From assembly GCF_017642925.1 (NCBI RefSeq), contig NZ_JAEPOL010000005.1, positions 124,001 through 188,000 on the forward strand: 64,000 nt of DNA, written 5' to 3'. Below are positions 1-64,000 of this stretch, in pieces (position 1 is the first letter of the stretch; each line of letters starts with the position of its first letter). This stretch comes from Maricaulis sp. (GTDB lineage Bacteria; Pseudomonadota; Alphaproteobacteria; Caulobacterales; Maricaulaceae). The notes beneath the pieces are model-generated. The model was not told where the DNA came from. It did no database searches and worked only from the letters and a program-made list of their open reading frames with translations. The position numbers and the translations under genes are program-made.

Positions 1-778
1 CGCGGCTCGAACCATAGAGCCAGTCCTGATCGGTCAGGTTCGGAGCCCCCTGCATGCGGTCGCCCGTACCGTCAGGCATGTGACAGGACGCACACTGGAT
101 GTCATAGGTCTCCTGCCCGCGGGCGAGCGCCTCGGCACTCACATCCCCGGCACGGCCGGACATCGACAGGACATAGTCGGCCACATCGGCGATCTCGCTG
201 CCGGTGAGCAGTTCGTCGCGGCCGAAGGACGGCATCTGCGAGAAACGGGTATCGGGATGTTCGCTCCGGATGCCGTAGCGCAGCGTGGTGCGGATATCCT
301 CATAGGTCCCGCCCCACAGCCAGACGTCGTCATTCAGGTTGGGGTAGCCGATGGCCCCCTGGGCGCCCGACCCGTGACAGGTCGCGCAATTGTCGCCGAA
401 AGCCGCCTCGCCCGCCGCGCGGACAAAGCCGAGCAGTTGGGGATCGTTCTCGATCTGATCGATCGAAGCCCCCTCGAGAGCCGCGAACCCGCTGGCCCGG
501 CTGGCGTGCAGCTCCTCAATGGCCTGGGCGACATTGGCCCGCTCGGAGTGGTCACGAAGGCCGCGGGTGTGGTCGGTCTCACCAGCCAGTCCCGGCAGGG
601 CCGGCCAGGCCGGCATGAAGATCATGTAGACCACGGACCAGGCGATGCTGGCGTAGAAGACCCACAGCCACCAGCGCGGCAACGGCGTGTCCAGTTCCTT
701 GATACCATCCCATTCGTGACCGGTCGTCGCGGTACCCGAATGGGCGTCTCTTTCGCGTTCTTGATCATGCTCGGACAT
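1..778 (-). CDS. ccoP: cbb3-type cytochrome c oxidase subunit III (diheme), 3' truncated by window edge
   Basis: Diheme subunit that carries electrons from soluble cytochrome c to CcoO and CcoN in the high-affinity cbb3 oxidase. The visible 259 codons hold an N-terminal cytoplasmic stretch, one membrane helix near residues 35-57 rich in Trp, and two CxxCH heme c motifs: CATCH near residue 131 and CASCH near residue 227. The C-terminus lies beyond base 1. The start codon lies inside the end of ccoQ (14-base overlap), which is typical of translational coupling in ccoNOQP operons. The frame has no stop inside the window, so it is partial and not broken. Confidence 0.93.
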   Translation of the reverse strand, partial: MSEHDQERERDAHSGTATTGHEWDGIKELDTPLPRWWLWVFYASIAWSVVYMIFMPAWPALPGLAGETDHTRGLRDHSERANVAQAIEELHASRASGFAALEGASIDQIENDPQLLGFVRAAGEAAFGDNCATCHGSGAQGAIGYPNLNDDVWLWGGTYEDIRTTLRYGIRSEHPDTRFSQMPSFGRDELLTGSEIADVADYVLSMSGRAGDVSAEALARGQETYDIQCASCHMPDGTGDRMQGAPNLTDQDWLYGSSR

Positions 779-962
779 GGGTCTCGTCCTTATTGTGATC
801 GGCCGTTTCCGGCTTGTCGGTTTCTTCCAGCGGCGTGCGCGCGGCGGCGTCGAATTTCGCCTGGTTACGCGGCCACAGCGCGTAGGCGAGCACCCCGGCG
901 AACAGGAGGACGAAGATCAGCAGCCCCCCTGTCTGGGCGAAGTTGGAAAGTGTCTCGTGCAT
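765..962 (-). CDS. ccoQ: cbb3-type cytochrome c oxidase subunit IV
   Basis: Small 65-residue membrane subunit that stabilises the cbb3 complex. It has one hydrophobic helix (about residues 13-30, ending in ALWPRN) followed by a charged cytoplasmic tail, the usual CcoQ/FixQ plan. It sits between ccoO (4-base gap) and ccoP (14-base overlap), and this position supports the call as much as the sequence does. Confidence 0.9.
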   Translation of the reverse strand: MHETLSNFAQTGGLLIFVLLFAGVLAYALWPRNQAKFDAAARTPLEETDKPETADHNKDETHVRA

Positions 963-966
963 CGCC

Positions 967-1728
967 CTACCTCAGGTTTTCGTCGGCTTCGGCCTCATAG
1001 GTGGAGAAGTCCACCATGGTGCCGAGCACCTGCAGATAGGCGACGAGCGCATCGAGCTCGGTGACCTGCGAGGGGTCGCCGTCAAAATCGCGCATCACCG
1101 CATTCGGATAGCGTTCCTGGAAGCCGTCATAATCGGCGGCGTAGGGATCCAGCTGGGTCGTGATGTCGGACACGGCGGTCTCGATCATCTCGTCGGTGTA
1201 GGGCACACCCACGCGGCGCAGCGCCCGCAGATTGGCCGCCACATTGTCGTAGTCCAGCTCGGAGGTTTCCAGGAAGGGGTAGTCCGGCATGATCGACTCC
1301 GGCACCACTGATTGCGGGTTGCGCAGGTGGTCGCGATGCCATTCATCCGAATACTTGCCCCCGACACGGGCGAGGTCCGGCCCCGTCCGCTTCGAGCCCC
1401 ACTGGAAGGGGTGGTCGTACATGCTCTCGGCCGCCAGCGAGTAGTGGCCGTAGCGCTCCACCTCGTCGCGCAGCGGGCGGACCATCTGCGAGTGGCAGTT
1501 GTAGCAACCCTCGCGGATGTAGATGTCCCGGCCCAGCTGTTCCAGCGGCGTGTAAGGGCGCACGCCTTCCACCTCTTCGATGGTCGAGTCGAGGTAGAAG
1601 AGCGGTGCGATTTCCACGATCCCGCCGATCGAGACCGTGACCAGGATGCCAACGGTCAGGAGGAGCGAGTTCTGCTCGAAGAGCTTGTTGTGGAGCTTGC
1701 TCCAGCGGCTTTTCTTTTGTTCTGACAT
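967..1728 (-). CDS. ccoO: cbb3-type cytochrome c oxidase subunit II (monoheme)
   Basis: Membrane-anchored monoheme cytochrome c subunit of cbb3 oxidase, 253 residues, normal for the family. One N-terminal helix lies at about residues 21-45. The heme motif GCYNCHSQM has Cys75, Cys78 and His79; a Met in MPDYPF further on is the likely distal ligand. The gene starts 9 bases after the ccoN stop, so it is in the same transcript. Confidence 0.96.
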
Positions 1729-1737
1729 GACAGGCCC

Positions 1738-3390
1738 CTATTCGGCCGGAACGGCGGCGGACTGAGGAATGACATTCTCGTCTTCCTCTTTCACGTCGCC
1801 CTTGATCGTGCGGTACATGTTGTAGGCCATGATGATCGCGCCGCTCAGGTAGAGCAGACCGCCGACGGCCCGGATGATGTAGGAGATGTGCATCGCCTCC
1901 ACGGTCTCCACGAAGGAGAATTCCAGGAAGCCGAGCTCGTTATAGGCCCGCCACATCAGACCCTGCATGATGCCCGCGACCCACATCGAGGTGATGTAGA
2001 GCAGGATGCCGAAGGTCGCGATCCAGAAGTGCCAGTCGATCAGCGCCTTGGAATGCATGCCCTTGCGCTTCCACAACCAGGGAACCAAGCAGTAGACGGC
2101 CCCGAAGGAGATGAAGCCGACCCAGCCCAGTGCACCGGAGTGCACGTGGCCGACGGTCCAGTCGGTGTAGTGCGAGAGCGCGTTGACGGCGCGGACCGAC
2201 ATCACCGGTCCCTCGAAGGTCGACATGCCGTAGAAGGCGACCGACAGGACCAGCATCCGCACGACCGGGTCGGTGCGCAGCTTGTCCCAGGCGCCCGACA
2301 GGGTCATCAGGCCGTTGATCATGCCACCCCAGGACGGCATCCACAGCATCACCGAGAAGGTCATGCCCAGCGTCTGCGCCCATTCCGGCAGGGCCGTGTA
2401 GTGCAGGTGGTGCGGACCGGCCCAGATGTAGATGAAGATCAGCGACCAGAAGTGGATGATCGACAGGCGGTAGGAATAGACCGGGCGCTGAACGCGTTTG
2501 GGGATGAAGTAGTACATGATCCCCAAGAAGCCGGCCGTCAGGAAGAAGCCCACCGCGTTGTGGCCGTACCACCACTGTGTCAGCGCGTCCTGCACACCGG
2601 CAAAGAGCGAGTAGCTGCGCGCGCCGAAGAAGCTGACCGGCATGGCCAGATTGTTGACCACGTGCAGCACGGCGATCGTGACGATGAAAGCGAGGTAGAA
2701 CCAGTTCGCCACATAGATGTGCGGCTCCTTGCGCTTCCACAGCGTGCCGAGGAAGACCAGCAGATAGGCCACCCAGACGATGGTCAGCCACAGGTCGGTA
2801 TACCATTCCGGCTCGGCATATTCCTTGGACTGGGTGATGCCGATCACATAGCCGGTTGCGGCCATGACGATGAAGAGCTGGTAGCCCCAGAACACGAACC
2901 ACGGCCAGATACCGCCGGCGATCCGCGTCCGGCAGGTACGCTGCACGACGTAGAAGGACGTCGCCAGCAGCGCATTGCCGCCGAAGGCAAAGATCACCGC
3001 CGAAGTGTGCAGCGGGCGCAGGCGACCGAAACTGGTGAAGCCGAATTGCTCGATATTGAGCACCGGAAAAGCCAGCTGGAAGGCGATGACCACGCCGACC
3101 AGAAGCCCGGCAATGCCCCAGAACATGGTGGCAATGGCACCGGCCTTGACCAGGTTCTCGTTGTATTCGCGTTCGTCATTGACGACGCCGCCATTGGCAA
3201 TGGTCCCGACGATCAGGATGATACCCGTCAGGAACCCGCCCAGCAGAAGCCAGGCCTGGCCGCGCATCGCGGCCTCGGGTGCGTAGGCCGCTGCGAACAG
3301 CGACCAGAGCGCCCCCAGGAAGGTGATGAGAAGGACGACGGCAGTGGAAGGATCGGCCCCTGCGCGTCGCAGCACTTGCGGCGTAGACAT
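1738..3390 (-). CDS. ccoN: cbb3-type cytochrome c oxidase catalytic subunit I
   Basis: Catalytic heme-copper subunit that reduces O2 to water at low oxygen and pumps protons. The 550 residues have about twelve or more membrane helices. The expected metal ligands are visible: His128 (RPLHTS, low-spin heme), His277 (WYGHNAV) with His327-His328 (GPHHLH) for CuB, and His415/His417 (GHVHSGA) for the hemes. It is somewhat longer than the usual 480-residue core, with an extra N-terminal hydrophobic region. It is the first gene of the operon. An obvious FNR box was not found upstream; two 7-of-10 matches exist (3406-3419 and 3571-3584) and are not convincing. Confidence 0.97.
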
Positions 3391-3840
3391 TTATGCGCCC
3401 CCGGATTGGCTGTTATCGAGCCCGGTTTAGCGCACTATCCCCCAAAAACTCTATGGCAATTTGTCGCGTGCGTCGAAATGGAACTGCTACACGGTCTTGC
3501 CGCGACTCGGTGCGAGGGATTGCCCGCCGATATTCACCGGTCCACGCGCCAGACTATGCAGGCCTCGCGTTTGATTCCCAAGCAATTTTTAAAAGAAATC
3601 GCCAATCCGGACGATCAGCCTCCACGAGCAACGCCAAGTCGTAATGCGTCAAGCCGCCGCTGTGGCAGGCCCGGCGGCACAAAATACATCGCCGAGTTCC
3701 TCGATGCCGTATGCGCCGACGTTCAGGGGGACGACACAGGTCGTCGCGATGCACATCGATCCCGTTTCCATCGATGCGCTCAATACCGGCTTCGCCGGGG
3801 ATCCGGACGCGCAATGCAGGGAAAGCTGACGGCCGGAAAA
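3391..3840. other. 450-base intergenic region between ccoN and tal
   Basis: No credible gene is seen. The ORFs here have no recognisable product, and the composition is less GC-rich than its neighbours (an AT-rich patch at 3580-3600). It must contain the ccoN promoter on the minus strand. A partial FNR-like pair of half sites, TTGGC-TGTT-ATCGA, lies 16 bases upstream of ccoN, which is too close to the start codon for a normal activator site. Confidence 0.5.
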
Positions 3841-3864
3841 CCGGTCAGAGAATGCTCTGACCGG
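3837..3864 (-). terminator. Intrinsic terminator overlapping the end of tal
   Basis: A perfect 10-bp inverted repeat with a 4-base loop (3841-3850 pairs with 3855-3864) is followed on the minus strand by TTTT. The tal stop codon (3845-3847) lies inside the hairpin, so the last codons of tal form one arm. On the plus strand the hairpin is followed by TCTTTTT, so it may work in both directions. Confidence 0.8.
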
Positions 3865-4498
3865 TCTTTTTCCAGTCTGCCAGGAAGGCTTCGAGCCCTG
3901 CATCGGTGAGCTTGTGCTTGACCAGCCCCTTGAGCACCGCCGGCGGCACGGTGGCCACGTCGGCGCCAGCAAGCGCGCACTGCTGGACATGATCGGCCGA
4001 GCGGATCGAGGCGGCCAGGATTTCCGTCTCGAAGCCGTAATTGTCGTAGATGATCCGCAGGTTCTCGATCAGCTCCATGCCATCAACACCCAAATCGTCC
4101 AGGCGGCCGATGAAGGGCGAGATATAGGTCGCGCCGGCCTTGGCAGCGAGCAGGCCCTGATTGGCCGAAAAGCACAGAGTGACATTGGTCTTGATGCCGT
4201 CATCCGTCAGCGCCCGGCAGGCTTTCAGGCCGTCGAAGGTCAGCGGCAGCTTGACCACAACATTGTCGGCCAGCGCTGCCAGCTTACGTCCCTCAGTGAT
4301 CATCCCGTCAGTATCCATAGCCGTAACTTCAGCACTCACGGGACCATCCACCAGCGCGCAGATTTCCTTCGTCACCTCGATGAAGTCGCGGCCGGACTTG
4401 GCGATCAGTGAGGGGTTGGTCGTCACGCCATCGACCAGGCCGGCCTCATTGAGTTCGGTGATTTCAGCAACGTCGGCGGTATCGACAAAGAATTTCAT
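3845..4498 (-). CDS. tal: Transaldolase (TalC/FSA-type, short form)
   Basis: Cytosolic enzyme of the non-oxidative pentose phosphate pathway that moves a dihydroxyacetone unit between sugar phosphates. The 217-residue length and the start [13 protein letters not shown] are those of the short transaldolase/fructose-6-phosphate aldolase subfamily. The Schiff-base lysine is in NVVVKLPLT (about residue 87), and TTNPSLI and ANQGLLAA are family motifs. It stands alone, bounded by its own terminator. Transaldolase and F6P aldolase activity cannot be separated by eye; transaldolase is the usual assignment. Confidence 0.93.
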
Positions 4499-4577
4499 GA
4501 CTTAACTCCAATCGGACGGCAGGCCGTTTGCGCGCGACCGGTCCTACTATGTCCATGTGACAACTTAAATGAAACGC

Positions 4578-5831
4578 TCAATAGCTGGCCTGTTCCACGC
4601 GGAAGCCGGCCTCACGCAGTGCCGCTTCGATGCGGTCCATATGGGCGGCATCCTGCGCTTCCAGCGAGATGTCGATATAGGTCACCTTCGCCGGCAGGTC
4701 GGAGAAGGTCTTGTGATAGGCCACATCCGTGACATTGCCCTCGGCCCGCGAGATCACGTCGGACACGGCCGACAACTGGCCCGGCACATCGACCAGCTCG
4801 ATGCGCAGCCGCGCCAGGCGGCGGGACCGGGCAAGGTCCCTAAGCAACAGCGAAGACAGCAGCCGGGTATCGACATTCCCGCCCGTGAGAACCAGTCCGA
4901 CCCGCTTGCCGCCAAACCGTTCGGGCGCGGCGAGAACGCCGGCCAGCCCCACGGCGCCCGCACCTTCCGGCAGCACGCGCAGATGCGAGATGAAGAGGTT
5001 CAGGGCTCGTTCGATCTGGCGCTCATCTGCAACAAGCACATCGTCGAGAATATCGCTGAGGATTTCGCGCGTCAGCTCGCCAGGCTCTCGCACGGCGATT
5101 CCCTCTGCCAGGGTAAAGCCGCCAATCGGCCGGTCAGTCCCGTGATAGATATTGGCAAAAGACGGAAAGAGATCCGACTGAACGCCCACGAGTTCGATAT
5201 CCGGCTTTATCTGGCGCGCCGCGAGTCCGCAGCCCGCCGCCAGCCCGCCCCCGCCGATCGGCAGGACCAGCGTGTCGAGATCGGGATATTCGGCGAGCAT
5301 CTCACGGGCGAGCGTTCCCTGCCCGGCCAGAACGACCGGGTCGTCGAACGGGTGGATGAACACCGCACCGGTCTCCGCCGACAGTGACAGGGCATGCGCC
5401 TTCGCCGCATCGAAGTCCGCGCCCGTGATGTCGACCTCGGCTCCGAGCGCCCGGGTCTGGTGGACCTTCACCATCGGTGTGCCTTCGGGCATCACGATGG
5501 TTGCCCTTATGCCCATCGCTGTCGCATGGCGCGCAACGCCCTGGGCGTGGTTGCCTGCCGATGCGGCCACCACGCCACGACGGCGTTCCGCCTCGCTCAG
5601 GGCCGCGAGACGGGCATAGGCGCCACGTTCCTTGAAGGATCCGGTCGCCTGGAGGTTTTCAAGCTTCACGACGACCTCACAGCCCAGCGCTTTGGAGAGC
5701 GCGGGCGATGGCAGGCAGGGCGAGCGCAGGATGCCGCCCATGCCCTGTTCGTGAAGCCTGTCGACAAAAGCGAACGCGCCGGCGAGGTCGCCGGGCATGT
5801 CTGCCGCAGGCTGTGAGGCTGTAAGGGGCAT
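4578..5831 (-). CDS. ilvA: Threonine ammonia-lyase with C-terminal ACT domain
   Basis: PLP enzyme that deaminates threonine to 2-oxobutanoate, the first step toward isoleucine. The start chosen is MPLTASQPAAD at 5831 (417 residues); the frame stays open upstream, but the upstream bases hold a terminator hairpin and cannot be coding. The PLP lysine is in TGSFKERGAYA near residue 65, SAGNHAQG binds phosphate, and GGGGLAAG follows. An ACT domain covers about residues 340-417 (LVDVPGQLSAVSDV), as in the shorter TdcB-like class with one ACT domain. It is unlinked to the threonine operon at 55864-60183. Confidence 0.93.
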   Translation of the reverse strand: MPLTASQPAADMPGDLAGAFAFVDRLHEQGMGGILRSPCLPSPALSKALGCEVVVKLENLQATGSFKERGAYARLAALSEAERRRGVVAASAGNHAQGVARHATAMGIRATIVMPEGTPMVKVHQTRALGAEVDITGADFDAAKAHALSLSAETGAVFIHPFDDPVVLAGQGTLAREMLAEYPDLDTLVLPIGGGGLAAGCGLAARQIKPDIELVGVQSDLFPSFANIYHGTDRPIGGFTLAEGIAVREPGELTREILSDILDDVLVADERQIERALNLFISHLRVLPEGAGAVGLAGVLAAPERFGGKRVGLVLTGGNVDTRLLSSLLLRDLARSRRLARLRIELVDVPGQLSAVSDVISRAEGNVTDVAYHKTFSDLPAKVTYIDISLEAQDAAHMDRIEAALREAGFRVEQASY

Positions 5832-5867
5832 TCTCAGGTCTCCGGTCAGCCGGACACGCCAGACACG

Positions 5868-5896
5868 AAAAAGCCCCGCTCCTTTGGGAGCGAGGC
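5868..5896 (-). terminator. Intrinsic terminator after the 49-residue peptide gene
   Basis: A GC-rich hairpin (5873-5882 with 5887-5896, one mismatch) is followed on the minus strand by five T. It separates the small membrane peptide gene upstream from the threonine ammonia-lyase gene, which therefore needs its own start of transcription. Confidence 0.75.
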
Positions 5897-5928
5897 CGGT
5901 TTTCCGTGTCGTGATGTCCGGTGGGACG

Positions 5929-6078
5929 TCAAACAGGCGTCGGCAGCGCTCCCGCAAGGGCGAGGCCAATAATAATCGAAAGGAGAATGAGGCCGGACAT
6001 CATCAGCGTCCGGACCTTGGCGGTCCGCTCTTCGTCGACCCGTCGGGCAATGGCGATGGCACGAGCGCGATTACGCAT
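5929..6078 (-). CDS. Small single-pass membrane peptide, 49 residues, unknown function
   Basis: A 49-codon frame begins MRNRARAIAIARRVDEER, so the N-terminus is strongly basic, and then has one hydrophobic helix at about residues 26-46 (LMMSGLILLSIIIGLALAG). A good ribosome binding site (AAGAGGAA, 5 bases before ATG) and a dedicated rho-independent terminator 33 bases after the stop support a real gene. No family is recognised. The N-in topology is predicted from the positive charges. It could be a membrane stress peptide or a subunit of a larger complex; nothing nearby decides this. Confidence 0.65.
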   Translation of the reverse strand: MRNRARAIAIARRVDEERTAKVRTLMMSGLILLSIIIGLALAGALPTPV

Positions 6079-6141
6079 GTCATTCCTCTTTCAGCTGACA
6101 ATTACAATGGGGTGTCTTCGCCGCCCTGTCCAGCCCCCGGC

Positions 6142-6714
6142 CTATCCAGCACGGTCATATGCCATGCGCAGCCATTCGATCAGTTCGGCATCCACATCCT
6201 CGACCGAGCCGAGGCGCACCCTGTGCGACACCATACCGTTGAAGGAACCGGACGCTTCCAGACGCCGCTGCGGAGGCACGTCCTTGAGATTGATGCCGAC
6301 ATCGACCCGGGTTTTGGTCGAAGGCTGGACGAGCGCGAACTGCTTGGCACGGCGCAGGCTGACATAGGTCTTCTTCGGTGCTTGTTCGACATCGCCGCCA
6401 AAGCCGGCAACAGCATCGGCGATCGCGTCATGGATCGGCCGGAGCCCAGCCTTGTCGCCGGCATACTGCGCGGCCACGAGGTCGGTGGACGGATCGGGAA
6501 GCTTGGTCGCCACACCGCCTCGCACCTCATGAGCCACCAGATTGGCAAAACCGTGCGTCATGCCGTGCTCCCTCTTGAGCAGTTCGACCATCTCGCCATG
6601 CTTTTCCAGACCGCTGGCCTTCACGATCGCCACCCAGTCAGCCAGTGGCTTTCCGGTCTTCTCGGGCATGTTGGCCACCATCTTGTCGGCCATTTCCTGC
6701 GGGGACTGCGCCAT
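6142..6714 (-). CDS. DUF4287 and DUF5655 domain protein
   Basis: 190 residues. The N-terminal third (TGKPLADWVAIVKASGLEK) matches my knowledge of DUF4287, and the rest (KKTYVSLRRAKQFALVQPS, TKTRVDVGINLKD) matches DUF5655, a domain thought to bind nucleic acid or act on a small ligand; its function is not known. It is the third gene of an ArsR-SRPBCC-DUF4287 operon, starting 10 bases after the SRPBCC stop. This trio recurs in proteobacteria, so a shared role in a stress or small-molecule response is inferred. Confidence 0.82.
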   Translation of the reverse strand: MAQSPQEMADKMVANMPEKTGKPLADWVAIVKASGLEKHGEMVELLKREHGMTHGFANLVAHEVRGGVATKLPDPSTDLVAAQYAGDKAGLRPIHDAIADAVAGFGGDVEQAPKKTYVSLRRAKQFALVQPSTKTRVDVGINLKDVPPQRRLEASGSFNGMVSHRVRLGSVEDVDAELIEWLRMAYDRAG

Positions 6715-6724
6715 GTCTGCCTCC

Positions 6725-7291
6725 CTACCCTTTCGGCGCCCGGTCGAGCGGCCAGTTTTCCGAGCGCGCGGTCTTCGGCGTCATCGGCGCCATCAGTGAG
6801 AACATGAACAGCAAGGCCTGACCGCCGAAGGTTGCCTTGCCGGTCTCGACGACCGATTTGAGATTCTCGGAGATGAATTTCGCCCCCTGGGCCATCTGCT
6901 TTTCCGACTTCGAAACCGGATCGCCAGCCGGATGCTCGTTGATCAGCGTGAATTCCGTACCACCATCCACCTCTTTGAGCTGATAGCGAACGATCGAGGC
7001 CGGATCCTCGGACGTGGTGAAGCGGAAGGTGTGCGCATAGCGACGCGGCGGATCGAACTCGATCACCTCGCCCATCGCCATGGTGAACTTGCCGTCCGGC
7101 GAGCGCATGGCAAACGGGGCACCGGTCTTGAGCCCCGGCGTGTCGTATTGTCCGCCGAAGAAGAAGGGCAGCGGACGATCGGTGCGGATCAGCTCCGACC
7201 AGACTGTCTCGATCGAAGCGCGGATCACCACGCGGTACATGGATGTGCGAACGGCATCCGCCTGTTCGGCCTTGCTGGCTGTTTCACTCAT
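6725..7291 (-). CDS. SRPBCC / AHSA1-family protein
   Basis: 188-residue START-like protein. The first part, IRASIETVWSELIRTDRPLPFFFGGQ, is the typical AHSA1 helix-grip opening, and TEFTLINEHP is the usual core strand. A C-terminal extension of about 50 residues follows. Such proteins bind hydrophobic ligands in a cavity; the ligand is unknown. It overlaps the ArsR gene by 8 bases and is surely co-transcribed with it. Confidence 0.85.
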   Translation of the reverse strand: MSETASKAEQADAVRTSMYRVVIRASIETVWSELIRTDRPLPFFFGGQYDTPGLKTGAPFAMRSPDGKFTMAMGEVIEFDPPRRYAHTFRFTTSEDPASIVRYQLKEVDGGTEFTLINEHPAGDPVSKSEKQMAQGAKFISENLKSVVETGKATFGGQALLFMFSLMAPMTPKTARSENWPLDRAPKG

Positions 7292-7688
7292 GGCTTTCCC
7301 CTTGTCTGCCCCCTGTCGCCGTCCGGCCCTTTCCGGCCGCGACGTCCCCCCCGTCCGCCGCAGCGCGCTGCTCGGCGAGGTATTTGATATCCAGCGTGCG
7401 ACCGGCCCACAGCGCCGAATACTCGCTCGTCCAGCGGTCGTGGATCATCTGGATAGGAACCGCATTCATGTAGAGATGGCGCGTCCGGCCGCGCTTGTCG
7501 GAAATGATCAGCTGCGCGTCCTCCAGCACAGCCAGATGGCGCATCACCGCCACCCGGCTGACATCGAATCCGCTGGCGACCTGCCCGACAGAACAGCCGG
7601 GATGATTTTTCACGCAGTCGAGCATGCGGCGGCGCTGGGCATTCCCCAGTGCCTGGAAAACCGCATCCATCGAGTCCGGAGACATCAT
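7284..7688 (-). CDS. ArsR-family winged-helix transcriptional regulator
   Basis: 134 residues with the start at the tandem ATGATG at 7683-7688, chosen because GAGGA lies 5 bases upstream; the longer reading start at 7703 falls inside the operator. The HTH region is GCSVGQVASGFDVSRVAVMRHLAVLEDAQLI, with the wing DKRGRTRHLYMN. There is no Cys-rich metal site of the ArsR/SmtB kind, and it belongs to the ArsR group that controls AHSA1 genes. It probably represses itself and the two following genes through the palindrome at 7701-7722. Confidence 0.9.
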   Translation of the reverse strand: MMSPDSMDAVFQALGNAQRRRMLDCVKNHPGCSVGQVASGFDVSRVAVMRHLAVLEDAQLIISDKRGRTRHLYMNAVPIQMIHDRWTSEYSALWAGRTLDIKYLAEQRAAADGGDVAAGKGRTATGGRQGESHE

Positions 7689-7700
7689 CACAATCCTCAA

Positions 7701-7722
7701 CATGTAATGCTTTTATTACATG
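7701..7722. promoter_or_regulatory. Putative ArsR operator palindrome
   Basis: CATGTAAT and ATTACATG form a perfect 8-bp inverted repeat around a 6-base AT-rich centre. It is 12 bases upstream of the chosen ArsR start codon, where a repressor would block transcription start. AT-rich dyads like this are typical ArsR-family operators. Binding is inferred. Confidence 0.75.
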
Positions 7723-7792
7723 TTTGGACGCACAAAATGTCAAGCACACAAGGGACTACGCACTACGGCACTGAAAAACGTAATGATTATAG

Positions 7793-8755
7793 CTAGTTTT
7801 TGAAGCGACCTGCGACCCGCCGGACGAAAGCCTCCACCTGCTCCGGCACGATCACCAGCGGCATGTGACCGCCGCCATCCAGCGTTTCGATGTCAGCGTC
7901 CGGCAAGGCCTGACGCAAGACGGCAATCTGGTCGCCGGCAGACAGGATGCGGTCGTCGGTGCCGTAAAAGAGCCCGACCGGCACTTCGATACCGTCGATG
8001 CGCCCCGTGATATCGTCCATGTCCTTCGCTACACACTGCAGGTCTGTCGCCGCCGCATAGAAGGCCTCCGGACGCAGGCTGAGCAGACCACCGCCCCGTG
8101 TGCGGAAATCCTTGGGCGGGGCGTCGGGCCCGAAGACGAAGGCCAGGGTCTTTTCGCCATTGCGGATCGACATCGGTACCGCCAGCGTATTCGCCACCAG
8201 ACGGCGCAGGGCCGGGTTGGCGATATTGATGCCGGCAAAGGCTTCAGCCGGTTGAGACGGTGCCTGTATCAGCGCCGAAACCAGCGCCAGCGCCTTCACC
8301 CGCTCAGGATGATTGACCGCCAGCGCCAGCGAAACAGCCCCTCCGAGCGAATGCCCGACGAGGATGGCGGGGCCGATCCCTTCCTTTTCGAGCATCTCGG
8401 CGATCATGCGGGCCTGTTCAGGAATGCGCGCCCGCTCGTCGCCGTCGCGCTCCGACCAGCCGCACCCGGGGCGATCGATTGCGATGACCCGGAAATCCCC
8501 GGCCAATCGGTCGACCAGGGCATAGCCGAAATTGTGCAGATTGCCGGCCAGGCCGTGGATCATCACGACCGGCGGCCCCTCGCCCTGCTCGGTCCAGTGG
8601 ATACGCCCGCCGGAGACTTCGGTGAAGCGGCCGCGCGCGGGGATCGCCGCTGCAGCTTTCTTCGCAACGGCAATACTGAACCGCCAGGCGAGAACCAGGG
8701 CCAGAAGGATCAGGGCGAACAGCCCAACGAAGATCCACATGATGATCGACAGCAT
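7793..8755 (-). CDS. Membrane-anchored alpha/beta hydrolase
   Basis: 320 residues. An N-terminal helix (about residues 5-27) anchors the protein or serves as an uncleaved signal. The alpha/beta hydrolase fold follows: oxyanion motif MIHGLAGN, nucleophile GHSLGG, Asp in FYGTDDRIL and His in GGGHMP. The gene starts 7 bases after the SDR stop and is third in an operon with a Baeyer-Villiger monooxygenase and an SDR. A role in cleaving the ester or lactone made by the monooxygenase is inferred from context. The exact substrate is unknown. Confidence 0.88.
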   Translation of the reverse strand: MLSIIMWIFVGLFALILLALVLAWRFSIAVAKKAAAAIPARGRFTEVSGGRIHWTEQGEGPPVVMIHGLAGNLHNFGYALVDRLAGDFRVIAIDRPGCGWSERDGDERARIPEQARMIAEMLEKEGIGPAILVGHSLGGAVSLALAVNHPERVKALALVSALIQAPSQPAEAFAGINIANPALRRLVANTLAVPMSIRNGEKTLAFVFGPDAPPKDFRTRGGGLLSLRPEAFYAAATDLQCVAKDMDDITGRIDGIEVPVGLFYGTDDRILSAGDQIAVLRQALPDADIETLDGGGHMPLVIVPEQVEAFVRRVAGRFKN

Positions 8756-8762
8756 GTTTGCC

Positions 8763-9599
8763 CTACTCGCTCTTCGCGCCGGTGAGACGCCCCAGTTTCG
8801 ACCAGTAGCTGACCGGCCAGACCCGCTCGATCAGCGCCATGGTGTGCGCATCGCGCCCGACGAGAATGCGCGGCTTTCGCCGCTCCACACCGCGCAGGAT
8901 GATCCGCGCCGCTTCGGGCGGCGGCATCACCAGCAGGCGCCGCGCCCGTTCGCGCCCTTCGGAAACTTCCATATTGCTCGCATCCGCCGGCATCCGCGCG
9001 CTCTCCGCGATCTGTGTCGCGACGCCGCCGGGATGGACGACCGTCACCCCCACTCCCGACCGCTCCATGGCCAGCTCGTGCCGCAGCGCATTGGAAAAAC
9101 CGCGCAGGGCGAACTTCGCGGCGGAATAGGCCGTCTGCCCGGGCGGCGAGATAATTCCGAATATGCTCGACGTGTTGACGATCTGGGCTGGAGCGGACCG
9201 TTCCATCAGCGGCAGCAGGGCACGCGTGAGGCGCACCGGCGCATGGAAATTGATCTCCATCAGCCAGTCGAAATCGGTGTCCGTCACACGGTCAAAAGTT
9301 CCGCCGAGAGCAACACCGGCATTGTTGAACAGGAGATGCAGCGGGTCGTCCCCGCCAGCGACCTCGGCCGAAAAAGCCGCAACTGCTTCACGGTCCGACA
9401 GATCGAGCGCCCGGGTCCTAACCGTCACGCCGGAGCCAGCAAGCTCTGCCGCGAGCGCTTTGAGACCGGCGGAATTCACGTCGACCAGGAGAAGGTCGGT
9501 ACCGCGTCCGGCAAGATCGCGCGCGAGTGCAGCGCCGATGCCGCTGGCCGCGCCTGTAATCAGCGCGCGACGGCCGACGAATTCGAAACGGCCGCTCAT
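8763..9599 (-). CDS. Short-chain dehydrogenase/reductase (SDR)
   Basis: 278 residues starting MSGRFEFVGRRALITGAASGIG. The ATG overlaps the monooxygenase stop by 4 bases (ATGA). Cofactor motif TGAASGIG, NNAG at the middle, then the catalytic Ser (NTSSIFG) and YSAAK. Classical SDR of about 250-280 residues with a basic C-terminal tail. It likely interconverts an alcohol and a ketone with NAD(P); in this operon the ketone could feed the Baeyer-Villiger enzyme (inference). Confidence 0.9.
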   Translation of the reverse strand: MSGRFEFVGRRALITGAASGIGAALARDLAGRGTDLLLVDVNSAGLKALAAELAGSGVTVRTRALDLSDREAVAAFSAEVAGGDDPLHLLFNNAGVALGGTFDRVTDTDFDWLMEINFHAPVRLTRALLPLMERSAPAQIVNTSSIFGIISPPGQTAYSAAKFALRGFSNALRHELAMERSGVGVTVVHPGGVATQIAESARMPADASNMEVSEGRERARRLLVMPPPEAARIILRGVERRKPRILVGRDAHTMALIERVWPVSYWSKLGRLTGAKSE

Positions 9600-11107
9600 T
9601 CTGCCACATCCCGGCGCAGGGCCGTGTGCGAGAGACGCGGCGTGTATTCGCCCGCGTTGGCAAAGCGCATATGGCCGTCCTCCAGCCGGCCATAGCGGAT
9701 CGCCAGCATATCCCGGATATAGTTCTGATAGGTGCGCCAAGGGGCGACCGAGCCTTGCTTGGGTAGATGCGGCAGGGCGCGCTGCACATACCCCGAGGAG
9801 AAGTCGAGCAGCGGCGCCGGCTGCAGATCGTCCGGCGGGATCGGCACCGCGATCTCGGCACCGGTACGTTCCATATAGTTGAGCATCCGGCAGACCCGTT
9901 CGCAGGTCAGATCCACCTTCAGCGTCCAGGACGCATTGGTATAGCCAAACGCCAGCGCCAGGTTCGGCATATTGCCCAGCATCATGCCGCGATAGGTGAA
10001 GAGCTCGGCGGGTGTGACCGGCACCCCGTCAAGACTGAGGCGCGACCCGCCGGCCAGCTGCATGTCCAGACCTGTTGCGGGAACGATGATATCAGCCTCG
10101 ATCTCGGCGCCGGACTTCAGGCGGATGCCGGTCTTCGTGAAACACTCGATATGATCGGTCACGATCGAGGCTGAACCGGTACGCAGGGCCTCGAAAAAAT
10201 CCCCGTCCGGCGCGAGGCAGAAACGCTGGTCCCACGGATTATAATGCGGGGTGAAATGGGTCTCGACGTCGAAATCCTCGCCCAGCTCCTCGCGGACATG
10301 CTTGATCACCTGGCGTTTGACGAAGGCCGGGAAACGCTTTGACAACTGGTAGACATAGATCGACAGCGCGATGTTCTTCATTCGGGCGATCAGGTAGGCC
10401 AGCTTACTGGGCAGGACACGCTGAAGCGCGTCGGCCAGGCCGTCGCGGGAAGGGCGCGCAGCGATATAGGTCGGCGATCGCTGCAGCATTGTCACATGGG
10501 CAGCGCTCTGCGCCATCGCCGGGACCAGCGTTACCGCCGTAGCTCCCGAGCCGATAATCACCACGCGCTTGCCGGAATAGTCGAGGTCTTCCGGCCAGAG
10601 CTGGGGATGCACGATCTCGCCACCGAAATCGCCCTGGCCGGGGAAGTCCGGCATATAGCCTTGCTCGTAGCGGTAATAGCCGGAGCACAGCATCAGGAAA
10701 CGGCAGTCGAACTCGACGCGCTTGCCGTCATGCTCCGCCGTGACCGTCCACAGCGCCTTGTCGCTGTCCCAGTTTGCCCCGACGACACGATGGCCATAGC
10801 GGATATGCGTGTCGATACCGTTCTCGCTGGCCGTAGTCTCGATATAGTCGCGAATGGCCGGTCCATCAGCGAACACCTTGCCGCCAGTCCACGGCCGGAA
10901 GGCATAGCCGAACGTGTACATGTCGCTGTCAGAGCGGATGCCGGGATAGCGGAACAGATCCCACGTCCCGCCCATCGCCGCGCGCGACTCCAGGATCATG
11001 TAGCTGCGTTCGGGGCAGCGCGCCTGCAGGTGATAGGCCGCGCCGACCCCGGACAGACCCGCGCCGACAATCACCACATCCAGCACATCGCTTTTTGCTT
11101 CGCTCAT
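9596..11107 (-). CDS. Baeyer-Villiger-type flavin monooxygenase
   Basis: 503 residues from MSEAKSDVLDVV; the frame stays open much further upstream (to about 12211), but that part is antisense to the Old Yellow Enzyme gene. FAD-binding VGAGLSGVGAAYHL lies near residues 14-27, a second Rossmann motif is IIGSGATAV, and FGGEIVHPQLW near residue 155 fits the Baeyer-Villiger fingerprint FxGxxxHxxxW. Close in plan to EthA-like ketone monooxygenases that insert oxygen next to a carbonyl using NADPH. First gene of an operon with SDR and hydrolase. Confidence 0.9.
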   Translation of the reverse strand: MSEAKSDVLDVVIVGAGLSGVGAAYHLQARCPERSYMILESRAAMGGTWDLFRYPGIRSDSDMYTFGYAFRPWTGGKVFADGPAIRDYIETTASENGIDTHIRYGHRVVGANWDSDKALWTVTAEHDGKRVEFDCRFLMLCSGYYRYEQGYMPDFPGQGDFGGEIVHPQLWPEDLDYSGKRVVIIGSGATAVTLVPAMAQSAAHVTMLQRSPTYIAARPSRDGLADALQRVLPSKLAYLIARMKNIALSIYVYQLSKRFPAFVKRQVIKHVREELGEDFDVETHFTPHYNPWDQRFCLAPDGDFFEALRTGSASIVTDHIECFTKTGIRLKSGAEIEADIIVPATGLDMQLAGGSRLSLDGVPVTPAELFTYRGMMLGNMPNLALAFGYTNASWTLKVDLTCERVCRMLNYMERTGAEIAVPIPPDDLQPAPLLDFSSGYVQRALPHLPKQGSVAPWRTYQNYIRDMLAIRYGRLEDGHMRFANAGEYTPRLSHTALRRDVAE

Positions 11108-11278
11108 CTGGCTCCCCGTCCTGTACAGCCGCAAAAAGTGAACACTGTTTCTGGCAAAGCGCAAGCGTGTGGACCGGGACACACGACGATTCCGAATATT
11201 CGAAATGCACACCCGGGACTCGATTCTGCGGAGGAATTGTCTAACTGCTCTGATCAACGGTTTGTCGAGGAGAAGAAT

Positions 11279-12379
11279 ATGACCGACACAAAGGCGCTCT
11301 TCCGCCCTTTTTCGCTGGGCTCGCTGGAGCTCAGCAATCGTATCGTGATGGCGCCGATGACGCGCTCGAAGAGCCCGGGCGGCATTCCGGGCGAACCGGT
11401 CGTCGAATACTATCGCCGCCGTGCCGCCAACGCGGTTGGCCTGATCATCACCGAAGGTACGACGGTCGACCGCCCCGGCGCCAGCTTCGACCCGGCCATA
11501 CCGAACTTTCATAACCCCGACTCCCTGACCGGCTGGCGCAAGGTCGTGGACGCCGTGCATGCCGAAGGCGGCAAGATCGCGCCGCAGCTGTGGCATGTCG
11601 GCCTGGCGCGCCGCCCGGGAACCGGTCCGCACCCGGACGCCGCATCCGACAGCCCGTCCGGCGTTCTGCCCAATGGCAAGCAGATCGGCGAGCCGATGAC
11701 CGCCGAAGACATTACCGACACGATCTCCGCCTTTGCGAAGGCCGCAAAGGCCGCCGCCGAAATCGGCTTCGACGCCATCGAGCTGCACGGCGCGCATGGT
11801 TATCTGCTCGACCAGTTCTTCTGGGACGGCACCAACAAGCGCGACGACCGTTTCGGCGGTGGACTGATTGAGCGCACCACCATCGTCCAGGAGATCGTCC
11901 GGGCGGTGCGCGCGGAAATCCCGGCCGACCTGCCGCTCATCCTTCGCTTCTCGCAATGGAAGCAGCAGGACTACAATGCCCGCCTGGCCCAGACCCCGGA
12001 CGAGCTGGAAGCCTTCCTTGCGCCCCTGTCTGACGCCGGCGTCGACATCTTCCATGCCTCCACCCGCCGCTTCTGGATTCCCGAGTTCGAGGGGTCCGAT
12101 CTCAACCTGGCCGGTTGGACGAAAAAGCTCTCCGGCAAGCCGGCCATCACCGTTGGCTCGGTCGGCCTCAACTCCGACTTCCTCGGCGCCTTCATGGGCG
12201 AAAACTCGCAAGCCTCGTCGATCGACAGCCTGATCGAGCGCCTTGAAAACGATGAGTTCGACCTGGTGGCTGTCGGCCGCGCATTGATCAGCGATCCGGA
12301 ATGGGCCGCAAAGGTCCGCGATGGCCGCCTCGACGAACTCAGCGACTTCGACGCAGAGAAGCTGAAGGAACTGGTCTAG
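11279..12379 (+). CDS. NADH:flavin oxidoreductase, Old Yellow Enzyme family (NemA-like)
   Basis: 366 residues beginning MTDTKALFRPFSLGSLELSN, preceded by GAGGAG 5-7 bases upstream. FMN TIM-barrel ene-reductase: MAPMTRSKS near the start, QLWHVGLARRP, and ELHGAHGYLLDQFFWDGTNKR near residue 165, plus the FMN phosphate site AVGRALISDPEWA near the end. It reduces activated C=C bonds or nitro compounds with NAD(P)H. It is divergent from the monooxygenase operon across 171 bases. Its stop shares the CTAG tetranucleotide with the flagellin stop on the other strand. Confidence 0.93.
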   Translation: MTDTKALFRPFSLGSLELSNRIVMAPMTRSKSPGGIPGEPVVEYYRRRAANAVGLIITEGTTVDRPGASFDPAIPNFHNPDSLTGWRKVVDAVHAEGGKIAPQLWHVGLARRPGTGPHPDAASDSPSGVLPNGKQIGEPMTAEDITDTISAFAKAAKAAAEIGFDAIELHGAHGYLLDQFFWDGTNKRDDRFGGGLIERTTIVQEIVRAVRAEIPADLPLILRFSQWKQQDYNARLAQTPDELEAFLAPLSDAGVDIFHASTRRFWIPEFEGSDLNLAGWTKKLSGKPAITVGSVGLNSDFLGAFMGENSQASSIDSLIERLENDEFDLVAVGRALISDPEWAAKVRDGRLDELSDFDAEKLKELV

Positions 12380-13218
12380 CGGAACAGCTGCAACAGGGCT
12401 TGCGGCGCACGGTTCGCGATAGACAGGGCCTGGATGCCGAGCTGTTGCTTCACCTGGAGCGCCTGCAGTTCGGCCGCCGCCTTGGCCATGTCCACATCGA
12501 CAAGATTGCCGATGCCCTTTTCCAGGGCGTCGGTGAGCTTGTCGGTGAAGCTGCTCTGGATCTCCAGCCGCTTCGATGCAGACCCCAGGCGGGCCAGCAC
12601 GGCGCCGATATTGTCGATGGAACTGTCGAGTTCGGAAATCGCCAGATCGGCGTTCACGAATGCGCTGATCGTGGCGTCCTCGGAGAGGATGATATTGGTC
12701 CCCGGCCCGCCCGGCGGCCCATAGGAGAGGTCCTCGGCCGCGAAGGTAATCCGGCTGCTGCCATCGTCATTGGCAAGCACAGACAGGTCGTCGCCCCCCG
12801 ACTTGATCATGTTGATGCCGTTGAATTCGGCGTTCGCGATAATCGTCTTGATCTGGTCGCGCAGCTGGACGAAGTCCTCGTTCAACGCATTGCGGCTCTG
12901 CTGGTCCAGGCTGCGGTCCGAGGCCGCAAGCGCCTTCTCCCGCATCTCGATCAGAATGTCCGAAATGGATTCGCTCGCCGCGATTGCGACATCGACCACG
13001 CTCGTTCCGCGGTCCAGCGACTGCTTGACGACATTGTAGCCGGCCACCTTGGCCCGCATGCCCTGGGCGATCGCGTAGATCGCGCCATTATCCTTGGCAG
13101 ACGAGACCTTGAGGCCCGTGCTGATCTGGCGCTGAACCACTTCGAGACGTGCATTCGTCTCGCGCAGATTCTGCAGCGCGATCATCGCACCGGCATTGGT
13201 GTTGACCGAGAAGGTCAT
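12376..13218 (-). CDS. Flagellin
   Basis: 280-residue filament protein, the length of Caulobacter flagellins. The N-terminal D0/D1 region (VNTNAGAMIALQNLRETN) and the C-terminal one (QVKQQLGIQALSIANRAPQ, ending LLQLF) are intact, and the variable middle is short. The start at 13218 is set by AGAAGGAGA upstream. No signal peptide, as expected for type III flagellar export. It is an isolated flagellin, with no flagellar gene beside it. A sigma54-like promoter lies at 13282-13297. Confidence 0.96.
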   Translation of the reverse strand: MTFSVNTNAGAMIALQNLRETNARLEVVQRQISTGLKVSSAKDNGAIYAIAQGMRAKVAGYNVVKQSLDRGTSVVDVAIAASESISDILIEMREKALAASDRSLDQQSRNALNEDFVQLRDQIKTIIANAEFNGINMIKSGGDDLSVLANDDGSSRITFAAEDLSYGPPGGPGTNIILSEDATISAFVNADLAISELDSSIDNIGAVLARLGSASKRLEIQSSFTDKLTDALEKGIGNLVDVDMAKAAAELQALQVKQQLGIQALSIANRAPQALLQLFR

Positions 13219-13281
13219 GCTGTCTCCTTCTGAGACGCCGCAACGAGGCTTCCCGCGAATACTTCGCGTGGTCATATGCTA

Positions 13282-13297
13282 TGCAAGATCTGCGCCA
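13282..13297 (-). promoter_or_regulatory. Sigma54 (-24/-12) promoter of the flagellin gene
   Basis: On the minus strand TGGCGC, five bases, then TTGCA. This matches the sigma54 consensus TGGCAC-N5-TTGCA in all but one base and keeps the invariant GG and GC with the right spacing. Transcription would begin near 13270, giving a leader of about 50 bases. Caulobacter late flagellin genes use the same type of promoter with the activator FlbD; an activator site was not located. Confidence 0.8.
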
Positions 13298-13408
13298 CGC
13301 GACGCCCCAGGCAGGCCTTGCATCGTCGCCGGCCACGCGCGCCGGAACAGGCAAGACCTGCCGGGCTTTCGGGAAATTTCTGCCGCACCGGCAATTCTTA
13401 CCGGGCCG

Positions 13409-15067
13409 TCAGAGCGGGCTGGCACGCTCGACAATCGCAGCGGCATCGAGCTGACCGGTCAGTGCGCCATACGCAAAGCTGCGGTGATCCGGATCCAGCC
13501 GCGCGGCACAGAAACCGTCAAAGACATAATCCGGCGATGCGTGGTGCAGGGCCGCGGCCTGAAGGCCCAGCGCGACACCTTCAGCGAAGGCTCGCGCCGT
13601 CGCTTCCCCCAGAACACCCGGTTTGAACCAGTCGTCCAGCCGCTGGAGGTGGGCGTCGTAGAAGCGGTTGATACCACGCACCGCCACGAGCTCGGCGCGA
13701 ACAGCTTCCAGACTGTCGGGCTCCCGGCCCAGCGCCCGCAACACGTCCAGCGCGATGACATTGCCCGAACCTTCCCAGATGGCGTTAAGCGGCGATTGCC
13801 GGTAGAGGCGCGGCATCGGCCCTTCCTCCACAAATCCCGCGCCGCCGTGACACTCGAGCGCCTCGTAGACGAGCCCCGGTTGACGCTTGCACACCCAGTA
13901 TTTTGCGATCGGCGTGGCCAGCCGCATGAAGGCCGCCTCGCCTACCGACGCCTCCGCCCGGTCGAAACTGTGCGCCAGACGCAGCCCCAGCGCGACCGCC
14001 GCTTCCGCCTCCAGCGCCAGATCCGCCAGCACGGCTTTCATCGCCGGCTGGTCGACGAGCTTCATCTGGAAAGCGGTACGGTGCTCGGCATGCCAGAGCG
14101 CCTGCGCCAGTGCAGCCCGCATGCCGCCCGCCGAGCCCAGGATACAATCGAGCCGCGTGTGCTGGACCATGTCGATGATCGTGCGCACGCCCCGGCCTTC
14201 ATCCCCGACTCGCCGCGCCCAGGCGCCATGATACTCGATCTCCGAGGACGCGTTGGAGCGGTCGCCCAGCTTGTCCTTGAGACGCATGATATGCATCGCA
14301 TTGCGCGTACCGTCTGGCCGCCAGCGCGGTACGAGGAAGCAGGTCAGCCCGCCCTCGGCCTGGGCCAGGGTCAGGAAGGCATCGCCCATCGGGGCGGAGC
14401 AGAACCATTTGTGCCCGGTCAGTTCGTACTCGCCCGCTCCGCCCGCGGGCACAGCCCGTGTGGTGTTGGCGCGAACATCGGAACCGCCCTGCTTCTCCGT
14501 CATGGCCATGCCGAAGGTGACGCCGGCCTTTTCCTCCGCCGGAATGAAGCGCGGATCATAGCGACCGGCCGCAATCCGCGGTTCCCATTCAGCCGCGATA
14601 GCCGGCTCGGCCCGCAGCGCCGGCACGGCGGCATAGGTCATCGACATCGGGCAGACGACGCCGGCATCCGCCTGCGTCATCAGATAGAGCATGGACGCAT
14701 GCAGCACATGCCCGGCTTCGCCCTCAGTCCAGGCCGCCGAGGACAGACCGGCATCCAGTCCCAGCCGCATCAGCTCGTGATAGGCCGGATGAAACTCGAC
14801 CTCGTCCAGACGGTGCCCGTAGCGATCGAAAGCTTTCAGTTTTGGCGGGCTCTCGTTGGCGCGGCGTGCCCAGTCGACCGTTTCGGCCGCACCGCACCGC
14901 GCACCCATCGCAGACAACCGTTCGGCGTGCGCATCGCCCCCCGCCGCAACCAGCGCCGACTGCAACGCGCGATCGCTCTTGCACAGATTGACGTCCTCGA
15001 AGGGCGGCGGCTGGTTGGTGACGGTATGGGTCGCCAGTTCGGTGTGGGGTTTGTAAGGCGCTGTCAT
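13409..15067 (-). CDS. aidB: AidB-type acyl-CoA dehydrogenase
   Basis: 552 residues, long for an acyl-CoA dehydrogenase and normal for AidB. It opens with HTVTNQPPPFEDVNL and has the FAD-binding motif GMAMTEKQGGSDVRANTT near residue 193, both typical of AidB. The C-terminal extension of about 100 residues, which binds DNA in the E. coli protein, is present. In E. coli it belongs to the adaptive response to alkylating agents. No ada gene is near and no Ada site was recognised, so regulation here is unknown. Confidence 0.88.
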   Translation of the reverse strand: MTAPYKPHTELATHTVTNQPPPFEDVNLCKSDRALQSALVAAGGDAHAERLSAMGARCGAAETVDWARRANESPPKLKAFDRYGHRLDEVEFHPAYHELMRLGLDAGLSSAAWTEGEAGHVLHASMLYLMTQADAGVVCPMSMTYAAVPALRAEPAIAAEWEPRIAAGRYDPRFIPAEEKAGVTFGMAMTEKQGGSDVRANTTRAVPAGGAGEYELTGHKWFCSAPMGDAFLTLAQAEGGLTCFLVPRWRPDGTRNAMHIMRLKDKLGDRSNASSEIEYHGAWARRVGDEGRGVRTIIDMVQHTRLDCILGSAGGMRAALAQALWHAEHRTAFQMKLVDQPAMKAVLADLALEAEAAVALGLRLAHSFDRAEASVGEAAFMRLATPIAKYWVCKRQPGLVYEALECHGGAGFVEEGPMPRLYRQSPLNAIWEGSGNVIALDVLRALGREPDSLEAVRAELVAVRGINRFYDAHLQRLDDWFKPGVLGEATARAFAEGVALGLQAAALHHASPDYVFDGFCAARLDPDHRSFAYGALTGQLDAAAIVERASPL

Positions 15068-15146
15068 GACGCGACATCCGTTGCTGCGGAGCTGTCAGTC
15101 TACACCAATCGCCAGATCACGCAGCAGCAGCGCCCCAGAACACAAG

Positions 15147-15173
15147 CGGCCGGGCACTCGAGGCGCCCGGCCG
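15147..15173 (-). terminator. Hairpin after the subtilase gene, weak terminator candidate
   Basis: A perfect 9-bp GC stem (15147-15155 with 15165-15173) with a 9-base loop follows the subtilase stop by 26 bases. There is no T run on the minus strand, so termination would be weak or rho-assisted. Confidence 0.45.
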
Positions 15174-15198
15174 TTCGTTCATTGACATTCCGACCTGA

Positions 15199-18100
15199 TC
15201 AGTCGGCAGCTGAATCGGCGTCGAAGCCGAGATCGGACAGGCCACCCGCGCTGGTCGTCACCAACCGCCGCATCGTCAATCCGGCATTTACGTCGTCCTC
15301 GTCCGCAACGACGCGGAAAAGAACGTCAGCACGTCCGAAACTGCCGCAATCGGCGAAATCCGACGGGAGGATAACGAAGTCACCCTCGCCGGACCGCGCC
15401 GCGCGAATGGTCAGCGAACAGTCGAAATAGGAGCCGATGCCGGACCCCGCCGTCGCATTCATGAGTGCGACATCGACCCGGTACGGCGCGCCGCTGGCCA
15501 GCCCGCTGATGCGGAATGAACTCATCGTCGTTCCATTGGCATCCTCGACCCAGTCAAACGGACCGAATGACACTGCGCCAAGTCCCGACGGAGCTCCGTT
15601 CGGGACGTTGGACGCAGTCGCGTTGGAGCCCGGCGTATGATCAAAACCAAAATCGGTCAGATCCCGGCTTGGCCCGATGGCAAACCGGCGCATCATCAGC
15701 CCTTGCGGCACATCCGTCTTGAGACCACGGATCCGGAAAACAAGGTCCGCCTGCCCAAACGCGCCGCAATCGCCGAGGTCCGACTGCGTGACAAGGTATT
15801 CTTGGCCGTTCTTGCGCTCCGGACGAATGGTCAATGAGCAATCGGCGAAGGTCCCGTTATAGCCGGCAGCCTGCGCCGACCGGATTGCCAGATCGATCTG
15901 GGTGGGCAGCCCGGTCTCGAAGCCGACAATCCGGAAAATGCTCGACAGGCCGGCAGAACTGTCGCCAGTCCACTCGAACGGTCCGAAGGCGGCCTGTCCA
16001 TGCGTGGCATCGAGCGAGACAAAGGTAGAAAATGCGCTGCTCTCCTGATCGAAAGCAAAATCAGTCAGACCGCCGCTCAATGCGGTGGCGAACCGTCGCA
16101 TCGCGAGCCCGTTCGAGACGTCAGTCGAGTCTGCAGAAATGCGGAACGTCAGGTCACCACGAACAAAGTTGCCGCAAGCGGCCAGATCAGAGCCGAAAAT
16201 CAGATACTCAGAGCCGTTGTACCGGGTTCCGAGGATGTTCAGCGCGCAGTCCGAGAACGCCCCGGCATAACCATCCGAAGCGGCATTATCGATAGCAACG
16301 AAGATTGAGGTGGGAATGGCTGTTCCAAGCCCCGATATCCGGAATGCACTGCCGGTAAAGGCATTTGCATCGCCGGTCCATTCGAACGGTCCGAAATCGG
16401 CATTCGCCAGGGCGGCCGGCGCAGCTGCTGCGGGTTCATCAGGAACCGTGTCGGCCCGGGCCCAAATGCTGTCTTCTGCAAGAGCAACAAATCCGGCATC
16501 GCTTTCAAGGCCCGGCCCGGACTGCGCCGACGTCTCGGAAGAACTAGTGCCTTCGGCGTCAAAGCTGAAATCCGTCATCCCGCCAAGACTGTTCGTCGCG
16601 AAACGACGCATCCGGATGCCTTCCGTGATATCGGCCTGCTCGGCAAAAATGCGGAAAGTCAGATCGGCGCGACGGAAATTACCGCACTCGGCCAGATCGG
16701 TGTTTGTGATGATGTATTCGCCCCTGTTGTACCGGCCGGGCTGGACGGTTAGGCTGCAGTCACTGAAATCACCACTGTACGCGCCGAATGCCGTATTCGA
16801 GAGAGCGACACTGATCGCCGTCGGCAAGCCGGTATCCAGCCCGGTTATCCGGAATACATTTTGCGAAACAGCAGAGGCATCACCGGCCCAGGGATAGGGC
16901 CCGAGTTCAGCAACGGCGCCAGTTTGCTCGACTTGGATCGAGACGGGTATGGACATGGTCTGACCGTTCGAGGTCAAGGTCACACGGCCAGAGTCTGCGA
17001 AAACTGGCAGATTGCCCATATCCACACTCAACTCCAGCGTTCTGCTACTACCTGCCGGGATGCTAAAACTGCCGGAGTTGGTGTCTATCCAGGCCGGAGT
17101 CGACGAGACTGTCACCGACCGAGCGCTACCTGTCGTATTCTCCAGCTGATATAATTTGGTCCCAAATGAAGTTGGGTCCCCAGACTCGCCACTCACGCGA
17201 TAGGCCTCCGCGGGGGTCAGCTCAACGCCGCCAGCCAGAACACCACCGTCCTGCAGCATTTCGTAAGCTGCACCGACGTCGATGCGGGAGCGTGTGATCC
17301 CGTTGTCCGGGTCCGTCACCTGCATCCCGGTAAACTGCAGCGCGGTCAGGATTTCATCGACCGTCGCACTTGGAAAACCATCCCGCAGCGCTGCGAACGC
17401 GCCCGCAACGTGCGGTGTAGCCATCGAAGTACCCGAGCTTTGCGCAAACCAGTGGCAGAACCCCTCCGAGTTCGGCTCATCGTCTTGGATAATACAGTTT
17501 TCGCCCGTCGGCGGTTCTTCCGACTGCCAGGCGGCCATGATCGAAGACCCCGGAGCCAGGAGGTCGACCAGTTCGGACGAGTTCGAAAAGCTGGATATCT
17601 CGTCGTTCTTGGTCGTCGATCCGACCGTGATTGCCTCCGGGATACAGGACGGCGAGCTGACGGCATCGAGGAAGCGTTCATTCCCTGAGGCGATCACCGT
17701 CGCCACGCCGGCCGTGTGCAGGCTGACAACGATATTCCGAAGCGTATGCGCCGTACAGGCAGATGAATATTCCCCGCCCCCGAGACTCATATTGACCGCG
17801 GCAAGATTGAGCGTGTTGCGATTATCGTAAAGCCATTCCAGAGCCGCCAGCTGGTCTGACTGGTAGCTCAGTATGCAGGGATCGTCGCTGTCCTCGCACT
17901 CGTCCGCCTCAAAGCGGCTGAAAACATTTACCGCCACGATGTCTGAGGCGCGGGCGACACCATTTAGCGTGCGGCCTCCCGACAGGTTCACCGTCCGTCC
18001 GGCAGCCGTCGAGGCGACGTGTGTGCCGTGGAAACATCCATCCGTGCCGGTCTCCGGCGCCCGGGCGATATCATCCTCGACACAGGAGTCGCCCGAATCG

Positions 18101-18813
18101 GGGCCCGTGAGATCGGTTTCCTCTTCCAGACCGCCCGGACACAACGAAGTCGATGAACCCGGGTCAACTGTATTGAAACACGCACTGGCTGTGATCGCCG
18201 GCCCCGTCATGGGGTGTTCGGTCTCCACACCTGAATCAAGAATGGCAACAGCCCACCCCGACCCGTCTGCCCCCAGCGCCCAGGCATCGTCTGCTCCGAC
18301 CAGCGGGATCGACTCGTCCAGCACCGGCGGCACCGGAACATCCTCCGTCACGCTCAGGACGTCAGGATGGTTGCGCAACGCTTGGATCGTGTCCGGCCGC
18401 GCCATCATGGAAAAGGCCGGTGTCACGGCAAACTGGCGGGTCACACGCTCTTCCACGACGCTCTGGCCGGCATGCGCGGCGCGCGTCGCGTCACTCAAGC
18501 GGCGCAGACCGCTTTCCCCCATCGCAGCCAGCAGGACGCGCTCGCGCAGCGACGTGAGCACTTCGCGGCGCTGCTCCAGCTCGAATGTAGTGGGTGCAGC
18601 GGAGCGCGGCGCAGCCAGCATTGCCGTATCCGTAAAGGTCACGATGACCGGGATCGGCCGCCCCTCCTCGATGCGTCGAACGGCAAACGGGGACAACGGC
18701 GCTTCGAACAATCCGTCGGAAAGCGCACCCGGCGCATCCTGGGCCATCGCCACCGCAGGCAGGAGTGCAGCACTGAGGCCGGCGACAAGAGACGGAAGAA
18801 GAGAAGATTTCAT
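15199..18813 (-). CDS. Secreted subtilisin-like serine protease with four C-terminal repeats
   Basis: 1204 residues. Signal peptide MKSSLLPSLV...AVAMAQ (about 24 residues), an I9-like prodomain ending HPDVLSVTEDV near residue 157, then the S8 catalytic domain with Asp193 (AILDSGV), His262 (HGTHVAS) and Ser463 (GTSMATPHVAG). Cys pairs in the domain suggest disulfides. A beta-sandwich-like region (PAWIDTNSGSFSIPAG) follows, then four repeats of about 120 residues (near 637-755, 804-925, 940-1060, 1080-1200). Each opens (F/L)GP(F/Y)xW, holds DC(S/A)L and a second Cys (CGxF), and ends MRRxxTxxxGGxTDFxFD. The repeats are probably surface-binding modules. It starts 4 bases after the I9-like lipoprotein gene. 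Confidence 0.95.
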   Translation of the reverse strand: MKSSLLPSLVAGLSAALLPAVAMAQDAPGALSDGLFEAPLSPFAVRRIEEGRPIPVIVTFTDTAMLAAPRSAAPTTFELEQRREVLTSLRERVLLAAMGESGLRRLSDATRAAHAGQSVVEERVTRQFAVTPAFSMMARPDTIQALRNHPDVLSVTEDVPVPPVLDESIPLVGADDAWALGADGSGWAVAILDSGVETEHPMTGPAITASACFNTVDPGSSTSLCPGGLEEETDLTGPDSGDSCVEDDIARAPETGTDGCFHGTHVASTAAGRTVNLSGGRTLNGVARASDIVAVNVFSRFEADECEDSDDPCILSYQSDQLAALEWLYDNRNTLNLAAVNMSLGGGEYSSACTAHTLRNIVVSLHTAGVATVIASGNERFLDAVSSPSCIPEAITVGSTTKNDEISSFSNSSELVDLLAPGSSIMAAWQSEEPPTGENCIIQDDEPNSEGFCHWFAQSSGTSMATPHVAGAFAALRDGFPSATVDEILTALQFTGMQVTDPDNGITRSRIDVGAAYEMLQDGGVLAGGVELTPAEAYRVSGESGDPTSFGTKLYQLENTTGSARSVTVSSTPAWIDTNSGSFSIPAGSSRTLELSVDMGNLPVFADSGRVTLTSNGQTMSIPVSIQVEQTGAVAELGPYPWAGDASAVSQNVFRITGLDTGLPTAISVALSNTAFGAYSGDFSDCSLTVQPGRYNRGEYIITNTDLAECGNFRRADLTFRIFAEQADITEGIRMRRFATNSLGGMTDFSFDAEGTSSSETSAQSGPGLESDAGFVALAEDSIWARADTVPDEPAAAAPAALANADFGPFEWTGDANAFTGSAFRISGLGTAIPTSIFVAIDNAASDGYAGAFSDCALNILGTRYNGSEYLIFGSDLAACGNFVRGDLTFRISADSTDVSNGLAMRRFATALSGGLTDFAFDQESSAFSTFVSLDATHGQAAFGPFEWTGDSSAGLSSIFRIVGFETGLPTQIDLAIRSAQAAGYNGTFADCSLTIRPERKNGQEYLVTQSDLGDCGAFGQADLVFRIRGLKTDVPQGLMMRRFAIGPSRDLTDFGFDHTPGSNATASNVPNGAPSGLGAVSFGPFDWVEDANGTTMSSFRISGLASGAPYRVDVALMNATAGSGIGSYFDCSLTIRAARSGEGDFVILPSDFADCGSFGRADVLFRVVADEDDVNAGLTMRRLVTTSAGGLSDLGFDADSAAD

Positions 18814-18817
18814 GGGA

Positions 18818-19258
18818 TCACCGCTGCGAGATAGAGGAGTTCGAAGATAGGGTGGCCGTCGGCGCGCTGGTCGTGTCGGGCGTCACGGACAGGACGGAGG
18901 ATTGTCTGCGGATACTGTCCGCTTCATCAGCAGACAGTCCCATCGCAAAACCCGGCAAGGAGCTGAAAGTCTCGTGCAGCACCGGCCGGCAGCCGGTCTG
19001 CATGCCGCTGCGATCATAACCTTGCGCACCAAAAGCCGCCTCAAGAACAGCCTCGCGCAGATCTTCCAGGGCGACAGCGTTCCTGCTGGCATCCGGCGCG
19101 AGCCTGACAATCATGATTGTCCGGTCCGCCTCGACACATCCGGCCACGGGTTCCGATGTCGTCGCACAGCCGACCAGCAGCCCGGCCGGGATCAGAGCAA
19201 GCGCCAATACTATCCCCGGAATCGACCGCCTGACTTTGCAGGTCTTTTTCAGATGCAT
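18818..19258 (-). CDS. Lipoprotein with I9 (subtilisin propeptide)-like domain
   Basis: 146 residues from MHLKKTCKV; the frame is open upstream, but GAGGGGAA just before this ATG sets the start. Lipobox LLVGC at about residue 31. The rest has the I9 fold signature: IMIVRLAPDAS as the first strand and GFAMGLSADEADSIRRQSSVLSVTPD as the final helix and strand. Subtilisin propeptides act as folding helpers and inhibitors. Because the protease encoded 4 bases downstream has its own prodomain, this is either a second chaperone or a membrane-held inhibitor (inference). Confidence 0.78.
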   Translation of the reverse strand: MHLKKTCKVRRSIPGIVLALALIPAGLLVGCATTSEPVAGCVEADRTIMIVRLAPDASRNAVALEDLREAVLEAAFGAQGYDRSGMQTGCRPVLHETFSSLPGFAMGLSADEADSIRRQSSVLSVTPDTTSAPTATLSSNSSISQR

Positions 19259-19504
19259 CCCGTTTCCCCTCATTCTGCCTGCCAGTCTGGATCGACTCTT
19301 GTTCAGGCCTTGATGGCAGCATATCGCGCCATTCGGAAAAATATATGTCGCTCCGCGATGTCGACAATTTTTTATCGCCGAACAGGAGCGAACAACTTCT
19401 AAGGGCCGACTGCAGCTGTGACGCACTGCCACATCCAAACGCGACGGAAATCGCAGCCAATGTCGTTTCAGCAGGTATGGCAGCCCCGTTCCCGGAGACC
19501 CGGC

Positions 19505-20641
19505 ATGACCTTTCGGCGCACAGTTTTCTGGACTCATCTGGCTGCAGGCCTCGTCACTGCCCTCTTCATCGGGCTTATGTCGATTACCAGCGTGCTGCTC
19601 ACCTATGAGCGCCAGATGATCCGCTGGGCCCAGGATGCAGCTGTTTCCGCGCCCGCCGGCGAAGCACCCTTGACCTTCCAGGGTCTGGTGGACGCCGCAG
19701 CGGCGGAAGGCGCGCAAGCCGGCCATGTAGTTACCGTGCCGGATGGCCGGAGCGGCGCTGTGCATGTTGCAGCCGGGCGGCGCAATGCCTTCCTGCTCGA
19801 TCCCTACACGGGTGACCGCCTTGAGGGCGCCGGGGAAGGCATGGAAGCCTTCTTCGGCCGGGTCATGCACATCCACCGCTGGCTCGCCTTCACGGGCGGG
19901 CGCAATGATCTGGGCGCCGCTATCAATGGCGCGGCCAATCTGGCCTTCGCCGCCCTCATTCTTACCGGGCTTTACCTGTGGTGGCCGAAGGTGTGGCGCT
20001 GGGCCTTCCTGAAAACCCAGCTCCTGTTTCGCCGCCATTATCCCTCCGCCAAGGCGCGTCACTATAACTGGCACCATGTGATGGGCTTCTGGATGGCGTT
20101 ACCACTGCTCGCCATCACGCTGACCGGTGCGGTCTTCTCCTACGGCTGGGCCAATGCGCTGGTCTATGCGGCCTTTGGCGAAAGCGTGCCGGTGCGAGGC
20201 GGACCGCCGGTTCCCGCTGGCACCGCGGACTCAGCGCCTGACGAGCCGCGAGGCCTGGCCGGCGAGCCCGTGTCGCTGGACGCGCTCGTGGCGCGCGCTA
20301 TCGCCGAGACCGGCCCCGGACGCCGGATTGCCATTACCCTGCCTGAGGAAGGCGCCGAAACGGTGCGCATATCTGTGGATCACGGCAATGGTGTCCAGGC
20401 CAGCCTGATCGACGAGGTCGTGGTGTTCCGCGACGGATCGGGCCTGGCCACGGCGACACCGGCACGCCGCTCGCCCGCCGCCGAGGCCCGCCGCTATATC
20501 CGTTTCCTGCACACCGGAGAAATCTACGGCCTCGCCGGCCAGACCCTCGCGGGCCTCGCATCCCTGTTTGCCGTCCTGCTGGTCTATACCGGAGCCTGCC
20601 TCGGCGTGACCCGGCTGCGGCGGATGTGGCGGGAGCGATAG
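19505..20641 (+). CDS. PepSY-associated inner-membrane protein
   Basis: 378 residues from MTFRRTVFW, with GGAG upstream; an earlier ATG in frame at 19418 has no binding site. Four hydrophobic helices: residues about 8-30, 135-155, 190-215 and 345-365, with the periplasmic PepSY-like part between. The HRWLAF and HVMGFWMALPLL segments contain the His residues common to this family, often found beside TonB-dependent siderophore receptors, where it may help iron release. No receptor is adjacent here. The exact role is unknown. Confidence 0.85.
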   Translation: MTFRRTVFWTHLAAGLVTALFIGLMSITSVLLTYERQMIRWAQDAAVSAPAGEAPLTFQGLVDAAAAEGAQAGHVVTVPDGRSGAVHVAAGRRNAFLLDPYTGDRLEGAGEGMEAFFGRVMHIHRWLAFTGGRNDLGAAINGAANLAFAALILTGLYLWWPKVWRWAFLKTQLLFRRHYPSAKARHYNWHHVMGFWMALPLLAITLTGAVFSYGWANALVYAAFGESVPVRGGPPVPAGTADSAPDEPRGLAGEPVSLDALVARAIAETGPGRRIAITLPEEGAETVRISVDHGNGVQASLIDEVVVFRDGSGLATATPARRSPAAEARRYIRFLHTGEIYGLAGQTLAGLASLFAVLLVYTGACLGVTRLRRMWRER

Positions 20642-20798
20642 GCCGGATGCAGCGCGTTCTGTTTGAGGAGAAGAATGGCGCGGGCTGATGGACCAGCCTC
20701 TAACCCCACAGCCCTGAGCGCGTTCCAGGTGAGCATCGACCCGATCGCCGGCGGCCGCGACAGGCTCGGGTCGAGCGGAGCGGGAACAAGGGAAAAAA

Positions 20799-20874
20799 TG
20801 GTGCCCGGGGGCGGATTCGAACCACCGACACGCGGATTTTCAATCCGCTGCTCTACCAACTGAGCTACCCGGGC
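20799..20874 (-). tRNA. tRNA-Phe (GAA)
   Basis: 76 bases including an encoded CCA end. Acceptor stem GCCCGGG/CCCGGGC, D arm GCTC...GAGC, anticodon arm GCGGA-TTGAAAA-TCCGC with anticodon GAA, and T arm GGTGG-TTCGAAT-CCGCC. A run of T follows the CCA directly. It lies downstream of yacG on the same strand. Confidence 0.96.
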
Positions 20875-20995
20875 GCCGGGCGGACACGCGCATCGGGGCG
20901 CGGTCGAGAGCGCGGTTTATAGGGGCCCGCGCCGGGCCTGTCCATGGCCGTTTTCAGCGAAATGTGCACCCGGCCGCAACGTCCGGTCGGCCAGC

Positions 20996-21163
20996 CTAGC
21001 GGTCTTCCTCAGACGGCGGGTTTTCCTCGGCCACATCGGCCGGTTCGCCGGGAATGGCATAGCTGTCATTCATCCACTTGCCCAGATCCACATCGGCACA
21101 GCGCTTGGAGCAGAAGGGCTTGAATTCGGGGTCGGCCGGCTTGCGGCAGATGGGACATTTCAT
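20996..21163 (-). CDS. yacG: DNA gyrase inhibitor YacG
   Basis: 55 residues, MKCPICRKPADPEFKPFCSKRC. The four-cysteine zinc finger CPxC...CSxxC is complete and the acidic tail is typical. YacG binds GyrB and blocks gyrase binding to DNA in E. coli; a housekeeping role is likely. It starts 34 bases after the end of rng, in the usual alphaproteobacterial order infA-maf-rng-yacG. Confidence 0.92.
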   Translation of the reverse strand: MKCPICRKPADPEFKPFCSKRCADVDLGKWMNDSYAIPGEPADVAEENPPSEEDR

Positions 21164-21197
21164 GATGCCCTCCTTGGTTCGCTATTCGCGCGCCGGG

Positions 21198-22271
21198 TCA
21201 GGCGCGGCTGACGCGCGCATCCTCGCGATCGAGACCGTCGGCGGCCACCAGCTCGAACCGCGGCCCGATCCGGCCGGTCAGCGCCTTGCGCCAGCCGATC
21301 GTATCAGCATCGAGCCAGGCGAAAACCTCCGGCGAGACTTCCAGCTTCTGCTTGCGGCTGCGATCGGATATGGCCTCGCCCTGCAGGCGTCGCAAGGCCG
21401 CCAGGGCACAGCTCTCCACCGACAAGCGCCCATCGGCATCGCACATCTGCTCGCGCAGTGAGCGGCCCCGGCGCTGGCGTGCCAGTTCGCCGACGCCGAA
21501 TTGCGACAGCGGCGCCACATCCACCTTCGCCCGGTCACGCTTGAACGCACCGCGCATCGCCTGCTCCACCGTCTTGCGATCGGGCTGGGCGCGCATGTGC
21601 ACAAAGTCGATGGCGATAATGCCGCCGAGGCCACGCAGACGCACCTGGCGGGCGGCTTCCTTGGCGGCCGACGTGTTCAGCGCCACAGCCAGCTGCGCCG
21701 GTGAGCCCTGGCCCTTGCGGCCGTCGGCATCGACATCGATCGTCGTCATCGCCCGCGTCGTCTCGATATAGAGCGAGCCGCCGCCGGGAATGGGTGCGAG
21801 CGGATTCAGCGCCGCCTCGAACTCATCGTCCAGATCGATATCCGTCTCGTCCGCCCACACCGCCTCGGCCTCGCCGTAAGCTTTCACCAAGCGCTGGGCA
21901 AGGATCGGCGCCGGCTGGAGACATTCAGGCGCATCGCCCTCCCCGGCCTCGGCCAGGGCGAGATTGGGGCCTTTTTCGGCATAGGCTTCGCGGGCAATAC
22001 GCACACCGATGGCGGCGCCTTCATGGAAGCCCTTGGGCCGGCCGGCCTTGCCGAAGGGCAGGAAGCCTTCCGGCCCAACGCCGAGATCGACAAAGGCCGC
22101 ATTCAGTGCCGGTTCGACCCGGCGCACGCGGCCGCGATAGATCTCGCCCTCGACGACGCGCTGACCGGCCTCGCTCCAGCGGTCCAGCCACAGCTCGACC
22201 ACACGGCCATTGTCCACGACAGCGGCGCGGGTTTCGCCAATATTTTCCTCGATCAGGATGCGGCGGCTCAT
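21198..22271 (-). CDS. rng: Ribonuclease E/G family protein, short form
   Basis: 357 residues from [18 protein letters not shown]; the ATG overlaps the maf stop by 4 bases. An S1-like RNA-binding part ([25 protein letters not shown]) comes first. The two catalytic metal-binding Asp of the family are in TTIDVDADG and IIAIDFVHM. The zinc-link motif CPxCxG seen in E. coli RNase E and G is absent, and the protein is about 130 residues shorter than RNase G. It is therefore a truncated RNase E/G-like endonuclease that may form a different assembly. Confidence 0.86.
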
Positions 22272-22906
22272 GTCGTCGGCCTTTCGCCCATGCGCTCGGT
22301 CACGGGATAGCCCAGACCGGCCAGCAGATTGCTCGTCTCGTAGAGCGGCAGTCCCACCACGCCGGTGAAGGAGCCGATCAGATTCACCACAAAACACCCG
22401 GCCCGGCCCTGGATACCATAGCCCCCGGCCTTTCCATGCCATTCGCCCGAGGCGATATAGGCGTCGATCTCCGGCTGGGACAGGCGTTTGAACTTCACCC
22501 GGGTCTCGACCACACGCGCCGCGAATGCCCCGCCGGGGCCTGCCGCGGCAATGCCGGTGAAGACCCGGTGATTGCGGCCGGACAGAAGGTCCAGACAGCG
22601 CCGGGCCTCGGCCTCGTCGAGCGTCTTGGGCAGAATGCGCCGGCCGACACCGACCACCGTATCTGCCGCAAGCACGAACGCATCGCCGCCCGCGCGCACG
22701 GACGGGTGCGCCATCGCCTTTTCCTGCGCCAGGCGCAGGGCGAGCGGCCCCGGCAATTCGCCGGGGATCTCGTGCTCGTCGATATGTGTGGGTTCGACCG
22801 CGTCGGGAACAATCCCGACACTGACCAGAAGATCGAGGCGGCGCGGTGAGGCGCTTGCCAGGATCAGGGGCGGTCGCGGTCCGTGTGCCATGGCGGCATC
22901 CGTCAT
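22268..22906 (-). CDS. maf: Maf-family nucleoside triphosphate pyrophosphatase
   Basis: 212 residues. Maf motifs: [12 protein letters not shown] at residue 16, the EKA and [16 protein letters not shown] segments, and GRNHRVFTG. These enzymes hydrolyse non-canonical or certain canonical nucleotides (dTTP, UTP or methylated GTP) to monophosphates. The N-terminus has two possible Met starts five residues apart. Coupled to rng by a 4-base overlap. Confidence 0.94.
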
Positions 22907-22931
22907 TGCGTCGACGCGCCCCGCAAACGGT

Positions 22932-23150
22932 TTACTTGAAGCGATAGGTGATACGACCCTTGGTCAGGTCATAGGGTGTCATTTCGACAAGCACCTTGTC
23001 GCCCGCCAGAACCCGGATCCGGTTCTTGCGCATCTTGCCCGCCGTGTGGGCGATGATCTCGTGATCATTCTCGAGTTTGACCCGGAAGGTCGCGTTCGGA
23101 AGCAGTTCCGTCACCTCGCCGGGAAACTCCAACAACTCTTCTTTCGCCAT
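22932..23150 (-). CDS. infA: Translation initiation factor IF-1
   Basis: 72 residues, [22 protein letters not shown], one OB fold ending GRITYRFK. The start is MAKEEL because the upstream in-frame Met has no binding site and MAKEE is invariant. It binds the A site of the 30S subunit during initiation. Encoded between the phosphatase gene and maf. Confidence 0.97.
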
Positions 23151-23273
23151 GCGGCTCCTCAATTCCTGGCCCGGATTTCCGGGCGAAATAAATACGGGAT
23201 AAGGCCGACTCGCCGTGCGGCCGGCGTCCCGGAGCGCGCTATATAGTCCTTCACCGGGTGCAAAGTCGAGACG

Positions 23274-23708
23274 TCAAGCGCTTTTTAGGCTGGCATCCCA
23301 CTGTGCGATGCGTGCAGCAATGGCGTCACGGGTCTCTCGATAGGCCGCCAGACGCATGTCGCGATTGCCGCCGGTCTCGCTGGGATCGGGGATCGGCCAG
23401 GCCTGGAACTCGGCGCCCGTGCGCGCCGCATAGTCCCGCGCCGTGCGGTCGGCCGCAGTAGACAGCGAGACCACGATATCGGCCGCCGGCTCGCCTACAC
23501 CATTGAGGGCGATCGGCGAGAAGTCTTCGAGGTCGATGCCCTCTTCCAGCATCACCGCCACCATGAAGGGGTCGACAAAGGCGGCCGGGATCACGCCGCA
23601 GGAGCGCGCCGAGACATCGTCGCCGAAGCGTTTGCGCCACAGTGCCTCGCCCATCGGCGAGCGGATGGCATTGCGCCCGCAGACGAACAGGACCGAGGGC
23701 GTCGTCAT
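23274..23708 (-). CDS. Low-molecular-weight protein tyrosine phosphatase family
   Basis: 144 residues. Active-site loop VLFVCGRNAIRS has Cys10 and Arg16, as in the CX5R signature, and the general-acid DPS motif is in WPIPDPSETGG. Either a tyrosine phosphatase or an ArsC-like enzyme; this genomic position (after UPF0262, before infA) holds an LMW-PTP in many alphaproteobacteria. ATG overlaps the UPF0262 stop by 4 bases. Confidence 0.88.
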   Translation of the reverse strand: MTTPSVLFVCGRNAIRSPMGEALWRKRFGDDVSARSCGVIPAAFVDPFMVAVMLEEGIDLEDFSPIALNGVGEPAADIVVSLSTAADRTARDYAARTGAEFQAWPIPDPSETGGNRDMRLAAYRETRDAIAARIAQWDASLKSA

Positions 23709-24187
23709 GAGGCAGCCCGCCGGTGCAGGGCGCAGATCAGGGTGAAGAGCCGCCGGGCGGTGTCGAAGTCCACCTCGATCTTGCCGCTCAGCCGCTCGCG
23801 CAGCAGCGTCGAGCCTTCGTTGTGCACCCCGCGGCGGCCCATGTCGATCGCCTCGATCTGGGCCAGCGGCGCATCGCGCACAGCCTCGTAATAGCTCTCG
23901 CAGATCAGGAAATAGTCCTTGATGATGCGGCGCAGCGGCCCCAGCGCAAAGACGAAGGCGCGCACCGGCGTATCGTCATCCTGGCGCACATCGAAGACCA
24001 GACGGTCATCCTCGATCGCCAGGCGCAGGGCAAACGGGCCGTCGGTATCGCCGGACGGACGGAAACTGTTGGCTTCGAGAAGATCGGCAATGGCAACGCG
24101 CCGCTCATGGTCGGCATTGACATCGCCCGGCCCCATGCTGGCCGCGTCGAGATCGATCCTGACAATCCGGTCCGGCAGTTCGCTCAT
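23705..24187 (-). CDS. UPF0262 family protein
   Basis: 160 residues of unknown function. RIVRIDLD, LLEANSFRP, RRIIKDYFLICESYYEAV and MGRRGVHNEGS are strongly conserved in the alphaproteobacterial UPF0262 family. It overlaps the DUF2948 gene and the phosphatase gene by 4 bases each, so these three are one translational unit. Confidence 0.9.
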   Translation of the reverse strand: MSELPDRIVRIDLDAASMGPGDVNADHERRVAIADLLEANSFRPSGDTDGPFALRLAIEDDRLVFDVRQDDDTPVRAFVFALGPLRRIIKDYFLICESYYEAVRDAPLAQIEAIDMGRRGVHNEGSTLLRERLSGKIEVDFDTARRLFTLICALHRRAAS

Positions 24188-24645
24188 TGCCTGCTCGCCC
24201 CTTCTTCCGGCCCGTCCTCATGCACCGGCCGGCCGCCCGTCGCGCGCCAGGGCGCGGTCAGGTCGGCCATCACCACATCCAGGCATTCCACATCAAGCCG
24301 CACCTCGCCGCCACCGGAAAACACCAGCACGACGGTGCCGGCGGGCGTTTCGGCCGGTTCGAAAGCGATGGAGAGCAGGTTGACCACGGCGTCACTGGCG
24401 CCCTGGCGGATATTCTGCGAGCGCGCCGCAGCGACGCGGCCGATCTGCAGACCGCTGCGCACACGGCGATCGCGCCGGCCCGCTTCCCAGCAGAAGCGGT
24501 TGAAGGCGATGGTAAATGCCTTCTCGCGCCGCGAGAACTGGAAGTCGCCCAGCTGCGCCACGGCATCCTGCAGGGCTGCCGATATCGGTTCGAGGTCCGT
24601 CGCGTCGAATGCCACCAGACGCAGGGGCCGGTCGTCTCGCTTCAA
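24184..24645 (-). CDS. DUF2948 family protein, probable TTG start
   Basis: 153 residues when read from the TTG at 24643-24645 (LKRDDRPLRLVAFDATDLE), 4 bases after the murA stop, with GGAG about 10 bases upstream. No suitable ATG exists: the open frame continues into murA. The protein contains FQFSRREKAFTIAFNRFCWE and a hydrophobic C-terminal half, the pattern of DUF2948. Function unknown. Position after murA is conserved in alphaproteobacteria. Confidence 0.8.
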   Translation of the reverse strand: MKRDDRPLRLVAFDATDLEPISAALQDAVAQLGDFQFSRREKAFTIAFNRFCWEAGRRDRRVRSGLQIGRVAAARSQNIRQGASDAVVNLLSIAFEPAETPAGTVVLVFSGGGEVRLDVECLDVVMADLTAPWRATGGRPVHEDGPEEGASRQ

Positions 24646-24649
24646 GGTC

Positions 24650-25927
24650 TCAGGACTCCGCCGGTTCAGACTGACGTTCGATCCGCGCGCCGCAGCCTGA
24701 CAGCTTGGCCTCCAGGCGCTCGAACCCACGATCAAGGTGATAGACCCGATTGACCACGGTTTCACCCTCGGCGGCAAGTCCGGCAATGACCAGGCTGACC
24801 GAAGCGCGCAGGTCCGTCGCCATGACGGGGGCGCCTTTCAGCCGCGGCACACCGCGCACGACCGCCTCATTGCCGTTGACGCTGATATCGGCGCCCAGAC
24901 GCGTCAGCTCCGGGGCGTGCATGAAACGGTTCTCGAAAATCGTCTCGCGGATCACCGATGTGCCTTCGGCCGTCGTCATCAGCGCCATGAATTGCGCCTG
25001 GGCGTCCGTCGGGAAGCCCGGATAGGGCTGGGTCTCGATATCGACACCCGTCACGCGGGCGCCATTGCGCTCGACCCGCACGCCGCCATCGACCGGCTGG
25101 ACCGTCACGCCGGCCTCGTTCATCGCATTCCACAGCGCCTTGTTATGCGCCCACACGGCGCCATCCAGCACCACATCACCGCCAGCCGCCGCAACCGCCA
25201 GCGCATAGGTCGCGGTCTCGATCCGGTCACCGACGACCGCGTGGGTTACGCCGTTCAGGCGCTCGCGCCCCTGGATACGGATAGTCGATGTACCCGCCCC
25301 CTCGACCTCGGCGCCCATCGCCGTGAGGCAGGCCGCCAGATCGGCGATTTCCGGCTCGCGCGCGGCGTTCTCGATCACGGTCTCGCCCCGCGCCAGGGCC
25401 GCCGCGAGCATGGTGTGCTCGGTCGCGCCGACCGAAGCGAAGGGCAGGTCCACCTCGCCGCCGACAAGACCGCCTGCGGGCGCCTTGGCGTCGACATAGC
25501 CCTCTTCCAGCGTGATCTGCGCCCCCAGCGTCTCCAGCGCCTTCAGGTGCAGATCGACCGGACGCGCGCCGATGGCGCAGCCGCCCGGTAGCGAGACGCG
25601 GGCCCGGCCTTCACGGGCGACGAGCGGTCCGAGCACATTGAAGGTGGCGCGCATCTTCCGCACCAGGTCGTAGGGCGCGAATGTGTCGGTGATCTCGGCG
25701 GCGTGCAGCTGCATCTGGGCGCCGGGGCCCTCTTCCACACGCAGCCCCAGACGCGCCAGCAAATGTCCCATGAAGCGGGAATCGGCCAGGCGCGGCATAT
25801 TGGTGAGAATCAGCGGCTCGTCGGTCAGAAGCGCAGCGGCCATGAGTTTGAGCGCGGAATTCTTGGCGCCGCTGATGGCGATTCGGCCGTTGAGCCGGGC
25901 GCCACCCTGGATGACGATACGGTCCAT
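24650..25927 (-). CDS. murA: UDP-N-acetylglucosamine 1-carboxyvinyltransferase
   Basis: 425 residues. First committed step of peptidoglycan synthesis: transfer of enolpyruvate from PEP to UDP-GlcNAc. The catalytic Cys117 is in [15 protein letters not shown], and the start [19 protein letters not shown] is the family opening. Two inside-out alpha/beta domains, full length. A Cys at this site means normal fosfomycin binding, unlike Cys-to-Asp variants. Confidence 0.97.
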
Positions 25928-25994
25928 GCTTACTCCCCGGTACAGATTGGTCGGATAATGCGAGCCGGCATGCAGCCCGGCGAAGCGGGCGGCA

Positions 25995-26216
25995 TTATGA
26001 CGGCTTTCCGGGCTTTTCCGGGGCCGTTTCCGCAGCTGCGGGTGTTTCGGTTGCAGTCGCGTCCCCGGCAGGCTTCGCAGCAGCCTTGCGGCGGCGCAGA
26101 TTGGCCCGCAGGGCCTCGGCCAGACGGGCCTCGCGGGACCCCGGTTCGGGCTTGCCGGACTTGCGCGGGGCGGGCGGACCGCCGTTCTGGGATGGTGTCT
26201 TCATGTAATTGGTCAT
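25995..26216 (-). CDS. Small basic conserved protein upstream of murA
   Basis: 73 residues from [13 protein letters not shown]; the ATG at 26204 (MKTPSQ) is also possible, and neither has a strong binding site. The centre, [23 protein letters not shown], is a basic helix of a kind I recall from many small alphaproteobacterial proteins, and the tail is Ala/Pro/Thr rich and disordered. Function unknown. It lies 67 bases before murA. Confidence 0.6.
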
Positions 26217-26311
26217 GTCGAACGCTGCACATCGCGTCAAGACACTCTTGGCCTCGCTCCTCCCTTGGGTTATACGCCCGTCTCTCGATCGCCGACAGGC
26301 GAACCCGGTGC

Positions 26312-26386
26312 GCCGCTATAGCTCAGGGGTAGAGCGTTCCCTTGGTAAGGGAGAGGTCGAGTGTTCAATTCACTCTAGCGGCACCA
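26312..26386 (+). tRNA. tRNA-Thr (GGU)
   Basis: 75 bases with encoded CCA. Acceptor GCCGCTA/TAGCGGC, D arm GCTC...GAGC, anticodon arm TTCCC-TTGGTAA-GGGAG with anticodon GGU, T arm GAGTG-TTCAATT-CACTC. It reads ACC and ACU, the main Thr codons in the threonine leader at 55864-56016. Confidence 0.95.
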
Positions 26387-26622
26387 TTTCTTCTTTTTGC
26401 TTCCGCTCCGCTCGAACCCGTACCTGGTCGCGCTATCGGTGTTAGGGTTCGTGCTCACATGAAGCGCGCTCAAGGCTGCTTCGTTCGAGACGGGTCCGTC
26501 AGCCCGCACACCCTTTTTTTTTCGACATTATGCGCCTCTTCAATGCGGCACCCGAAACGGTCAGATTGCCTCACCTCTTATCCGCAACTATCGTTTGCAG
26601 CCCTTGTGGAGGAGGAGTTCCG

Positions 26623-27237
26623 GTGTCCCAGCCTGTCATTCTTGCCCTGTCCCTGCTTGCTGCCAGCTCCACCGCGCAGGAAGAGCCGGCCTGCCGCGTC
26701 GATCCCTCGCCCTATCTGGAGATGGAAGTCGACGCCTTCGACCAGAGCGAAACAGGCTGGCGTGGGATTGCGCGTCAGCGCTGCTATGCCGAAGCGGCCG
26801 ATCTGATCGGGCTCTATGTCGCGGACCGGGTCGAGCCGGACGACCGCCTGTTCGGCCAGCTCGTCTGGCACCAGGCGCAGATGGAGGCCCACGCCGGCGA
26901 CTATGACGCCGCGCTTCCGCTGTTCCGGCAGTCGCGCGCCATCAATATCGCCGACGGCCATACGGCCGATATCCTCATGGCGGACGCCTCGATTGCTTTC
27001 CTGGAGGGCGATATTGATGCGTTGCATGCAGCCCGCACCGCCTTGCTGGACTTGCCCGAGCCGGATGGATTTGCCGACACCATCGCCCGCTTCCGCGAAA
27101 ACTACCCAGACCGGCCCCCACCGACCTGGCCGCTGAACCTCAACATCTTCGACCGGCTGATCGCCTGCTTTGGCTATAGTTATGAAGTCGCGTATGCGGG
27201 CCGCTGCGAGACGGCGGAGACGGGCGCGGACGAATGA
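26623..27237 (+). CDS. Secreted protein of unknown function, GTG start
   Basis: 204 residues from the GTG at 26623, preceded by GGAGGAGGAG at the ideal distance; an in-frame ATG at 26530 lacks one. Signal peptide SQPVILALSLLAASSTAQ, then a mature part beginning EEPACRVDPSPYLEM. Predicted helical hairpins (LFGQLVWHQAQMEAHAGDYDAALPLFRQS, then DILMADASIAFLEGDIDAL) look like TPR-type repeats. No function is recognised. Confidence 0.7.
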   Translation: MSQPVILALSLLAASSTAQEEPACRVDPSPYLEMEVDAFDQSETGWRGIARQRCYAEAADLIGLYVADRVEPDDRLFGQLVWHQAQMEAHAGDYDAALPLFRQSRAINIADGHTADILMADASIAFLEGDIDALHAARTALLDLPEPDGFADTIARFRENYPDRPPPTWPLNLNIFDRLIACFGYSYEVAYAGRCETAETGADE

Positions 27238-27330
27238 TCACGCCCGGCCGTGCACAGGCGCATCCCCTTGTGGACGCCGCGCGGCCACGGCGATAACGTC
27301 CGCCGCCGAATATCGGGGACGGTTCGGGGA

Positions 27331-27819
27331 ATGCTGGGTTCAGATCTTTTTCGTGCTGCGGGCCTGCTGGCCGCAACGGCAGCCGGTGCGGCTGCGCTGG
27401 CGGGATTTGCGCCGGAACTGCGTGCCGCCGGCGTACTGCCCGCACCGGCCGAACGCGAGACGCTGGTCTACACGGTGATCGAGATGACCGAGCGCTTCGA
27501 CACGCGGCGGGCCTGTCCGCTCGATCTGGACACTGCGCGGCAGAAGATCGAACGGCAGATCGACCGTCTGGGCTTTCAGCCCGTCTACAGTCCGATCGCG
27601 GATGGCCCGGACGTGCTGACTCATGAATTCCTGGCCGAACGCAACGTCGGTGCTCCTGCCGCGGCTCCAGCCTGCGCCTGGCAGGTCGCCGCCTTGCTGA
27701 ACGGCCGCATGACACCGGCCAGCCGCGATATCGACGGCCAGCCCCTGTCGGCCGTCGACCAGCTGACACCGGCGCTGACACACCTGCTGGCCGACCGGTC
27801 CGCAGCGCCGTCATCCTGA
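27331..27819 (+). CDS. Secreted or anchored hypothetical protein
   Basis: 162 residues from MLGSDLFRAAGLLAATAAG; the N-terminal hydrophobic stretch is a signal peptide or anchor. The mature part has two Cys (RRACPLDLD and APACAWQV) that could pair. No known domain was recognised. It lies 93 bases after the preceding secreted unknown and could share its transcript. Other starts upstream at 27250 would add a non-signal-like segment. Confidence 0.55.
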   Translation: MLGSDLFRAAGLLAATAAGAAALAGFAPELRAAGVLPAPAERETLVYTVIEMTERFDTRRACPLDLDTARQKIERQIDRLGFQPVYSPIADGPDVLTHEFLAERNVGAPAAAPACAWQVAALLNGRMTPASRDIDGQPLSAVDQLTPALTHLLADRSAAPSS

Positions 27820-27968
27820 CTGCAGCGCGCATTGGAACCCATTGCGATCTGGCCGGTTACTGCTCACGCGCGGGCGGAGCCGGTCCGTCCCGGATCGCCC
27901 TCCGGCCCCTCTCCGGCTTCGCCCGCCATGCGCTTGACGTCGGCCCGGCATAACGCACCATTGAGGCG

Positions 27969-28988
27969 ATGACCGAATATTTCCCCTCTCTCCCGCCCCG
28001 CCGCGCGGACGACCTGCCCGTCTCCGATGGCCACACCCTCTATTTCGAGGAATGCGGCAATCCGGATGGTATCCCGCTCGTCTTCCTGCATGGCGGGCCC
28101 GGCTCGGGCGCTTCAGCCAAATACCGGCGCATGTTCGATCCGGACGTGTTCAATCTCATCTTGTTCGACCAGCGCGGCTGCGGGCGCTCGACCCCGCATC
28201 TGTCGATCGAGGCAAACACCACCGCCCACCTGATCGAGGATATCGAGCAGCTGCGCGAACATCTCGGCGTCGAGCGCTGGATGGTGTTCGGCCCGTCCTG
28301 GGGATCCACCCTCGCCCTGGCCTATGCCGAGGCCTTCCCGGAGCGGGTGAGCGGACTGGTGGTGGAGGGTATTTTTCTCGCCCAACCATCCGATCTCGAC
28401 TGGATGCATGGCCGCAACGGCGCCCGCAATGTCTTCCCCGATGCCTGGGCGGATTTCGCCGCGCCGGCTCCGGAGCGGGCCCGCAAGTCGCCGCGCGCCA
28501 TGATGGAATGGTGTTTCGAACAGATGCAGGCCGAGATCGCCAACGGTCTGACGCTGCTGCGCCGCCTGGACGACACGAGTGTCAGCCTGGAGGAGATTCG
28601 CCAGTCCACACTGTACCGCTGGACCGAGTATGAGGACCGCCTCTCCTATCTCGACAATCCGCCCGAAGCGGTGCTGTCGGGCCTGCGGGCCCGCGGCGCA
28701 GAATTCGTGGCCGCCCACTCGCTGATCGAAGTCCACTACTTCCGCAATGGATGTTTCCTCGAGCCGGACCAGCTGATCCGCAATGCGCGGCAGCTCTCCA
28801 ACATCCCCATGCACATCCTGCATTCGCGCTATGACATGGTGTGTCCGGCCAGCGCTGCCTTCCGACTGGCCCGCGCCTGCCCCCATGCCGGCTTCGACCT
28901 GGTCACCGTCAACGGCCACGCCATGACCGAGACCACTCAGCCCATCCTCAACCGCATCATGGCGCGCATGGCGTCCGTGGTAGAATAG
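27969..28988 (+). CDS. pip: Proline iminopeptidase
   Basis: 339 residues. Cleaves N-terminal proline from peptides (S33 family). Oxyanion motif LHGGPGSGA, nucleophile GPSWGSTLALAYAE, Asp in HSRYDMVCP and His in VNGHAM. The fold opening PVSDGHTLYFEECGNPDG is characteristic. GAGG lies 4 bases before ATG. No signal peptide, so cytoplasmic. Confidence 0.95.
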   Translation: MTEYFPSLPPRRADDLPVSDGHTLYFEECGNPDGIPLVFLHGGPGSGASAKYRRMFDPDVFNLILFDQRGCGRSTPHLSIEANTTAHLIEDIEQLREHLGVERWMVFGPSWGSTLALAYAEAFPERVSGLVVEGIFLAQPSDLDWMHGRNGARNVFPDAWADFAAPAPERARKSPRAMMEWCFEQMQAEIANGLTLLRRLDDTSVSLEEIRQSTLYRWTEYEDRLSYLDNPPEAVLSGLRARGAEFVAAHSLIEVHYFRNGCFLEPDQLIRNARQLSNIPMHILHSRYDMVCPASAAFRLARACPHAGFDLVTVNGHAMTETTQPILNRIMARMASVVE

Positions 28989-28995
28989 CGGCACG

Positions 28996-29727
28996 TCAAA
29001 CCGCAGGCGCCACCGGCCGCCAGGCATGGATGGCGATGGCGACGCTGCCGCCGGTGAAGTCGCCGCCATTCGCGGTCAGCTCGACCGGCGTGTCGGCGTA
29101 GAAGGCCGTGGGTCCGATCACGCCGATATTGCTGGCGCCGGGCGACACCCCCAGCGAACCGCCGAATTTCGACGCCTCGCCGGATATCCCGCAATCGAAA
29201 GAGGCCGCACCGGTGATCGCGCTGCGCGTGGTCACCGAGACGGCGAACACGATGGAGCGCGCCGGGATGACCACGCTGCTGGCAACGCTGGCACCGGAAA
29301 GCCCGGTCAATATGTCCTCGATCAGTACGGCTTCGGTCGCCGCGCCACCCTCGCCAGCCGTCAGGACCGTGTTCGCGGCCGCGGCGATCCAGGCATTGCG
29401 GCCTGCATCGAAGGCCACGCTGCGCGCCTCGTCACGCACATGTACCCGCCAGCCGTCCGCCGGCACAATCGCTGTCCAGAAACCGTCGCGCCAGATCGCC
29501 AGCGTGCCCGCTGCCATCGCCGCCCAGTCATCGCCGCTGGCGCCGGCCGGCACGATCCAGACATCGCCCTCGCCGGGCGCGCCGGGCTGGACGGTCAGTG
29601 TGCGGCTTTCCACACAGGCCTGTGTGAGGGCGTCGAGCCGCAGTAGCGCCTCGTTCACGGTGACATGTTTTTGCGCCTGGGCCGGCATGACCAGCGGCAG
29701 GGACAGGTTGGGTGTGGTTTCGCTCAT
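28996..29727 (-). CDS. DUF2793 domain protein (GTA/phage tail-associated family)
   Basis: 243 residues starting MSETTPNLSLPLVMPAQAQKH; GGGAGAG precedes this ATG, and the longer upstream frame is antisense to mutA. PAQAQKHVTVNEALLRLDAL is the DUF2793 signature, found in gene transfer agent and phage structural clusters of alphaproteobacteria. No other phage gene is nearby, so it is a solo copy. Its C-terminal half (ASNIGVIGPTAFY, VELTANGG) looks like a beta-rich receptor-binding or tail part. The domain's precise role is unknown to me. Confidence 0.78.
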   Translation of the reverse strand: MSETTPNLSLPLVMPAQAQKHVTVNEALLRLDALTQACVESRTLTVQPGAPGEGDVWIVPAGASGDDWAAMAAGTLAIWRDGFWTAIVPADGWRVHVRDEARSVAFDAGRNAWIAAAANTVLTAGEGGAATEAVLIEDILTGLSGASVASSVVIPARSIVFAVSVTTRSAITGAASFDCGISGEASKFGGSLGVSPGASNIGVIGPTAFYADTPVELTANGGDFTGGSVAIAIHAWRPVAPAV

Positions 29728-29887
29728 GCTGATGCTCTCCCGGTTTGTGCCGTCATTGTGCAGCCGGTTTGACGTGCGGGGATTTCCCCGCGCACTGTCC
29801 ACGCACCGCAGCGCCTCTTGACGCACGCGACGTGCGCGCCTTTTCTCCGCGCCAGAACAAGAACACACGTTTCGAGGACAATCGCGC

Positions 29888-31321
29888 ATGACCGACGATA
29901 TCCGCGCCCTGGCCGGGGGATTTCCGGCCTTGAGCCCACAGGATTGGCGGCCGCTCGCCGAGAAGGCGCTGCGGGGCGCGGACTTCGAGGAGGCGCTGTC
30001 GCGCACCACGGTTGACGGGATTGATCGCGGACCGGTCTTCTTCAACAGGCCCGAGGGTGCACATGCAGTCGACGCGGCTCCGCGCGACCTCCACCTGCCC
30101 TGGGGCATGCGCCAGACCCTGGTCGAAGCGACGCCGGACGCCGCCAATGCCGCGGCGCTGGCCGATCTGATGGGCGGTGTATCGGAGCTGGAATTGCGGC
30201 TCGATCCGGAAGGCCGCTTCGGTCTCAAGGCCAATGATGTCGATCTGATGGACGCCGCCCTGAAGGGCGTTGATCTCACCCTCGCCCCCATTCACCTGGA
30301 CAGTCTGGGCGGCCAGGGCCACCACGCCCATGTCTTCCTGACCCTGATGGCGCGGCGCCGGGTCGATGGCGAGCAGATCGAGGGCGGGCTGGGCATATCC
30401 CCGGTCGAGCGCGCCGCGCGCCAGGGCGTGATGCTGGACGATCAGTGCGTCCCCAAGGCGATCGAGATTGCCGAACTCGCCCATGCCGCCTTCCCCAATC
30501 TGAAAATCTTCCGCGCCGATGCCGCCCTGGCCTTCGAGGCCGGCGGCAGCGAGGTGCAGGAACTGGCGATGATGGCCGCCTCGGCCGCGACCTATATCCG
30601 CCTTGCCCTCAAGGCCGGGCTGGATGCCGACGCCGCCGCGCGTTCGGTCGAAGCGCGCCTGGTGGCCGATACCGACATCCACCTCACCATCGCCAAGCTG
30701 CGCGCCGCCCGTCGCATCTTTGCCCGCATCGCGGAGAGCTTCGGCGCGTCGGACAATGCCCGCCGTCTCAGCCTGCATGCCACCACCGCGCGCCGCATGC
30801 TGTCGGCCAGGGACCCGTGGACCAATCTCATCCGCAATGCCTGCGCCGGCTTTGCCGCAGCCGCCGGCGGCGCCGACGCAATCACCGTGCGACCGCTGAC
30901 CGAAGCGATCGGCCGGCCGACACCCTTTGCCCGCCGCGTCGCGCGCAATCTCCACATCCTGCTGGCCGAGGAGAGCCATCTGGGCAAGGTGACCGACCCG
31001 GCCGCCGGATCGTATCTGCACCAAAGTCTCGCCGACGCGCTGGCGCAGAAGGCTTGGGTCCTGTTCCAGGAAATCGAGGCCAAGGGCGGGCTCGCCTCGG
31101 CGCTATCCTCGGAATGGTTCCAGTCGGAAATCGCCAAATCCCGCCGGGCACACCTCAACCGCTACGAGGCCGGCACCGACCAGATCCTGGGCGTGACGCA
31201 ATATGCCGACCCGGATCCGCGCGCCGTGGAGACCGACGGCCTCTGGCCCGATGACGACCTGCCCGCCCGCGCCCTCGCCCCGATCCGCTTTGCCGCTCAG
31301 TTCGAGGAGGCCGCCCAATGA
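29888..31321 (+). CDS. mutA: Methylmalonyl-CoA mutase small subunit
   Basis: 477 residues. It is the TIM-barrel part of the small subunit, including [13 protein letters not shown] and a degenerate [17 protein letters not shown] end. The C-terminal cobalamin-like domain of the 620-640 residue family members is missing: the gene stops after [13 protein letters not shown] and is followed directly by mutB. It acts as the partner of the catalytic MutB chain. GAGGA lies 10 bases before ATG. The two genes overlap by 4 bases. Confidence 0.9.
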
Positions 31322-33462
31322 CCCGTCCCGGCCCCGACTTCACCCAAATCGATCTCGGCGACGCGCAGAATCCCGGCAGCGGATCGCGCGAGCCCTGGGA
31401 AACCGCCGAAGGCATTGCCGTGAAATCGCAATACCGGGCGGAGGATGCCGCCGGGATCGATTTCACCGGCTCCATCCCGGGTGCAACGCCCTTCGTGCGC
31501 GGCCCCTATCCGACCATGTTCCTGCAGCGTCCCTGGACGATCCGGCAATATGCCGGCTTCTCCACGGCCGAGGATTCCAACGCCTTCTACCGCCGCAATC
31601 TGGCGGCCGGCCAGAAGGGCCTCTCCGTCGCCTTCGACCTGGCCACCCACCGCGGCTATGACAGCGACCACCCGCGCGTGTCCGGCGATGTCGGCATGGC
31701 CGGCGTGGCGATCGACAGCATCTACGACACGCGCACCCTGTTCGACGGCATCCCGCTGGACGAGATGTCGGTCTCGATGACCATGAATGGCGCGGTTCTG
31801 CCGGTGATGGCGCTCTATATCGTCGCCGCCGAGGAACAGGGCGTGAGCCCGGACAAGCTCTCGGGGACGATCCAGAACGACATCCTCAAGGAGTTCATGG
31901 TCCGCAACACCTACATCTATCCGCCGCGGCCCTCGATGCGGATCATCTCCGACATTTTCGAATACACCTCGACCCACATGCCGCGGTTCAATTCGATCTC
32001 GATCTCCGGCTATCACATGCAGGAAGCCGGCGCGCCGGCCGACCTGGAACTGGCCTACACGATCGCGGACGGTCTGGAATACATCGCCACCGGTATCGAG
32101 GCTGGACTGGACGTCGACGCTTTCGCGCCGCGCCTCTCCTTCTTCTTCGGCATCGGCATGAATGTCTTCATGGAGATCGCCAAGCTGCGCGCCGCCCGCC
32201 TCCTGTGGGCCAAGCTGGTGAAAGAGCGCTTCTCGCCCAAATCCGACAAGTCGATCTGCCTGCGTACGCACTGCCAGACCTCGGGCTGGTCGCTGGCCGC
32301 CCAGGATGTGTTCAACAATGTCGGCCGCACGGCGCTGGAAGCCATCGCCGCTGTCGACGGTCACACCCAGTCGCTGCACACCAATTCGCTGGACGAGGCG
32401 CTGGCCCTGCCGACCGATTTCTCGGCCCGGATCGCCCGCAACACCCAGCTCCTTCTGGCCGGTGAAGCGCATCTGTGCGACGCGATCGATCCCTGGGGCG
32501 GCAGCCATTACATCGAACGGCTCACCCATGATCTCGCCGCCCGCGCGCTGGACCATATCGCCGAAGTCGACGAGCTGGGCGGCATGGCCAAGGCAATCGA
32601 GGCCGGCATTCCCAAACTGCGGATCGAGGAAGCCGCCGCGCGCACCCAGGCGCTGATCGATAGCGGCCGCCAGACCATCACCGGCGTCAACAAGTTCCGC
32701 CTGGACGAGGAAGAGGACGTGCCCGTCCTCAAGGTCGACAATTACATGGTCCGCAAGCAGCAGATCGAGAAGTTGGAACGCCTGCGCGCCGAACGCGATC
32801 CGGCCGCCGTCGAGGCTGCCCTCAACGCGCTGGCCGAAGGCGCCCGCACCGGCGAGGGCAATCTGCTCGCCCTCTCCGTCGACGCGGCCCGCGCGAAAGC
32901 CACCGTCGGCGAAATCTCCGATGCAATGGAGACCGCCTTCAATCGTCATGTCGCCAAGATCAAGGGCGTGACCGGCGTCTATGGCGCAGCGGCCGGCGAG
33001 GACGACAAGGTGAAACGCGCCCTCGCCCTGGCCGAAGCCTTTGCGAAACGCCATGGGCGCAAGCCGAAAATCCTGATCGCCAAGCTCGGCCAGGACGGCC
33101 ATGACCGCGGCCAGAAAGTCGTCGCCTCGGCCTATACCGATCTGGGCTGGGATGTGGTGATCGGCCCGCTCTTCCAGACGCCGGATGAAGCCGCTGAACT
33201 CGCAGTGTCGGAGAGTGTCGATGCGGCAGCGGCCTCATCGCTCGCTGCCGGACACCTCACCCTCGTGCCGGAACTGCGCGACGCGCTGCGCGACAAGGGG
33301 CGCGAGGACATCCTGGTGATTGTCGGCGGCGTGATCCCGCCGGATGACGAACCCGTGCTGCGCCAGATGGGCGCCGCCGCCGTCTTCCCGCCCGGCACCG
33401 TGATCGCGGACTCGGCCCTCATCATGCTGGAACGCATGGGGATGGAGGAAGAGGAGGCGTAG
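31318..33462 (+). CDS. mutB: Methylmalonyl-CoA mutase large (catalytic) subunit
   Basis: 714 residues. Isomerises methylmalonyl-CoA to succinyl-CoA, joining propionate and branched-chain breakdown to the TCA cycle. The substrate barrel contains [12 protein letters not shown] and [15 protein letters not shown]. The C-terminal B12 domain has the cobalt-binding His motif [11 protein letters not shown] near residue 592. GAGGAGG upstream and a 4-base overlap with mutA show translational coupling. Confidence 0.97.
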
Positions 33463-33464
33463 GG

Positions 33465-33609
33465 CTTCCCCTGCGTCAGCGGGGGAAGTGGCCGAACCCG
33501 GCGTCTGCCGGGTGAGGTCGAAGGGGGTGAGTCTGCGCGATCATACGCTCTGCGGTGCTTCGCGCCGCCCCCTCAGTCCGCTACGCGGACAGCTCCCCCG
33601 CAAGCGGGG
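33465..33609. repeat. Intergenic block of palindromic repeats after mutB
   Basis: Three inverted repeats in 145 bases: CTTCCCC with GGGGAAG (33465-33488, possibly the mutB terminator although without a T run), a 6-bp stem around TAC (33576-33590), and CCCCGC-AA-GCGGGG (33596-33609). The composition (stretches of CCCCCTCAG and GCGGGG) resembles interspersed palindromic elements found between genes in alphaproteobacteria. No other copy was noticed in this window. Confidence 0.5.
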
Positions 33610-33620
33610 CGAGCCCTCCC

Positions 33621-34289
33621 TCAAATCACCAGCCCGTGCAGCGCCAGCCAGGCGAAGCCGAAATAGAGGGCGGAGAGGATGGCGGTCATGCCGGCGCCGG
33701 TGAGGAAATAGGGTTTCAGGGTCGGCCAGGAGAGCCCGTGGGCGATGGCGGCGACCTCGCGGGCGATCTCCTCGACCAGCCGGTCGCGCTTCTGCCCGGC
33801 CAGCGCCAGCAGAAGATCGTCATGCCAGAGCTGCGGTTGCTGGGCGCTCTCTGCCAGCACTTCGTCGAAGGTCTGGGCGGCAATGATCTCGGCCACGGTC
33901 AGGCGCGGGCGCCAGCCATGCTTGCGCAGCTCGCTGGCGGCGAAGCTCAGGGTCGGCCAGAGCATGTAGAGATCGCGAATCAGATAGGCCGTCAGCAGCG
34001 CCAGCAGCATCGCGCCATAGAGCCAGCCCTGCAGCACACCCAGCCGCTCCAGCGCGACCACGCCCAGCAGCAGACCCGCCTTGACGACCAGGGCGATGGA
34101 AAAGCGCCGCAGATGGTCGACCACGAAGCCGCGCGCCTGGGTGCGGATGCGTTCGCGCACTTCCGCACCGGCGCGCTGGACCAGCGCCGCCTTCTTCTTT
34201 TCGACCTGGCCGGCCAGCAATTTGCGCCCGATGAAGACGCCACCGGACACCGCCGACACGACCAGCGTGGCGATCCTGAATACGCTCAT
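33621..34289 (-). CDS. Membrane protein of unknown function
   Basis: 222 residues from MSVFRIATLVVSAVSGG; the long frame upstream has no support. Hydrophobic segments at about residues 5-22, 60-80 and 80-105 and 200-220 with a charged coil (EVRERIRTQARGF) between. No family recognised. It is last in a likely operon of envelope proteins (34411-34809 and 34830-35162). Confidence 0.6.
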   Translation of the reverse strand: MSVFRIATLVVSAVSGGVFIGRKLLAGQVEKKKAALVQRAGAEVRERIRTQARGFVVDHLRRFSIALVVKAGLLLGVVALERLGVLQGWLYGAMLLALLTAYLIRDLYMLWPTLSFAASELRKHGWRPRLTVAEIIAAQTFDEVLAESAQQPQLWHDDLLLALAGQKRDRLVEEIAREVAAIAHGLSWPTLKPYFLTGAGMTAILSALYFGFAWLALHGLVI

Positions 34290-34410
34290 CGTCCCTACCG
34301 TCTGCGGACCGCGCACCGGCGGCCCTGTCATGCCCTGATCGCGCGATTCTGGCGCCAACTGGCGGCGAAATCGCGGCAAGGCCTGACGACTAGATAGAAA
34401 TCGCGGCCGT

Positions 34411-34809
34411 TCAGAGCAAACCGGCGATGACACGCTGCACACCCCGGGAGGCGTTTTCCGGATCCCGGGCCACGACATAGCCGGCGGCCAGCGCGATCGC
34501 GACAGCGCTGAGCGGATGCTTCTTGACGATGTGCTGCACAGTATCGAAGGGCAGGTCCGCCAGGGTTTCTGCCGCCAGGCTCTCGGCCTGGTGCGCTTCG
34601 GCCTCGGCCGGTTTGTAGGGCAGGAGGAAGAAATAGAGGCACAGGCAGGACAGGCCGATCAACACAGCCCCGACGCTCACCGTCGCCCAGGCCAGTCCGA
34701 GGACCGGCGTCAGCACGACAACCAGCGCATAGGCCATGGACAACGCCCCGGCAAAGCCGAACAGGGCGCCGCCCACAGCGGCCAGTAATCTGAGCTTGGC
34801 CTTTTCCAT
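34411..34809 (-). CDS. Small membrane protein, phage-holin-like/YqjE-like
   Basis: 132 residues. Two adjacent helices (about residues 8-33 and 37-63) with a short loop, then a soluble middle and a C-terminal hydrophobic helix near IVKKHPLSAVAIALAAGYV. The plan resembles YqjE/holin-superfamily membrane proteins that accompany DUF883 proteins. It starts 20 bases after the DUF883 gene. Function unknown. Confidence 0.68.
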   Translation of the reverse strand: MEKAKLRLLAAVGGALFGFAGALSMAYALVVVLTPVLGLAWATVSVGAVLIGLSCLCLYFFLLPYKPAEAEAHQAESLAAETLADLPFDTVQHIVKKHPLSAVAIALAAGYVVARDPENASRGVQRVIAGLL

Positions 34810-34829
34810 GACGCGATCCTCGTGCTGCC

Positions 34830-35162
34830 CTAGCGGCGCGAGGAGACGTAGGAGAGGAGCGCGCCGACGCCCATCGCAATACCGATGGCGGCCAGCGGGT
34901 TCTCGCGCACCTTGTCCTCGACCGTGGTGCGCGCCTCGTCGACACCCTGCTGGGCGCGTTCGGACCATTCCTTCGAGCGCTCGATACCCTCGCGCGACTT
35001 GGCGGAGGCGTAGCTTCCCGTATCCGAAAGCAGTTTCGACAGATCGCCGCGCAGCGCCTTCAGGTCATTGCGCAGTTCGTCGATATCGGAATCCACGGAC
35101 TTGGCGGCATCCTTGGCGTTCTGCTGGCCCGCCGCGATCTTGGTCTCGGTCTTGGTCGGCAT
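34830..35162 (-). CDS. DUF883 family protein (YqjD/ElaB-like)
   Basis: 110 residues. A long amphipathic coil (DELRNDLKALRGDLSKLL) leads to a C-terminal membrane helix, ENPLAAIGIAMGVGALLSYVSSRR, the hallmark of the DUF883/YqjD/ElaB group. In E. coli these proteins bind ribosomes at the inner membrane in stationary phase. The start is MPTKTETKI. First gene of the operon. Confidence 0.85.
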   Translation of the reverse strand: MPTKTETKIAAGQQNAKDAAKSVDSDIDELRNDLKALRGDLSKLLSDTGSYASAKSREGIERSKEWSERAQQGVDEARTTVEDKVRENPLAAIGIAMGVGALLSYVSSRR

Positions 35163-35382
35163 TGTGCGTACTCCTTCGGCTGCTTCCGGTTCGGGTTCCT
35201 CTTTGCAACACCTGCCGCGGACAATCGTTCCATCATTCCGCGCATTCATGCAGATCGCCGCTCCCCGGTCGCAAACGGGCGGGCCCGGGCGGAACGCTTG
35301 CCCGGTTTCACACGTTGTCCTTGCAGTTGGCCGGCTGTGTACCGACCCCCGCGTATCGAGCCGGCGCCTCCGGGAGCCACCC

Positions 35383-35655
35383 ATGCCGATGAAGCGCATA
35401 TTCAGGACTGCTCACCGCCCCGCCAAGCGTGCGGCCGGTTATGCGCTGATCGGGCTTGGCAGCGTGCTCGCAATCACACCGCTTCCCGCCGGCATCCTGC
35501 TGGCCGGGGTCGGCGCGGCGATCCTGATACCAGCCGACTCGGGGTTCCGGCGCTGGGTACGCGAGCGCCGGCGCAGCTCGAAATGGCTCGACGGCACATT
35601 GAACCGGATCGGTCACGCCGCGCCCGGCTCTCTGGGCCGCTATCTCATCCGGTGA
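35383..35655 (+). CDS. Small membrane protein (PGPGW-like)
   Basis: 90 residues with GGGAG before the ATG. A hydrophobic region of about residues 19-47 (GYALIGLGSVLAITPLPAGILLAGVGAAILIP) contains the turn PLPAG, similar to the PGPGW turn in a family of small transmembrane proteins. Both ends are strongly basic. Function unknown. Confidence 0.6.
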   Translation: MPMKRIFRTAHRPAKRAAGYALIGLGSVLAITPLPAGILLAGVGAAILIPADSGFRRWVRERRRSSKWLDGTLNRIGHAAPGSLGRYLIR

Positions 35656-35740
35656 GGCGGGCAGCATGCGAACGCGGCCACCCGGACAGAGGACGGGCCG
35701 CGCACAGCCGCCCGTCCCCCCGACCAGCCTTGCGGCCGGA

Positions 35741-36187
35741 TCAGCTTTCGATCAGGCAGTTGGTGGTGTCGTCGAGCGTGGTCATCACGCGCGATTCGGG
35801 ATGGTCATAGCCCATCGAGATCTGGAACATCACCCGGAAGACATGCTGCTCCTCCAGGGTCGCCGGCACACCATCCGACATGAAGGCGTAGATGCCCTGG
35901 ATCCCCAGCGGGAACAGGTCGACCGCCGTTCCCTGAACCGTCGAGCTCGCCGACATCATCATGGATTGCGGATCGATGCGATACTCGGTGGTGACGCTCT
36001 GGCCAATCCAGTCGCCATAGTTGGCCTGGCAATCGGCGTCGCGCGACGGGTCCGGCTGGCCCGTCTGGTTCATCGCCGAGATCGACTGCAATTCCAGCGT
36101 GACGTCGCCGGTATGGTCGTCCGCCATGGCCGATCCGGCGAACAGCGCCGCAGCAAGGCCTGCACTCACAATCATGTGTCGTTTCAT
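35741..36187 (-). CDS. Secreted hypothetical protein
   Basis: 148 residues from MKRHMIVSAGLAAALFAGSAMA, a clear signal peptide of 22 residues, then DDHTGDVTLELQSIS. Two Cys in the mature part (DADCQANYGDW and TTNCLIES). No family recognised. The upstream in-frame Met (MEKGLTMKR) would spoil the signal peptide. Confidence 0.62.
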   Translation of the reverse strand: MKRHMIVSAGLAAALFAGSAMADDHTGDVTLELQSISAMNQTGQPDPSRDADCQANYGDWIGQSVTTEYRIDPQSMMMSASSTVQGTAVDLFPLGIQGIYAFMSDGVPATLEEQHVFRVMFQISMGYDHPESRVMTTLDDTTNCLIES

Positions 36188-36351
36188 CGTCAGCCCCTTT
36201 TCCATTTACGGGGGAATTCCCGTTCTACATATCTACAGGTTGCGCACCCGCGCGACAATCCGCCGTGCGCGAACAGGCATCCGGTTCATCGCAGCGTCAG
36301 CCTGGATGTGTCACAGTGAAAGCCGGACACAGCAAAGCGAGGTTATCCGAC

Positions 36352-36825
36352 ATGCGCTCCCTTATCTGCCTGATTGCGCTTGCATCCGTGACGGCCTGCG
36401 CCTCGACGCCGACCGCCTATCAGCCGATGGCCGGCGGCGATCGCGGTTATTCGGAAATGCGCATCGAACAGGACCGCTACCGCATCCGCTTTGCCGCCGG
36501 CAGCGATGCCTCCTTCCAGCTGGCCGAAGACTATGCCCTGCGCCGGGCGGCCGAGATCACCCTGCGCGACGGCGGCGACTGGTTCCTCGTGGTCGGCCGC
36601 GCCCGCGACGGCAATGACCGCGATCCGGTCGGCGTCGGCGGCTCGGTCGGCCAGACCTGGGGATCCGGCGGATTCCGCGCCTCAGGCGTCGGCATCGGGC
36701 TGCGCTTTGACGGCAGTGCGGGCGAAAAGGAAGTGATGCTGGAAATCGTCGTGCGGTCCGGCGAACGGCCGCAGGATCCGCAGGCTTATGATGCCCGCGC
36801 CATCCTGGACTTTGCACCGCGTTAG
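36352..36825 (+). CDS. CC0125/CC1285-family lipoprotein
   Basis: 157 residues. Signal MRSLICLIALASVTAC with Cys16 as lipidation site (VTAC), then ASTPTAYQP. The motif GYSEMRIEQDRYRIRFAAGS is that of the Caulobacter CC0125/CC1285 lipoproteins, whose function is unknown. Followed 8 bases later by the convergent MmcQ gene. Confidence 0.82.
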   Translation: MRSLICLIALASVTACASTPTAYQPMAGGDRGYSEMRIEQDRYRIRFAAGSDASFQLAEDYALRRAAEITLRDGGDWFLVVGRARDGNDRDPVGVGGSVGQTWGSGGFRASGVGIGLRFDGSAGEKEVMLEIVVRSGERPQDPQAYDARAILDFAPR

Positions 36826-36833
36826 CGGCGCGC

Positions 36834-37199
36834 CTACTCCGCCAGAAGGCCCAGCTCGCGCTGCTTCTTCTTGCTGAGACCGGACGCGACCAGCTCGTGC
36901 GACTTGGCGATATAGGCCTGAAGATCGCTATCCGGCAGGCCGGGCGTGTCATAGTGCTGGATCCAGCTCATCCCGCGCGAGGCGAGATAGGGCGCCGGGC
37001 GCAAGCCGGGCTGCTCCTGCAGGATTTCGAAGGAAAGCGGTGTGACTTTGAAGGTGATACCGGGATAGTCCCGCAATCCCCAGCCGCCGATGGCGAACAC
37101 CTTGCCGCCGACCTTCCAGACATTCGCATTCCCCCACTGCACCACATGCGTGGTGGCAGGCAATGAGGCGCAATAGGCGTTGAATTCGTCTTCGGTCAT
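36834..37199 (-). CDS. MmcQ/YjbR family protein
   Basis: 121 residues. The YjbR fold: VVQWGNANVWKVGGKVFAI, GITFKVTPLSFEIL and SHELVASGLSKKKQREL. Members resemble a CyaY-like DNA-binding fold, but the biological role is unknown. Last gene of a three-gene set with the HhH and BON-like proteins; 9 bases after the HhH gene. Confidence 0.86.
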   Translation of the reverse strand: MTEDEFNAYCASLPATTHVVQWGNANVWKVGGKVFAIGGWGLRDYPGITFKVTPLSFEILQEQPGLRPAPYLASRGMSWIQHYDTPGLPDSDLQAYIAKSHELVASGLSKKKQRELGLLAE

Positions 37200-37208
37200 G
37201 GCCGGATG

Positions 37209-37805
37209 TCAGCCGGCAAGATCGCGCGCCTGGCTGACCCAGTTGTCGCGCTCGATCCGGCCGCGGCCATTGATGCGATCGTCCCAGACTTCCACGTCGG
37301 ATTCGCTCCAGGCGGCGATCTGGGCGAAGGTCGTGACGCCGCCAGCCTTGAGCGCAGCTTCGGCCTTGGGACCCAGCCCCTTGATCCGGGTGAGATCGTC
37401 CTCGCCGGACACCTCCTCCGCCTTTGCCGGCGTCTCGGCGACAGCAGCGGGCTTCGGGGCAGCCTTTTTCGGGGCGGCCGGCTTGGGTGCGGTCGCCGGT
37501 TTGGCTTTCGCCTTCGGCCTGGGCGCAGCTTCAGCAGCAGGCTCGAGCTCGGACGCCTCAGGCGTCGCGGGCGCCGCCGGTGCGACCTGGGGCGCGGCCT
37601 CGGCAGACGGTGCGCTGCGGGCCGACGCCTCGCCGAGACGGCGAGCGAGATTCTCGTTCTCCTGACGCAGGCGGGCATTGTCGGCCTGGGCCTTATCGGC
37701 GTCGATGCTGCGCGCATCGCCGCTCCAGACGAGATAGCCCACCAGGAGCCCCAGTCCGGAGAAGATCACCAGCAGAACGCCCATTTGCCAGATCAGCCAG
37801 AACAT
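37209..37805 (-). CDS. Membrane-anchored helix-hairpin-helix protein
   Basis: 198 residues. An N-terminal helix (MFWLIWQMGVLLVIFSGLGL) anchors it; a coiled coil (ADNARLRQENENLARRL) follows, then a long Ala/Pro/Lys-rich linker. The C-terminus has an HhH motif, LTRIKGLGPKAEAALKAGGVTTFAQIAAW, as in proteins once described as flap-endonuclease-like; no nuclease residues are visible. It starts 3 bases after the preceding gene stop. Possibly tethers DNA or RNA to the membrane (inference). Confidence 0.78.
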   Translation of the reverse strand: MFWLIWQMGVLLVIFSGLGLLVGYLVWSGDARSIDADKAQADNARLRQENENLARRLGEASARSAPSAEAAPQVAPAAPATPEASELEPAAEAAPRPKAKAKPATAPKPAAPKKAAPKPAAVAETPAKAEEVSGEDDLTRIKGLGPKAEAALKAGGVTTFAQIAAWSESDVEVWDDRINGRGRIERDNWVSQARDLAG

Positions 37806-37808
37806 GCG

Positions 37809-38858
37809 TCAGTCCTCATTCGTCGAGATGGTGAATGATATCGCCGCATCCTGGTCCTGCACCAGTTCGACAGCGATACGCGGAGCTTCGGCGCCGCCGG
37901 CATCGACCAGCCGGCTCACCTCGGCAATGCGCGCCTGGTCCAGACCGGCCTGCACGGCTTCGCGCAGCACGCCGACCGTCAGGACCGCATCGGCAGGACA
38001 GGCGGCAAAGGCGCGCGCCACACGGCGCAGCGCAACGACCGTCAACGGGCTCGGCGCCGCACCGGCCCGGTCGAAGCGCAGATTCTCCGTACCCTGGGCC
38101 GCGCGCACAACGGCGGCACACCCGTTGACATCGGCGATGCGGCTGACCGTCGGTGCGCCTGCCGGCATGACGATCCAGGCGGCCTCATAGGGCTCGGGCA
38201 TGCTGGACAGCGCAGAGGCGACCGACTGGGCGATCTGCGGATTGGCGGCCTCACCGACCAGGGCGCCGGTTTCCGACTGCAGCACGATTGCACCCCGATC
38301 GAGCCGCGCCAGCTGGCCGAGCAGTCGCCGCGCCGCAGCTTCCCACTCCGGTGCGGCACCGCCGCCCGGAACAAGGGTGAGATCGGTATCCGCCCCGTTG
38401 GCAAAGGTTGTTTCGGCGAAGGACGCGATGGCCTCGCGGGCCGCCGCGTCGGTGGCGTCGCCGCGAATCAGCACCCGGCCATTTACCGCCATATCGGCCC
38501 GGAAAACGAATCCGTGCCGCAGGCGCGCTTCGACCGTCTCGTCCGTCACAGTGGTGACCCCGCCGGCCACCCGGCCGCCGGACCAGGTCGACGCCATCAC
38601 AGTCGCCAGGGCATCGTCACGCGCCGTGCCGCTGGGCGCAGCACCGGTCAGAATGGCGTGCTGCCCGTCGAAACGGACCGCCGCCCAGTCATGTCCACGC
38701 AGGCTCAACGCCTGCTCTGCATTGGCCGTAAGCCGGTCCTCGAGCGCGCGGATCGAAAACGGACCGACGCTCATTGCGAGGGCCGACACGGCAACCAGCC
38801 CGGCAATCGCTGCGAGGAGGATCCGGCGTTGTCTCGGTGTCGTGGCGAAAGTCGTCAT
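37809..38858 (-). CDS. Membrane-anchored protein with BON-like and OmpA-like parts
   Basis: 349 residues from MTTFATTPRQRR. One N-terminal membrane helix (about residues 15-37), then BON-like segments (IRALEDRLTANAEQALSL and GRVLIRGDATDAAAREAIAS) that recall the ArfA/OmpA type of cell-envelope proteins; the OmpA similarity is weak. Start chosen because it fits a downstream binding site better than the longer frame. Function unknown; envelope attachment is inferred. Confidence 0.6.
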   Translation of the reverse strand: MTTFATTPRQRRILLAAIAGLVAVSALAMSVGPFSIRALEDRLTANAEQALSLRGHDWAAVRFDGQHAILTGAAPSGTARDDALATVMASTWSGGRVAGGVTTVTDETVEARLRHGFVFRADMAVNGRVLIRGDATDAAAREAIASFAETTFANGADTDLTLVPGGGAAPEWEAAARRLLGQLARLDRGAIVLQSETGALVGEAANPQIAQSVASALSSMPEPYEAAWIVMPAGAPTVSRIADVNGCAAVVRAAQGTENLRFDRAGAAPSPLTVVALRRVARAFAACPADAVLTVGVLREAVQAGLDQARIAEVSRLVDAGGAEAPRIAVELVQDQDAAISFTISTNED

Positions 38859-39011
38859 TGCGTGAAAAACCGTCCCGCGGAGCATACAACCGACAGATAT
38901 CGGCGGTTTCAGGGCAAGCCTGCACCGGAATTACCATTAAAAATTCGGCATCTCCAGAGGGCAAACCCCAGATTGGGCACTCGATTGCCGCAACGCACAA
39001 ACGCAGCGGCG

Positions 39012-39046
39012 AAAAAGAAGAGGGCCGCAGCACCGGCTGCGGCCCT
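39012..39046 (-). terminator. Intrinsic terminator after the TonB-dependent receptor gene
   Basis: A perfect 10-bp GC-rich stem (39021-39030 with 39037-39046) with a 6-base loop is followed on the minus strand by CTTCTTTTTC. It follows the receptor stop by about 24 bases. Confidence 0.8.
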
Positions 39047-39070
39047 CCCCTGTTCGGATTGCGCAGCCGG

Positions 39071-41620
39071 TTAGCGGCGGACGCGCAGGGTCACGCCATA
39101 GGTCCGCGGACGGCCCAGGAAGGCGTTGAAGGAACCGGACTGGAACGGTGCATCGAAGCCGACCTGGATGTAGTCCTCGTCGGTGATGTTCTGGCTCCAC
39201 AGTTCCAGGTTCCAGCTGTCATCGACCGCGCCGATACCGACACGGGCGTTGAACAGGGCATAACCGTCCTGGATCTTTTCCGGGTCGAGGTCGGAACCGG
39301 TGTTCTGCTCCGACATCCAGCGGCCGTCGAGGTGGGCCAGCCAGCCCATGCCGTTCTCGAACGTGCCTTCATAGGTGATCGCGCCGGAGGCATACCATTC
39401 CGGAGCGAGCGAGAAGTTCTGGCCCGACAGACGGTCCACGTCCGGCGTACCGGTGGCGGGGAACTCGTCATAGGTGGCGTCGGCATAGGTGACACCGCCC
39501 TGCAGGGTCAGACCGTCAATCTCGCGCGGCAGCCACAGCAGTTCCAGCTCAGCACCCTGGGTGGAGGCACCCGGGATCGACGTCACGAAGAAGCCGATGC
39601 CGTTGAACGTGTTCAGCTGGTAGTTCTCGAACTCCGAGGAGAAGAGATAGAAGTTGGCCAGCACGCTGTCATTGGCCCACTCGGTCTTGATACCGATTTC
39701 GAAGCTGTCGACCGTCTCCGCGTCGAAGGAGGCCGGATAGAGCTCCGGATTGGCAATGACGGCTTCGAAGTCCACCGCGTTGCTGCCGGCCTGAGTGAAG
39801 CGGTCGAGGTTGAAACCGCCAGCCTTGTAGCCGCGCGAATACGTGCCGTACATCAGCAGGTCTTCGTTGAAGCGGTGCGACAGCGAGAGCAGGCCCGACA
39901 TCTCCTCTTCCTCAAGCGACTGCGTGTGGTCGATCATGGAATAGACGTCGCGGCTCTGCGGCAGGCACGAGAAAGTGCCGAACTGGGCCAGCGTTGCCCC
40001 CGGCAGACCGGTCGCGCCGGACAGGGCGCCAAGCAGGGCCTGGTTACCCGGCGAAGCGAAGTTGAGGGCCGGACCGAAAGCGTGTTCCCACACCGCACAG
40101 GCCGGGCTGTCGCTGTCGCTCCAGTCGAAGGTCGCCGTCTTCTCGGTCGAGGTGTAGCGCAGACCGAAGGTCAGGTCCGTCGCGTCCGTCATGTGCCACG
40201 TATTGTGGGTGAAGAAGGACAGGGCCTCGGCTTCCTGATTGTAATAATCGCCGCCGGAATTCCACGCACCGGCCGGAATGGCTTGGCCCGGCGCCAGCGG
40301 GGAGAAGCCCGGGACCGGGTTTCCGAACGCAGCCGAGACAGCCGCCACGCCATTGGCGAGGTCGGCCACGGTCGTTGCGGAGGCACCGCCGGAGGCGAGC
40401 AGCGACAGGAAGGGTTCGAAGGCCGCACCGACGACGATGCTGTCACGGCGTTCCAGGGTTTCGTCGGAGAAATAGGTACCGACCATCCAGTCGAAATTCT
40501 CGGTCGCACCGGACAGGCGCGCCTCGAAGGTCGTCACACCGACGTCGACCGTGTTGTCTTCCGGCAGGCGGTAGACGATGTCGGCGCCGGTGAAGTCGAC
40601 GTCCTGGCCGCTGGTGATGCCGAAGGAACGGTCAGAGGCGATCACGGTCAGGTCGAAATTCTCGAACGCCCAGTTCAACTCGCCGGAGAAACCGTAGTCC
40701 TCGATCTGCTGCAGCGTGGTGCGGTTCGCCTGGACGACGCGGCTGAACGGATCTTCCTGGCCCGGCAGCGGACGGCCGCCCGGCTGCAGGGCATTGATGA
40801 TGCCGGCCGTCGGACCGGAGACGATTGCCGCACCGACACAGCAATCCTCGTCACGGTCGGTATAGTCGGCGCTGAGCAGCAGGTTCACATCGTCGGAGAT
40901 GTCGAACAGGAGCTGGCCGTTGATCGTGTAGAAATCCTGGTTGGCATCCTCGGTCTCGCTGCGCGGACCGTTGAAGGTCTCGACCGACTGGAAGCCGTCA
41001 CGCGCGCGGCGGGCGACATAGATACGGCCGGCAACATTCTCGGAGAGGCCGCCGGTCATGCCGCCGGCAACGCCCCAGCCATCGGCTTCGCCGCCGGACA
41101 GGGTGGCTTCGGCATGGGCGCCGAACTCGTATTCCGGACGCTTGGTGACGACGTTGATGATACCGGCGGAAGTGTTGGCGCCGAACAGCGTACCTTGCGG
41201 GCCGCGCAGCACTTCGATGCGCTCGATTTCGCCGAGATCGCCGAAGCCGACACCGTTACGGGCGCGCGGCACGCCGTTGATGACGACGCCGACTGAGGAT
41301 TCGAGACCCGGGTTGTCACCCACGGTACCGATGCCGCGGATACGGGCGGTCGTCTGGAACTCGTTCGAGGTCGAGGTGACGTTCAGGCCAGGCGCGATAA
41401 CGGCGAGGTCTTTGAGGTCGCGAACGCCGGCATTGGTGAGGAGTTCCTCGTTGTACGCCGTAACGGCGACCGGAACGTCCTGGATGCCTTCTTCGCGTTT
41501 CTGAGCCGTGACGGTGATGACATCGACCGTGCGGCCTTCATTCTGGGCCGCGGCGTGACCGGCCGTCAGCGCAGCCGCCGAGGCGGCGGCGAACAGAATC
41601 GTGCGCTTCGTGAGTGACAT
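39071..41620 (-). CDS. TonB-dependent outer-membrane receptor
   Basis: 849 residues. Signal peptide ending GHAAAQ; a TonB box-like DVITVTAQKREE; plug domain with IEVLRGPQGTLFGANTSAGIINVVTKRP; and a C-terminal beta barrel ending in the aromatic-tailed TYGVTLRVRR. The plug motifs are of the common Caulobacterales type. It imports an unknown substrate (complexed metal, oligosaccharide or peptide) using energy from TonB. A hairpin sits in its 5' leader at 41641-41658. Divergent from a secreted S9 peptidase. Confidence 0.94.
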   Translation of the reverse strand: MSLTKRTILFAAASAAALTAGHAAAQNEGRTVDVITVTAQKREEGIQDVPVAVTAYNEELLTNAGVRDLKDLAVIAPGLNVTSTSNEFQTTARIRGIGTVGDNPGLESSVGVVINGVPRARNGVGFGDLGEIERIEVLRGPQGTLFGANTSAGIINVVTKRPEYEFGAHAEATLSGGEADGWGVAGGMTGGLSENVAGRIYVARRARDGFQSVETFNGPRSETEDANQDFYTINGQLLFDISDDVNLLLSADYTDRDEDCCVGAAIVSGPTAGIINALQPGGRPLPGQEDPFSRVVQANRTTLQQIEDYGFSGELNWAFENFDLTVIASDRSFGITSGQDVDFTGADIVYRLPEDNTVDVGVTTFEARLSGATENFDWMVGTYFSDETLERRDSIVVGAAFEPFLSLLASGGASATTVADLANGVAAVSAAFGNPVPGFSPLAPGQAIPAGAWNSGGDYYNQEAEALSFFTHNTWHMTDATDLTFGLRYTSTEKTATFDWSDSDSPACAVWEHAFGPALNFASPGNQALLGALSGATGLPGATLAQFGTFSCLPQSRDVYSMIDHTQSLEEEEMSGLLSLSHRFNEDLLMYGTYSRGYKAGGFNLDRFTQAGSNAVDFEAVIANPELYPASFDAETVDSFEIGIKTEWANDSVLANFYLFSSEFENYQLNTFNGIGFFVTSIPGASTQGAELELLWLPREIDGLTLQGGVTYADATYDEFPATGTPDVDRLSGQNFSLAPEWYASGAITYEGTFENGMGWLAHLDGRWMSEQNTGSDLDPEKIQDGYALFNARVGIGAVDDSWNLELWSQNITDEDYIQVGFDAPFQSGSFNAFLGRPRTYGVTLRVRR

Positions 41621-41640
41621 GCTTTAACTACCTCCCGTAT

Positions 41641-41658
41641 CGGCGGTCATTGCCGCCG
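41641..41658 (-). promoter_or_regulatory. Hairpin in the 5' leader of the receptor gene
   Basis: A perfect 6-bp GC inverted repeat with a 6-base loop (CGGCGG...CCGCCG) lies just before the ribosome binding site GGGAGGTAG of the receptor. On the plus strand it is followed by GTTTTGTTTT. It could be a small terminator read in the plus direction or an RNA control element for the receptor. Confidence 0.4.
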
Positions 41659-41893
41659 TTTTGTTTTGAACGCGGACGAGCCGACGCCGTCCGGTTCTTC
41701 TCCGAACACTTCTCGATATACCGGGTCGGCCCGGGCTGAAAAGGCGCGATGGCCGCCTGCAGACCGGCAGAACGCTTTGCGTGTCGGTTTTCCACCGCCA
41801 TGTTGCAGGACTGTCACATCACAACCCGCAGCAGCGCCATTGCTGGCGCCTCGAAGGCGGGCTTAGATGGCCGGGTATTCGAGGAGACCGCGC

Positions 41894-43963
41894 GTGATCA
41901 AGACGACAAGCTGTGTACTGGCCCTCATGGCCATCGCCCTTCCCGCCTCTGCCCAGGCCATCCGGCCCCTGTCCCAGGAAGACGTGTTCCGCCTGGAAGC
42001 CGCCGCCGATCCGCAGATCGCTCCGGATGGCGGTATGGTCGCCTATGTCCGCCGCAGCAATGACATCGCCACCGACCGCACGCGCAGCTCGATCTGGGTC
42101 GTCGGCGCCGATGGCAGCGGCCACCGCCAGCTCATTTCCGGAGAAGGCGAGACCGGCAGTCCGCGCTGGTCGCCCGACGGCTCGCGACTGGCCTATGTCC
42201 GCACGCACGACGAGACGACGACGCTGGAAGTCCTGACACTTGCGGACGGCGCCGCACGCACCCTGACGACACTCCCCGCCGGCCAGTCCGGCCTGGCCTG
42301 GTCGCCGGACGGAACACAGCTGGCCTGGGCCGCTTTCCGGCCGTCTGCCGGGCCGGCCGCTGCGGCCCTGCCCGAACGCACCGAAGACATGGACTGGGCG
42401 GCCGGCGCCCAGGTCGAGGAACGCCTCTCCTTCCGCTTCGACGGAGCCGGCGAACTGCCCATGGGCCGCCAGCAGCTTTTCGTGATCGATCTGGCCGGCG
42501 GTGAACCGAGGCAACTGACCGATGACGAAGCCGGCGCCGGCGGCGATTTCGCCTGGTCGGCCGATGGCAGCGCGCTCTACTTCTCCGCCGACCGCCGTCC
42601 CGACAATGGCGCCCTCGCCCCGGACAGCGAGCTGCACCGGGTCGACCTGGCCACCGGCGAAATCGAGACCCTGACCGGACGCACCGGTCCCGACACCACG
42701 CCCCGCCCCTCGCCCGACGGCACGCAGCTGGCCTGGCTGGGCTATGACGATCACCGGATGGGCTATCACAATGTCGAGCTTTACGTCGCCGGTCCGGATG
42801 GAACCGAGCCGCGTTCAGTAACTGCAGAACTCGACCGGTCGGTCTCGGCGCCGCAATGGAGCGCAGACGGCCGCATGATCTACTTCCTGTACGATGATTC
42901 CGGCCAGACCCGTCTTGCGCGGACCAATCTGGAAGGCCATATCGAGATCGGTCTGGACGACCTCACCCCGCCGACCTTCGGCCGTCCCTATACCGGCGGC
43001 AGTTTCTCGGTGTCGATGAATGGGCGAATAGCCGCGACAGTCGGGTCATCCATACGTCCCCCGGACGTGATCCTTATGTCACCGCTCGGTGATACGCACG
43101 TGCTCACTTCGCTCAACGAAGATGTCCTAGCGGAGATCGATCTGGCCCCGGCCGAGGAAATCCACTGGGCCTCGCCGCATGACGGTCTCGATATCGAGGG
43201 ATGGGTGCTCTACCCGCCCGGTTTCGACCCCGCACGCGAATGGCCGATGATCCTGGAAATCCATGGCGGCCCCTTCTCCGCGTACGGTCCGACCTTCTCG
43301 GCCGAGCTGCGGCTGATGGCGGCTGCGGGCTATGTCGTCGTCTACACCAATCCGCGCGGCTCGACGAGCTATGGCTACGACTTCGCCAACCTGATCCACC
43401 ACGACTATCCCGGCCATGACTATGACGATCTGATGGGCGCGGTGGACCACATGATCGGCCGCGGCTTCATCGACGAGGACCGGCTGTTCGTGACCGGCGG
43501 TTCGGGCGGCGGCGTGCTGACGGCCTGGATCATCGGCAATACTGACCGTTTCGCAGCCGCCGCCGTCGTGAAGCCGGTGATCAACTGGACCAGCTTCGTG
43601 CTCTATTCCGACCTGCCGCAATTCTTCTACCGCTACTGGTTCGCCAGCGCGCCCTGGGAAGACCCGGAGGAATACTGGCGCCGGTCACCGCTGTCGCTTG
43701 TCGGCAATGTCGAGACCCCGACGCTGATGATGGTCGGCGGTGCCGATCTGCGCACGCCGCGAGCGGAGACAGAGCAATACTATTCCGCCCTCCACCTCAA
43801 CGGCGTGCCGACCCGGCTGGTGGTGATCCCGGACAGCTATCACGGCATCTCGAACTCGCGCCCCAGCCGCCTGCTCACCAAGGTCGCGGAAATCCTGCGC
43901 TGGTTCGGGGAATTCGATCCGGCGAAAGAGGACGTGGTGACGGATGGAGGAACCGCGGAGTAG
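41894..43963 (+). CDS. Secreted S9-family serine peptidase (prolyl oligopeptidase type), GTG start
   Basis: 689 residues from GTG 41894, with GAGGAG upstream; the in-frame ATG at 41867 gives a poor signal. Signal peptide ending LPASAQA. An N-terminal propeller (repeated SPDG/WSPDGTQLAW motifs) precedes the catalytic alpha/beta hydrolase domain: nucleophile TGGSGGGVLT, Asp in GGADLRTP and His in SYHGIS. Acylaminoacyl-peptidase-like dipeptide/oligopeptide hydrolase in the periplasm. Divergent from the TonB receptor, so it may process substrates taken up through it (inference). Confidence 0.92.
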   Translation: MIKTTSCVLALMAIALPASAQAIRPLSQEDVFRLEAAADPQIAPDGGMVAYVRRSNDIATDRTRSSIWVVGADGSGHRQLISGEGETGSPRWSPDGSRLAYVRTHDETTTLEVLTLADGAARTLTTLPAGQSGLAWSPDGTQLAWAAFRPSAGPAAAALPERTEDMDWAAGAQVEERLSFRFDGAGELPMGRQQLFVIDLAGGEPRQLTDDEAGAGGDFAWSADGSALYFSADRRPDNGALAPDSELHRVDLATGEIETLTGRTGPDTTPRPSPDGTQLAWLGYDDHRMGYHNVELYVAGPDGTEPRSVTAELDRSVSAPQWSADGRMIYFLYDDSGQTRLARTNLEGHIEIGLDDLTPPTFGRPYTGGSFSVSMNGRIAATVGSSIRPPDVILMSPLGDTHVLTSLNEDVLAEIDLAPAEEIHWASPHDGLDIEGWVLYPPGFDPAREWPMILEIHGGPFSAYGPTFSAELRLMAAAGYVVVYTNPRGSTSYGYDFANLIHHDYPGHDYDDLMGAVDHMIGRGFIDEDRLFVTGGSGGGVLTAWIIGNTDRFAAAAVVKPVINWTSFVLYSDLPQFFYRYWFASAPWEDPEEYWRRSPLSLVGNVETPTLMMVGGADLRTPRAETEQYYSALHLNGVPTRLVVIPDSYHGISNSRPSRLLTKVAEILRWFGEFDPAKEDVVTDGGTAE

Positions 43964-44213
43964 AAGCGGACGCTTAATCGCGACCAGAGGAATATAGGGA
44001 TAGCAAAAATCTGACAGCAAATCGCCTTCTTGTCGTATTTATCGCAAGATTCACAATCTGGACTAGTCGTCAGCGCCTTGGCTGACCCTTATAATGCTTC
44101 TTCTCGTGGCCACATTGACCGCGCCCTAAACCATGTAAAACAGGGTTCAAAGTGGCAGCGGTAAACGCCGTCGGACCAAGCACGAAAACGACGCAAGTCC
44201 TCTGCCCCAACCA
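43964..44213. other. Part of the 411-base intergenic region before the GST gene, nothing recognised
   Basis: No gene is supported. The sequence is less GC-rich than its neighbours. The rest of the interval, 44214-44337, holds a large inverted repeat described separately. Confidence 0.5.
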
Positions 44214-44337
44214 CCGTCATCCCCCGGCTTGTCCGGGGGATCTCTGCCCTCCGGTTGGCAAGGAAGCTGTGTCAGCTCATATCCCAGGCTCGCAGGCAGG
44301 TTAGCTGAGGTCCCCCGGACAAGCCGGGGGATGACGG
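44214..44337. repeat. Perfect 27-bp inverted repeat with 70-base spacer
   Basis: The left arm, 44214-44240, and the right arm, 44311-44337, are exact reverse complements. Each arm is itself nearly palindromic (CCCCCGG-CTTGT-CCGGGGG). No ORF or transposase lies between. It resembles an intergenic repeat or small non-autonomous element; other copies could be checked only outside this window. Confidence 0.8.
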
Positions 44338-44374
44338 AGCCTTATGGACCTTCCGGGACACGTACCGGAGGTAC

Positions 44375-45004
44375 CTACGCCTCCGCGCTGGGCCGGGCGC
44401 CGACCGTCGCCCGCCACTGGGCGAGATGGGTGAGCGTGTCGGCCGGCTTCAGCTTGATCCAGCCGGCAAAGTCCACGAACACAAAGGCCGCGATATCGGC
44501 AGCACTGAAATGCTCGCCGGCGAGATAGGGCACCTCCGCCAGACGCGCGTCGAGCACCTGGAAGAAGGCTTCGGCGCGGGCCCGGCCGCGCTCGACCAGT
44601 TCGGGCACCTGGGCATAGCGCTCCGGTCCGGTGATCGAGGAATCCTTGAAGAATTCGGAGCGGTTGCGCAGGGCCTCCGCGACGCCGAGCAGCCCCTCGC
44701 CCTCGGCCCGCGACATCCATTCGGCGACCAGCGCCTTCTCGACCGGTGTCGTGCCCAGAAGCGGCGGATCGGGAAAGACTTCCTCCAGATAGCGCGCGAT
44801 CGAGGTGTTGTCGCTGAGCACCGTACCGTCATCGAGGACGAGGGCCGGGACCGTGCAGCGCGGATTGACGGCCCGGTAGGCCGGCTCGAACTGGGCCTTC
44901 ACACCCAGATCGACTTGCTCGGTTTCGATCCCGATGCCCTTTTCGGCCATGAAGATGCGGGCGCGGCGCGGACTGGGCGCCGCGCGATAATCGTAGAATT
45001 TCAT
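44375..45004 (-). CDS. Glutathione S-transferase family protein
   Basis: 209 residues. Thioredoxin-like N-terminal domain (MKFYDYRAAPSPRRARIFMAEKG, with Ser at the catalytic position, CTVPALVLDDG, DNTSIARYLEE) and an all-helical C-terminal domain. Substrate unknown. Confidence 0.9.
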   Translation of the reverse strand: MKFYDYRAAPSPRRARIFMAEKGIGIETEQVDLGVKAQFEPAYRAVNPRCTVPALVLDDGTVLSDNTSIARYLEEVFPDPPLLGTTPVEKALVAEWMSRAEGEGLLGVAEALRNRSEFFKDSSITGPERYAQVPELVERGRARAEAFFQVLDARLAEVPYLAGEHFSAADIAAFVFVDFAGWIKLKPADTLTHLAQWRATVGARPSAEA

Positions 45005-45028
45005 CGGTTTATCCTGACTGCCTGCTGA

Positions 45029-46783
45029 CTACGCAAACCCGGACGGGCGTTCGCTAGAGACACCCAGCCGCGCCTCGATCGCACGCCCCAGCGCAATGAT
45101 ATTGCCTTCCTCGAAGAGGGGCGCCCACAGGCTGGTGGTCTGGGGCACGCGGAACTCGGCCTCGCCGGCATCCTCCTGCGCGCCGCCAAATATTGTCCGG
45201 GTGGGCTGCTGGGAGTAGCCGGAGCGGAAGGCGAGCTGCGGATGGCCGGTATAATTGGTGATCAGCAGCATTCCGCCGGCAAAGTTCGGACCGATCACCG
45301 CGTCCAGCCCGTCGAAGGCCGCATGGACTTCCTGCATCACCTGACGCCGGAAACGGTCGATATTCACATAGTCGACGGCCGAGATGAAACGGGCCCGCCG
45401 CCAGGTATTGGGCCAGGCCTGCGGCGCCTGCCAGACCAGGCTGTCATCGCTGTTTTCCAGGGTGAGGTGTTCGAAGGCCGCAGCCGACTCCACCTCGACA
45501 CTCGCCAGAAGCGCGTCATAGGGCCGGTCCGGCAGCGAGAATTCGACAAGCTCGATACCGGCATCGCGTGCGGCCTGCAGCGCGGCGCGGTCAGCATCGG
45601 TGCCGTTTTCGAACCAGGCCGGATTCCACCCGACCCGCATACCGGCCACATCGCGCCCGGCATCCGCCTCGAACCCGGCTTCCAGCGAGCCGGGATCGAG
45701 CGGATCAGCGCCATTGATCGCCGACAGGATCAGGGCCGTATCTTCCACGGAGCGCGCAATCGGGCCGATCTTGTCGAGCGACCAGCACAGCGCCATCGCG
45801 CCGGAACGCGACACCCGGCCGAAGGACGGGCGCAGCCCTGTCGTGCCGCAACGATGCGAAGGCGACACGATCGAGCCGAGCGTTTCCGTGCCGATACCGA
45901 AAGCAACCAGTCCCGCCGCCGTCGCCGAGGCCGATCCGGCACTGGAGCCGGACGAGCCCTCCTGCGGATTCCACGGATTGCGGGTCTGCCCGCCGAACCA
46001 GCGGTCGCCATAGGCCAGCGCACCATTGGTCGTCTTGCCCAGCAGGACGGCCCCCGCCTCGCGCAGCATCACTGCGATACGGGCATCCTGTTCGGCGACA
46101 CGCTCGCGATAGGGCGTAGCGCCCCAGGTCGCCGCCACGCCGGCCACATCGATGATGTCCTTCATGCCGTAGGGAATGCCGTGCAGCGGCCCCAGAAGAC
46201 GCCCCTCCGCAAGTGCGCGATCGCAATGATCGGCCTCGGCGCGGGCGATTTCCGGCGTCACCGTGACGAAACAGTGCAGCGTGCCGTTATACCGGGCGAT
46301 CCGGTCGAGATAGATCTCGGTCAGCCGGCGCGCGGACAAGGCCCCGGAGCGGATCCACTGGGCCTGTTGCCAGACCGGTGCGAAGGCGATGGCGGCATCA
46401 TCGGCCGGCAAGGCACCGGCCTGCTGCCCGGACAGGCTGACCGCGTTTGGCTGGGACCGGTAGGCGATACCCGGCAGGCGCGGATCGAACATGCAGGACG
46501 GGGCCAGCGTGTTCGGTTTTTCGACCGCCCGCTGCTGCGAGGTTCTTGCGATCCAGTCATCGAGACCGGCCACCACCTGCTCCCGCTCGGCATCCGTATA
46601 GCGGATGTCGAACAGCGCCTCGGCGCAATGCAGCGTATCGGTGGAGATCGCCGGTGCAGCAGCGTCCGCCGCGGCCGGTGCTGCGTCCTGGCGTGCCAGT
46701 GCAGGGCCGGCCGCCCCGGCTGCAACGACAGCAACGGCGCCTCCCTTGAGCAGTTCGCGCCGTGTCGAAGACTTGTCGGACAT
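45029..46783 (-). CDS. Tat-exported amidase (amidase signature family)
   Basis: 584 residues from MSDKSSTRRELLKGG. The twin-arginine signal RRELLKGGAVAVVAAGAAGPALA is followed by a mature amidase with the catalytic Lys in LLGKTTNGAL, the GSSGSSAGSASATAAG loop holding the cis-Ser, and the nucleophile Ser in GTETLGSIVSPS. Hydrolyses amides in the periplasm; substrate unknown. GGGGAGGGG precedes the start. Confidence 0.9.
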   Translation of the reverse strand: MSDKSSTRRELLKGGAVAVVAAGAAGPALARQDAAPAAADAAAPAISTDTLHCAEALFDIRYTDAEREQVVAGLDDWIARTSQQRAVEKPNTLAPSCMFDPRLPGIAYRSQPNAVSLSGQQAGALPADDAAIAFAPVWQQAQWIRSGALSARRLTEIYLDRIARYNGTLHCFVTVTPEIARAEADHCDRALAEGRLLGPLHGIPYGMKDIIDVAGVAATWGATPYRERVAEQDARIAVMLREAGAVLLGKTTNGALAYGDRWFGGQTRNPWNPQEGSSGSSAGSASATAAGLVAFGIGTETLGSIVSPSHRCGTTGLRPSFGRVSRSGAMALCWSLDKIGPIARSVEDTALILSAINGADPLDPGSLEAGFEADAGRDVAGMRVGWNPAWFENGTDADRAALQAARDAGIELVEFSLPDRPYDALLASVEVESAAAFEHLTLENSDDSLVWQAPQAWPNTWRRARFISAVDYVNIDRFRRQVMQEVHAAFDGLDAVIGPNFAGGMLLITNYTGHPQLAFRSGYSQQPTRTIFGGAQEDAGEAEFRVPQTTSLWAPLFEEGNIIALGRAIEARLGVSSERPSGFA

Positions 46784-46967
46784 TCTTCCCCTCCCCGTTT
46801 TTTTCTGCCGCCGAGCGTGAGCGCCAAGCCTCCGGAATTCAATACACAAGCGGCAGAGAAAGACCGGCCCACCCCAAAATAGCCGCATTCCGCCCCATTT
46901 CGGCTCACAATTGGTCGTTAACCGTGTTGTGAACGCCAATGCGGCGCGCGCCAACCGGGGGGAGGCC

Positions 46968-47912
46968 ATGCCCTTAGACCAGATGGAAAACACCGTGCTC
47001 GACCGAAGCGATTTCGGCAGTAGCCAGGATTATTCGACCGAAGCGACCGAGATGCGCGAGACCCGCGCACCGGCCGCCATGATCCAGTTGTCGCGTGCCC
47101 GGGCCATCGCCCGCGCCCGCCATGCCGACCTCTTGAAATTCCGCCGCACCTGGGGCGGTGCGATCAACGACCCGGCCGAAGACGGCAAGGCCGACGAGGC
47201 CCGTCCGGCGGTGAAGCCGATCGACCGCGCTGCGATCTACCCCAAATCCCACATCCTGCACTTCTCCGTGCTGGCGACACTGGTGCTGTTTGAAGGCCTG
47301 GCGAATGCCTATTTCTTCTCGAAGGGCTCGGACCTCGGTCTGCTAGGCGGCTGGCTGCAAGCCATCACCGTCTCCTTCACCAATGTGATCGCGGCCTTCT
47401 TCCTGATCGGCTTCATCGGCCTGCGTCACATGTCGAACCGCAACAAGCCGATTGTCGCCGCGCTCGCCGCGGTCGGTGTCGGCGTCACGGTCGCCGCGCT
47501 GGGCCTGTTGAACCTCACCGCGGCCCATTTCCGCGACCTGCTGGAACTGAATGCGGCCACGCTCGCCCTGGGCGGCGCCGAGACCACGGGCACGGTGCTG
47601 ACCCCGGTTCTGGATGCACGGGCCAACCCGTTCAACCTGCAGACCCTGGAAGCCCTGCTGCTCTTCATCCTGGGCTCCACCTTCGCCGCCATCGCGGCCT
47701 ACAAGGGCCGCACCTTCGACGATGCCATCCCCGGCTATGGCGGGGTTACCCGCCGGCTGGACGCGGCGTCGCGCGATCTGGAAAAGGCACTGGAAACCGG
47801 CTGGAAGGACGCCAAGAAACTGTCGGCACCCGAGCTGGAAGAGCTGGTCGAGGCCAAGGCGCTGCTGGATGAAATCTGCCAGGATCTGGCCGGACCGGGC
47901 CACCAGCGTTAA
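46968..47912 (+). CDS. Four-helix membrane protein of unknown function, first gene of a 4-TM/vWA-like pair
   Basis: 314 residues from MPLDQMENTV, with GGGGGAGG before ATG; an earlier start at 46911 is poorly supported. A 90-residue charged N-terminus, then helices at about 98-120, 134-158, 165-190 and 226-246, and a charged C-terminal coil (LEKALETGWKDAKKL). No family is recognised. The gene ends 53 bases before a vWA-like gene and both may form one complex (inference). Confidence 0.65.
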   Translation: MPLDQMENTVLDRSDFGSSQDYSTEATEMRETRAPAAMIQLSRARAIARARHADLLKFRRTWGGAINDPAEDGKADEARPAVKPIDRAAIYPKSHILHFSVLATLVLFEGLANAYFFSKGSDLGLLGGWLQAITVSFTNVIAAFFLIGFIGLRHMSNRNKPIVAALAAVGVGVTVAALGLLNLTAAHFRDLLELNAATLALGGAETTGTVLTPVLDARANPFNLQTLEALLLFILGSTFAAIAAYKGRTFDDAIPGYGGVTRRLDAASRDLEKALETGWKDAKKLSAPELEELVEAKALLDEICQDLAGPGHQR

Positions 47913-47965
47913 GACAGACGGGCCGGTGCGGGGCTGCACCGGTTCGACCTGCGACGGGAGGGGGC

Positions 47966-48754
47966 ATGTCCGGACGCGATCTCATCGGGCTTTTCAACCT
48001 GATCATCATCGCCGGCGTTGTCGGCGCCATCAGCTATGCCGCCTTCGTGCTGAAGCCGGCCGAGTATGACAGCCAGACACTGTGCCTGGTTGATGAAACG
48101 CCGCCCCACCGCGTCGTCGTGATCGACAAGACCGATCTTTATTCCACCGCCCAGGCGGACACGATCGGCGATGTGATCCTGGGCGAGCGCAATGCCCTGG
48201 CGGTCGGCGAACGCTTCTCGCTCTACGAGCTCAACGAGAGCGGCGAACTGCGCAATACCAACCGCTTCTCCCTGTGCAATCCGGGTGCTGGCGAGCAGGT
48301 CAATCCGCTCTACCGCAATCCCGAACGCGTGCAGGCCCGCTACAATGCGCTGTTCGCCGAACCGCTGCAGCGGGCGCTCGCGGACCTCGTCCTGCCCAAG
48401 GACGCCCCGTCCAGCCCGATCATCGAAGCGCTCGCCCGGCTCGGCCAGGATCCGGCCTTCGACCGGACCGTGCCGCAGCGGCGCATCGTGCTCGTCTCCG
48501 ACATGCTGCAGAATTCGGACGTCTTCTCGGTCTACGGCCGCCGCCGGGGCCGTTTCGAACAGCGTGTTCCGCCGGCCCGCGCCGTCGCGGACATCATCCG
48601 CGAGACCTATGGCGACAGCCTGCGTGGCACCGAGCTGGAAATCCGCCTGATCCCGCGCGAGACGTGGGAAGCCGAACAGCGCGGCGAGCTGCAAGCCTAT
48701 TGGAGCGAGATTTTCCGGCAGCTCGGCGTTCGCGCCTACTGGCTGGATATCTAG
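47966..48754 (+). CDS. vWA-like membrane-anchored protein, unknown function
   Basis: 262 residues with GGGAGGGG before ATG. A single N-terminal helix (about residues 7-27), then a region resembling a von Willebrand A fold: VVVIDKTDLYS (Asp/Thr of a MIDAS-like site), SSPIIEAL as the second metal-site loop, and RRIVLVSDMLQNS as the third, with Asp in SDML. The metal site is incomplete compared with the classical DxSxS. Two Cys flank the first part. Unknown family; position after a 4-TM gene suggests a pair. Confidence 0.68.
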   Translation: MSGRDLIGLFNLIIIAGVVGAISYAAFVLKPAEYDSQTLCLVDETPPHRVVVIDKTDLYSTAQADTIGDVILGERNALAVGERFSLYELNESGELRNTNRFSLCNPGAGEQVNPLYRNPERVQARYNALFAEPLQRALADLVLPKDAPSSPIIEALARLGQDPAFDRTVPQRRIVLVSDMLQNSDVFSVYGRRRGRFEQRVPPARAVADIIRETYGDSLRGTELEIRLIPRETWEAEQRGELQAYWSEIFRQLGVRAYWLDI

Positions 48755-48803
48755 CGCCCCCCTTCCCGCCCCTCACCGCGGTTTTCCACACCCCCGGACC
48801 GGG

Positions 48804-48820
48804 ATGCATAGGATATGCAT
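48804..48820. promoter_or_regulatory. Palindrome upstream of the 48894 gene
   Basis: ATGCATA and TATGCAT form a perfect 7-bp inverted repeat around GGA. A second dyad, TACCA...TGGTA, follows near 48840-48856. Both lie in the 139-base gap before the next gene and could be an operator; binding is inferred. Confidence 0.45.
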
Positions 48821-48893
48821 TTCCCCGACTCGCGACGCGTACCACAATATCTGGTATCGAAATTGACGCCACGCGCTAGAGATGGGGCCTACC

Positions 48894-49220
48894 ATGTCCA
48901 TTCAGCCCGCCCGCAACGCGACCGGAACACGTGCTCTGGACCGTGAAGCGCGCCGCCTGCTCGACCGCGACATGCTGACCTTCTGCGCCCGCCAGCCGCA
49001 GCTTGCGGAACTGGCCTTCACACTCGCCGACCATGGTCACACCCATGTCGGCCATGTGGCGGGCCTGACCTTCTTCACAATTCTCGACCTTGCCGGCGGT
49101 GACCGTGCGCTGGCTGACGAGTTGCAACACCGGCTTCGCCATGCCGGTCTCGATACCGGCCTTTCCCTGCCGGACTGGCAACCGCCGACCGGCGATGCGA
49201 TCGAGCCGATGCTCGATTAA
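48894..49220 (+). CDS. Small hypothetical protein
   Basis: 108 residues from MSIQPARNATG, with GGGG upstream; a start at 48882 adds three residues plus a Met and lacks support. A helical protein with AFTLADHGHTHVGHVAGLTFF containing several His. No family recognised. A palindrome lies upstream at 48804-48820. Confidence 0.55.
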   Translation: MSIQPARNATGTRALDREARRLLDRDMLTFCARQPQLAELAFTLADHGHTHVGHVAGLTFFTILDLAGGDRALADELQHRLRHAGLDTGLSLPDWQPPTGDAIEPMLD

Positions 49221-49291
49221 GGTTTTGCATTGCCGCATCGCACAAGCGCTCTATCTTCGCGGACAGTGACGAAACCCGCGGGACGATAGCC

Positions 49292-49963
49292 ATGATCACG
49301 GTGCACCATCTCAACAATTCGCGCTCCCAGCGCATTCTCTGGCTGCTCGAGGAGATCGGCCAGACCTATGAAATCCGCAAGTATGAGCGCGACCCGCAGA
49401 CCATGCGCGCGCCGGCGGCTCTCAAGGACGTCCATCCGCTGGGCAAGTCTCCGGTGATTTCCGATGGCGACCGCGTCATCGCCGAGTCCGGCGCGATCAC
49501 GGAGTATCTGGTCGACACCTACGGTTCCGCCCTCAAGCCGGAAGCCGGCAGCGACGATCACCGGCGCTATGTCTACTGGCTGCACTTCGCGGAAGGCTCG
49601 GCCATGCCGCCCCTGCTGGTGAAGCTGGTGGTCGATCAGATATCCAAGGCCAAGATGCCTTTCTTTGCCAAGCCGATCGCGCGCTCGATCGTGACCCGGC
49701 TCAATGACGGCTTCGTCCAGCCCGAGATCGACAACATCTTCGGCTATATCGAAACCGAGCTGTCCGGACGCGACTGGTTTGCCGGCGACAGCTTCTCGGC
49801 CGCCGATATCCAGATGAGTTTCCCGCTGGAAGCGGCGGCTGCCCGCGGCGGGATCGGCAGGGCTTATCCGGCGATCCAGGCCTGGCTGGAACGCATCCAC
49901 AACCGCCCCGCCTATGTGCGGGCGCTCGAACGCGGCGGCGAATACGGGATCGTCGGGCGCTGA
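49292..49963 (+). CDS. Glutathione S-transferase family protein
   Basis: 223 residues. MITVHHLNNSRSQRILWLLEEIG is the thioredoxin-like opening with Ser in the catalytic loop; HPLGKSPVI and ESGAITEYLVDTYG follow. The C-terminal helical domain contains FSAADIQMSFPL. Not close in sequence to the GST at 44375-45004. Substrate unknown. Confidence 0.92.
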   Translation: MITVHHLNNSRSQRILWLLEEIGQTYEIRKYERDPQTMRAPAALKDVHPLGKSPVISDGDRVIAESGAITEYLVDTYGSALKPEAGSDDHRRYVYWLHFAEGSAMPPLLVKLVVDQISKAKMPFFAKPIARSIVTRLNDGFVQPEIDNIFGYIETELSGRDWFAGDSFSAADIQMSFPLEAAAARGGIGRAYPAIQAWLERIHNRPAYVRALERGGEYGIVGR

Positions 49964-49970
49964 TGTCATG

Positions 49971-49998
49971 AAAAAGGCGGGAGCCACGCTCCCGCCTT
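49971..49998 (-). terminator. Terminator hairpin between the GST and M28 peptidase genes
   Basis: A perfect 10-bp stem (49974-49983 with 49989-49998) with a 5-base loop is followed on the minus strand by TTTTT. The genes converge here, so it probably ends the M28 gene transcript, and perhaps that of the GST. Confidence 0.8.
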
Positions 49999-50027
49999 CT
50001 CCGTATCAGACTGTCTGCGGCCAGACG

Positions 50028-51440
50028 CTACTGGCTCGCCGTATCGTCCGGCGTTTCGCGGAAGTCGACATCCGTCTCCGCCGCCAGGTAAACCAGCGCG
50101 GCATAGGCCGCGACATTCTGGGCCAGCTCGTCCGGGTCGATCTTGTCCAGCGTGTCGTCCGGCGTGTGGTGCAGGTCGAAATAATCCTCGCCATTCTGCT
50201 CAAGGCGCACGGTCGGCACGCCCAGCATGGCCAGCGGGATGATGTCCGGACCGCCGCCCGGCTCGTTCGAACCGCCGCGGATAATCCCCAGCGGGGCGAT
50301 GACCCGGCCGACCTCGTCGATCACCGGCGTGCCGGCGTCCGAGACATTCGAGGACAGGCGCCAGATGGTCCGGGCACCGAAATCGGATTCGGTTGCCAGC
50401 ACATGGTTGGCGACCTCATCGGCGTGTTGTTCGGCGTAGGCGCGCGCGCCCAGCAGACCGACTTCCTCGGCGCCGAACATCACGACGCGGATCGTGCGGC
50501 GCGGCCGCTGCGGCAGGTCGGCGATCAGCTTGGCGGCCGCGACAGTGATCGCGACACCGGCCCCGTCATCGACCGCGCCGGTCCCCAGATCCCAGCTGTC
50601 GAGGTGCCCGCCGATCAGCACGATCTCTTCCGGGTTCTCACGCCCGACAATGTCGAGCACCACATTGCCGCTGGTCACTTCACCGTGCCAGCCGGCACCG
50701 GAATTCACCGTCAGGCTGATGGCCTCGCCATTATTGTGGAGCCGGCGCAGATGGTCGGCGTCGGGATTGGAGACCGCGATCACCGGGATACCGGCCCAGC
50801 TGCCATCGAGATCGCTCATCATGCCGGTATGCGGGAAGCGGTGGCTGTCCGAGCCGACCGAGCGGACGACCAGCGCGGCTGCGCCGGCGCGTTCGGCATG
50901 CTGCCAGCCGATGCGGCGGCGCTGATTGGCCGGGCCGTAGCCGGCGCCGACCTGGCTGCGCACCATGATGTCGCCGTCGATGAAGGCGATGCGGCCTTCC
51001 AGCGAACCGTCTTCGGCGGCGACGAGGTCGTCAACGGTGCGGAAATACACGATCTCGGACTGCGCGGAGCCGGAGCCGGAACCGCCGAGCGCCGTACCGT
51101 GCAGCTCCATCTCGTAGGGCGCGGTCATGGTGATGGACAGACTGTCGCGATCCCAGAAGGGCATGGTGAAGCCTTCGACCTCGACGCGGTCGAAACCCAG
51201 CTCCTGCCCCAGCGCCGCGCCCCAGGCGCGGGCCCGCCCCTCGGCTTCGGAGCCCGCCAGACGCGGCCCGATTTCCGTCGTCAGCGACTCGACAATGTCA
51301 TAGGCCAGATCGCTTTCCAGCGCCGTCTCCATCAGCGTGCGCGCCGTGGCGGCCGCTTCCGGTGAAATGTCCTGGCGCTCCTGACCGATTGTTTCCGCCG
51401 TGAGAAACATGGTCATTCCAAGGGCGACAATTGCTTTCAT
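50028..51440 (-). CDS. Secreted M28-family zinc aminopeptidase
   Basis: 470 residues from MKAIVALGMTMF, with GGGGAGG before ATG; upstream in-frame starts lack a signal. Signal peptide ending AETIGQ. A PA-type insert domain lies at the middle (SVGSDSHRFPHTGM region). Zinc-site residues: GHLDSWDLGTGAVDDGAG (His, Asp), GAEEVGLLG (Glu pair), ESDFG (Asp) and DLHHTPDD (His). Cleaves N-terminal residues from peptides in the periplasm. Confidence 0.9.
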   Translation of the reverse strand: MKAIVALGMTMFLTAETIGQERQDISPEAAATARTLMETALESDLAYDIVESLTTEIGPRLAGSEAEGRARAWGAALGQELGFDRVEVEGFTMPFWDRDSLSITMTAPYEMELHGTALGGSGSGSAQSEIVYFRTVDDLVAAEDGSLEGRIAFIDGDIMVRSQVGAGYGPANQRRRIGWQHAERAGAAALVVRSVGSDSHRFPHTGMMSDLDGSWAGIPVIAVSNPDADHLRRLHNNGEAISLTVNSGAGWHGEVTSGNVVLDIVGRENPEEIVLIGGHLDSWDLGTGAVDDGAGVAITVAAAKLIADLPQRPRRTIRVVMFGAEEVGLLGARAYAEQHADEVANHVLATESDFGARTIWRLSSNVSDAGTPVIDEVGRVIAPLGIIRGGSNEPGGGPDIIPLAMLGVPTVRLEQNGEDYFDLHHTPDDTLDKIDPDELAQNVAAYAALVYLAAETDVDFRETPDDTASQ

Positions 51441-51541
51441 CCTTACCTCCCCACACATTCGGTGCGTCACTATGAAACGCTTTGCCCCCGGCGCAAGGGC
51501 CGGGGCTGTGAAAGCCGTTACCAACAGATGGGAGCGAAACG

Positions 51542-52486
51542 ATGGACAACAAGATCGAGCGGGTCATTCAGGGCCGGACACGCGACCTGGGCGGTTTTGA
51601 AGTCCGACGCGTCCTGCCCTTTGCCCGGCGCCGCATGGTGGGACCTTTCATCTTTTTCGACCAGATGGGCCCGGCTGAATTCGCGCCGGGCCAGGGCATC
51701 GATGTCCGCCCCCACCCGCATATCGCCCTGGCAACCGTGACCTATCTGTTCGACGGCGCCATGCAGCACAAGGACAGTCTCGGTGTCGACCTGACCATCC
51801 GTCCCGGCGATGTGAACTGGATGACAGCCGGCCGCGGCGTGGTGCATTCCGAACGCACACCGCACGAGGAACGGACCGCCGGGCATCGTCTCTACGGCAT
51901 CCAGACCTGGGTGGCCCTGCCCTCGGACAAGGAAGCGGTCGAGCCGGCCTTCCATCACCACAAGGCCGACACGCTGCCGCGTTTCGAGCGCGATGGCGGC
52001 GATTTCCGGCTGATCCTGGGAACGGCCTGGGGCCATGCCTCTCCCGTCGAGGTGTTTTCGCCCATCGTCTACCTGCACGGCGAATTGCGGGCCGGCACAT
52101 CGACCACGCTCAATCTCGAGCATGAGGAGGTGGCGGTCTATCTCGTCGAAGGCGCCGTCACGCTTGACGGTCAGGCGCTCGAGCCTGGCGAAATGGCGGT
52201 GATCGAACCGGGCACGGCGCCGGAGCTGGGCGCGCAATCGCCCAGCCGCATCATGATCTGCGGCGGGGCGCCGCTGGGCGACCGGCACATCTACTGGAAT
52301 TTCGTCGCCAGCGACGAAGCCGATATCGACACGGCCAAGCGTGACTGGGTGGCGGCGGCCGAAGCCGGCTTCCCGGCCGGAGGACGCTTCATCCTGCCGC
52401 CGGACGAACAGGAACACATCCCCCTGCCCGACGACATCAAGCGCGAAGAACCGGTCAAACCGACCCCGGACAGCCCGACCAGCTGA
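51542..52486 (+). CDS. Pirin family protein
   Basis: 314 residues. Bicupin with the pirin motif HPHIALATVTYLFDGAMQHKDS, and a metal site of His and Glu (GRGVVHSERT). Bacterial pirins include quercetinases and redox or acyl-CoA-related proteins; the role here is not clear. GGGAG precedes ATG. It converges on the DUF2891 gene, 2 bases apart. Confidence 0.92.
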   Translation: MDNKIERVIQGRTRDLGGFEVRRVLPFARRRMVGPFIFFDQMGPAEFAPGQGIDVRPHPHIALATVTYLFDGAMQHKDSLGVDLTIRPGDVNWMTAGRGVVHSERTPHEERTAGHRLYGIQTWVALPSDKEAVEPAFHHHKADTLPRFERDGGDFRLILGTAWGHASPVEVFSPIVYLHGELRAGTSTTLNLEHEEVAVYLVEGAVTLDGQALEPGEMAVIEPGTAPELGAQSPSRIMICGGAPLGDRHIYWNFVASDEADIDTAKRDWVAAAEAGFPAGGRFILPPDEQEHIPLPDDIKREEPVKPTPDSPTS

Positions 52487-52488
52487 TC

Positions 52489-53628
52489 TCAGTCATCCTC
52501 GCCGGCGGACGGCACGGCGCGCCATTCCGGTGCGTCGAGCGCGCGGCCCGTAACGTAGTAGGTCGCAAAGCTCGCGAGCCAGTGTCCGCCGGCATAATCC
52601 TCACCCGTCACCGAGGCGATACCCGCCTCGCCATGGCGATCCGCGCTGGCCAGCAATGCCGCAATGCGCGGATCGCCCTGCGGCAGGGCGTGGGCGATCG
52701 CGTCGAGATTCCAGGCGCGCGACAGGTTCACACCGTCCAGGTGAACCAGCTTGCCATCGGTCGGATCGACAACCCGTCCCGGCTCCAGCCAGTCGGCTGA
52801 CCCGTCCTCCGGGATGCCCGGCAGAAAGCTGCCCAGCCAGTTCGCGAACTCGGCCTGCGGCATCACGCGCCGCATGAGATCCGCCTCCATCAGGCAGGGC
52901 GACAGGAAATCCTCGCCGGACGGTTCATAGGCGATCGGGCAGTCGCGGTCCTCGATGTGAAACTCGCGCGCCTTGTCGACGATCAGCCGCTCCAGCCCGG
53001 CATCGCCGGTCGCCCGCGCCCAGTCCAGCGCGAGGGCAAAGCCGAAGGCCGACTGGTTGTGCGTGCCGATCCGGATCGGATAGAGCAGATTGGGCAGCCA
53101 GGCCTTGTACCGGTCCGCGACCACCGTCTCGAGCGGCGCCAGCGCCGCCAGCCAGCGCGCGGCCCGCGGATCGTCCCATTCACGCAATTCCAGACCCAGC
53201 TGCAGCAGCCAGGCCAGACCGTAGGGGCGCTCGAAGGAGCCGCGCCCCTCGCCCTGGAAATACGCCACTTCGCCGGCGATATTCCCGGGCGTCAGATTGG
53301 CATCCAGCGCGGCTGTGGCGCGGTCGGCCAGCTCGCCGTCCCCGGTTTCGCGCAACAGCCGGACGAGCAGCCAGTGGCCGTGCACCGCCGAGTGCCAGTC
53401 ATAGCAGCCATAGAAAGCCGGATAGAGTTCGCGCGGCGTCAGCGCATCCTCGCCGGACTGCAGCACATGCGAGATCTTGTTGGGATACTCGCGCTGCACG
53501 CAATCCAGTGCCAGTTGCATGAAGCGGACATTGCGCTCCGACGGCTCGGCCGGTTCCTGTGCAAAAACAGACGAGGACGAAAAAACCGAAGCAATTGCGG
53601 CACATGTCAAAAGTGTTTGCGATACCAT
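52489..53628 (-). CDS. Secreted DUF2891 protein
   Basis: 379 residues. Signal peptide ending SSSVFA. YPAFYGCYDWHSAVHGHW, SFERPYGLAWLLQL and GTHNQSAFG are DUF2891 motifs, an alpha/alpha barrel-like fold related to glycan-acting enzymes. The catalytic reaction is unknown. Convergent with pirin. Confidence 0.85.
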   Translation of the reverse strand: MVSQTLLTCAAIASVFSSSSVFAQEPAEPSERNVRFMQLALDCVQREYPNKISHVLQSGEDALTPRELYPAFYGCYDWHSAVHGHWLLVRLLRETGDGELADRATAALDANLTPGNIAGEVAYFQGEGRGSFERPYGLAWLLQLGLELREWDDPRAARWLAALAPLETVVADRYKAWLPNLLYPIRIGTHNQSAFGFALALDWARATGDAGLERLIVDKAREFHIEDRDCPIAYEPSGEDFLSPCLMEADLMRRVMPQAEFANWLGSFLPGIPEDGSADWLEPGRVVDPTDGKLVHLDGVNLSRAWNLDAIAHALPQGDPRIAALLASADRHGEAGIASVTGEDYAGGHWLASFATYYVTGRALDAPEWRAVPSAGEDD

Positions 53629-53898
53629 TTCGATCCCCGTCCTTCACTTTCAATTTCCGGCGTGCCCGAAGGGCTTTTCTGCCCCCGGACGATCTGCTAC
53701 CGCCGGAATACCAAAACCGTTCGACCCGCGTGGCAAGCGTCTTGCTGCCGGGATCGACGATAACAGGGTGCGCGAACAGTCCCGTTTCACACAAGCACCC
53801 GCAAACAGGTGAGTGGCTCACCGGCGCCCGGCCCGACACGGTCCCGGACCGGAACCATGAAGAGCGAGCAGACTGACCACACTGGGGAAGCAGGAAAC

Positions 53899-55524
53899 AT
53901 GTCGAACTCCGAAACGCGTGATGGCGGGCTCAAAGCCCTTGGCGTCAATGCCGGCCGCGTCAATCTGAACTGGAACGAGGCCCGCCTCTACGAGGAGGCT
54001 GTGCGCCGTGGCGAGGGTGAAGTCGCCGAGGGCGGTCCGCTGGTGGTGAAAACCGGCGCCCATACCGGCCGTTCCGCCAAGGACAAGTTCACCGTCCGCG
54101 ATGCAGAGACCGAGAACCAGGTCTGGTGGGAGACCAATGCGTCGATCTCGCCGGAGCAGTTCGACGCGCTGTGGCAGGACTTCCAGGCGCACATGGACGG
54201 CAAGGAAGTCTTCGTCCAGCAATTGTTCGGCGGCGCCGACCTTGATCACCGCCTGCCGGTGCGCGTCGTGAACGAGCTGGCCTGGCACTCCCTCTTCATC
54301 CGCCACCTGCTGCGCCGTCCGGAACCGGCCGAGCTGGACGGGTTCGAAGCCGAGTTCACCATTATCAACCTGCCCAGCTTCCAGGCCGATCCCGCACGTC
54401 ATGGCTGCCGCTCGGAAACGGTGATCGCGGTCGATTTCGCGCGCAGGCTGGTGCTGATCGGCGGCACGTCCTATGCCGGCGAGACCAAGAAGTCGGTCTT
54501 CACCATCCTCAACTACCTGCTGCCCAAGAAGAAGATCATGCCGATGCACTGCTCGGTGAATGTCGGCAGCCAGGACGATGCCGCGATCTTCTTCGGCCTG
54601 TCTGGCACCGGCAAGACCACGCTGTCGGCCGATGCCAGCCGCACGCTGATCGGCGATGACGAGCACGGCTGGTCGGAGAACGGCCTCTTCAATTTCGAGG
54701 GCGGCTGCTACGCCAAGATGATCCGCCTGTCGGCCGAAGCCGAGCCGGAGATCCATGCCACCACGAAGATGTGGGGCACGGTGCTGGAAAACGTCGTGAT
54801 GGATCCGGAAACGCGTCAGCTGGATCTGGACGATGACAGCCTGGCCGAGAACAGCCGCGGCGCCTATCCGATGCACGCCATTCCTAACGCGTCGGCGACC
54901 GGCCGCTGCGGTCATCCGAAGAACCTGGTCATGCTGACCTGCGACGCTTTCGGCGTGCTGCCGCCGATCGCCAAGCTGACCCCGGCCCAGGCGATGTATC
55001 ACTTCCTGTCCGGCTATACGGCCAAGGTGGCCGGCACGGAAAAGGGCGTCACCGAGCCGACGGCGACCTTCTCGGCCTGTTTCGGCGCGCCCTTCATGCC
55101 GCGCCATCCGGCCGATTACGGCGCCCTGCTGCGCGAGCTGATCGCGGAACACGATGTCGACTGCTGGCTGGTCAATACCGGTTGGACCGGCGGCGCCTAT
55201 GGCACCGGTCACCGCATGCCGATCAGGGCGACGCGCGGCCTGCTCAACGCCGCGCTGGACGGCTCGCTGAACGATGCCGCCTTCCGTGAGGACAAGCTGT
55301 TCGGCTTCATGGTGCCGATCGCGGTTCCCGGTGTGGATGACAGCATCCTGGACCCGCGTTCGACCTGGTCCGACCCGGCCGCCTATGATGCCCAGGCCGC
55401 CAAGCTGGTGACCATGTTCGTCGAGAATTTCACCAAGTTCGAAGACAATGTGGCGGCCTATGTCCGTGCCGCAGCGCCCAAACTGCCGGCCCGCGAAAAG
55501 ACGCTGGAAACCGCAGCCGAATAG
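53899..55524 (+). CDS. pckA: Phosphoenolpyruvate carboxykinase (ATP)
   Basis: 541 residues from [15 protein letters not shown], with AGGA upstream. Converts oxaloacetate to PEP with ATP, the entry to gluconeogenesis. [14 protein letters not shown] near the start, P-loop [13 protein letters not shown] near residue 233 and GDDEHGWS with the metal-binding Asp. Full length. Followed by its own terminator. Gluconeogenesis fits with the methylmalonyl-CoA pathway in this window. Confidence 0.97.
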
Positions 55525-55545
55525 GCTTGCCGTCATCCGACCTGA

Positions 55546-55578
55546 AAGACCCTGGCTGCCCGCAGCCGGGGTCTTTTT
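55546..55578 (+). terminator. Intrinsic terminator after pckA
   Basis: A 12-bp stem with one mismatch, AAGACCC-TGGCTG paired with CAGCC-GGGGTCTT around a CCCG loop, is followed by TTTTT. It lies 21 bases after the pckA stop and isolates pckA from the threonine operon. Confidence 0.88.
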
Positions 55579-55863
55579 GTGTCCGCATTCCGGCACGACC
55601 GGAATGGCCGCTCCTGTATATGATTTTCATGTTCCGGTACACAAACCGGGATTTTGCGGGACAATCTTTCTCCAAGGCGTCGATACGGAAATTTTGTTCC
55701 GAATTTTGCCAAGCCTGACGCACCAGGTTTCAGCGAAAAAATTGCGTCAGTTCGGTGAAAAAGCACCTCCAGAGCAAAATTTGTTTGACCCGCCGGAGCA
55801 AATGCGCCTTCCTAGTGTGACTTCGCAAGCGCAGCACGCCGCTGCCGCAGGGATGGACCCGTC
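55579..55863 (+). promoter_or_regulatory. Threonine operon promoter region (285 bases, no gene)
   Basis: Together with the pckA terminator this makes 339 bases without a gene. The sequence is AT-rich for this genome near 55680-55800. An 8-bp inverted repeat CTGACGCA/TGCGTCAG (55715-55722 and 55743-55750, 20 bases apart) may be an operator. A TTGACC hexamer at about 55784-55789 is a possible -35, but no convincing -10 was found. Confidence 0.45.
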
Positions 55864-56016
55864 ATGACGCTCGACGCCATGAACATCGCCGGCCTTCAGA
55901 CCCAGACCGTCACCGGTCTGTCCGGTCGCGGCGGCGCCATGCCCGGCGGCCTCGGTACCACCACGACCACCATTATGACCACCTCCTGGACACGGGGGGC
56001 GGCCGGCGTGCGTTAG
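55864..56016 (+). CDS. thrL: Threonine operon leader peptide (attenuator)
   Basis: 50 codons, MTLDAMNIAGLQTQ..., with AGGGA 9 bases before ATG. Twelve of 50 residues are Thr; residues 31-42 read GTTTTTIMTTSW, so five Thr, Ile, Met, two Thr in a row, at 55957-55983. These are the amino acids whose supply an E. coli-type thr attenuator senses. The stop is 27 bases before the terminator stem. Too small to be anything but a leader, and its position before thrA-thrB-thrC supports this. The sequence itself is not homologous to E. coli thrL. Confidence 0.9.
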   Translation: MTLDAMNIAGLQTQTVTGLSGRGGAMPGGLGTTTTTIMTTSWTRGAAGVR

Positions 56017-56043
56017 CGGACCAGAAAACCGCAACACACCGAC

Positions 56044-56076
56044 CCCGCTCCCCGGCCCCGGCGAGCGGGTTTTTTT
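56044..56076 (+). terminator. Attenuator terminator of the threonine operon
   Basis: CCCGCTC (56044-56050) pairs with GAGCGGG (56063-56069) around a GC-rich loop and is followed by seven T. GGGGGGC at 55994-56000, just after the leader Thr codons, can pair with GCTCCCC at 56047-56053 (one G-U pair) and would break the terminator stem, so a competing antiterminator is possible. Confidence 0.88.
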
Positions 56077-56138
56077 GTGCCCGAAATTCACACTTCACCC
56101 ATCAGCCAGACCCGAAAAGACCCAAAGGACCCAGACCC

Positions 56139-57929
56139 ATGCCCCTCGACCTCGATGCCCGAAAACCGCTGAAGCTTTGCGTTCTCAAATTCGGAAGCTC
56201 CGTCCTCCAGAAGCCCGACGACTACGTCCGCGCCGCTCACGAAATCTATCGCCACACGCGTGCCGGCGAGAAGGTTGTCGCGGTCGTGTCGGCCCTGGAA
56301 GGTGAAACCGACGCCCTGTTTGCCGTCGGTGGCGATGTCGGCCAGGGGGCCAGCGACGGCCTGATGGCCCGGCTGGTCCGGTGCGGCGAGCTGAAGTCTG
56401 CAGCGCTGATGGGTCTGGCGCTGGAGCGAACCGGCATTCCCTCTGCCGTGCTCGATCCGCATGAAATGGGTCTGATGGCCGATGGCGAGCCGCTCGACGC
56501 CAATCTCACGGGTCTGGATTCCGAGCGGGTCCTGGCGCACTTCGAAAACGCTGACGTGATCGTTGCGCCGGGCTTCTTCGGGGAAGGTGTTGCAGGGCCG
56601 GTCACACTGGGTCGTGGCGGAACGGACCTGACGGCGGTCGAGTTCGCCCACTGGCTCGATGCCGACCGGGTCCGGCTGATCAAGGATGTCGACGGGGTCT
56701 ATACCGACGACCCGGCCAGGGTCGCCGATGCGGAACGCCTCGACCAGCTCGACTATGACGAAGCCGTACGCGTCAGCCGGGGTCTCGTTCAGGAAAAGGC
56801 GATCTTCCGGGCGCGCGACAACCAGGTCGTGATCGAGGTCGCCGCTCTGGGGCGCCCCTATGCAACGCGCATCGCCGGACGCGTGCAGCAACGCCCGGGG
56901 CCTGTCCCCGCCGCGCGCAAGCTGAAAGTCGCCGTGCTCGGCCATGGCGCCGTCGGCGCCGGCGTGTGCTCGCATCTTCTGGCCCATCCGGGCCGGTTCG
57001 AACTCGCCCCGGTCCTCGTCCGTGACGCGGCAAAGCACGCAGAAGCCTGTGATCGCCCGCTGGAATTCACCGAGGACCCGGCCGTCGCCCTGGCCGGAAC
57101 GCCTGACATTGTCGTGGAAACGCTCGGCGGTACCGATACGGCGCGCGCGCTGAGCCAGAGCGTGCTGCGCGATGGCAGCCATCTTGTCACCGCGAACAAG
57201 GCTGTGGTGGCCCTCGATATCGACCGCCTCAACGACCTCGCCCGGCAGCAAGGACGGCAGTTGCGTTACTCGGCCGCTATCGGCGGCGGCGTTCCGATCC
57301 TGGAACTGGTCGACCTGCTCGGCCGCAATGGCGAAATCCTGGCGGTCGAAGGCGTCATGAACGGCACCTGCAATTTCATCTTCGACCAGCTCAAACAGGG
57401 CACCCGTCTCGCCGACGCGGTCAGCGAAGCCCAGAGGCTGGGCTTTGCGGAAGCCGATCCCAGCACCGATCTCGACGGTCACGATGCGGCCGACAAGCTG
57501 GTCCTGCTGGCCCATCACGCCTTCGGCGTCACGCTGCACCCCAGCCAGATCGAGAAGGAAAGCCTGAACGATCTCGACGGCAACCGGATCCGGGCGGTCA
57601 ACGAGAAAGGCATGGTCTTCAAGCAGATCGCCCGCTGCGAAGCGACCCCGGACGGCCGGGTGGAGGCGCGCGTCGAGATCGTCGCCCTGGAGCCCGATCA
57701 CCCGCTGGCCGGCCTCGTCAACGAGGGCAATGGCTTCCTCGTGAAACTGCCGCAAAAGACGGTTTCCGTACGCGGCAAGGGAGCCGGCCGCTGGCCGACA
57801 GCGGAAGCTGTCTTTGCCGATATCATGGACATCCAGCGTTCCTATCTGACCGGCGAAGCCGAAGCGTCGCCCGTACCGGAGAATCCGCTTAGCCATATCC
57901 GCCGAATGTCGACGGGACAGGTGGCATGA
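56139..57929 (+). CDS. thrA: Fused aspartate kinase-homoserine dehydrogenase, compact and without ACT domain
   Basis: 596 residues, compared with about 820 in E. coli ThrA. The aspartate kinase part (about 1-245) has VLKFGSSVLQ, with an unusual Ser where KFGGTS is normal, GRGGTDLTA and LIKDVDGVYTDDPA. It is joined at once, near residue 262, to the homoserine dehydrogenase part: KVAVLGHGAVGAGV (NAD(P)) and NGTCNFI with HDAADKLVLLAHHA. No ACT domain is visible between or after them, so threonine feedback by the usual site seems absent. AAAGGA precedes the ATG. ATGA overlap with thrB. Confidence 0.93.
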   Translation: MPLDLDARKPLKLCVLKFGSSVLQKPDDYVRAAHEIYRHTRAGEKVVAVVSALEGETDALFAVGGDVGQGASDGLMARLVRCGELKSAALMGLALERTGIPSAVLDPHEMGLMADGEPLDANLTGLDSERVLAHFENADVIVAPGFFGEGVAGPVTLGRGGTDLTAVEFAHWLDADRVRLIKDVDGVYTDDPARVADAERLDQLDYDEAVRVSRGLVQEKAIFRARDNQVVIEVAALGRPYATRIAGRVQQRPGPVPAARKLKVAVLGHGAVGAGVCSHLLAHPGRFELAPVLVRDAAKHAEACDRPLEFTEDPAVALAGTPDIVVETLGGTDTARALSQSVLRDGSHLVTANKAVVALDIDRLNDLARQQGRQLRYSAAIGGGVPILELVDLLGRNGEILAVEGVMNGTCNFIFDQLKQGTRLADAVSEAQRLGFAEADPSTDLDGHDAADKLVLLAHHAFGVTLHPSQIEKESLNDLDGNRIRAVNEKGMVFKQIARCEATPDGRVEARVEIVALEPDHPLAGLVNEGNGFLVKLPQKTVSVRGKGAGRWPTAEAVFADIMDIQRSYLTGEAEASPVPENPLSHIRRMSTGQVA

Positions 57930-58873
57930 CGACAGCAAATCCGGCGGCCCGCGCCAGCGCGCCCGCCAGTGTAGGCAATGTCGGGGTCGGCTTCGATGTG
58001 CTCGGCCTCGCCTTTGACGCCGTGCGTGACGAAGTCTGCGCCGTCCGGGAAGACCAGCCCGGCGTGCGTCTGGGCAGGGTTTCGGGTCTGGTCGACAGCC
58101 TGCCGGCCGAACCGGAGCGCAATTGCGCCCTCGCCGCCGCAGCCGCCGTGCTTGAAGCGGCCAGAGCCGATTTCGGCCTGCGGATCGATGTGCACAAGGG
58201 CGTACCGATGAGTGCCGGCATGGGTGGCTCCGCGGCCTCGGCTGTTGCCGCCGCCGGCGCAGCCAATGCCCTGCTCGACAAGCCTTTTTCAGACATCGAA
58301 CTTCTGCCCCTGGCCATGGAAGGCGAGAAAGTCTCCGCCGATCCGCCGCCCTGGGACAATGTGATGGCGGCACTGCTGGGCGGTCTCGTCCTGGCGGCGC
58401 GCCTCGACCCGCCCCTGATCCGGCGCCTGCCCCTGCCCGAGGGGATTGCCTGCGTGGTCTTCCACCCCCAGCGCAAGATCGAGACCCAGGCCGCGCGCGA
58501 ACTTCTTTCGCCGCAGATCGCCAAGGATATTGCGGTCGAGCATTCACGAAACATGGCCAGCTTCGTGGCCGGTTGCGCCAGCGGCGATCTCGACCTCGTG
58601 GCCAGCGGCCTGCGCGACATCTTCATCGAACCGCAGCGGGCCAGCCTGCTGCCGGAACTGGCGCCGGTCCAGGCCGCCGCCCTTAAGGCCGGCGCGCTGG
58701 GCTGCTCCTTCTCCGGCTCGGGCCCGTCCGTCTTCGCCTGGACCCGGGTGGCAGATCTCGACGCCACGCGGACCGCCATGGCCGCAGCCTTTGCAGCCGC
58801 CGGATGCCCGGCAACCGCCTATGATGCCCCGCTGAATTCCCCCGGGCTCCGGATCGAACCCCAAAAGGGATAG
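57926..58873 (+). CDS. thrB: Homoserine kinase (GHMP family)
   Basis: 315 residues. Phosphorylates homoserine with ATP. ASVGNVGVGFDVLGLAFDAV is the GHMP N-terminal motif, and the phosphate loop is SAGMGGSAASAVAAAG near residue 95. ATG overlaps the thrA stop by 4 bases. The next gene, thrC, starts just after its stop. Confidence 0.94.
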   Translation: MTTANPAARASAPASVGNVGVGFDVLGLAFDAVRDEVCAVREDQPGVRLGRVSGLVDSLPAEPERNCALAAAAAVLEAARADFGLRIDVHKGVPMSAGMGGSAASAVAAAGAANALLDKPFSDIELLPLAMEGEKVSADPPPWDNVMAALLGGLVLAARLDPPLIRRLPLPEGIACVVFHPQRKIETQAARELLSPQIAKDIAVEHSRNMASFVAGCASGDLDLVASGLRDIFIEPQRASLLPELAPVQAAALKAGALGCSFSGSGPSVFAWTRVADLDATRTAMAAAFAAAGCPATAYDAPLNSPGLRIEPQKG

Positions 58874-58881
58874 TGCCGCTC

Positions 58882-60183
58882 ATGCTGTTTCACTCCACCC
58901 GCGGCAACGCCCCCGCTGTCACCGCTGATATCGCGCTCAAGGCCGGAGCGGCGCCCGATGGCGGTCTTTACCTGCCCGGGAGCCTGCCGGGTTTCACCAG
59001 CGGCGACTTCGCCGACACGCCAGGGCTCGGCGATCTGGGCGCACGCCTGCTCGCCCCCTTCTTCGAAGGTTCGCCCCTGGCGGACGCCATGGCGGATATC
59101 TGCCATGACGCGTTCGACTTCCCGGCTCCACGGGTCAGCCCGGATGCAAGCGACGACGCCCCGGCCGTGCTCGAACTGTTTCATGGCCCGACCGGCGCCT
59201 TCAAGGATTTCGGCGCCCGCTTCCTGTTCCGCAGTTTCAGCGCTCTGGGCCAGGACGCGGACGCGCCGATCACGGTTCTGGTCGCGACTTCGGGCGATAC
59301 AGGCGGGGCCGTCGGCTGCGCGGCCGAGGGCGTACCCGGCGTGCGCGCCGTCATCCTGTTCCCCAAGGGCCGGATCTCGGCCTTCCAGGAACACCAGCTG
59401 TGCTGCTGGAAGCCGCCCGTCTCCGCGCTCCGCGTGGCCGGCGATTTCGACGCCTGCCAGGCCCTGGTCAAGGCGGCCTTTGCCGATGCCGATCTGACCG
59501 CCAGGCACTCGCTGACCTCGGCCAACTCGATCAGCATCGGCCGCCTGCTGCCGCAAATGGTCTACTGGTCCCGCGCGGCGCTCGATACCGAAGCAGAGAC
59601 CGGGGCAAAGCCCGGCCTCGTCATCCCCACCGGCAATCTGGGCAATGCCTTTGCCGCCATCCTGGCCCGCGCCTGCGGCCTGCCGATCGGCCCGATCGTG
59701 CTGGCCACCAATGCCAACACAACCCTGTCCGACTGGTTCGCTTCGGGCCGCTATTCAGCGCGCGCATCGATTGCGACCATCGCCAATGCCATGGATGTCG
59801 GCGCGCCGAGCAATTTCGAACGCCTGGACGGGTTCGACGGCGGCGCAATCGCGGGTGTGGAGTGCATCGACGACGACACGATCCGCACCCGCATCCGCAC
59901 GACATTCGAGAACAGCGGCTATATTGCCTGCCCGCATACGGCGACGGGTCTGGAAGCCCACGCACGCCTGCCCGAAGCCGAACGCAAGGCCCGGCCCTGG
60001 ATTGTCGCCGCAACCGCCCACCCCGGAAAATTCGCCGACATCGTCGAGCCGGTGATCGGCCGGTCAGTTGAATTGCCGCCGGCGCTCGCAGGGGTTTTGC
60101 AGCGCGAGGTGCGGGTCAGCGATATCCCGGAGAGCCTGCAAGCGCTTGAGGCGCACCTGACCGGGCAGCTGGCGCCAGACTAA
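58882..60183 (+). CDS. thrC: Threonine synthase
   Basis: 433 residues from ATG 58882 (MLFHSTRGNAP), chosen because threonine synthases commonly begin with this STRG motif; a GTG overlapping the thrB stop at 58873 is possible, but AGGGA is too close to it. PLP lysine in HGPTGAFKDFGARFL near residue 106, and ATSGDTGGAVG follows. Turns phosphohomoserine into threonine. Last gene of the operon; its stop overlaps the lipoprotein gene on the other strand. Confidence 0.95.
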   Translation: MLFHSTRGNAPAVTADIALKAGAAPDGGLYLPGSLPGFTSGDFADTPGLGDLGARLLAPFFEGSPLADAMADICHDAFDFPAPRVSPDASDDAPAVLELFHGPTGAFKDFGARFLFRSFSALGQDADAPITVLVATSGDTGGAVGCAAEGVPGVRAVILFPKGRISAFQEHQLCCWKPPVSALRVAGDFDACQALVKAAFADADLTARHSLTSANSISIGRLLPQMVYWSRAALDTEAETGAKPGLVIPTGNLGNAFAAILARACGLPIGPIVLATNANTTLSDWFASGRYSARASIATIANAMDVGAPSNFERLDGFDGGAIAGVECIDDDTIRTRIRTTFENSGYIACPHTATGLEAHARLPEAERKARPWIVAATAHPGKFADIVEPVIGRSVELPPALAGVLQREVRVSDIPESLQALEAHLTGQLAPD

Positions 60184-60539
60184 CGCCCGTCGACGACGGT
60201 GTGGCGGACGAGCCGGCCGGCGGGGACCCGTGTGCGGAAGCGCGCTTCGCTGTAGGCCAGTCCGGCATCCACATCCCAGCATCCTGCCGACACTGTGAAG
60301 CGGTAGGACCGCCCCGGCGGTACGGACACGCCTGACGGCAGGCGGTTGAGCCCATAGCTCGCTGCCGAGCAGTCCGAGATCAGGATTGCCGTCAGCGTCC
60401 GGCTTGATCCGTTGACGATCTCCAGCATGCCGGTCGGCTCGCCCGGGCGGACCAGCGGACCGCCGGTGACGAGCGAGGCGCAAGCGGTCAGGCTCGCGGC
60501 AACACCGAGTGTCGCGATGAGTTGAAGAATGCGTTTCAT
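60180..60539 (-). CDS. Small lipoprotein of unknown function
   Basis: 119 residues. Signal MKRILQLIATLGVAASLTAC with lipobox LTAC (Cys20). The mature part holds LEIVNGSSRTLTAILISDC and VPPGRSYRFTVSAGCWD, a beta-rich fold with two Cys. No family recognised. It shares 4 bases with the end of thrC (convergent). Confidence 0.72.
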   Translation of the reverse strand: MKRILQLIATLGVAASLTACASLVTGGPLVRPGEPTGMLEIVNGSSRTLTAILISDCSAASYGLNRLPSGVSVPPGRSYRFTVSAGCWDVDAGLAYSEARFRTRVPAGRLVRHTVVDGR

Positions 60540-60716
60540 GTCCCCTCCTGTGCCCCGCCGCCAGACCTGGCAGAGCGTTTGCCAGTGGATTTCACGAAGT
60601 TATCGAAGTGTAATCGACACCAGCCATCCCCTGATCGGGGGAGCGGCCCGGGGACGGCCTGCCGTTATAAGCGTGGAACGACACGCCGGAGGAAGCCGGG
60701 GAAAGACTGTAAGCGC

Positions 60717-62603
60717 ATGCCTACGAGCCGCACTCGCCTGACACCGAATACGCGACTGGCCGCATTGCTTGTGGCCGGACTCGCGGCGAGCCTGCTTGTG
60801 ATCTGGGCCGCGATGAGACCGGCCATTCCCGGCGACCCGTTGCGGCCGGTGACCGATCTTTCCCATGTGTTCTGGATCCAGATCGTGATCGGCTTCGGAT
60901 CGCTGGCGGTGTCGGGCTGGGTCTGGGCGCTGCGACCCCGAGACACCGCGACGCGGCTCTTCGTGCTCAGCGGCATCGCGACCATGTGCTTCACATACGC
61001 GCCCGCCCCGCTGCGCGAGTCGATGGCGCCGGTGCCCGACACGGTCTTCCTGGCGCTGGTCGGGCTGAACGGTGTCGGCGCATCAATGTTCGGCATCGCC
61101 ATGACCGCGCTCTTCATCTGCTATCCCGGCCGCCTGCCCTACCGGCGCGTGCTGGCCGTCGGCAGCGCATTGTTCTTCGGTCTGTGGACCGTGATCGGCA
61201 TGACCGGCGCGCTGCAGGGCCGGACGGAGCCGATCTACAACATCCATCTTCTCACGACGGTCGAGATGCTGACGATCTGCCTTGCCGTTGCGGCCCAGAT
61301 CGCCGTGACCGGCCGCGATCCCAAGGCGCGGGCCGTGGCGATCTGGTTCGGTCTCGCCGTGCTGTTCGGTGCCGGCGGCTTCATCACGATGACCGCGATC
61401 CCCGGCGTGCTGGGGATTCCGGCACCGATCGATTCACACTATTCCTTCGCCTTCTTTCTTCTGATCTATATCGGCGTCGCCGCGGGGCTGCAGCGCTTCC
61501 GCCTGTTCGAGCTGGGCGACTGGGCCTATCGTATCCTGTTCTACGCGGCCGGTGCGGTCTTGCTGGTCGCCATCGACGCCGTTCTGGTCTCGCTGATCGC
61601 GATCGACCCCGGCCCGGCCTTCGGCGTGTCGCTGCTGGCCACGGCGCTAATCTATCTGCCGCTGCGCGATGTGATCGGCCGCCGCATCCTGCCCCGGCCC
61701 GGCCTGAAGCAGGACGAGCTTTTCCTCGCCGTGGTCGATACCGCCTTCGGGGCATCGGGGCGCAGCCGCCATCACCGCTGGCGCAGCCTGCTCGACCGGC
61801 TCTTTGCCCCGCTGGAGATTACCGAAGCCGACGGCCCGGTCGACCAGCCCGAAATCCGCGAGGACGGCGTTGAAATGCGCCTGCCATCGACGCCGGGACA
61901 CCCCGCGCTGATCCTGCGCCACCCCTGGCGGGGCCGCGCCCTGTTCTCGCCCGGCCATCTCGCCACCGCGCGCCAGCTGATCGAGCTGATGGCCTATGCC
62001 GAAGAAAGCCGCCGCTCCTATGATCGCGGCGTCGCCGAGGAGCGCAGCCGCATTGCCCGTGACATGCATGACAATATCGGCGCCCAGCTGCTGGGCGCCC
62101 TGCACTCCAGCGACCACGACCGCAAGGACCTGATGATCCGCGAGACGCTGACCGATCTGCGGGACATCATCAACAATGCTGCGACCCCGGGTCTGGACCT
62201 CGACGAGACGCTGGCCGATCTGCGCGTGGAATCGGCCGAACGTCTGGGCGCTGTCGGGATCGAACTGGTCTGGGAAAACGACATCGGTGAAACGCCCGAC
62301 CTGTCGACCTCGGCCACCCACGCCCTGCGGTCCATCATCCGCGAGGCCGTCAGCAACACGATCCGCCATTCCGGCGCCTCGCGCCTGTCGGTTCAGCTTG
62401 GCCGCGAAGCCGGCAGGGCCCGCCTTGTCATCGCCGACAATGGTCGCGGCTTTGACCGCAAGAGCGTCAATGCCGGCAATGGTCTTTCCAATATCGAGAG
62501 CCGGAGCGAGACTCTGGGAGGACGAATGACATGCGACAGCTCGCCCGACGGGACGCGGATCGAGATCCGCTTTCCGCTGAAACAGCCCGGAGTGCCGGCA
62601 TGA
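60717..62603 (+). CDS. Sensor histidine kinase (HisKA_3, NarL class)
   Basis: 628 residues from MPTSRTRLTPN. An N-terminal membrane region of about eight helices (residues 15-340), then a linker and the HisKA_3 phosphoacceptor RSRIARDMHDNIGAQLLGAL with the His near residue 447, and a HATPase domain with EAVSNTIRHSG and DNGRGF. It pairs with the response regulator whose ATG overlaps its stop by 4 bases. Stimulus unknown; the membrane part suggests a membrane or lipid signal. Confidence 0.9.
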   Translation: MPTSRTRLTPNTRLAALLVAGLAASLLVIWAAMRPAIPGDPLRPVTDLSHVFWIQIVIGFGSLAVSGWVWALRPRDTATRLFVLSGIATMCFTYAPAPLRESMAPVPDTVFLALVGLNGVGASMFGIAMTALFICYPGRLPYRRVLAVGSALFFGLWTVIGMTGALQGRTEPIYNIHLLTTVEMLTICLAVAAQIAVTGRDPKARAVAIWFGLAVLFGAGGFITMTAIPGVLGIPAPIDSHYSFAFFLLIYIGVAAGLQRFRLFELGDWAYRILFYAAGAVLLVAIDAVLVSLIAIDPGPAFGVSLLATALIYLPLRDVIGRRILPRPGLKQDELFLAVVDTAFGASGRSRHHRWRSLLDRLFAPLEITEADGPVDQPEIREDGVEMRLPSTPGHPALILRHPWRGRALFSPGHLATARQLIELMAYAEESRRSYDRGVAEERSRIARDMHDNIGAQLLGALHSSDHDRKDLMIRETLTDLRDIINNAATPGLDLDETLADLRVESAERLGAVGIELVWENDIGETPDLSTSATHALRSIIREAVSNTIRHSGASRLSVQLGREAGRARLVIADNGRGFDRKSVNAGNGLSNIESRSETLGGRMTCDSSPDGTRIEIRFPLKQPGVPA

Positions 62604-63265
62604 AACGTATCCTGATTGTCGAGGACGTCGCCCAGACCCGCCGCTGGCTGTGCGAGATCGCCGAGAGCGCCTTCCCCGGCTGCTCGATCGAGGAGGCTGC
62701 GAGCATGCGCGGCGGCCTGGCCGCTGCGGCAGCCAGTGCCGACTTCGACCTCGCCCTGATCGATCTCGGCCTGCCCGACGGCTCGGGACTGGAAGTCCTG
62801 CGCAGTCTGAAACTGGTCTGCCCCGACGCCGTGCCCATCGTCACGACCGTGATGGGCGATGACGCGCATATCGTTGCTGCGCTGTCGGCCGGCGCCGAAG
62901 GTTATCTGCTCAAGGAAAACCCGGCCGATCTGCTCACCGCCCAGCTGAAACGCCTGGCCGACGGGACGCCGGCGCTGTCGCCCTCGATCGCCCGGCGCAT
63001 CATGGAGCATTTCCGCTATACCGGCCCGGCCGCCGATCCGGAGGAAGAACTCACGGCGCGAGAAAAGGAAGTGCTCGGACTGATCGGCCGCGGTCACCGC
63101 AATGTCGACGTGGCGGCCAGTCTCGACCTCGCCGAGAGCACGGTGGCCAGCCACATCAAGTCGATCTATCGCAAGCTGGGCATCTCCTCACGCGCCGAAG
63201 CCTCCTGGCATGCGACACGGATGGGGCTCACCCTCAACAAGCCGGACGAGCCCTCCGGACGCTGA
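62600..63265 (+). CDS. NarL/LuxR-type response regulator
   Basis: 221 residues from MKRILIVEDVAQ. The receiver has the phospho-Asp in ALIDLGLPDGSG (near residue 55), Thr in VTTVMG and Lys in GYLLKENP. A LuxR helix-turn-helix ends it: LTAREKEVLGLIGRGHRNVDVAASLDLAESTVASHIKSIYRKL. Partner of the preceding kinase. It converges on the curlin-repeat gene 6 bases downstream; control of that gene is possible but only inferred. Confidence 0.93.
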   Translation: MKRILIVEDVAQTRRWLCEIAESAFPGCSIEEAASMRGGLAAAAASADFDLALIDLGLPDGSGLEVLRSLKLVCPDAVPIVTTVMGDDAHIVAALSAGAEGYLLKENPADLLTAQLKRLADGTPALSPSIARRIMEHFRYTGPAADPEEELTAREKEVLGLIGRGHRNVDVAASLDLAESTVASHIKSIYRKLGISSRAEASWHATRMGLTLNKPDEPSGR

Positions 63266-63271
63266 TCGCGG

Positions 63272-63790
63272 TCAGTCCCAGCCGAACTGCACCACGATAT
63301 CGGCATTGCCGTCACCGATCTGGTGATAGGTGGTGTGCTGGCCGCTGCCGATCTGCAGCACGCCGAGGATATTGCCATTGCCTTCCTGCACGGTGTTGGC
63401 CGTGTGGCCTTCGCCCACCTGGGCGACACCGACAAGATTGCCATTGCCGGACTGATAGACCGAGCCGGTCAGATTGTCGCCGAACTGACGGGTCAGGGCA
63501 CGATTGGCGAGACCGGCCTGCAGCACATCCTGCCAGTTGTCATAACCCTGCTGGCGGATATCGAGCCGGTTGCGATAGCCGTCCTGGCGGGCCGCGGCCG
63601 CATTCTGGTCGCCACGCTGGGCGATCCGGGCGCGGTTGCGCCAGCCGTCAAAGCGGCCTTCCACCATATTGCCATAGCCGGACTGTTCCACGCTGACGCG
63701 CGAACGCGACTGGGCCTCGGCCTCGCCTGCGGCGAAAGCGATCGAGGCCAGAGCGGCCCCGGCGAGCATCATCTTCGAGAAGGTCATCAT
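63272..63790 (-). CDS. Curlin-repeat secreted protein (CsgA/CsgB-like)
   Basis: 172 residues. Signal peptide of about 27 residues ending GEAEAQ. The mature part has six or more imperfect repeats of the curlin form Q-x-G-x-x-N (SVEQSGYGNMVEG, IAQRGDQNAAA, IRQQGYDNWQDV, YQSGNGNLVGVAQVG, VQEGNGNILGVLQIG, YHQIGDGNAD). Curli form amyloid fibres on the cell surface. The chain is close to CsgA/CsgB in length. GGGAGA precedes the tandem ATGATG start. Confidence 0.86.
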   Translation of the reverse strand: MMTFSKMMLAGAALASIAFAAGEAEAQSRSRVSVEQSGYGNMVEGRFDGWRNRARIAQRGDQNAAAARQDGYRNRLDIRQQGYDNWQDVLQAGLANRALTRQFGDNLTGSVYQSGNGNLVGVAQVGEGHTANTVQEGNGNILGVLQIGSGQHTTYHQIGDGNADIVVQFGWD

Positions 63791-63891
63791 CCTGTCTCCC
63801 TGTCGGGGGCCGGCTCCATGCAGCGGCCTTCATGCACACCGGTCTAGCAAGCCGAGGCTGAGCGCAGTCTGAGGCGATGGTTCATCTCAAA

Positions 63892-63928
63892 GTCACCCAG
63901 CGTGACACCACGCTTACCCCTGCGTGAC
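63892..63928. promoter_or_regulatory. Repeated GTGAC boxes upstream of the last gene
   Basis: GTCAC-N5-GTGAC (63892-63906) and another GCGTGAC at 63922-63928. They sit about 70 bases before the start codon at 63996 and 100 bases from the curlin start on the other strand, so they may bind a regulator of either gene. Confidence 0.4.
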
Positions 63929-63995
63929 CCCGAATTAAGTTGTCCCGGAATGCTGGCGCACCCCTATTGGACCGCGACAAACAGGGAGGGATTTC

Positions 63996-64000
63996 ATGAA
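63996..64000 (+). CDS. First codons of a gene cut by the right edge
   Basis: An ATG at 63996 is preceded by GGGAGGGA at the right distance, so a gene begins here and runs off the window. Nothing can be said about its product. It is divergent from the curlin-repeat gene. Confidence 0.5.

Follow-up and report, generated by a model that had tools for sequence, protein, structure and literature searches.

The thrA-thrB-thrC operon in the window (the whole stretch of 64,000 nucleotides of Maricaulis sp. DNA that was analysed) is very probably controlled by a ribosome-mediated transcription attenuator encoded directly ahead of thrA. A first-pass annotation, made from the letters of the DNA, had claimed the full layout of E. 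coli-type thr attenuation at this locus, and that reading is supported by comparative evidence: the finding of leaders in 53 of 79 ThrA upstream regions, the predicted folding of the leader RNA, and the codon phases in which its pairing segment occurs. The mechanism is an ordinary one and is convincingly present; what is new is the lineage and the gene context, for which we found no prior description.

The leader, its terminator and the operon genes

The constituents by which a classical attenuator is recognised can be discerned at the locus (Table 1). There is a leader ORF in which codons for the operon's product cluster in a run, an intrinsic terminator between the leader and the first structural gene and, for the window by folding, a mutually exclusive antiterminator set by ribosome position. 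The locus also has the properties of the functional class of thr operon attenuators, as it precedes thrABC and contains Thr and Ile codons. The 50-codon leader with 12 Thr codons and a TTTTTIMTT run, the terminator with its seven T and the gene order thrA-thrB-thrC were described correctly in the first-pass annotation, the identity of the genes being confirmed by Pfam and NCBIfam. So was the predominance of ACC among the Thr codons (9 ACC, 2 ACG and 1 ACA). The run is the sole occurrence in six frames of the window of at least seven Thr per nine codons. Two items needed adjustment: the G-rich pairing segment placed at 55994-56000 is present and extends here to 56002, and the ribosome-binding site is, by eye, only a loose purine stretch in the window. 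Clearer GGAG-like sites precede the leader in other genera.

Table 1. Features of the thr leader region and operon, in window coordinates.
Feature	Position	Strand	Basis or remark
-35-like TTTGAC, probable part of the leader promoter	55784..55789	+	identical in 19/19 genomes of the genus
Conserved TTCGCAAGCGCAGCA motif near the presumed transcription start	55822..55836	+	most, not all, of 19 genus genomes (alignment)
Leader peptide ORF, 50 codons (MTLDAMNIAGLQTQTVTGLSGRGGAMPGGLGTTTTTIMTTSWTRGAAGVR)	55864..56016	+	stop TAG 56014-56016
Control codons 32-40, TTTTTIMTT	55957..55983	+	Thr run present in 53 loci
Segment 1, CCTCCTG; protector hairpin with 55993-55999 in the free leader	55982..55988	+	MFE fold
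Segment 2, GGGGGGCGG, G-rich; antiterminator 5' arm	55994..56002	+	folding; occurs in each codon phase among the genera
Intrinsic terminator hairpin, CCCGCTC...GAGCGGG, -18.0 kcal/mol	56044..56069	+	
Segment 3, CCGCTCCCC; antiterminator partner of segment 2, overlaps terminator 5' arm	56045..56053	+	folding
T7 tract of the terminator	56070..56076	+	sequence
thrA-like aspartate kinase-homoserine dehydrogenase fusion without ACT domains	56139..57929	+	Pfam
thrB, GHMP-type homoserine kinase	57926..58873	+	Pfam/NCBIfam
thrC, threonine synthase	58873..60183	+	Pfam/NCBIfam

A scan for sigma-70-like promoters upstream of the leader found none. The degenerate form of the TTCGCAAGCGCAGCA motif has four matches in the genome of the window against one for a reversed control, and a motif resembling TTCGCAAGCGCAGCA is visible by eye between the TTGAC box and the leader start in several genera. 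A generic terminator scan gave one site, the 5-pair form of the leader stem, and because shuffled sequences gave a mean of 1.1, the leader terminator is not significant on its own. By eye, pckA, the upstream gene, also appears to have its own terminator-like hairpin (about 55546-55578).

The 596-aa ThrA has Pfam matches to AA_kinase (12-214), NAD_binding_3 (268-377) and Homoserine_dh (386-563); Pfam gave no match to an ACT domain, and there is no room for one. Because of this, and because identity to ThrAs of the E. coli kind is 26-38% in aligned blocks, the kinase-dehydrogenase fusion may be of independent origin. ThrB was matched in only two other genomes among 289 alphaproteobacterial genomes (27-28%) and reaches 44-46% identity in six genomes that belong to another class. 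Four of those six match ThrC at 51-54%, and in Alphaproteobacteria ThrC reaches 43% or less, over part of its length. Judged by identities rather than by a tree, thrB and thrC (57926-60183) look as if they were acquired from another class, presumably the Gammaproteobacteria; the other class is taken as gammaproteobacterial because its ThrAs are 40-85% identical to E. coli ThrA. A partial ThrA on a contig labelled uncultured Parasphingopyxis (L051) is 76% identical to that of the window, and the contig is perhaps a mis-binned Maricaulis fragment.

Occurrence among relatives and constraint on the leader

The sample consisted of 79 ThrA upstream regions, from 78 of the 92 genomes of the family (counted by a ThrA match at E 1e-80 or better, with 14 left out) and from G052 of another family. 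They comprise 39 search loci and 40 stretches of 1.1 kb that end short of the downstream side. Leaders were recognised by a script that required a Thr-rich ORF and, directly after its end, a GC-rich arm with a T run. Recurrence of the leader in relatives had been proposed as a check, and leader and attenuator do recur in 53 of the 79 regions, 52 of them by script and one (G154, g7) by its Thr-run ORF and a 56.4-bit match to a model of the remaining leaders. They occur in all 19 genomes of the genus and under eight further genus labels; the loss of the Thr run in close relatives, which would have spoken against the reading according to the first-pass annotation, is not seen, the run being kept in 19/19. 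The 52 script-passed leaders are distributed over g1 (19), g5 (11), g7 (9), g14 (6), g15 and g8 (2 each) and g10, g4 and g3 (1 each), and the weakest is that of G020 (g3), whose run has three Thr. The sequences are related, so these counts and those from folding are not counts of independent events.

No leader was found in the other 26 upstream regions (L025-L030 and L074-L093), where the ThrAs are 37-40% identical. In three of these regions an ORF reaches four Thr per nine codons but is accompanied by no fitting terminator, and R1, a search model built from 50 distinct family leaders, whose 8 pairs are essentially the terminator, found nothing in the 26 above 12.0 bits. The distribution follows thrB: of the 39 search loci, 31 have the gene no more than 1.5 kb downstream, every one of them with a leader, and no thrB was seen in L025-L030, where 0 of 6 have a leader (in L024 and L036 the downstream side is cut off by contig ends). 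This association, counted over the loci with a visible downstream side, bears on the reading that the ORF is an independent small-protein gene with its own terminator, merely placed before the thr operon. Such a gene would account for the ATG, the loose ribosome-binding stretch and the terminator. It would not be expected to keep company with thrB, nor to have a peptide that diverges strongly from genus to genus with the Thr/Ile run, segment 2 and the terminator all retained, and an NCBIfam search with the leader peptide gave no family match; we consider this reading highly improbable.

Thr makes up 62% of the 557 run residues, a figure that is partly so by construction, since the run is defined by Thr density. 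That definition does not bear on Ile, which accounts for 13.1% of run residues against 4.5% elsewhere in the leaders, or on Met, at 7.7% against 5.3%; Ala, the other transition neighbour of Thr codons, accounts for 1.6% of the run and 13% elsewhere. Of the 73 Ile codons in the runs, 53 are ATT, although in five long ORFs of the window the balance is 13 ATT to 102 ATC. Segment 2, located for this purpose by its predicted pairing with the G in CCCGC, falls in codon phase 1 in 13 of 52 leaders, in phase 2 in 19 and in phase 3 in 20. It mostly sits 10-19 nt ahead of the leader stop, and the residues it encodes vary (RGAA, GGGT, GGR, RGGL) while the RNA is constant. Its retention in all three codon phases points to a constraint at the level of the RNA, that is, on pairing.

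Folding and the predicted switch

We present the following model for the operation of the attenuator. With ample charged tRNA-Thr, and probably tRNA-Ile, the ribosome would pass codons 32-40 and reach the stop at 56014, where it would cover segment 2; the terminator would then form and transcription would stop at the T tract, before thrA. When Thr is short, the ribosome would stall in the run and cover segment 1, leaving segment 2 free to pair with segment 3 as an antiterminator, and RNA polymerase would continue into thrA-thrB-thrC. Sequence and comparison establish the leader with its run, the segments, the terminator and the operon, and that these are conserved; we infer that the leader RNA is made, that ribosomes stall on it and that expression responds to Thr or Ile.

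Folding of the leader, with a ribosome footprint modelled as the P-site plus 16 nt, is consistent with this scheme. The first-pass annotation had proposed that a stalled ribosome frees the pairing segment and a ribosome at the stop covers it, and in the window the modelled terminator probability is 0.00-0.04 with the ribosome on Thr codons and 0.99 with the ribosome at the stop. Across the family, a ribosome at the stop gives a value above 0.8 in 52/52 leaders (lowest 0.87), and in 41 of the 52 the value falls below 0.2 for at least one Thr codon occupied by the ribosome. When a single fixed stall site is modelled, the terminator has a median probability of 0.02, compared to 0.87 with shuffled spacers, and the value is lower than with shuffled spacers in 46/52. 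In the ribosome-free leader the probability ranges from 0 to 0.97 and is below 0.5 in 16/52.

It is conceivable instead that the hairpin acts constitutively as an intrinsic terminator, fixing a low basal level, and is paired with no regulated antiterminator. This would fit the 11 of 52 leaders in which the modelled terminator never drops below 0.2 on any Thr codon (in 6 of which it does not drop below 0.8), and also the energy of the segment 2-3 duplex alone, which lies in the lowest 5% of shuffles in only 10/52 leaders and in most is no better than shuffles; as a lone test, the duplex energy is uninformative because shuffled G-rich segments pair equally well. The covariation, which had been suggested along with folding in relatives as a check, is thin and agrees with a constitutive terminator as well: two-sided changes affect 0/15 antiterminator pairs within the genus, where the core is near-invariant and changes too little, and 1/7 terminator pairs. 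What makes a constitutive terminator very unlikely is the behaviour of the full antiterminator hairpins, which in most leaders are more stable than their shuffles and which replace the terminator in the 41 leaders noted above, together with the position of segment 2, in all reading phases and close before the stop.

The hairpin comparison, from segment 2 to segment 3, was computed on 49 distinct sequences. Median z is -3.6 for g1 (17 sequences), -4.0 for g14 (6), -3.1 for g5 (10) and -3.7 for g7 (9), and for smaller genera -3.1 for g15 (2) and -2.8 for g10 (1); it is weak in g8 (-1.8; 2), g4 (-1.7; 1) and g3 (-1.2; 1), and G159 gives +0.7. Folding of the leader of the window gives only modest z values, -1.9 over its full length and -2.1 over 55950-56078. 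In 50 distinct sequences, 91.1% of the cells of the 7-pair terminator stem are paired, the innermost pair in only 22/50. Structure prediction on a mixed set of 20 other sequences predicted none. A regulated attenuator remains our preferred reading.

Relation to known leaders and the possible role of Met

The attenuator resembles E. coli thrL-thrABC in having a Thr/Ile run rich in ACC and ATT codons, a G-rich segment just before the stop, and a GC-rich terminator with a T tract followed by thrA-thrB-thrC. In the E. coli locus, 7/8 Thr codons of thrL are ACC and 3/4 Ile codons are ATT; PMC1183508 gives eight ACC codons. It differs from thrL in its length (50 codons against 21), in the Met codon within the run, in a ThrA without an ACT domain, and in its alphaproteobacterial host.

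The Rfam model Thr_leader (RF00506) aligns to 55943-56076 with 19.6 bits (E 0.35), below its gathering cut-off of 55 bits; this is the match with the best E-value among Rfam models in a 601-base stretch, and it spans the whole model in the right place. Among 20 family loci, only L023 matches at E 1 or better (31.7 bits). Over the cut-off, Thr_leader was found in 0 of 289 alphaproteobacterial genomes, with weaker matches in 49, and in 14 control genomes it matches four, E. coli included, one of them over the cut-off. The two matches listed for the genome of the window (32.5 and 31.8 bits) lie elsewhere, and because they outscore the real leader the model is no guide here. R1 conversely scores E. 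coli thrL at 34.1 bits and thr leaders of the other class at up to 40.2 bits; the next place in the window scores 17.9 bits, which 10/20 thr loci of that class exceed. A search of 20 whole genomes of the other class at E 0.1 listed the thr leader in only 4 of them, and branched-chain leaders account for several of the top matches. In 240 alphaproteobacterial genomes, R1 matches 3 at E 0.001, including that of the window; a simple check for a leader at the other two matches (36.7 and 34.6 bits) found none. R1 recognises attenuators of this design in general.

The statement that the layout is built from unrelated sequence sits uneasily with the sub-threshold Rfam match in the right place and with the R1 score of thrL, although ilv leaders score with R1 as well. 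Descent from an E. coli-type thr leader is not claimed: R1 also matches branched-chain leaders, including the ilvD leader of the same genome, so that common descent and shared design are not separable. That second attenuator lies upstream of ilvD on contig C1 (L162:1300-1610; R1 match 37022-37125, 42.6 bits) and has an ORF with an LLLLVLVLII run and a terminator, CCCCGCTCCC...GGGAGCGGGG TTTTT, just upstream of ilvD. Branched-chain attenuators such as this one share with the thr leader a core composed of the CCCGCTCCC arm, a GC-rich terminator and a T tract, as well as a leader ORF that ends about 60 nt before the T tract; the ilvD attenuator differs in having a Leu/Val/Ile run where the thr leader has Thr, and precedes another gene. 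Five thr loci of the other class (L133 and L135-L138) have Thr-rich leaders before thrA in which the script found no T-tract terminator, perhaps reflecting a different output mode.

The Met codon deserves separate consideration. In the genus, each of the 19 leaders carries one or more Met codons within the run, a hint that Met, on whose role the first-pass annotation did not comment, is a possible third input of the attenuator. Counting homoserine dehydrogenase matches at E 1e-20, and including G008 (69% complete) among the one-match genomes, at least one Met codon occurs in the run in 18/21 leaders from genomes with one match and 12/31 from genomes with two or more, and at least two in 11/21 and 1/31. 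Since the run is counted only up to its last Thr, a Met that follows directly is missed in G118, G119 and G121; in a fixed stretch from codon -20 to -6 before the stop, the counts are 19/21 and 17/31 for at least one Met and 16/21 and 1/31 for at least two. The pattern is carried by few clades, and g8 departs from it: its genomes have one match, yet its leaders lack a Met codon within the run. Met sensing has reportedly been predicted for thrA of Pasteurellales by Vitreschak et al. 2004 (FEMS Microbiol Lett 234:357). It is a tentative and rather doubtful proposal that a three-input attenuator (Thr, Ile, Met) took over the control of an ACT-less, feedback-escaping ThrA, with Met codons commoner where ThrA is the only homoserine dehydrogenase.

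In the literature searched, no description of a thr attenuator in Alphaproteobacteria was found except for one hint, SEP5 of Sinorhizobium meliloti; Vitreschak et al. 2004 may already list one. SEP5 is, like the leader described here, an alphaproteobacterial sORF with a Thr cluster; according to the parts of PMC10117765 covered, it lies in a 5'-UTR, its translation was detected, and its authors termed it a possible leader peptide. It has six Thr and three Lys codons, precedes another gene (aspartate dehydrogenase, by the paper's account) and is conserved only in Sinorhizobium; those parts of PMC10117765 give no attenuator structure for it. Attenuators of the Rfam type may stem from gammaproteobacteria, with very few transfers, as stated in PMC3766115.

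The thr leaders described here add to the known range of thr attenuation an alphaproteobacterial family where the public model finds no case of it. They allow a codon run and an RNA pairing segment to be seen evolving under separate constraints, and the roughly 50 leaders form a natural series in which codon choice (ATT for Ile, Met added) can be compared with the wiring of the pathway. Because ThrA lacks an ACT domain, the attenuator may be the main Thr-dependent control of the branch, which suggests how an ACT-less ThrA might still be held in check by threonine.
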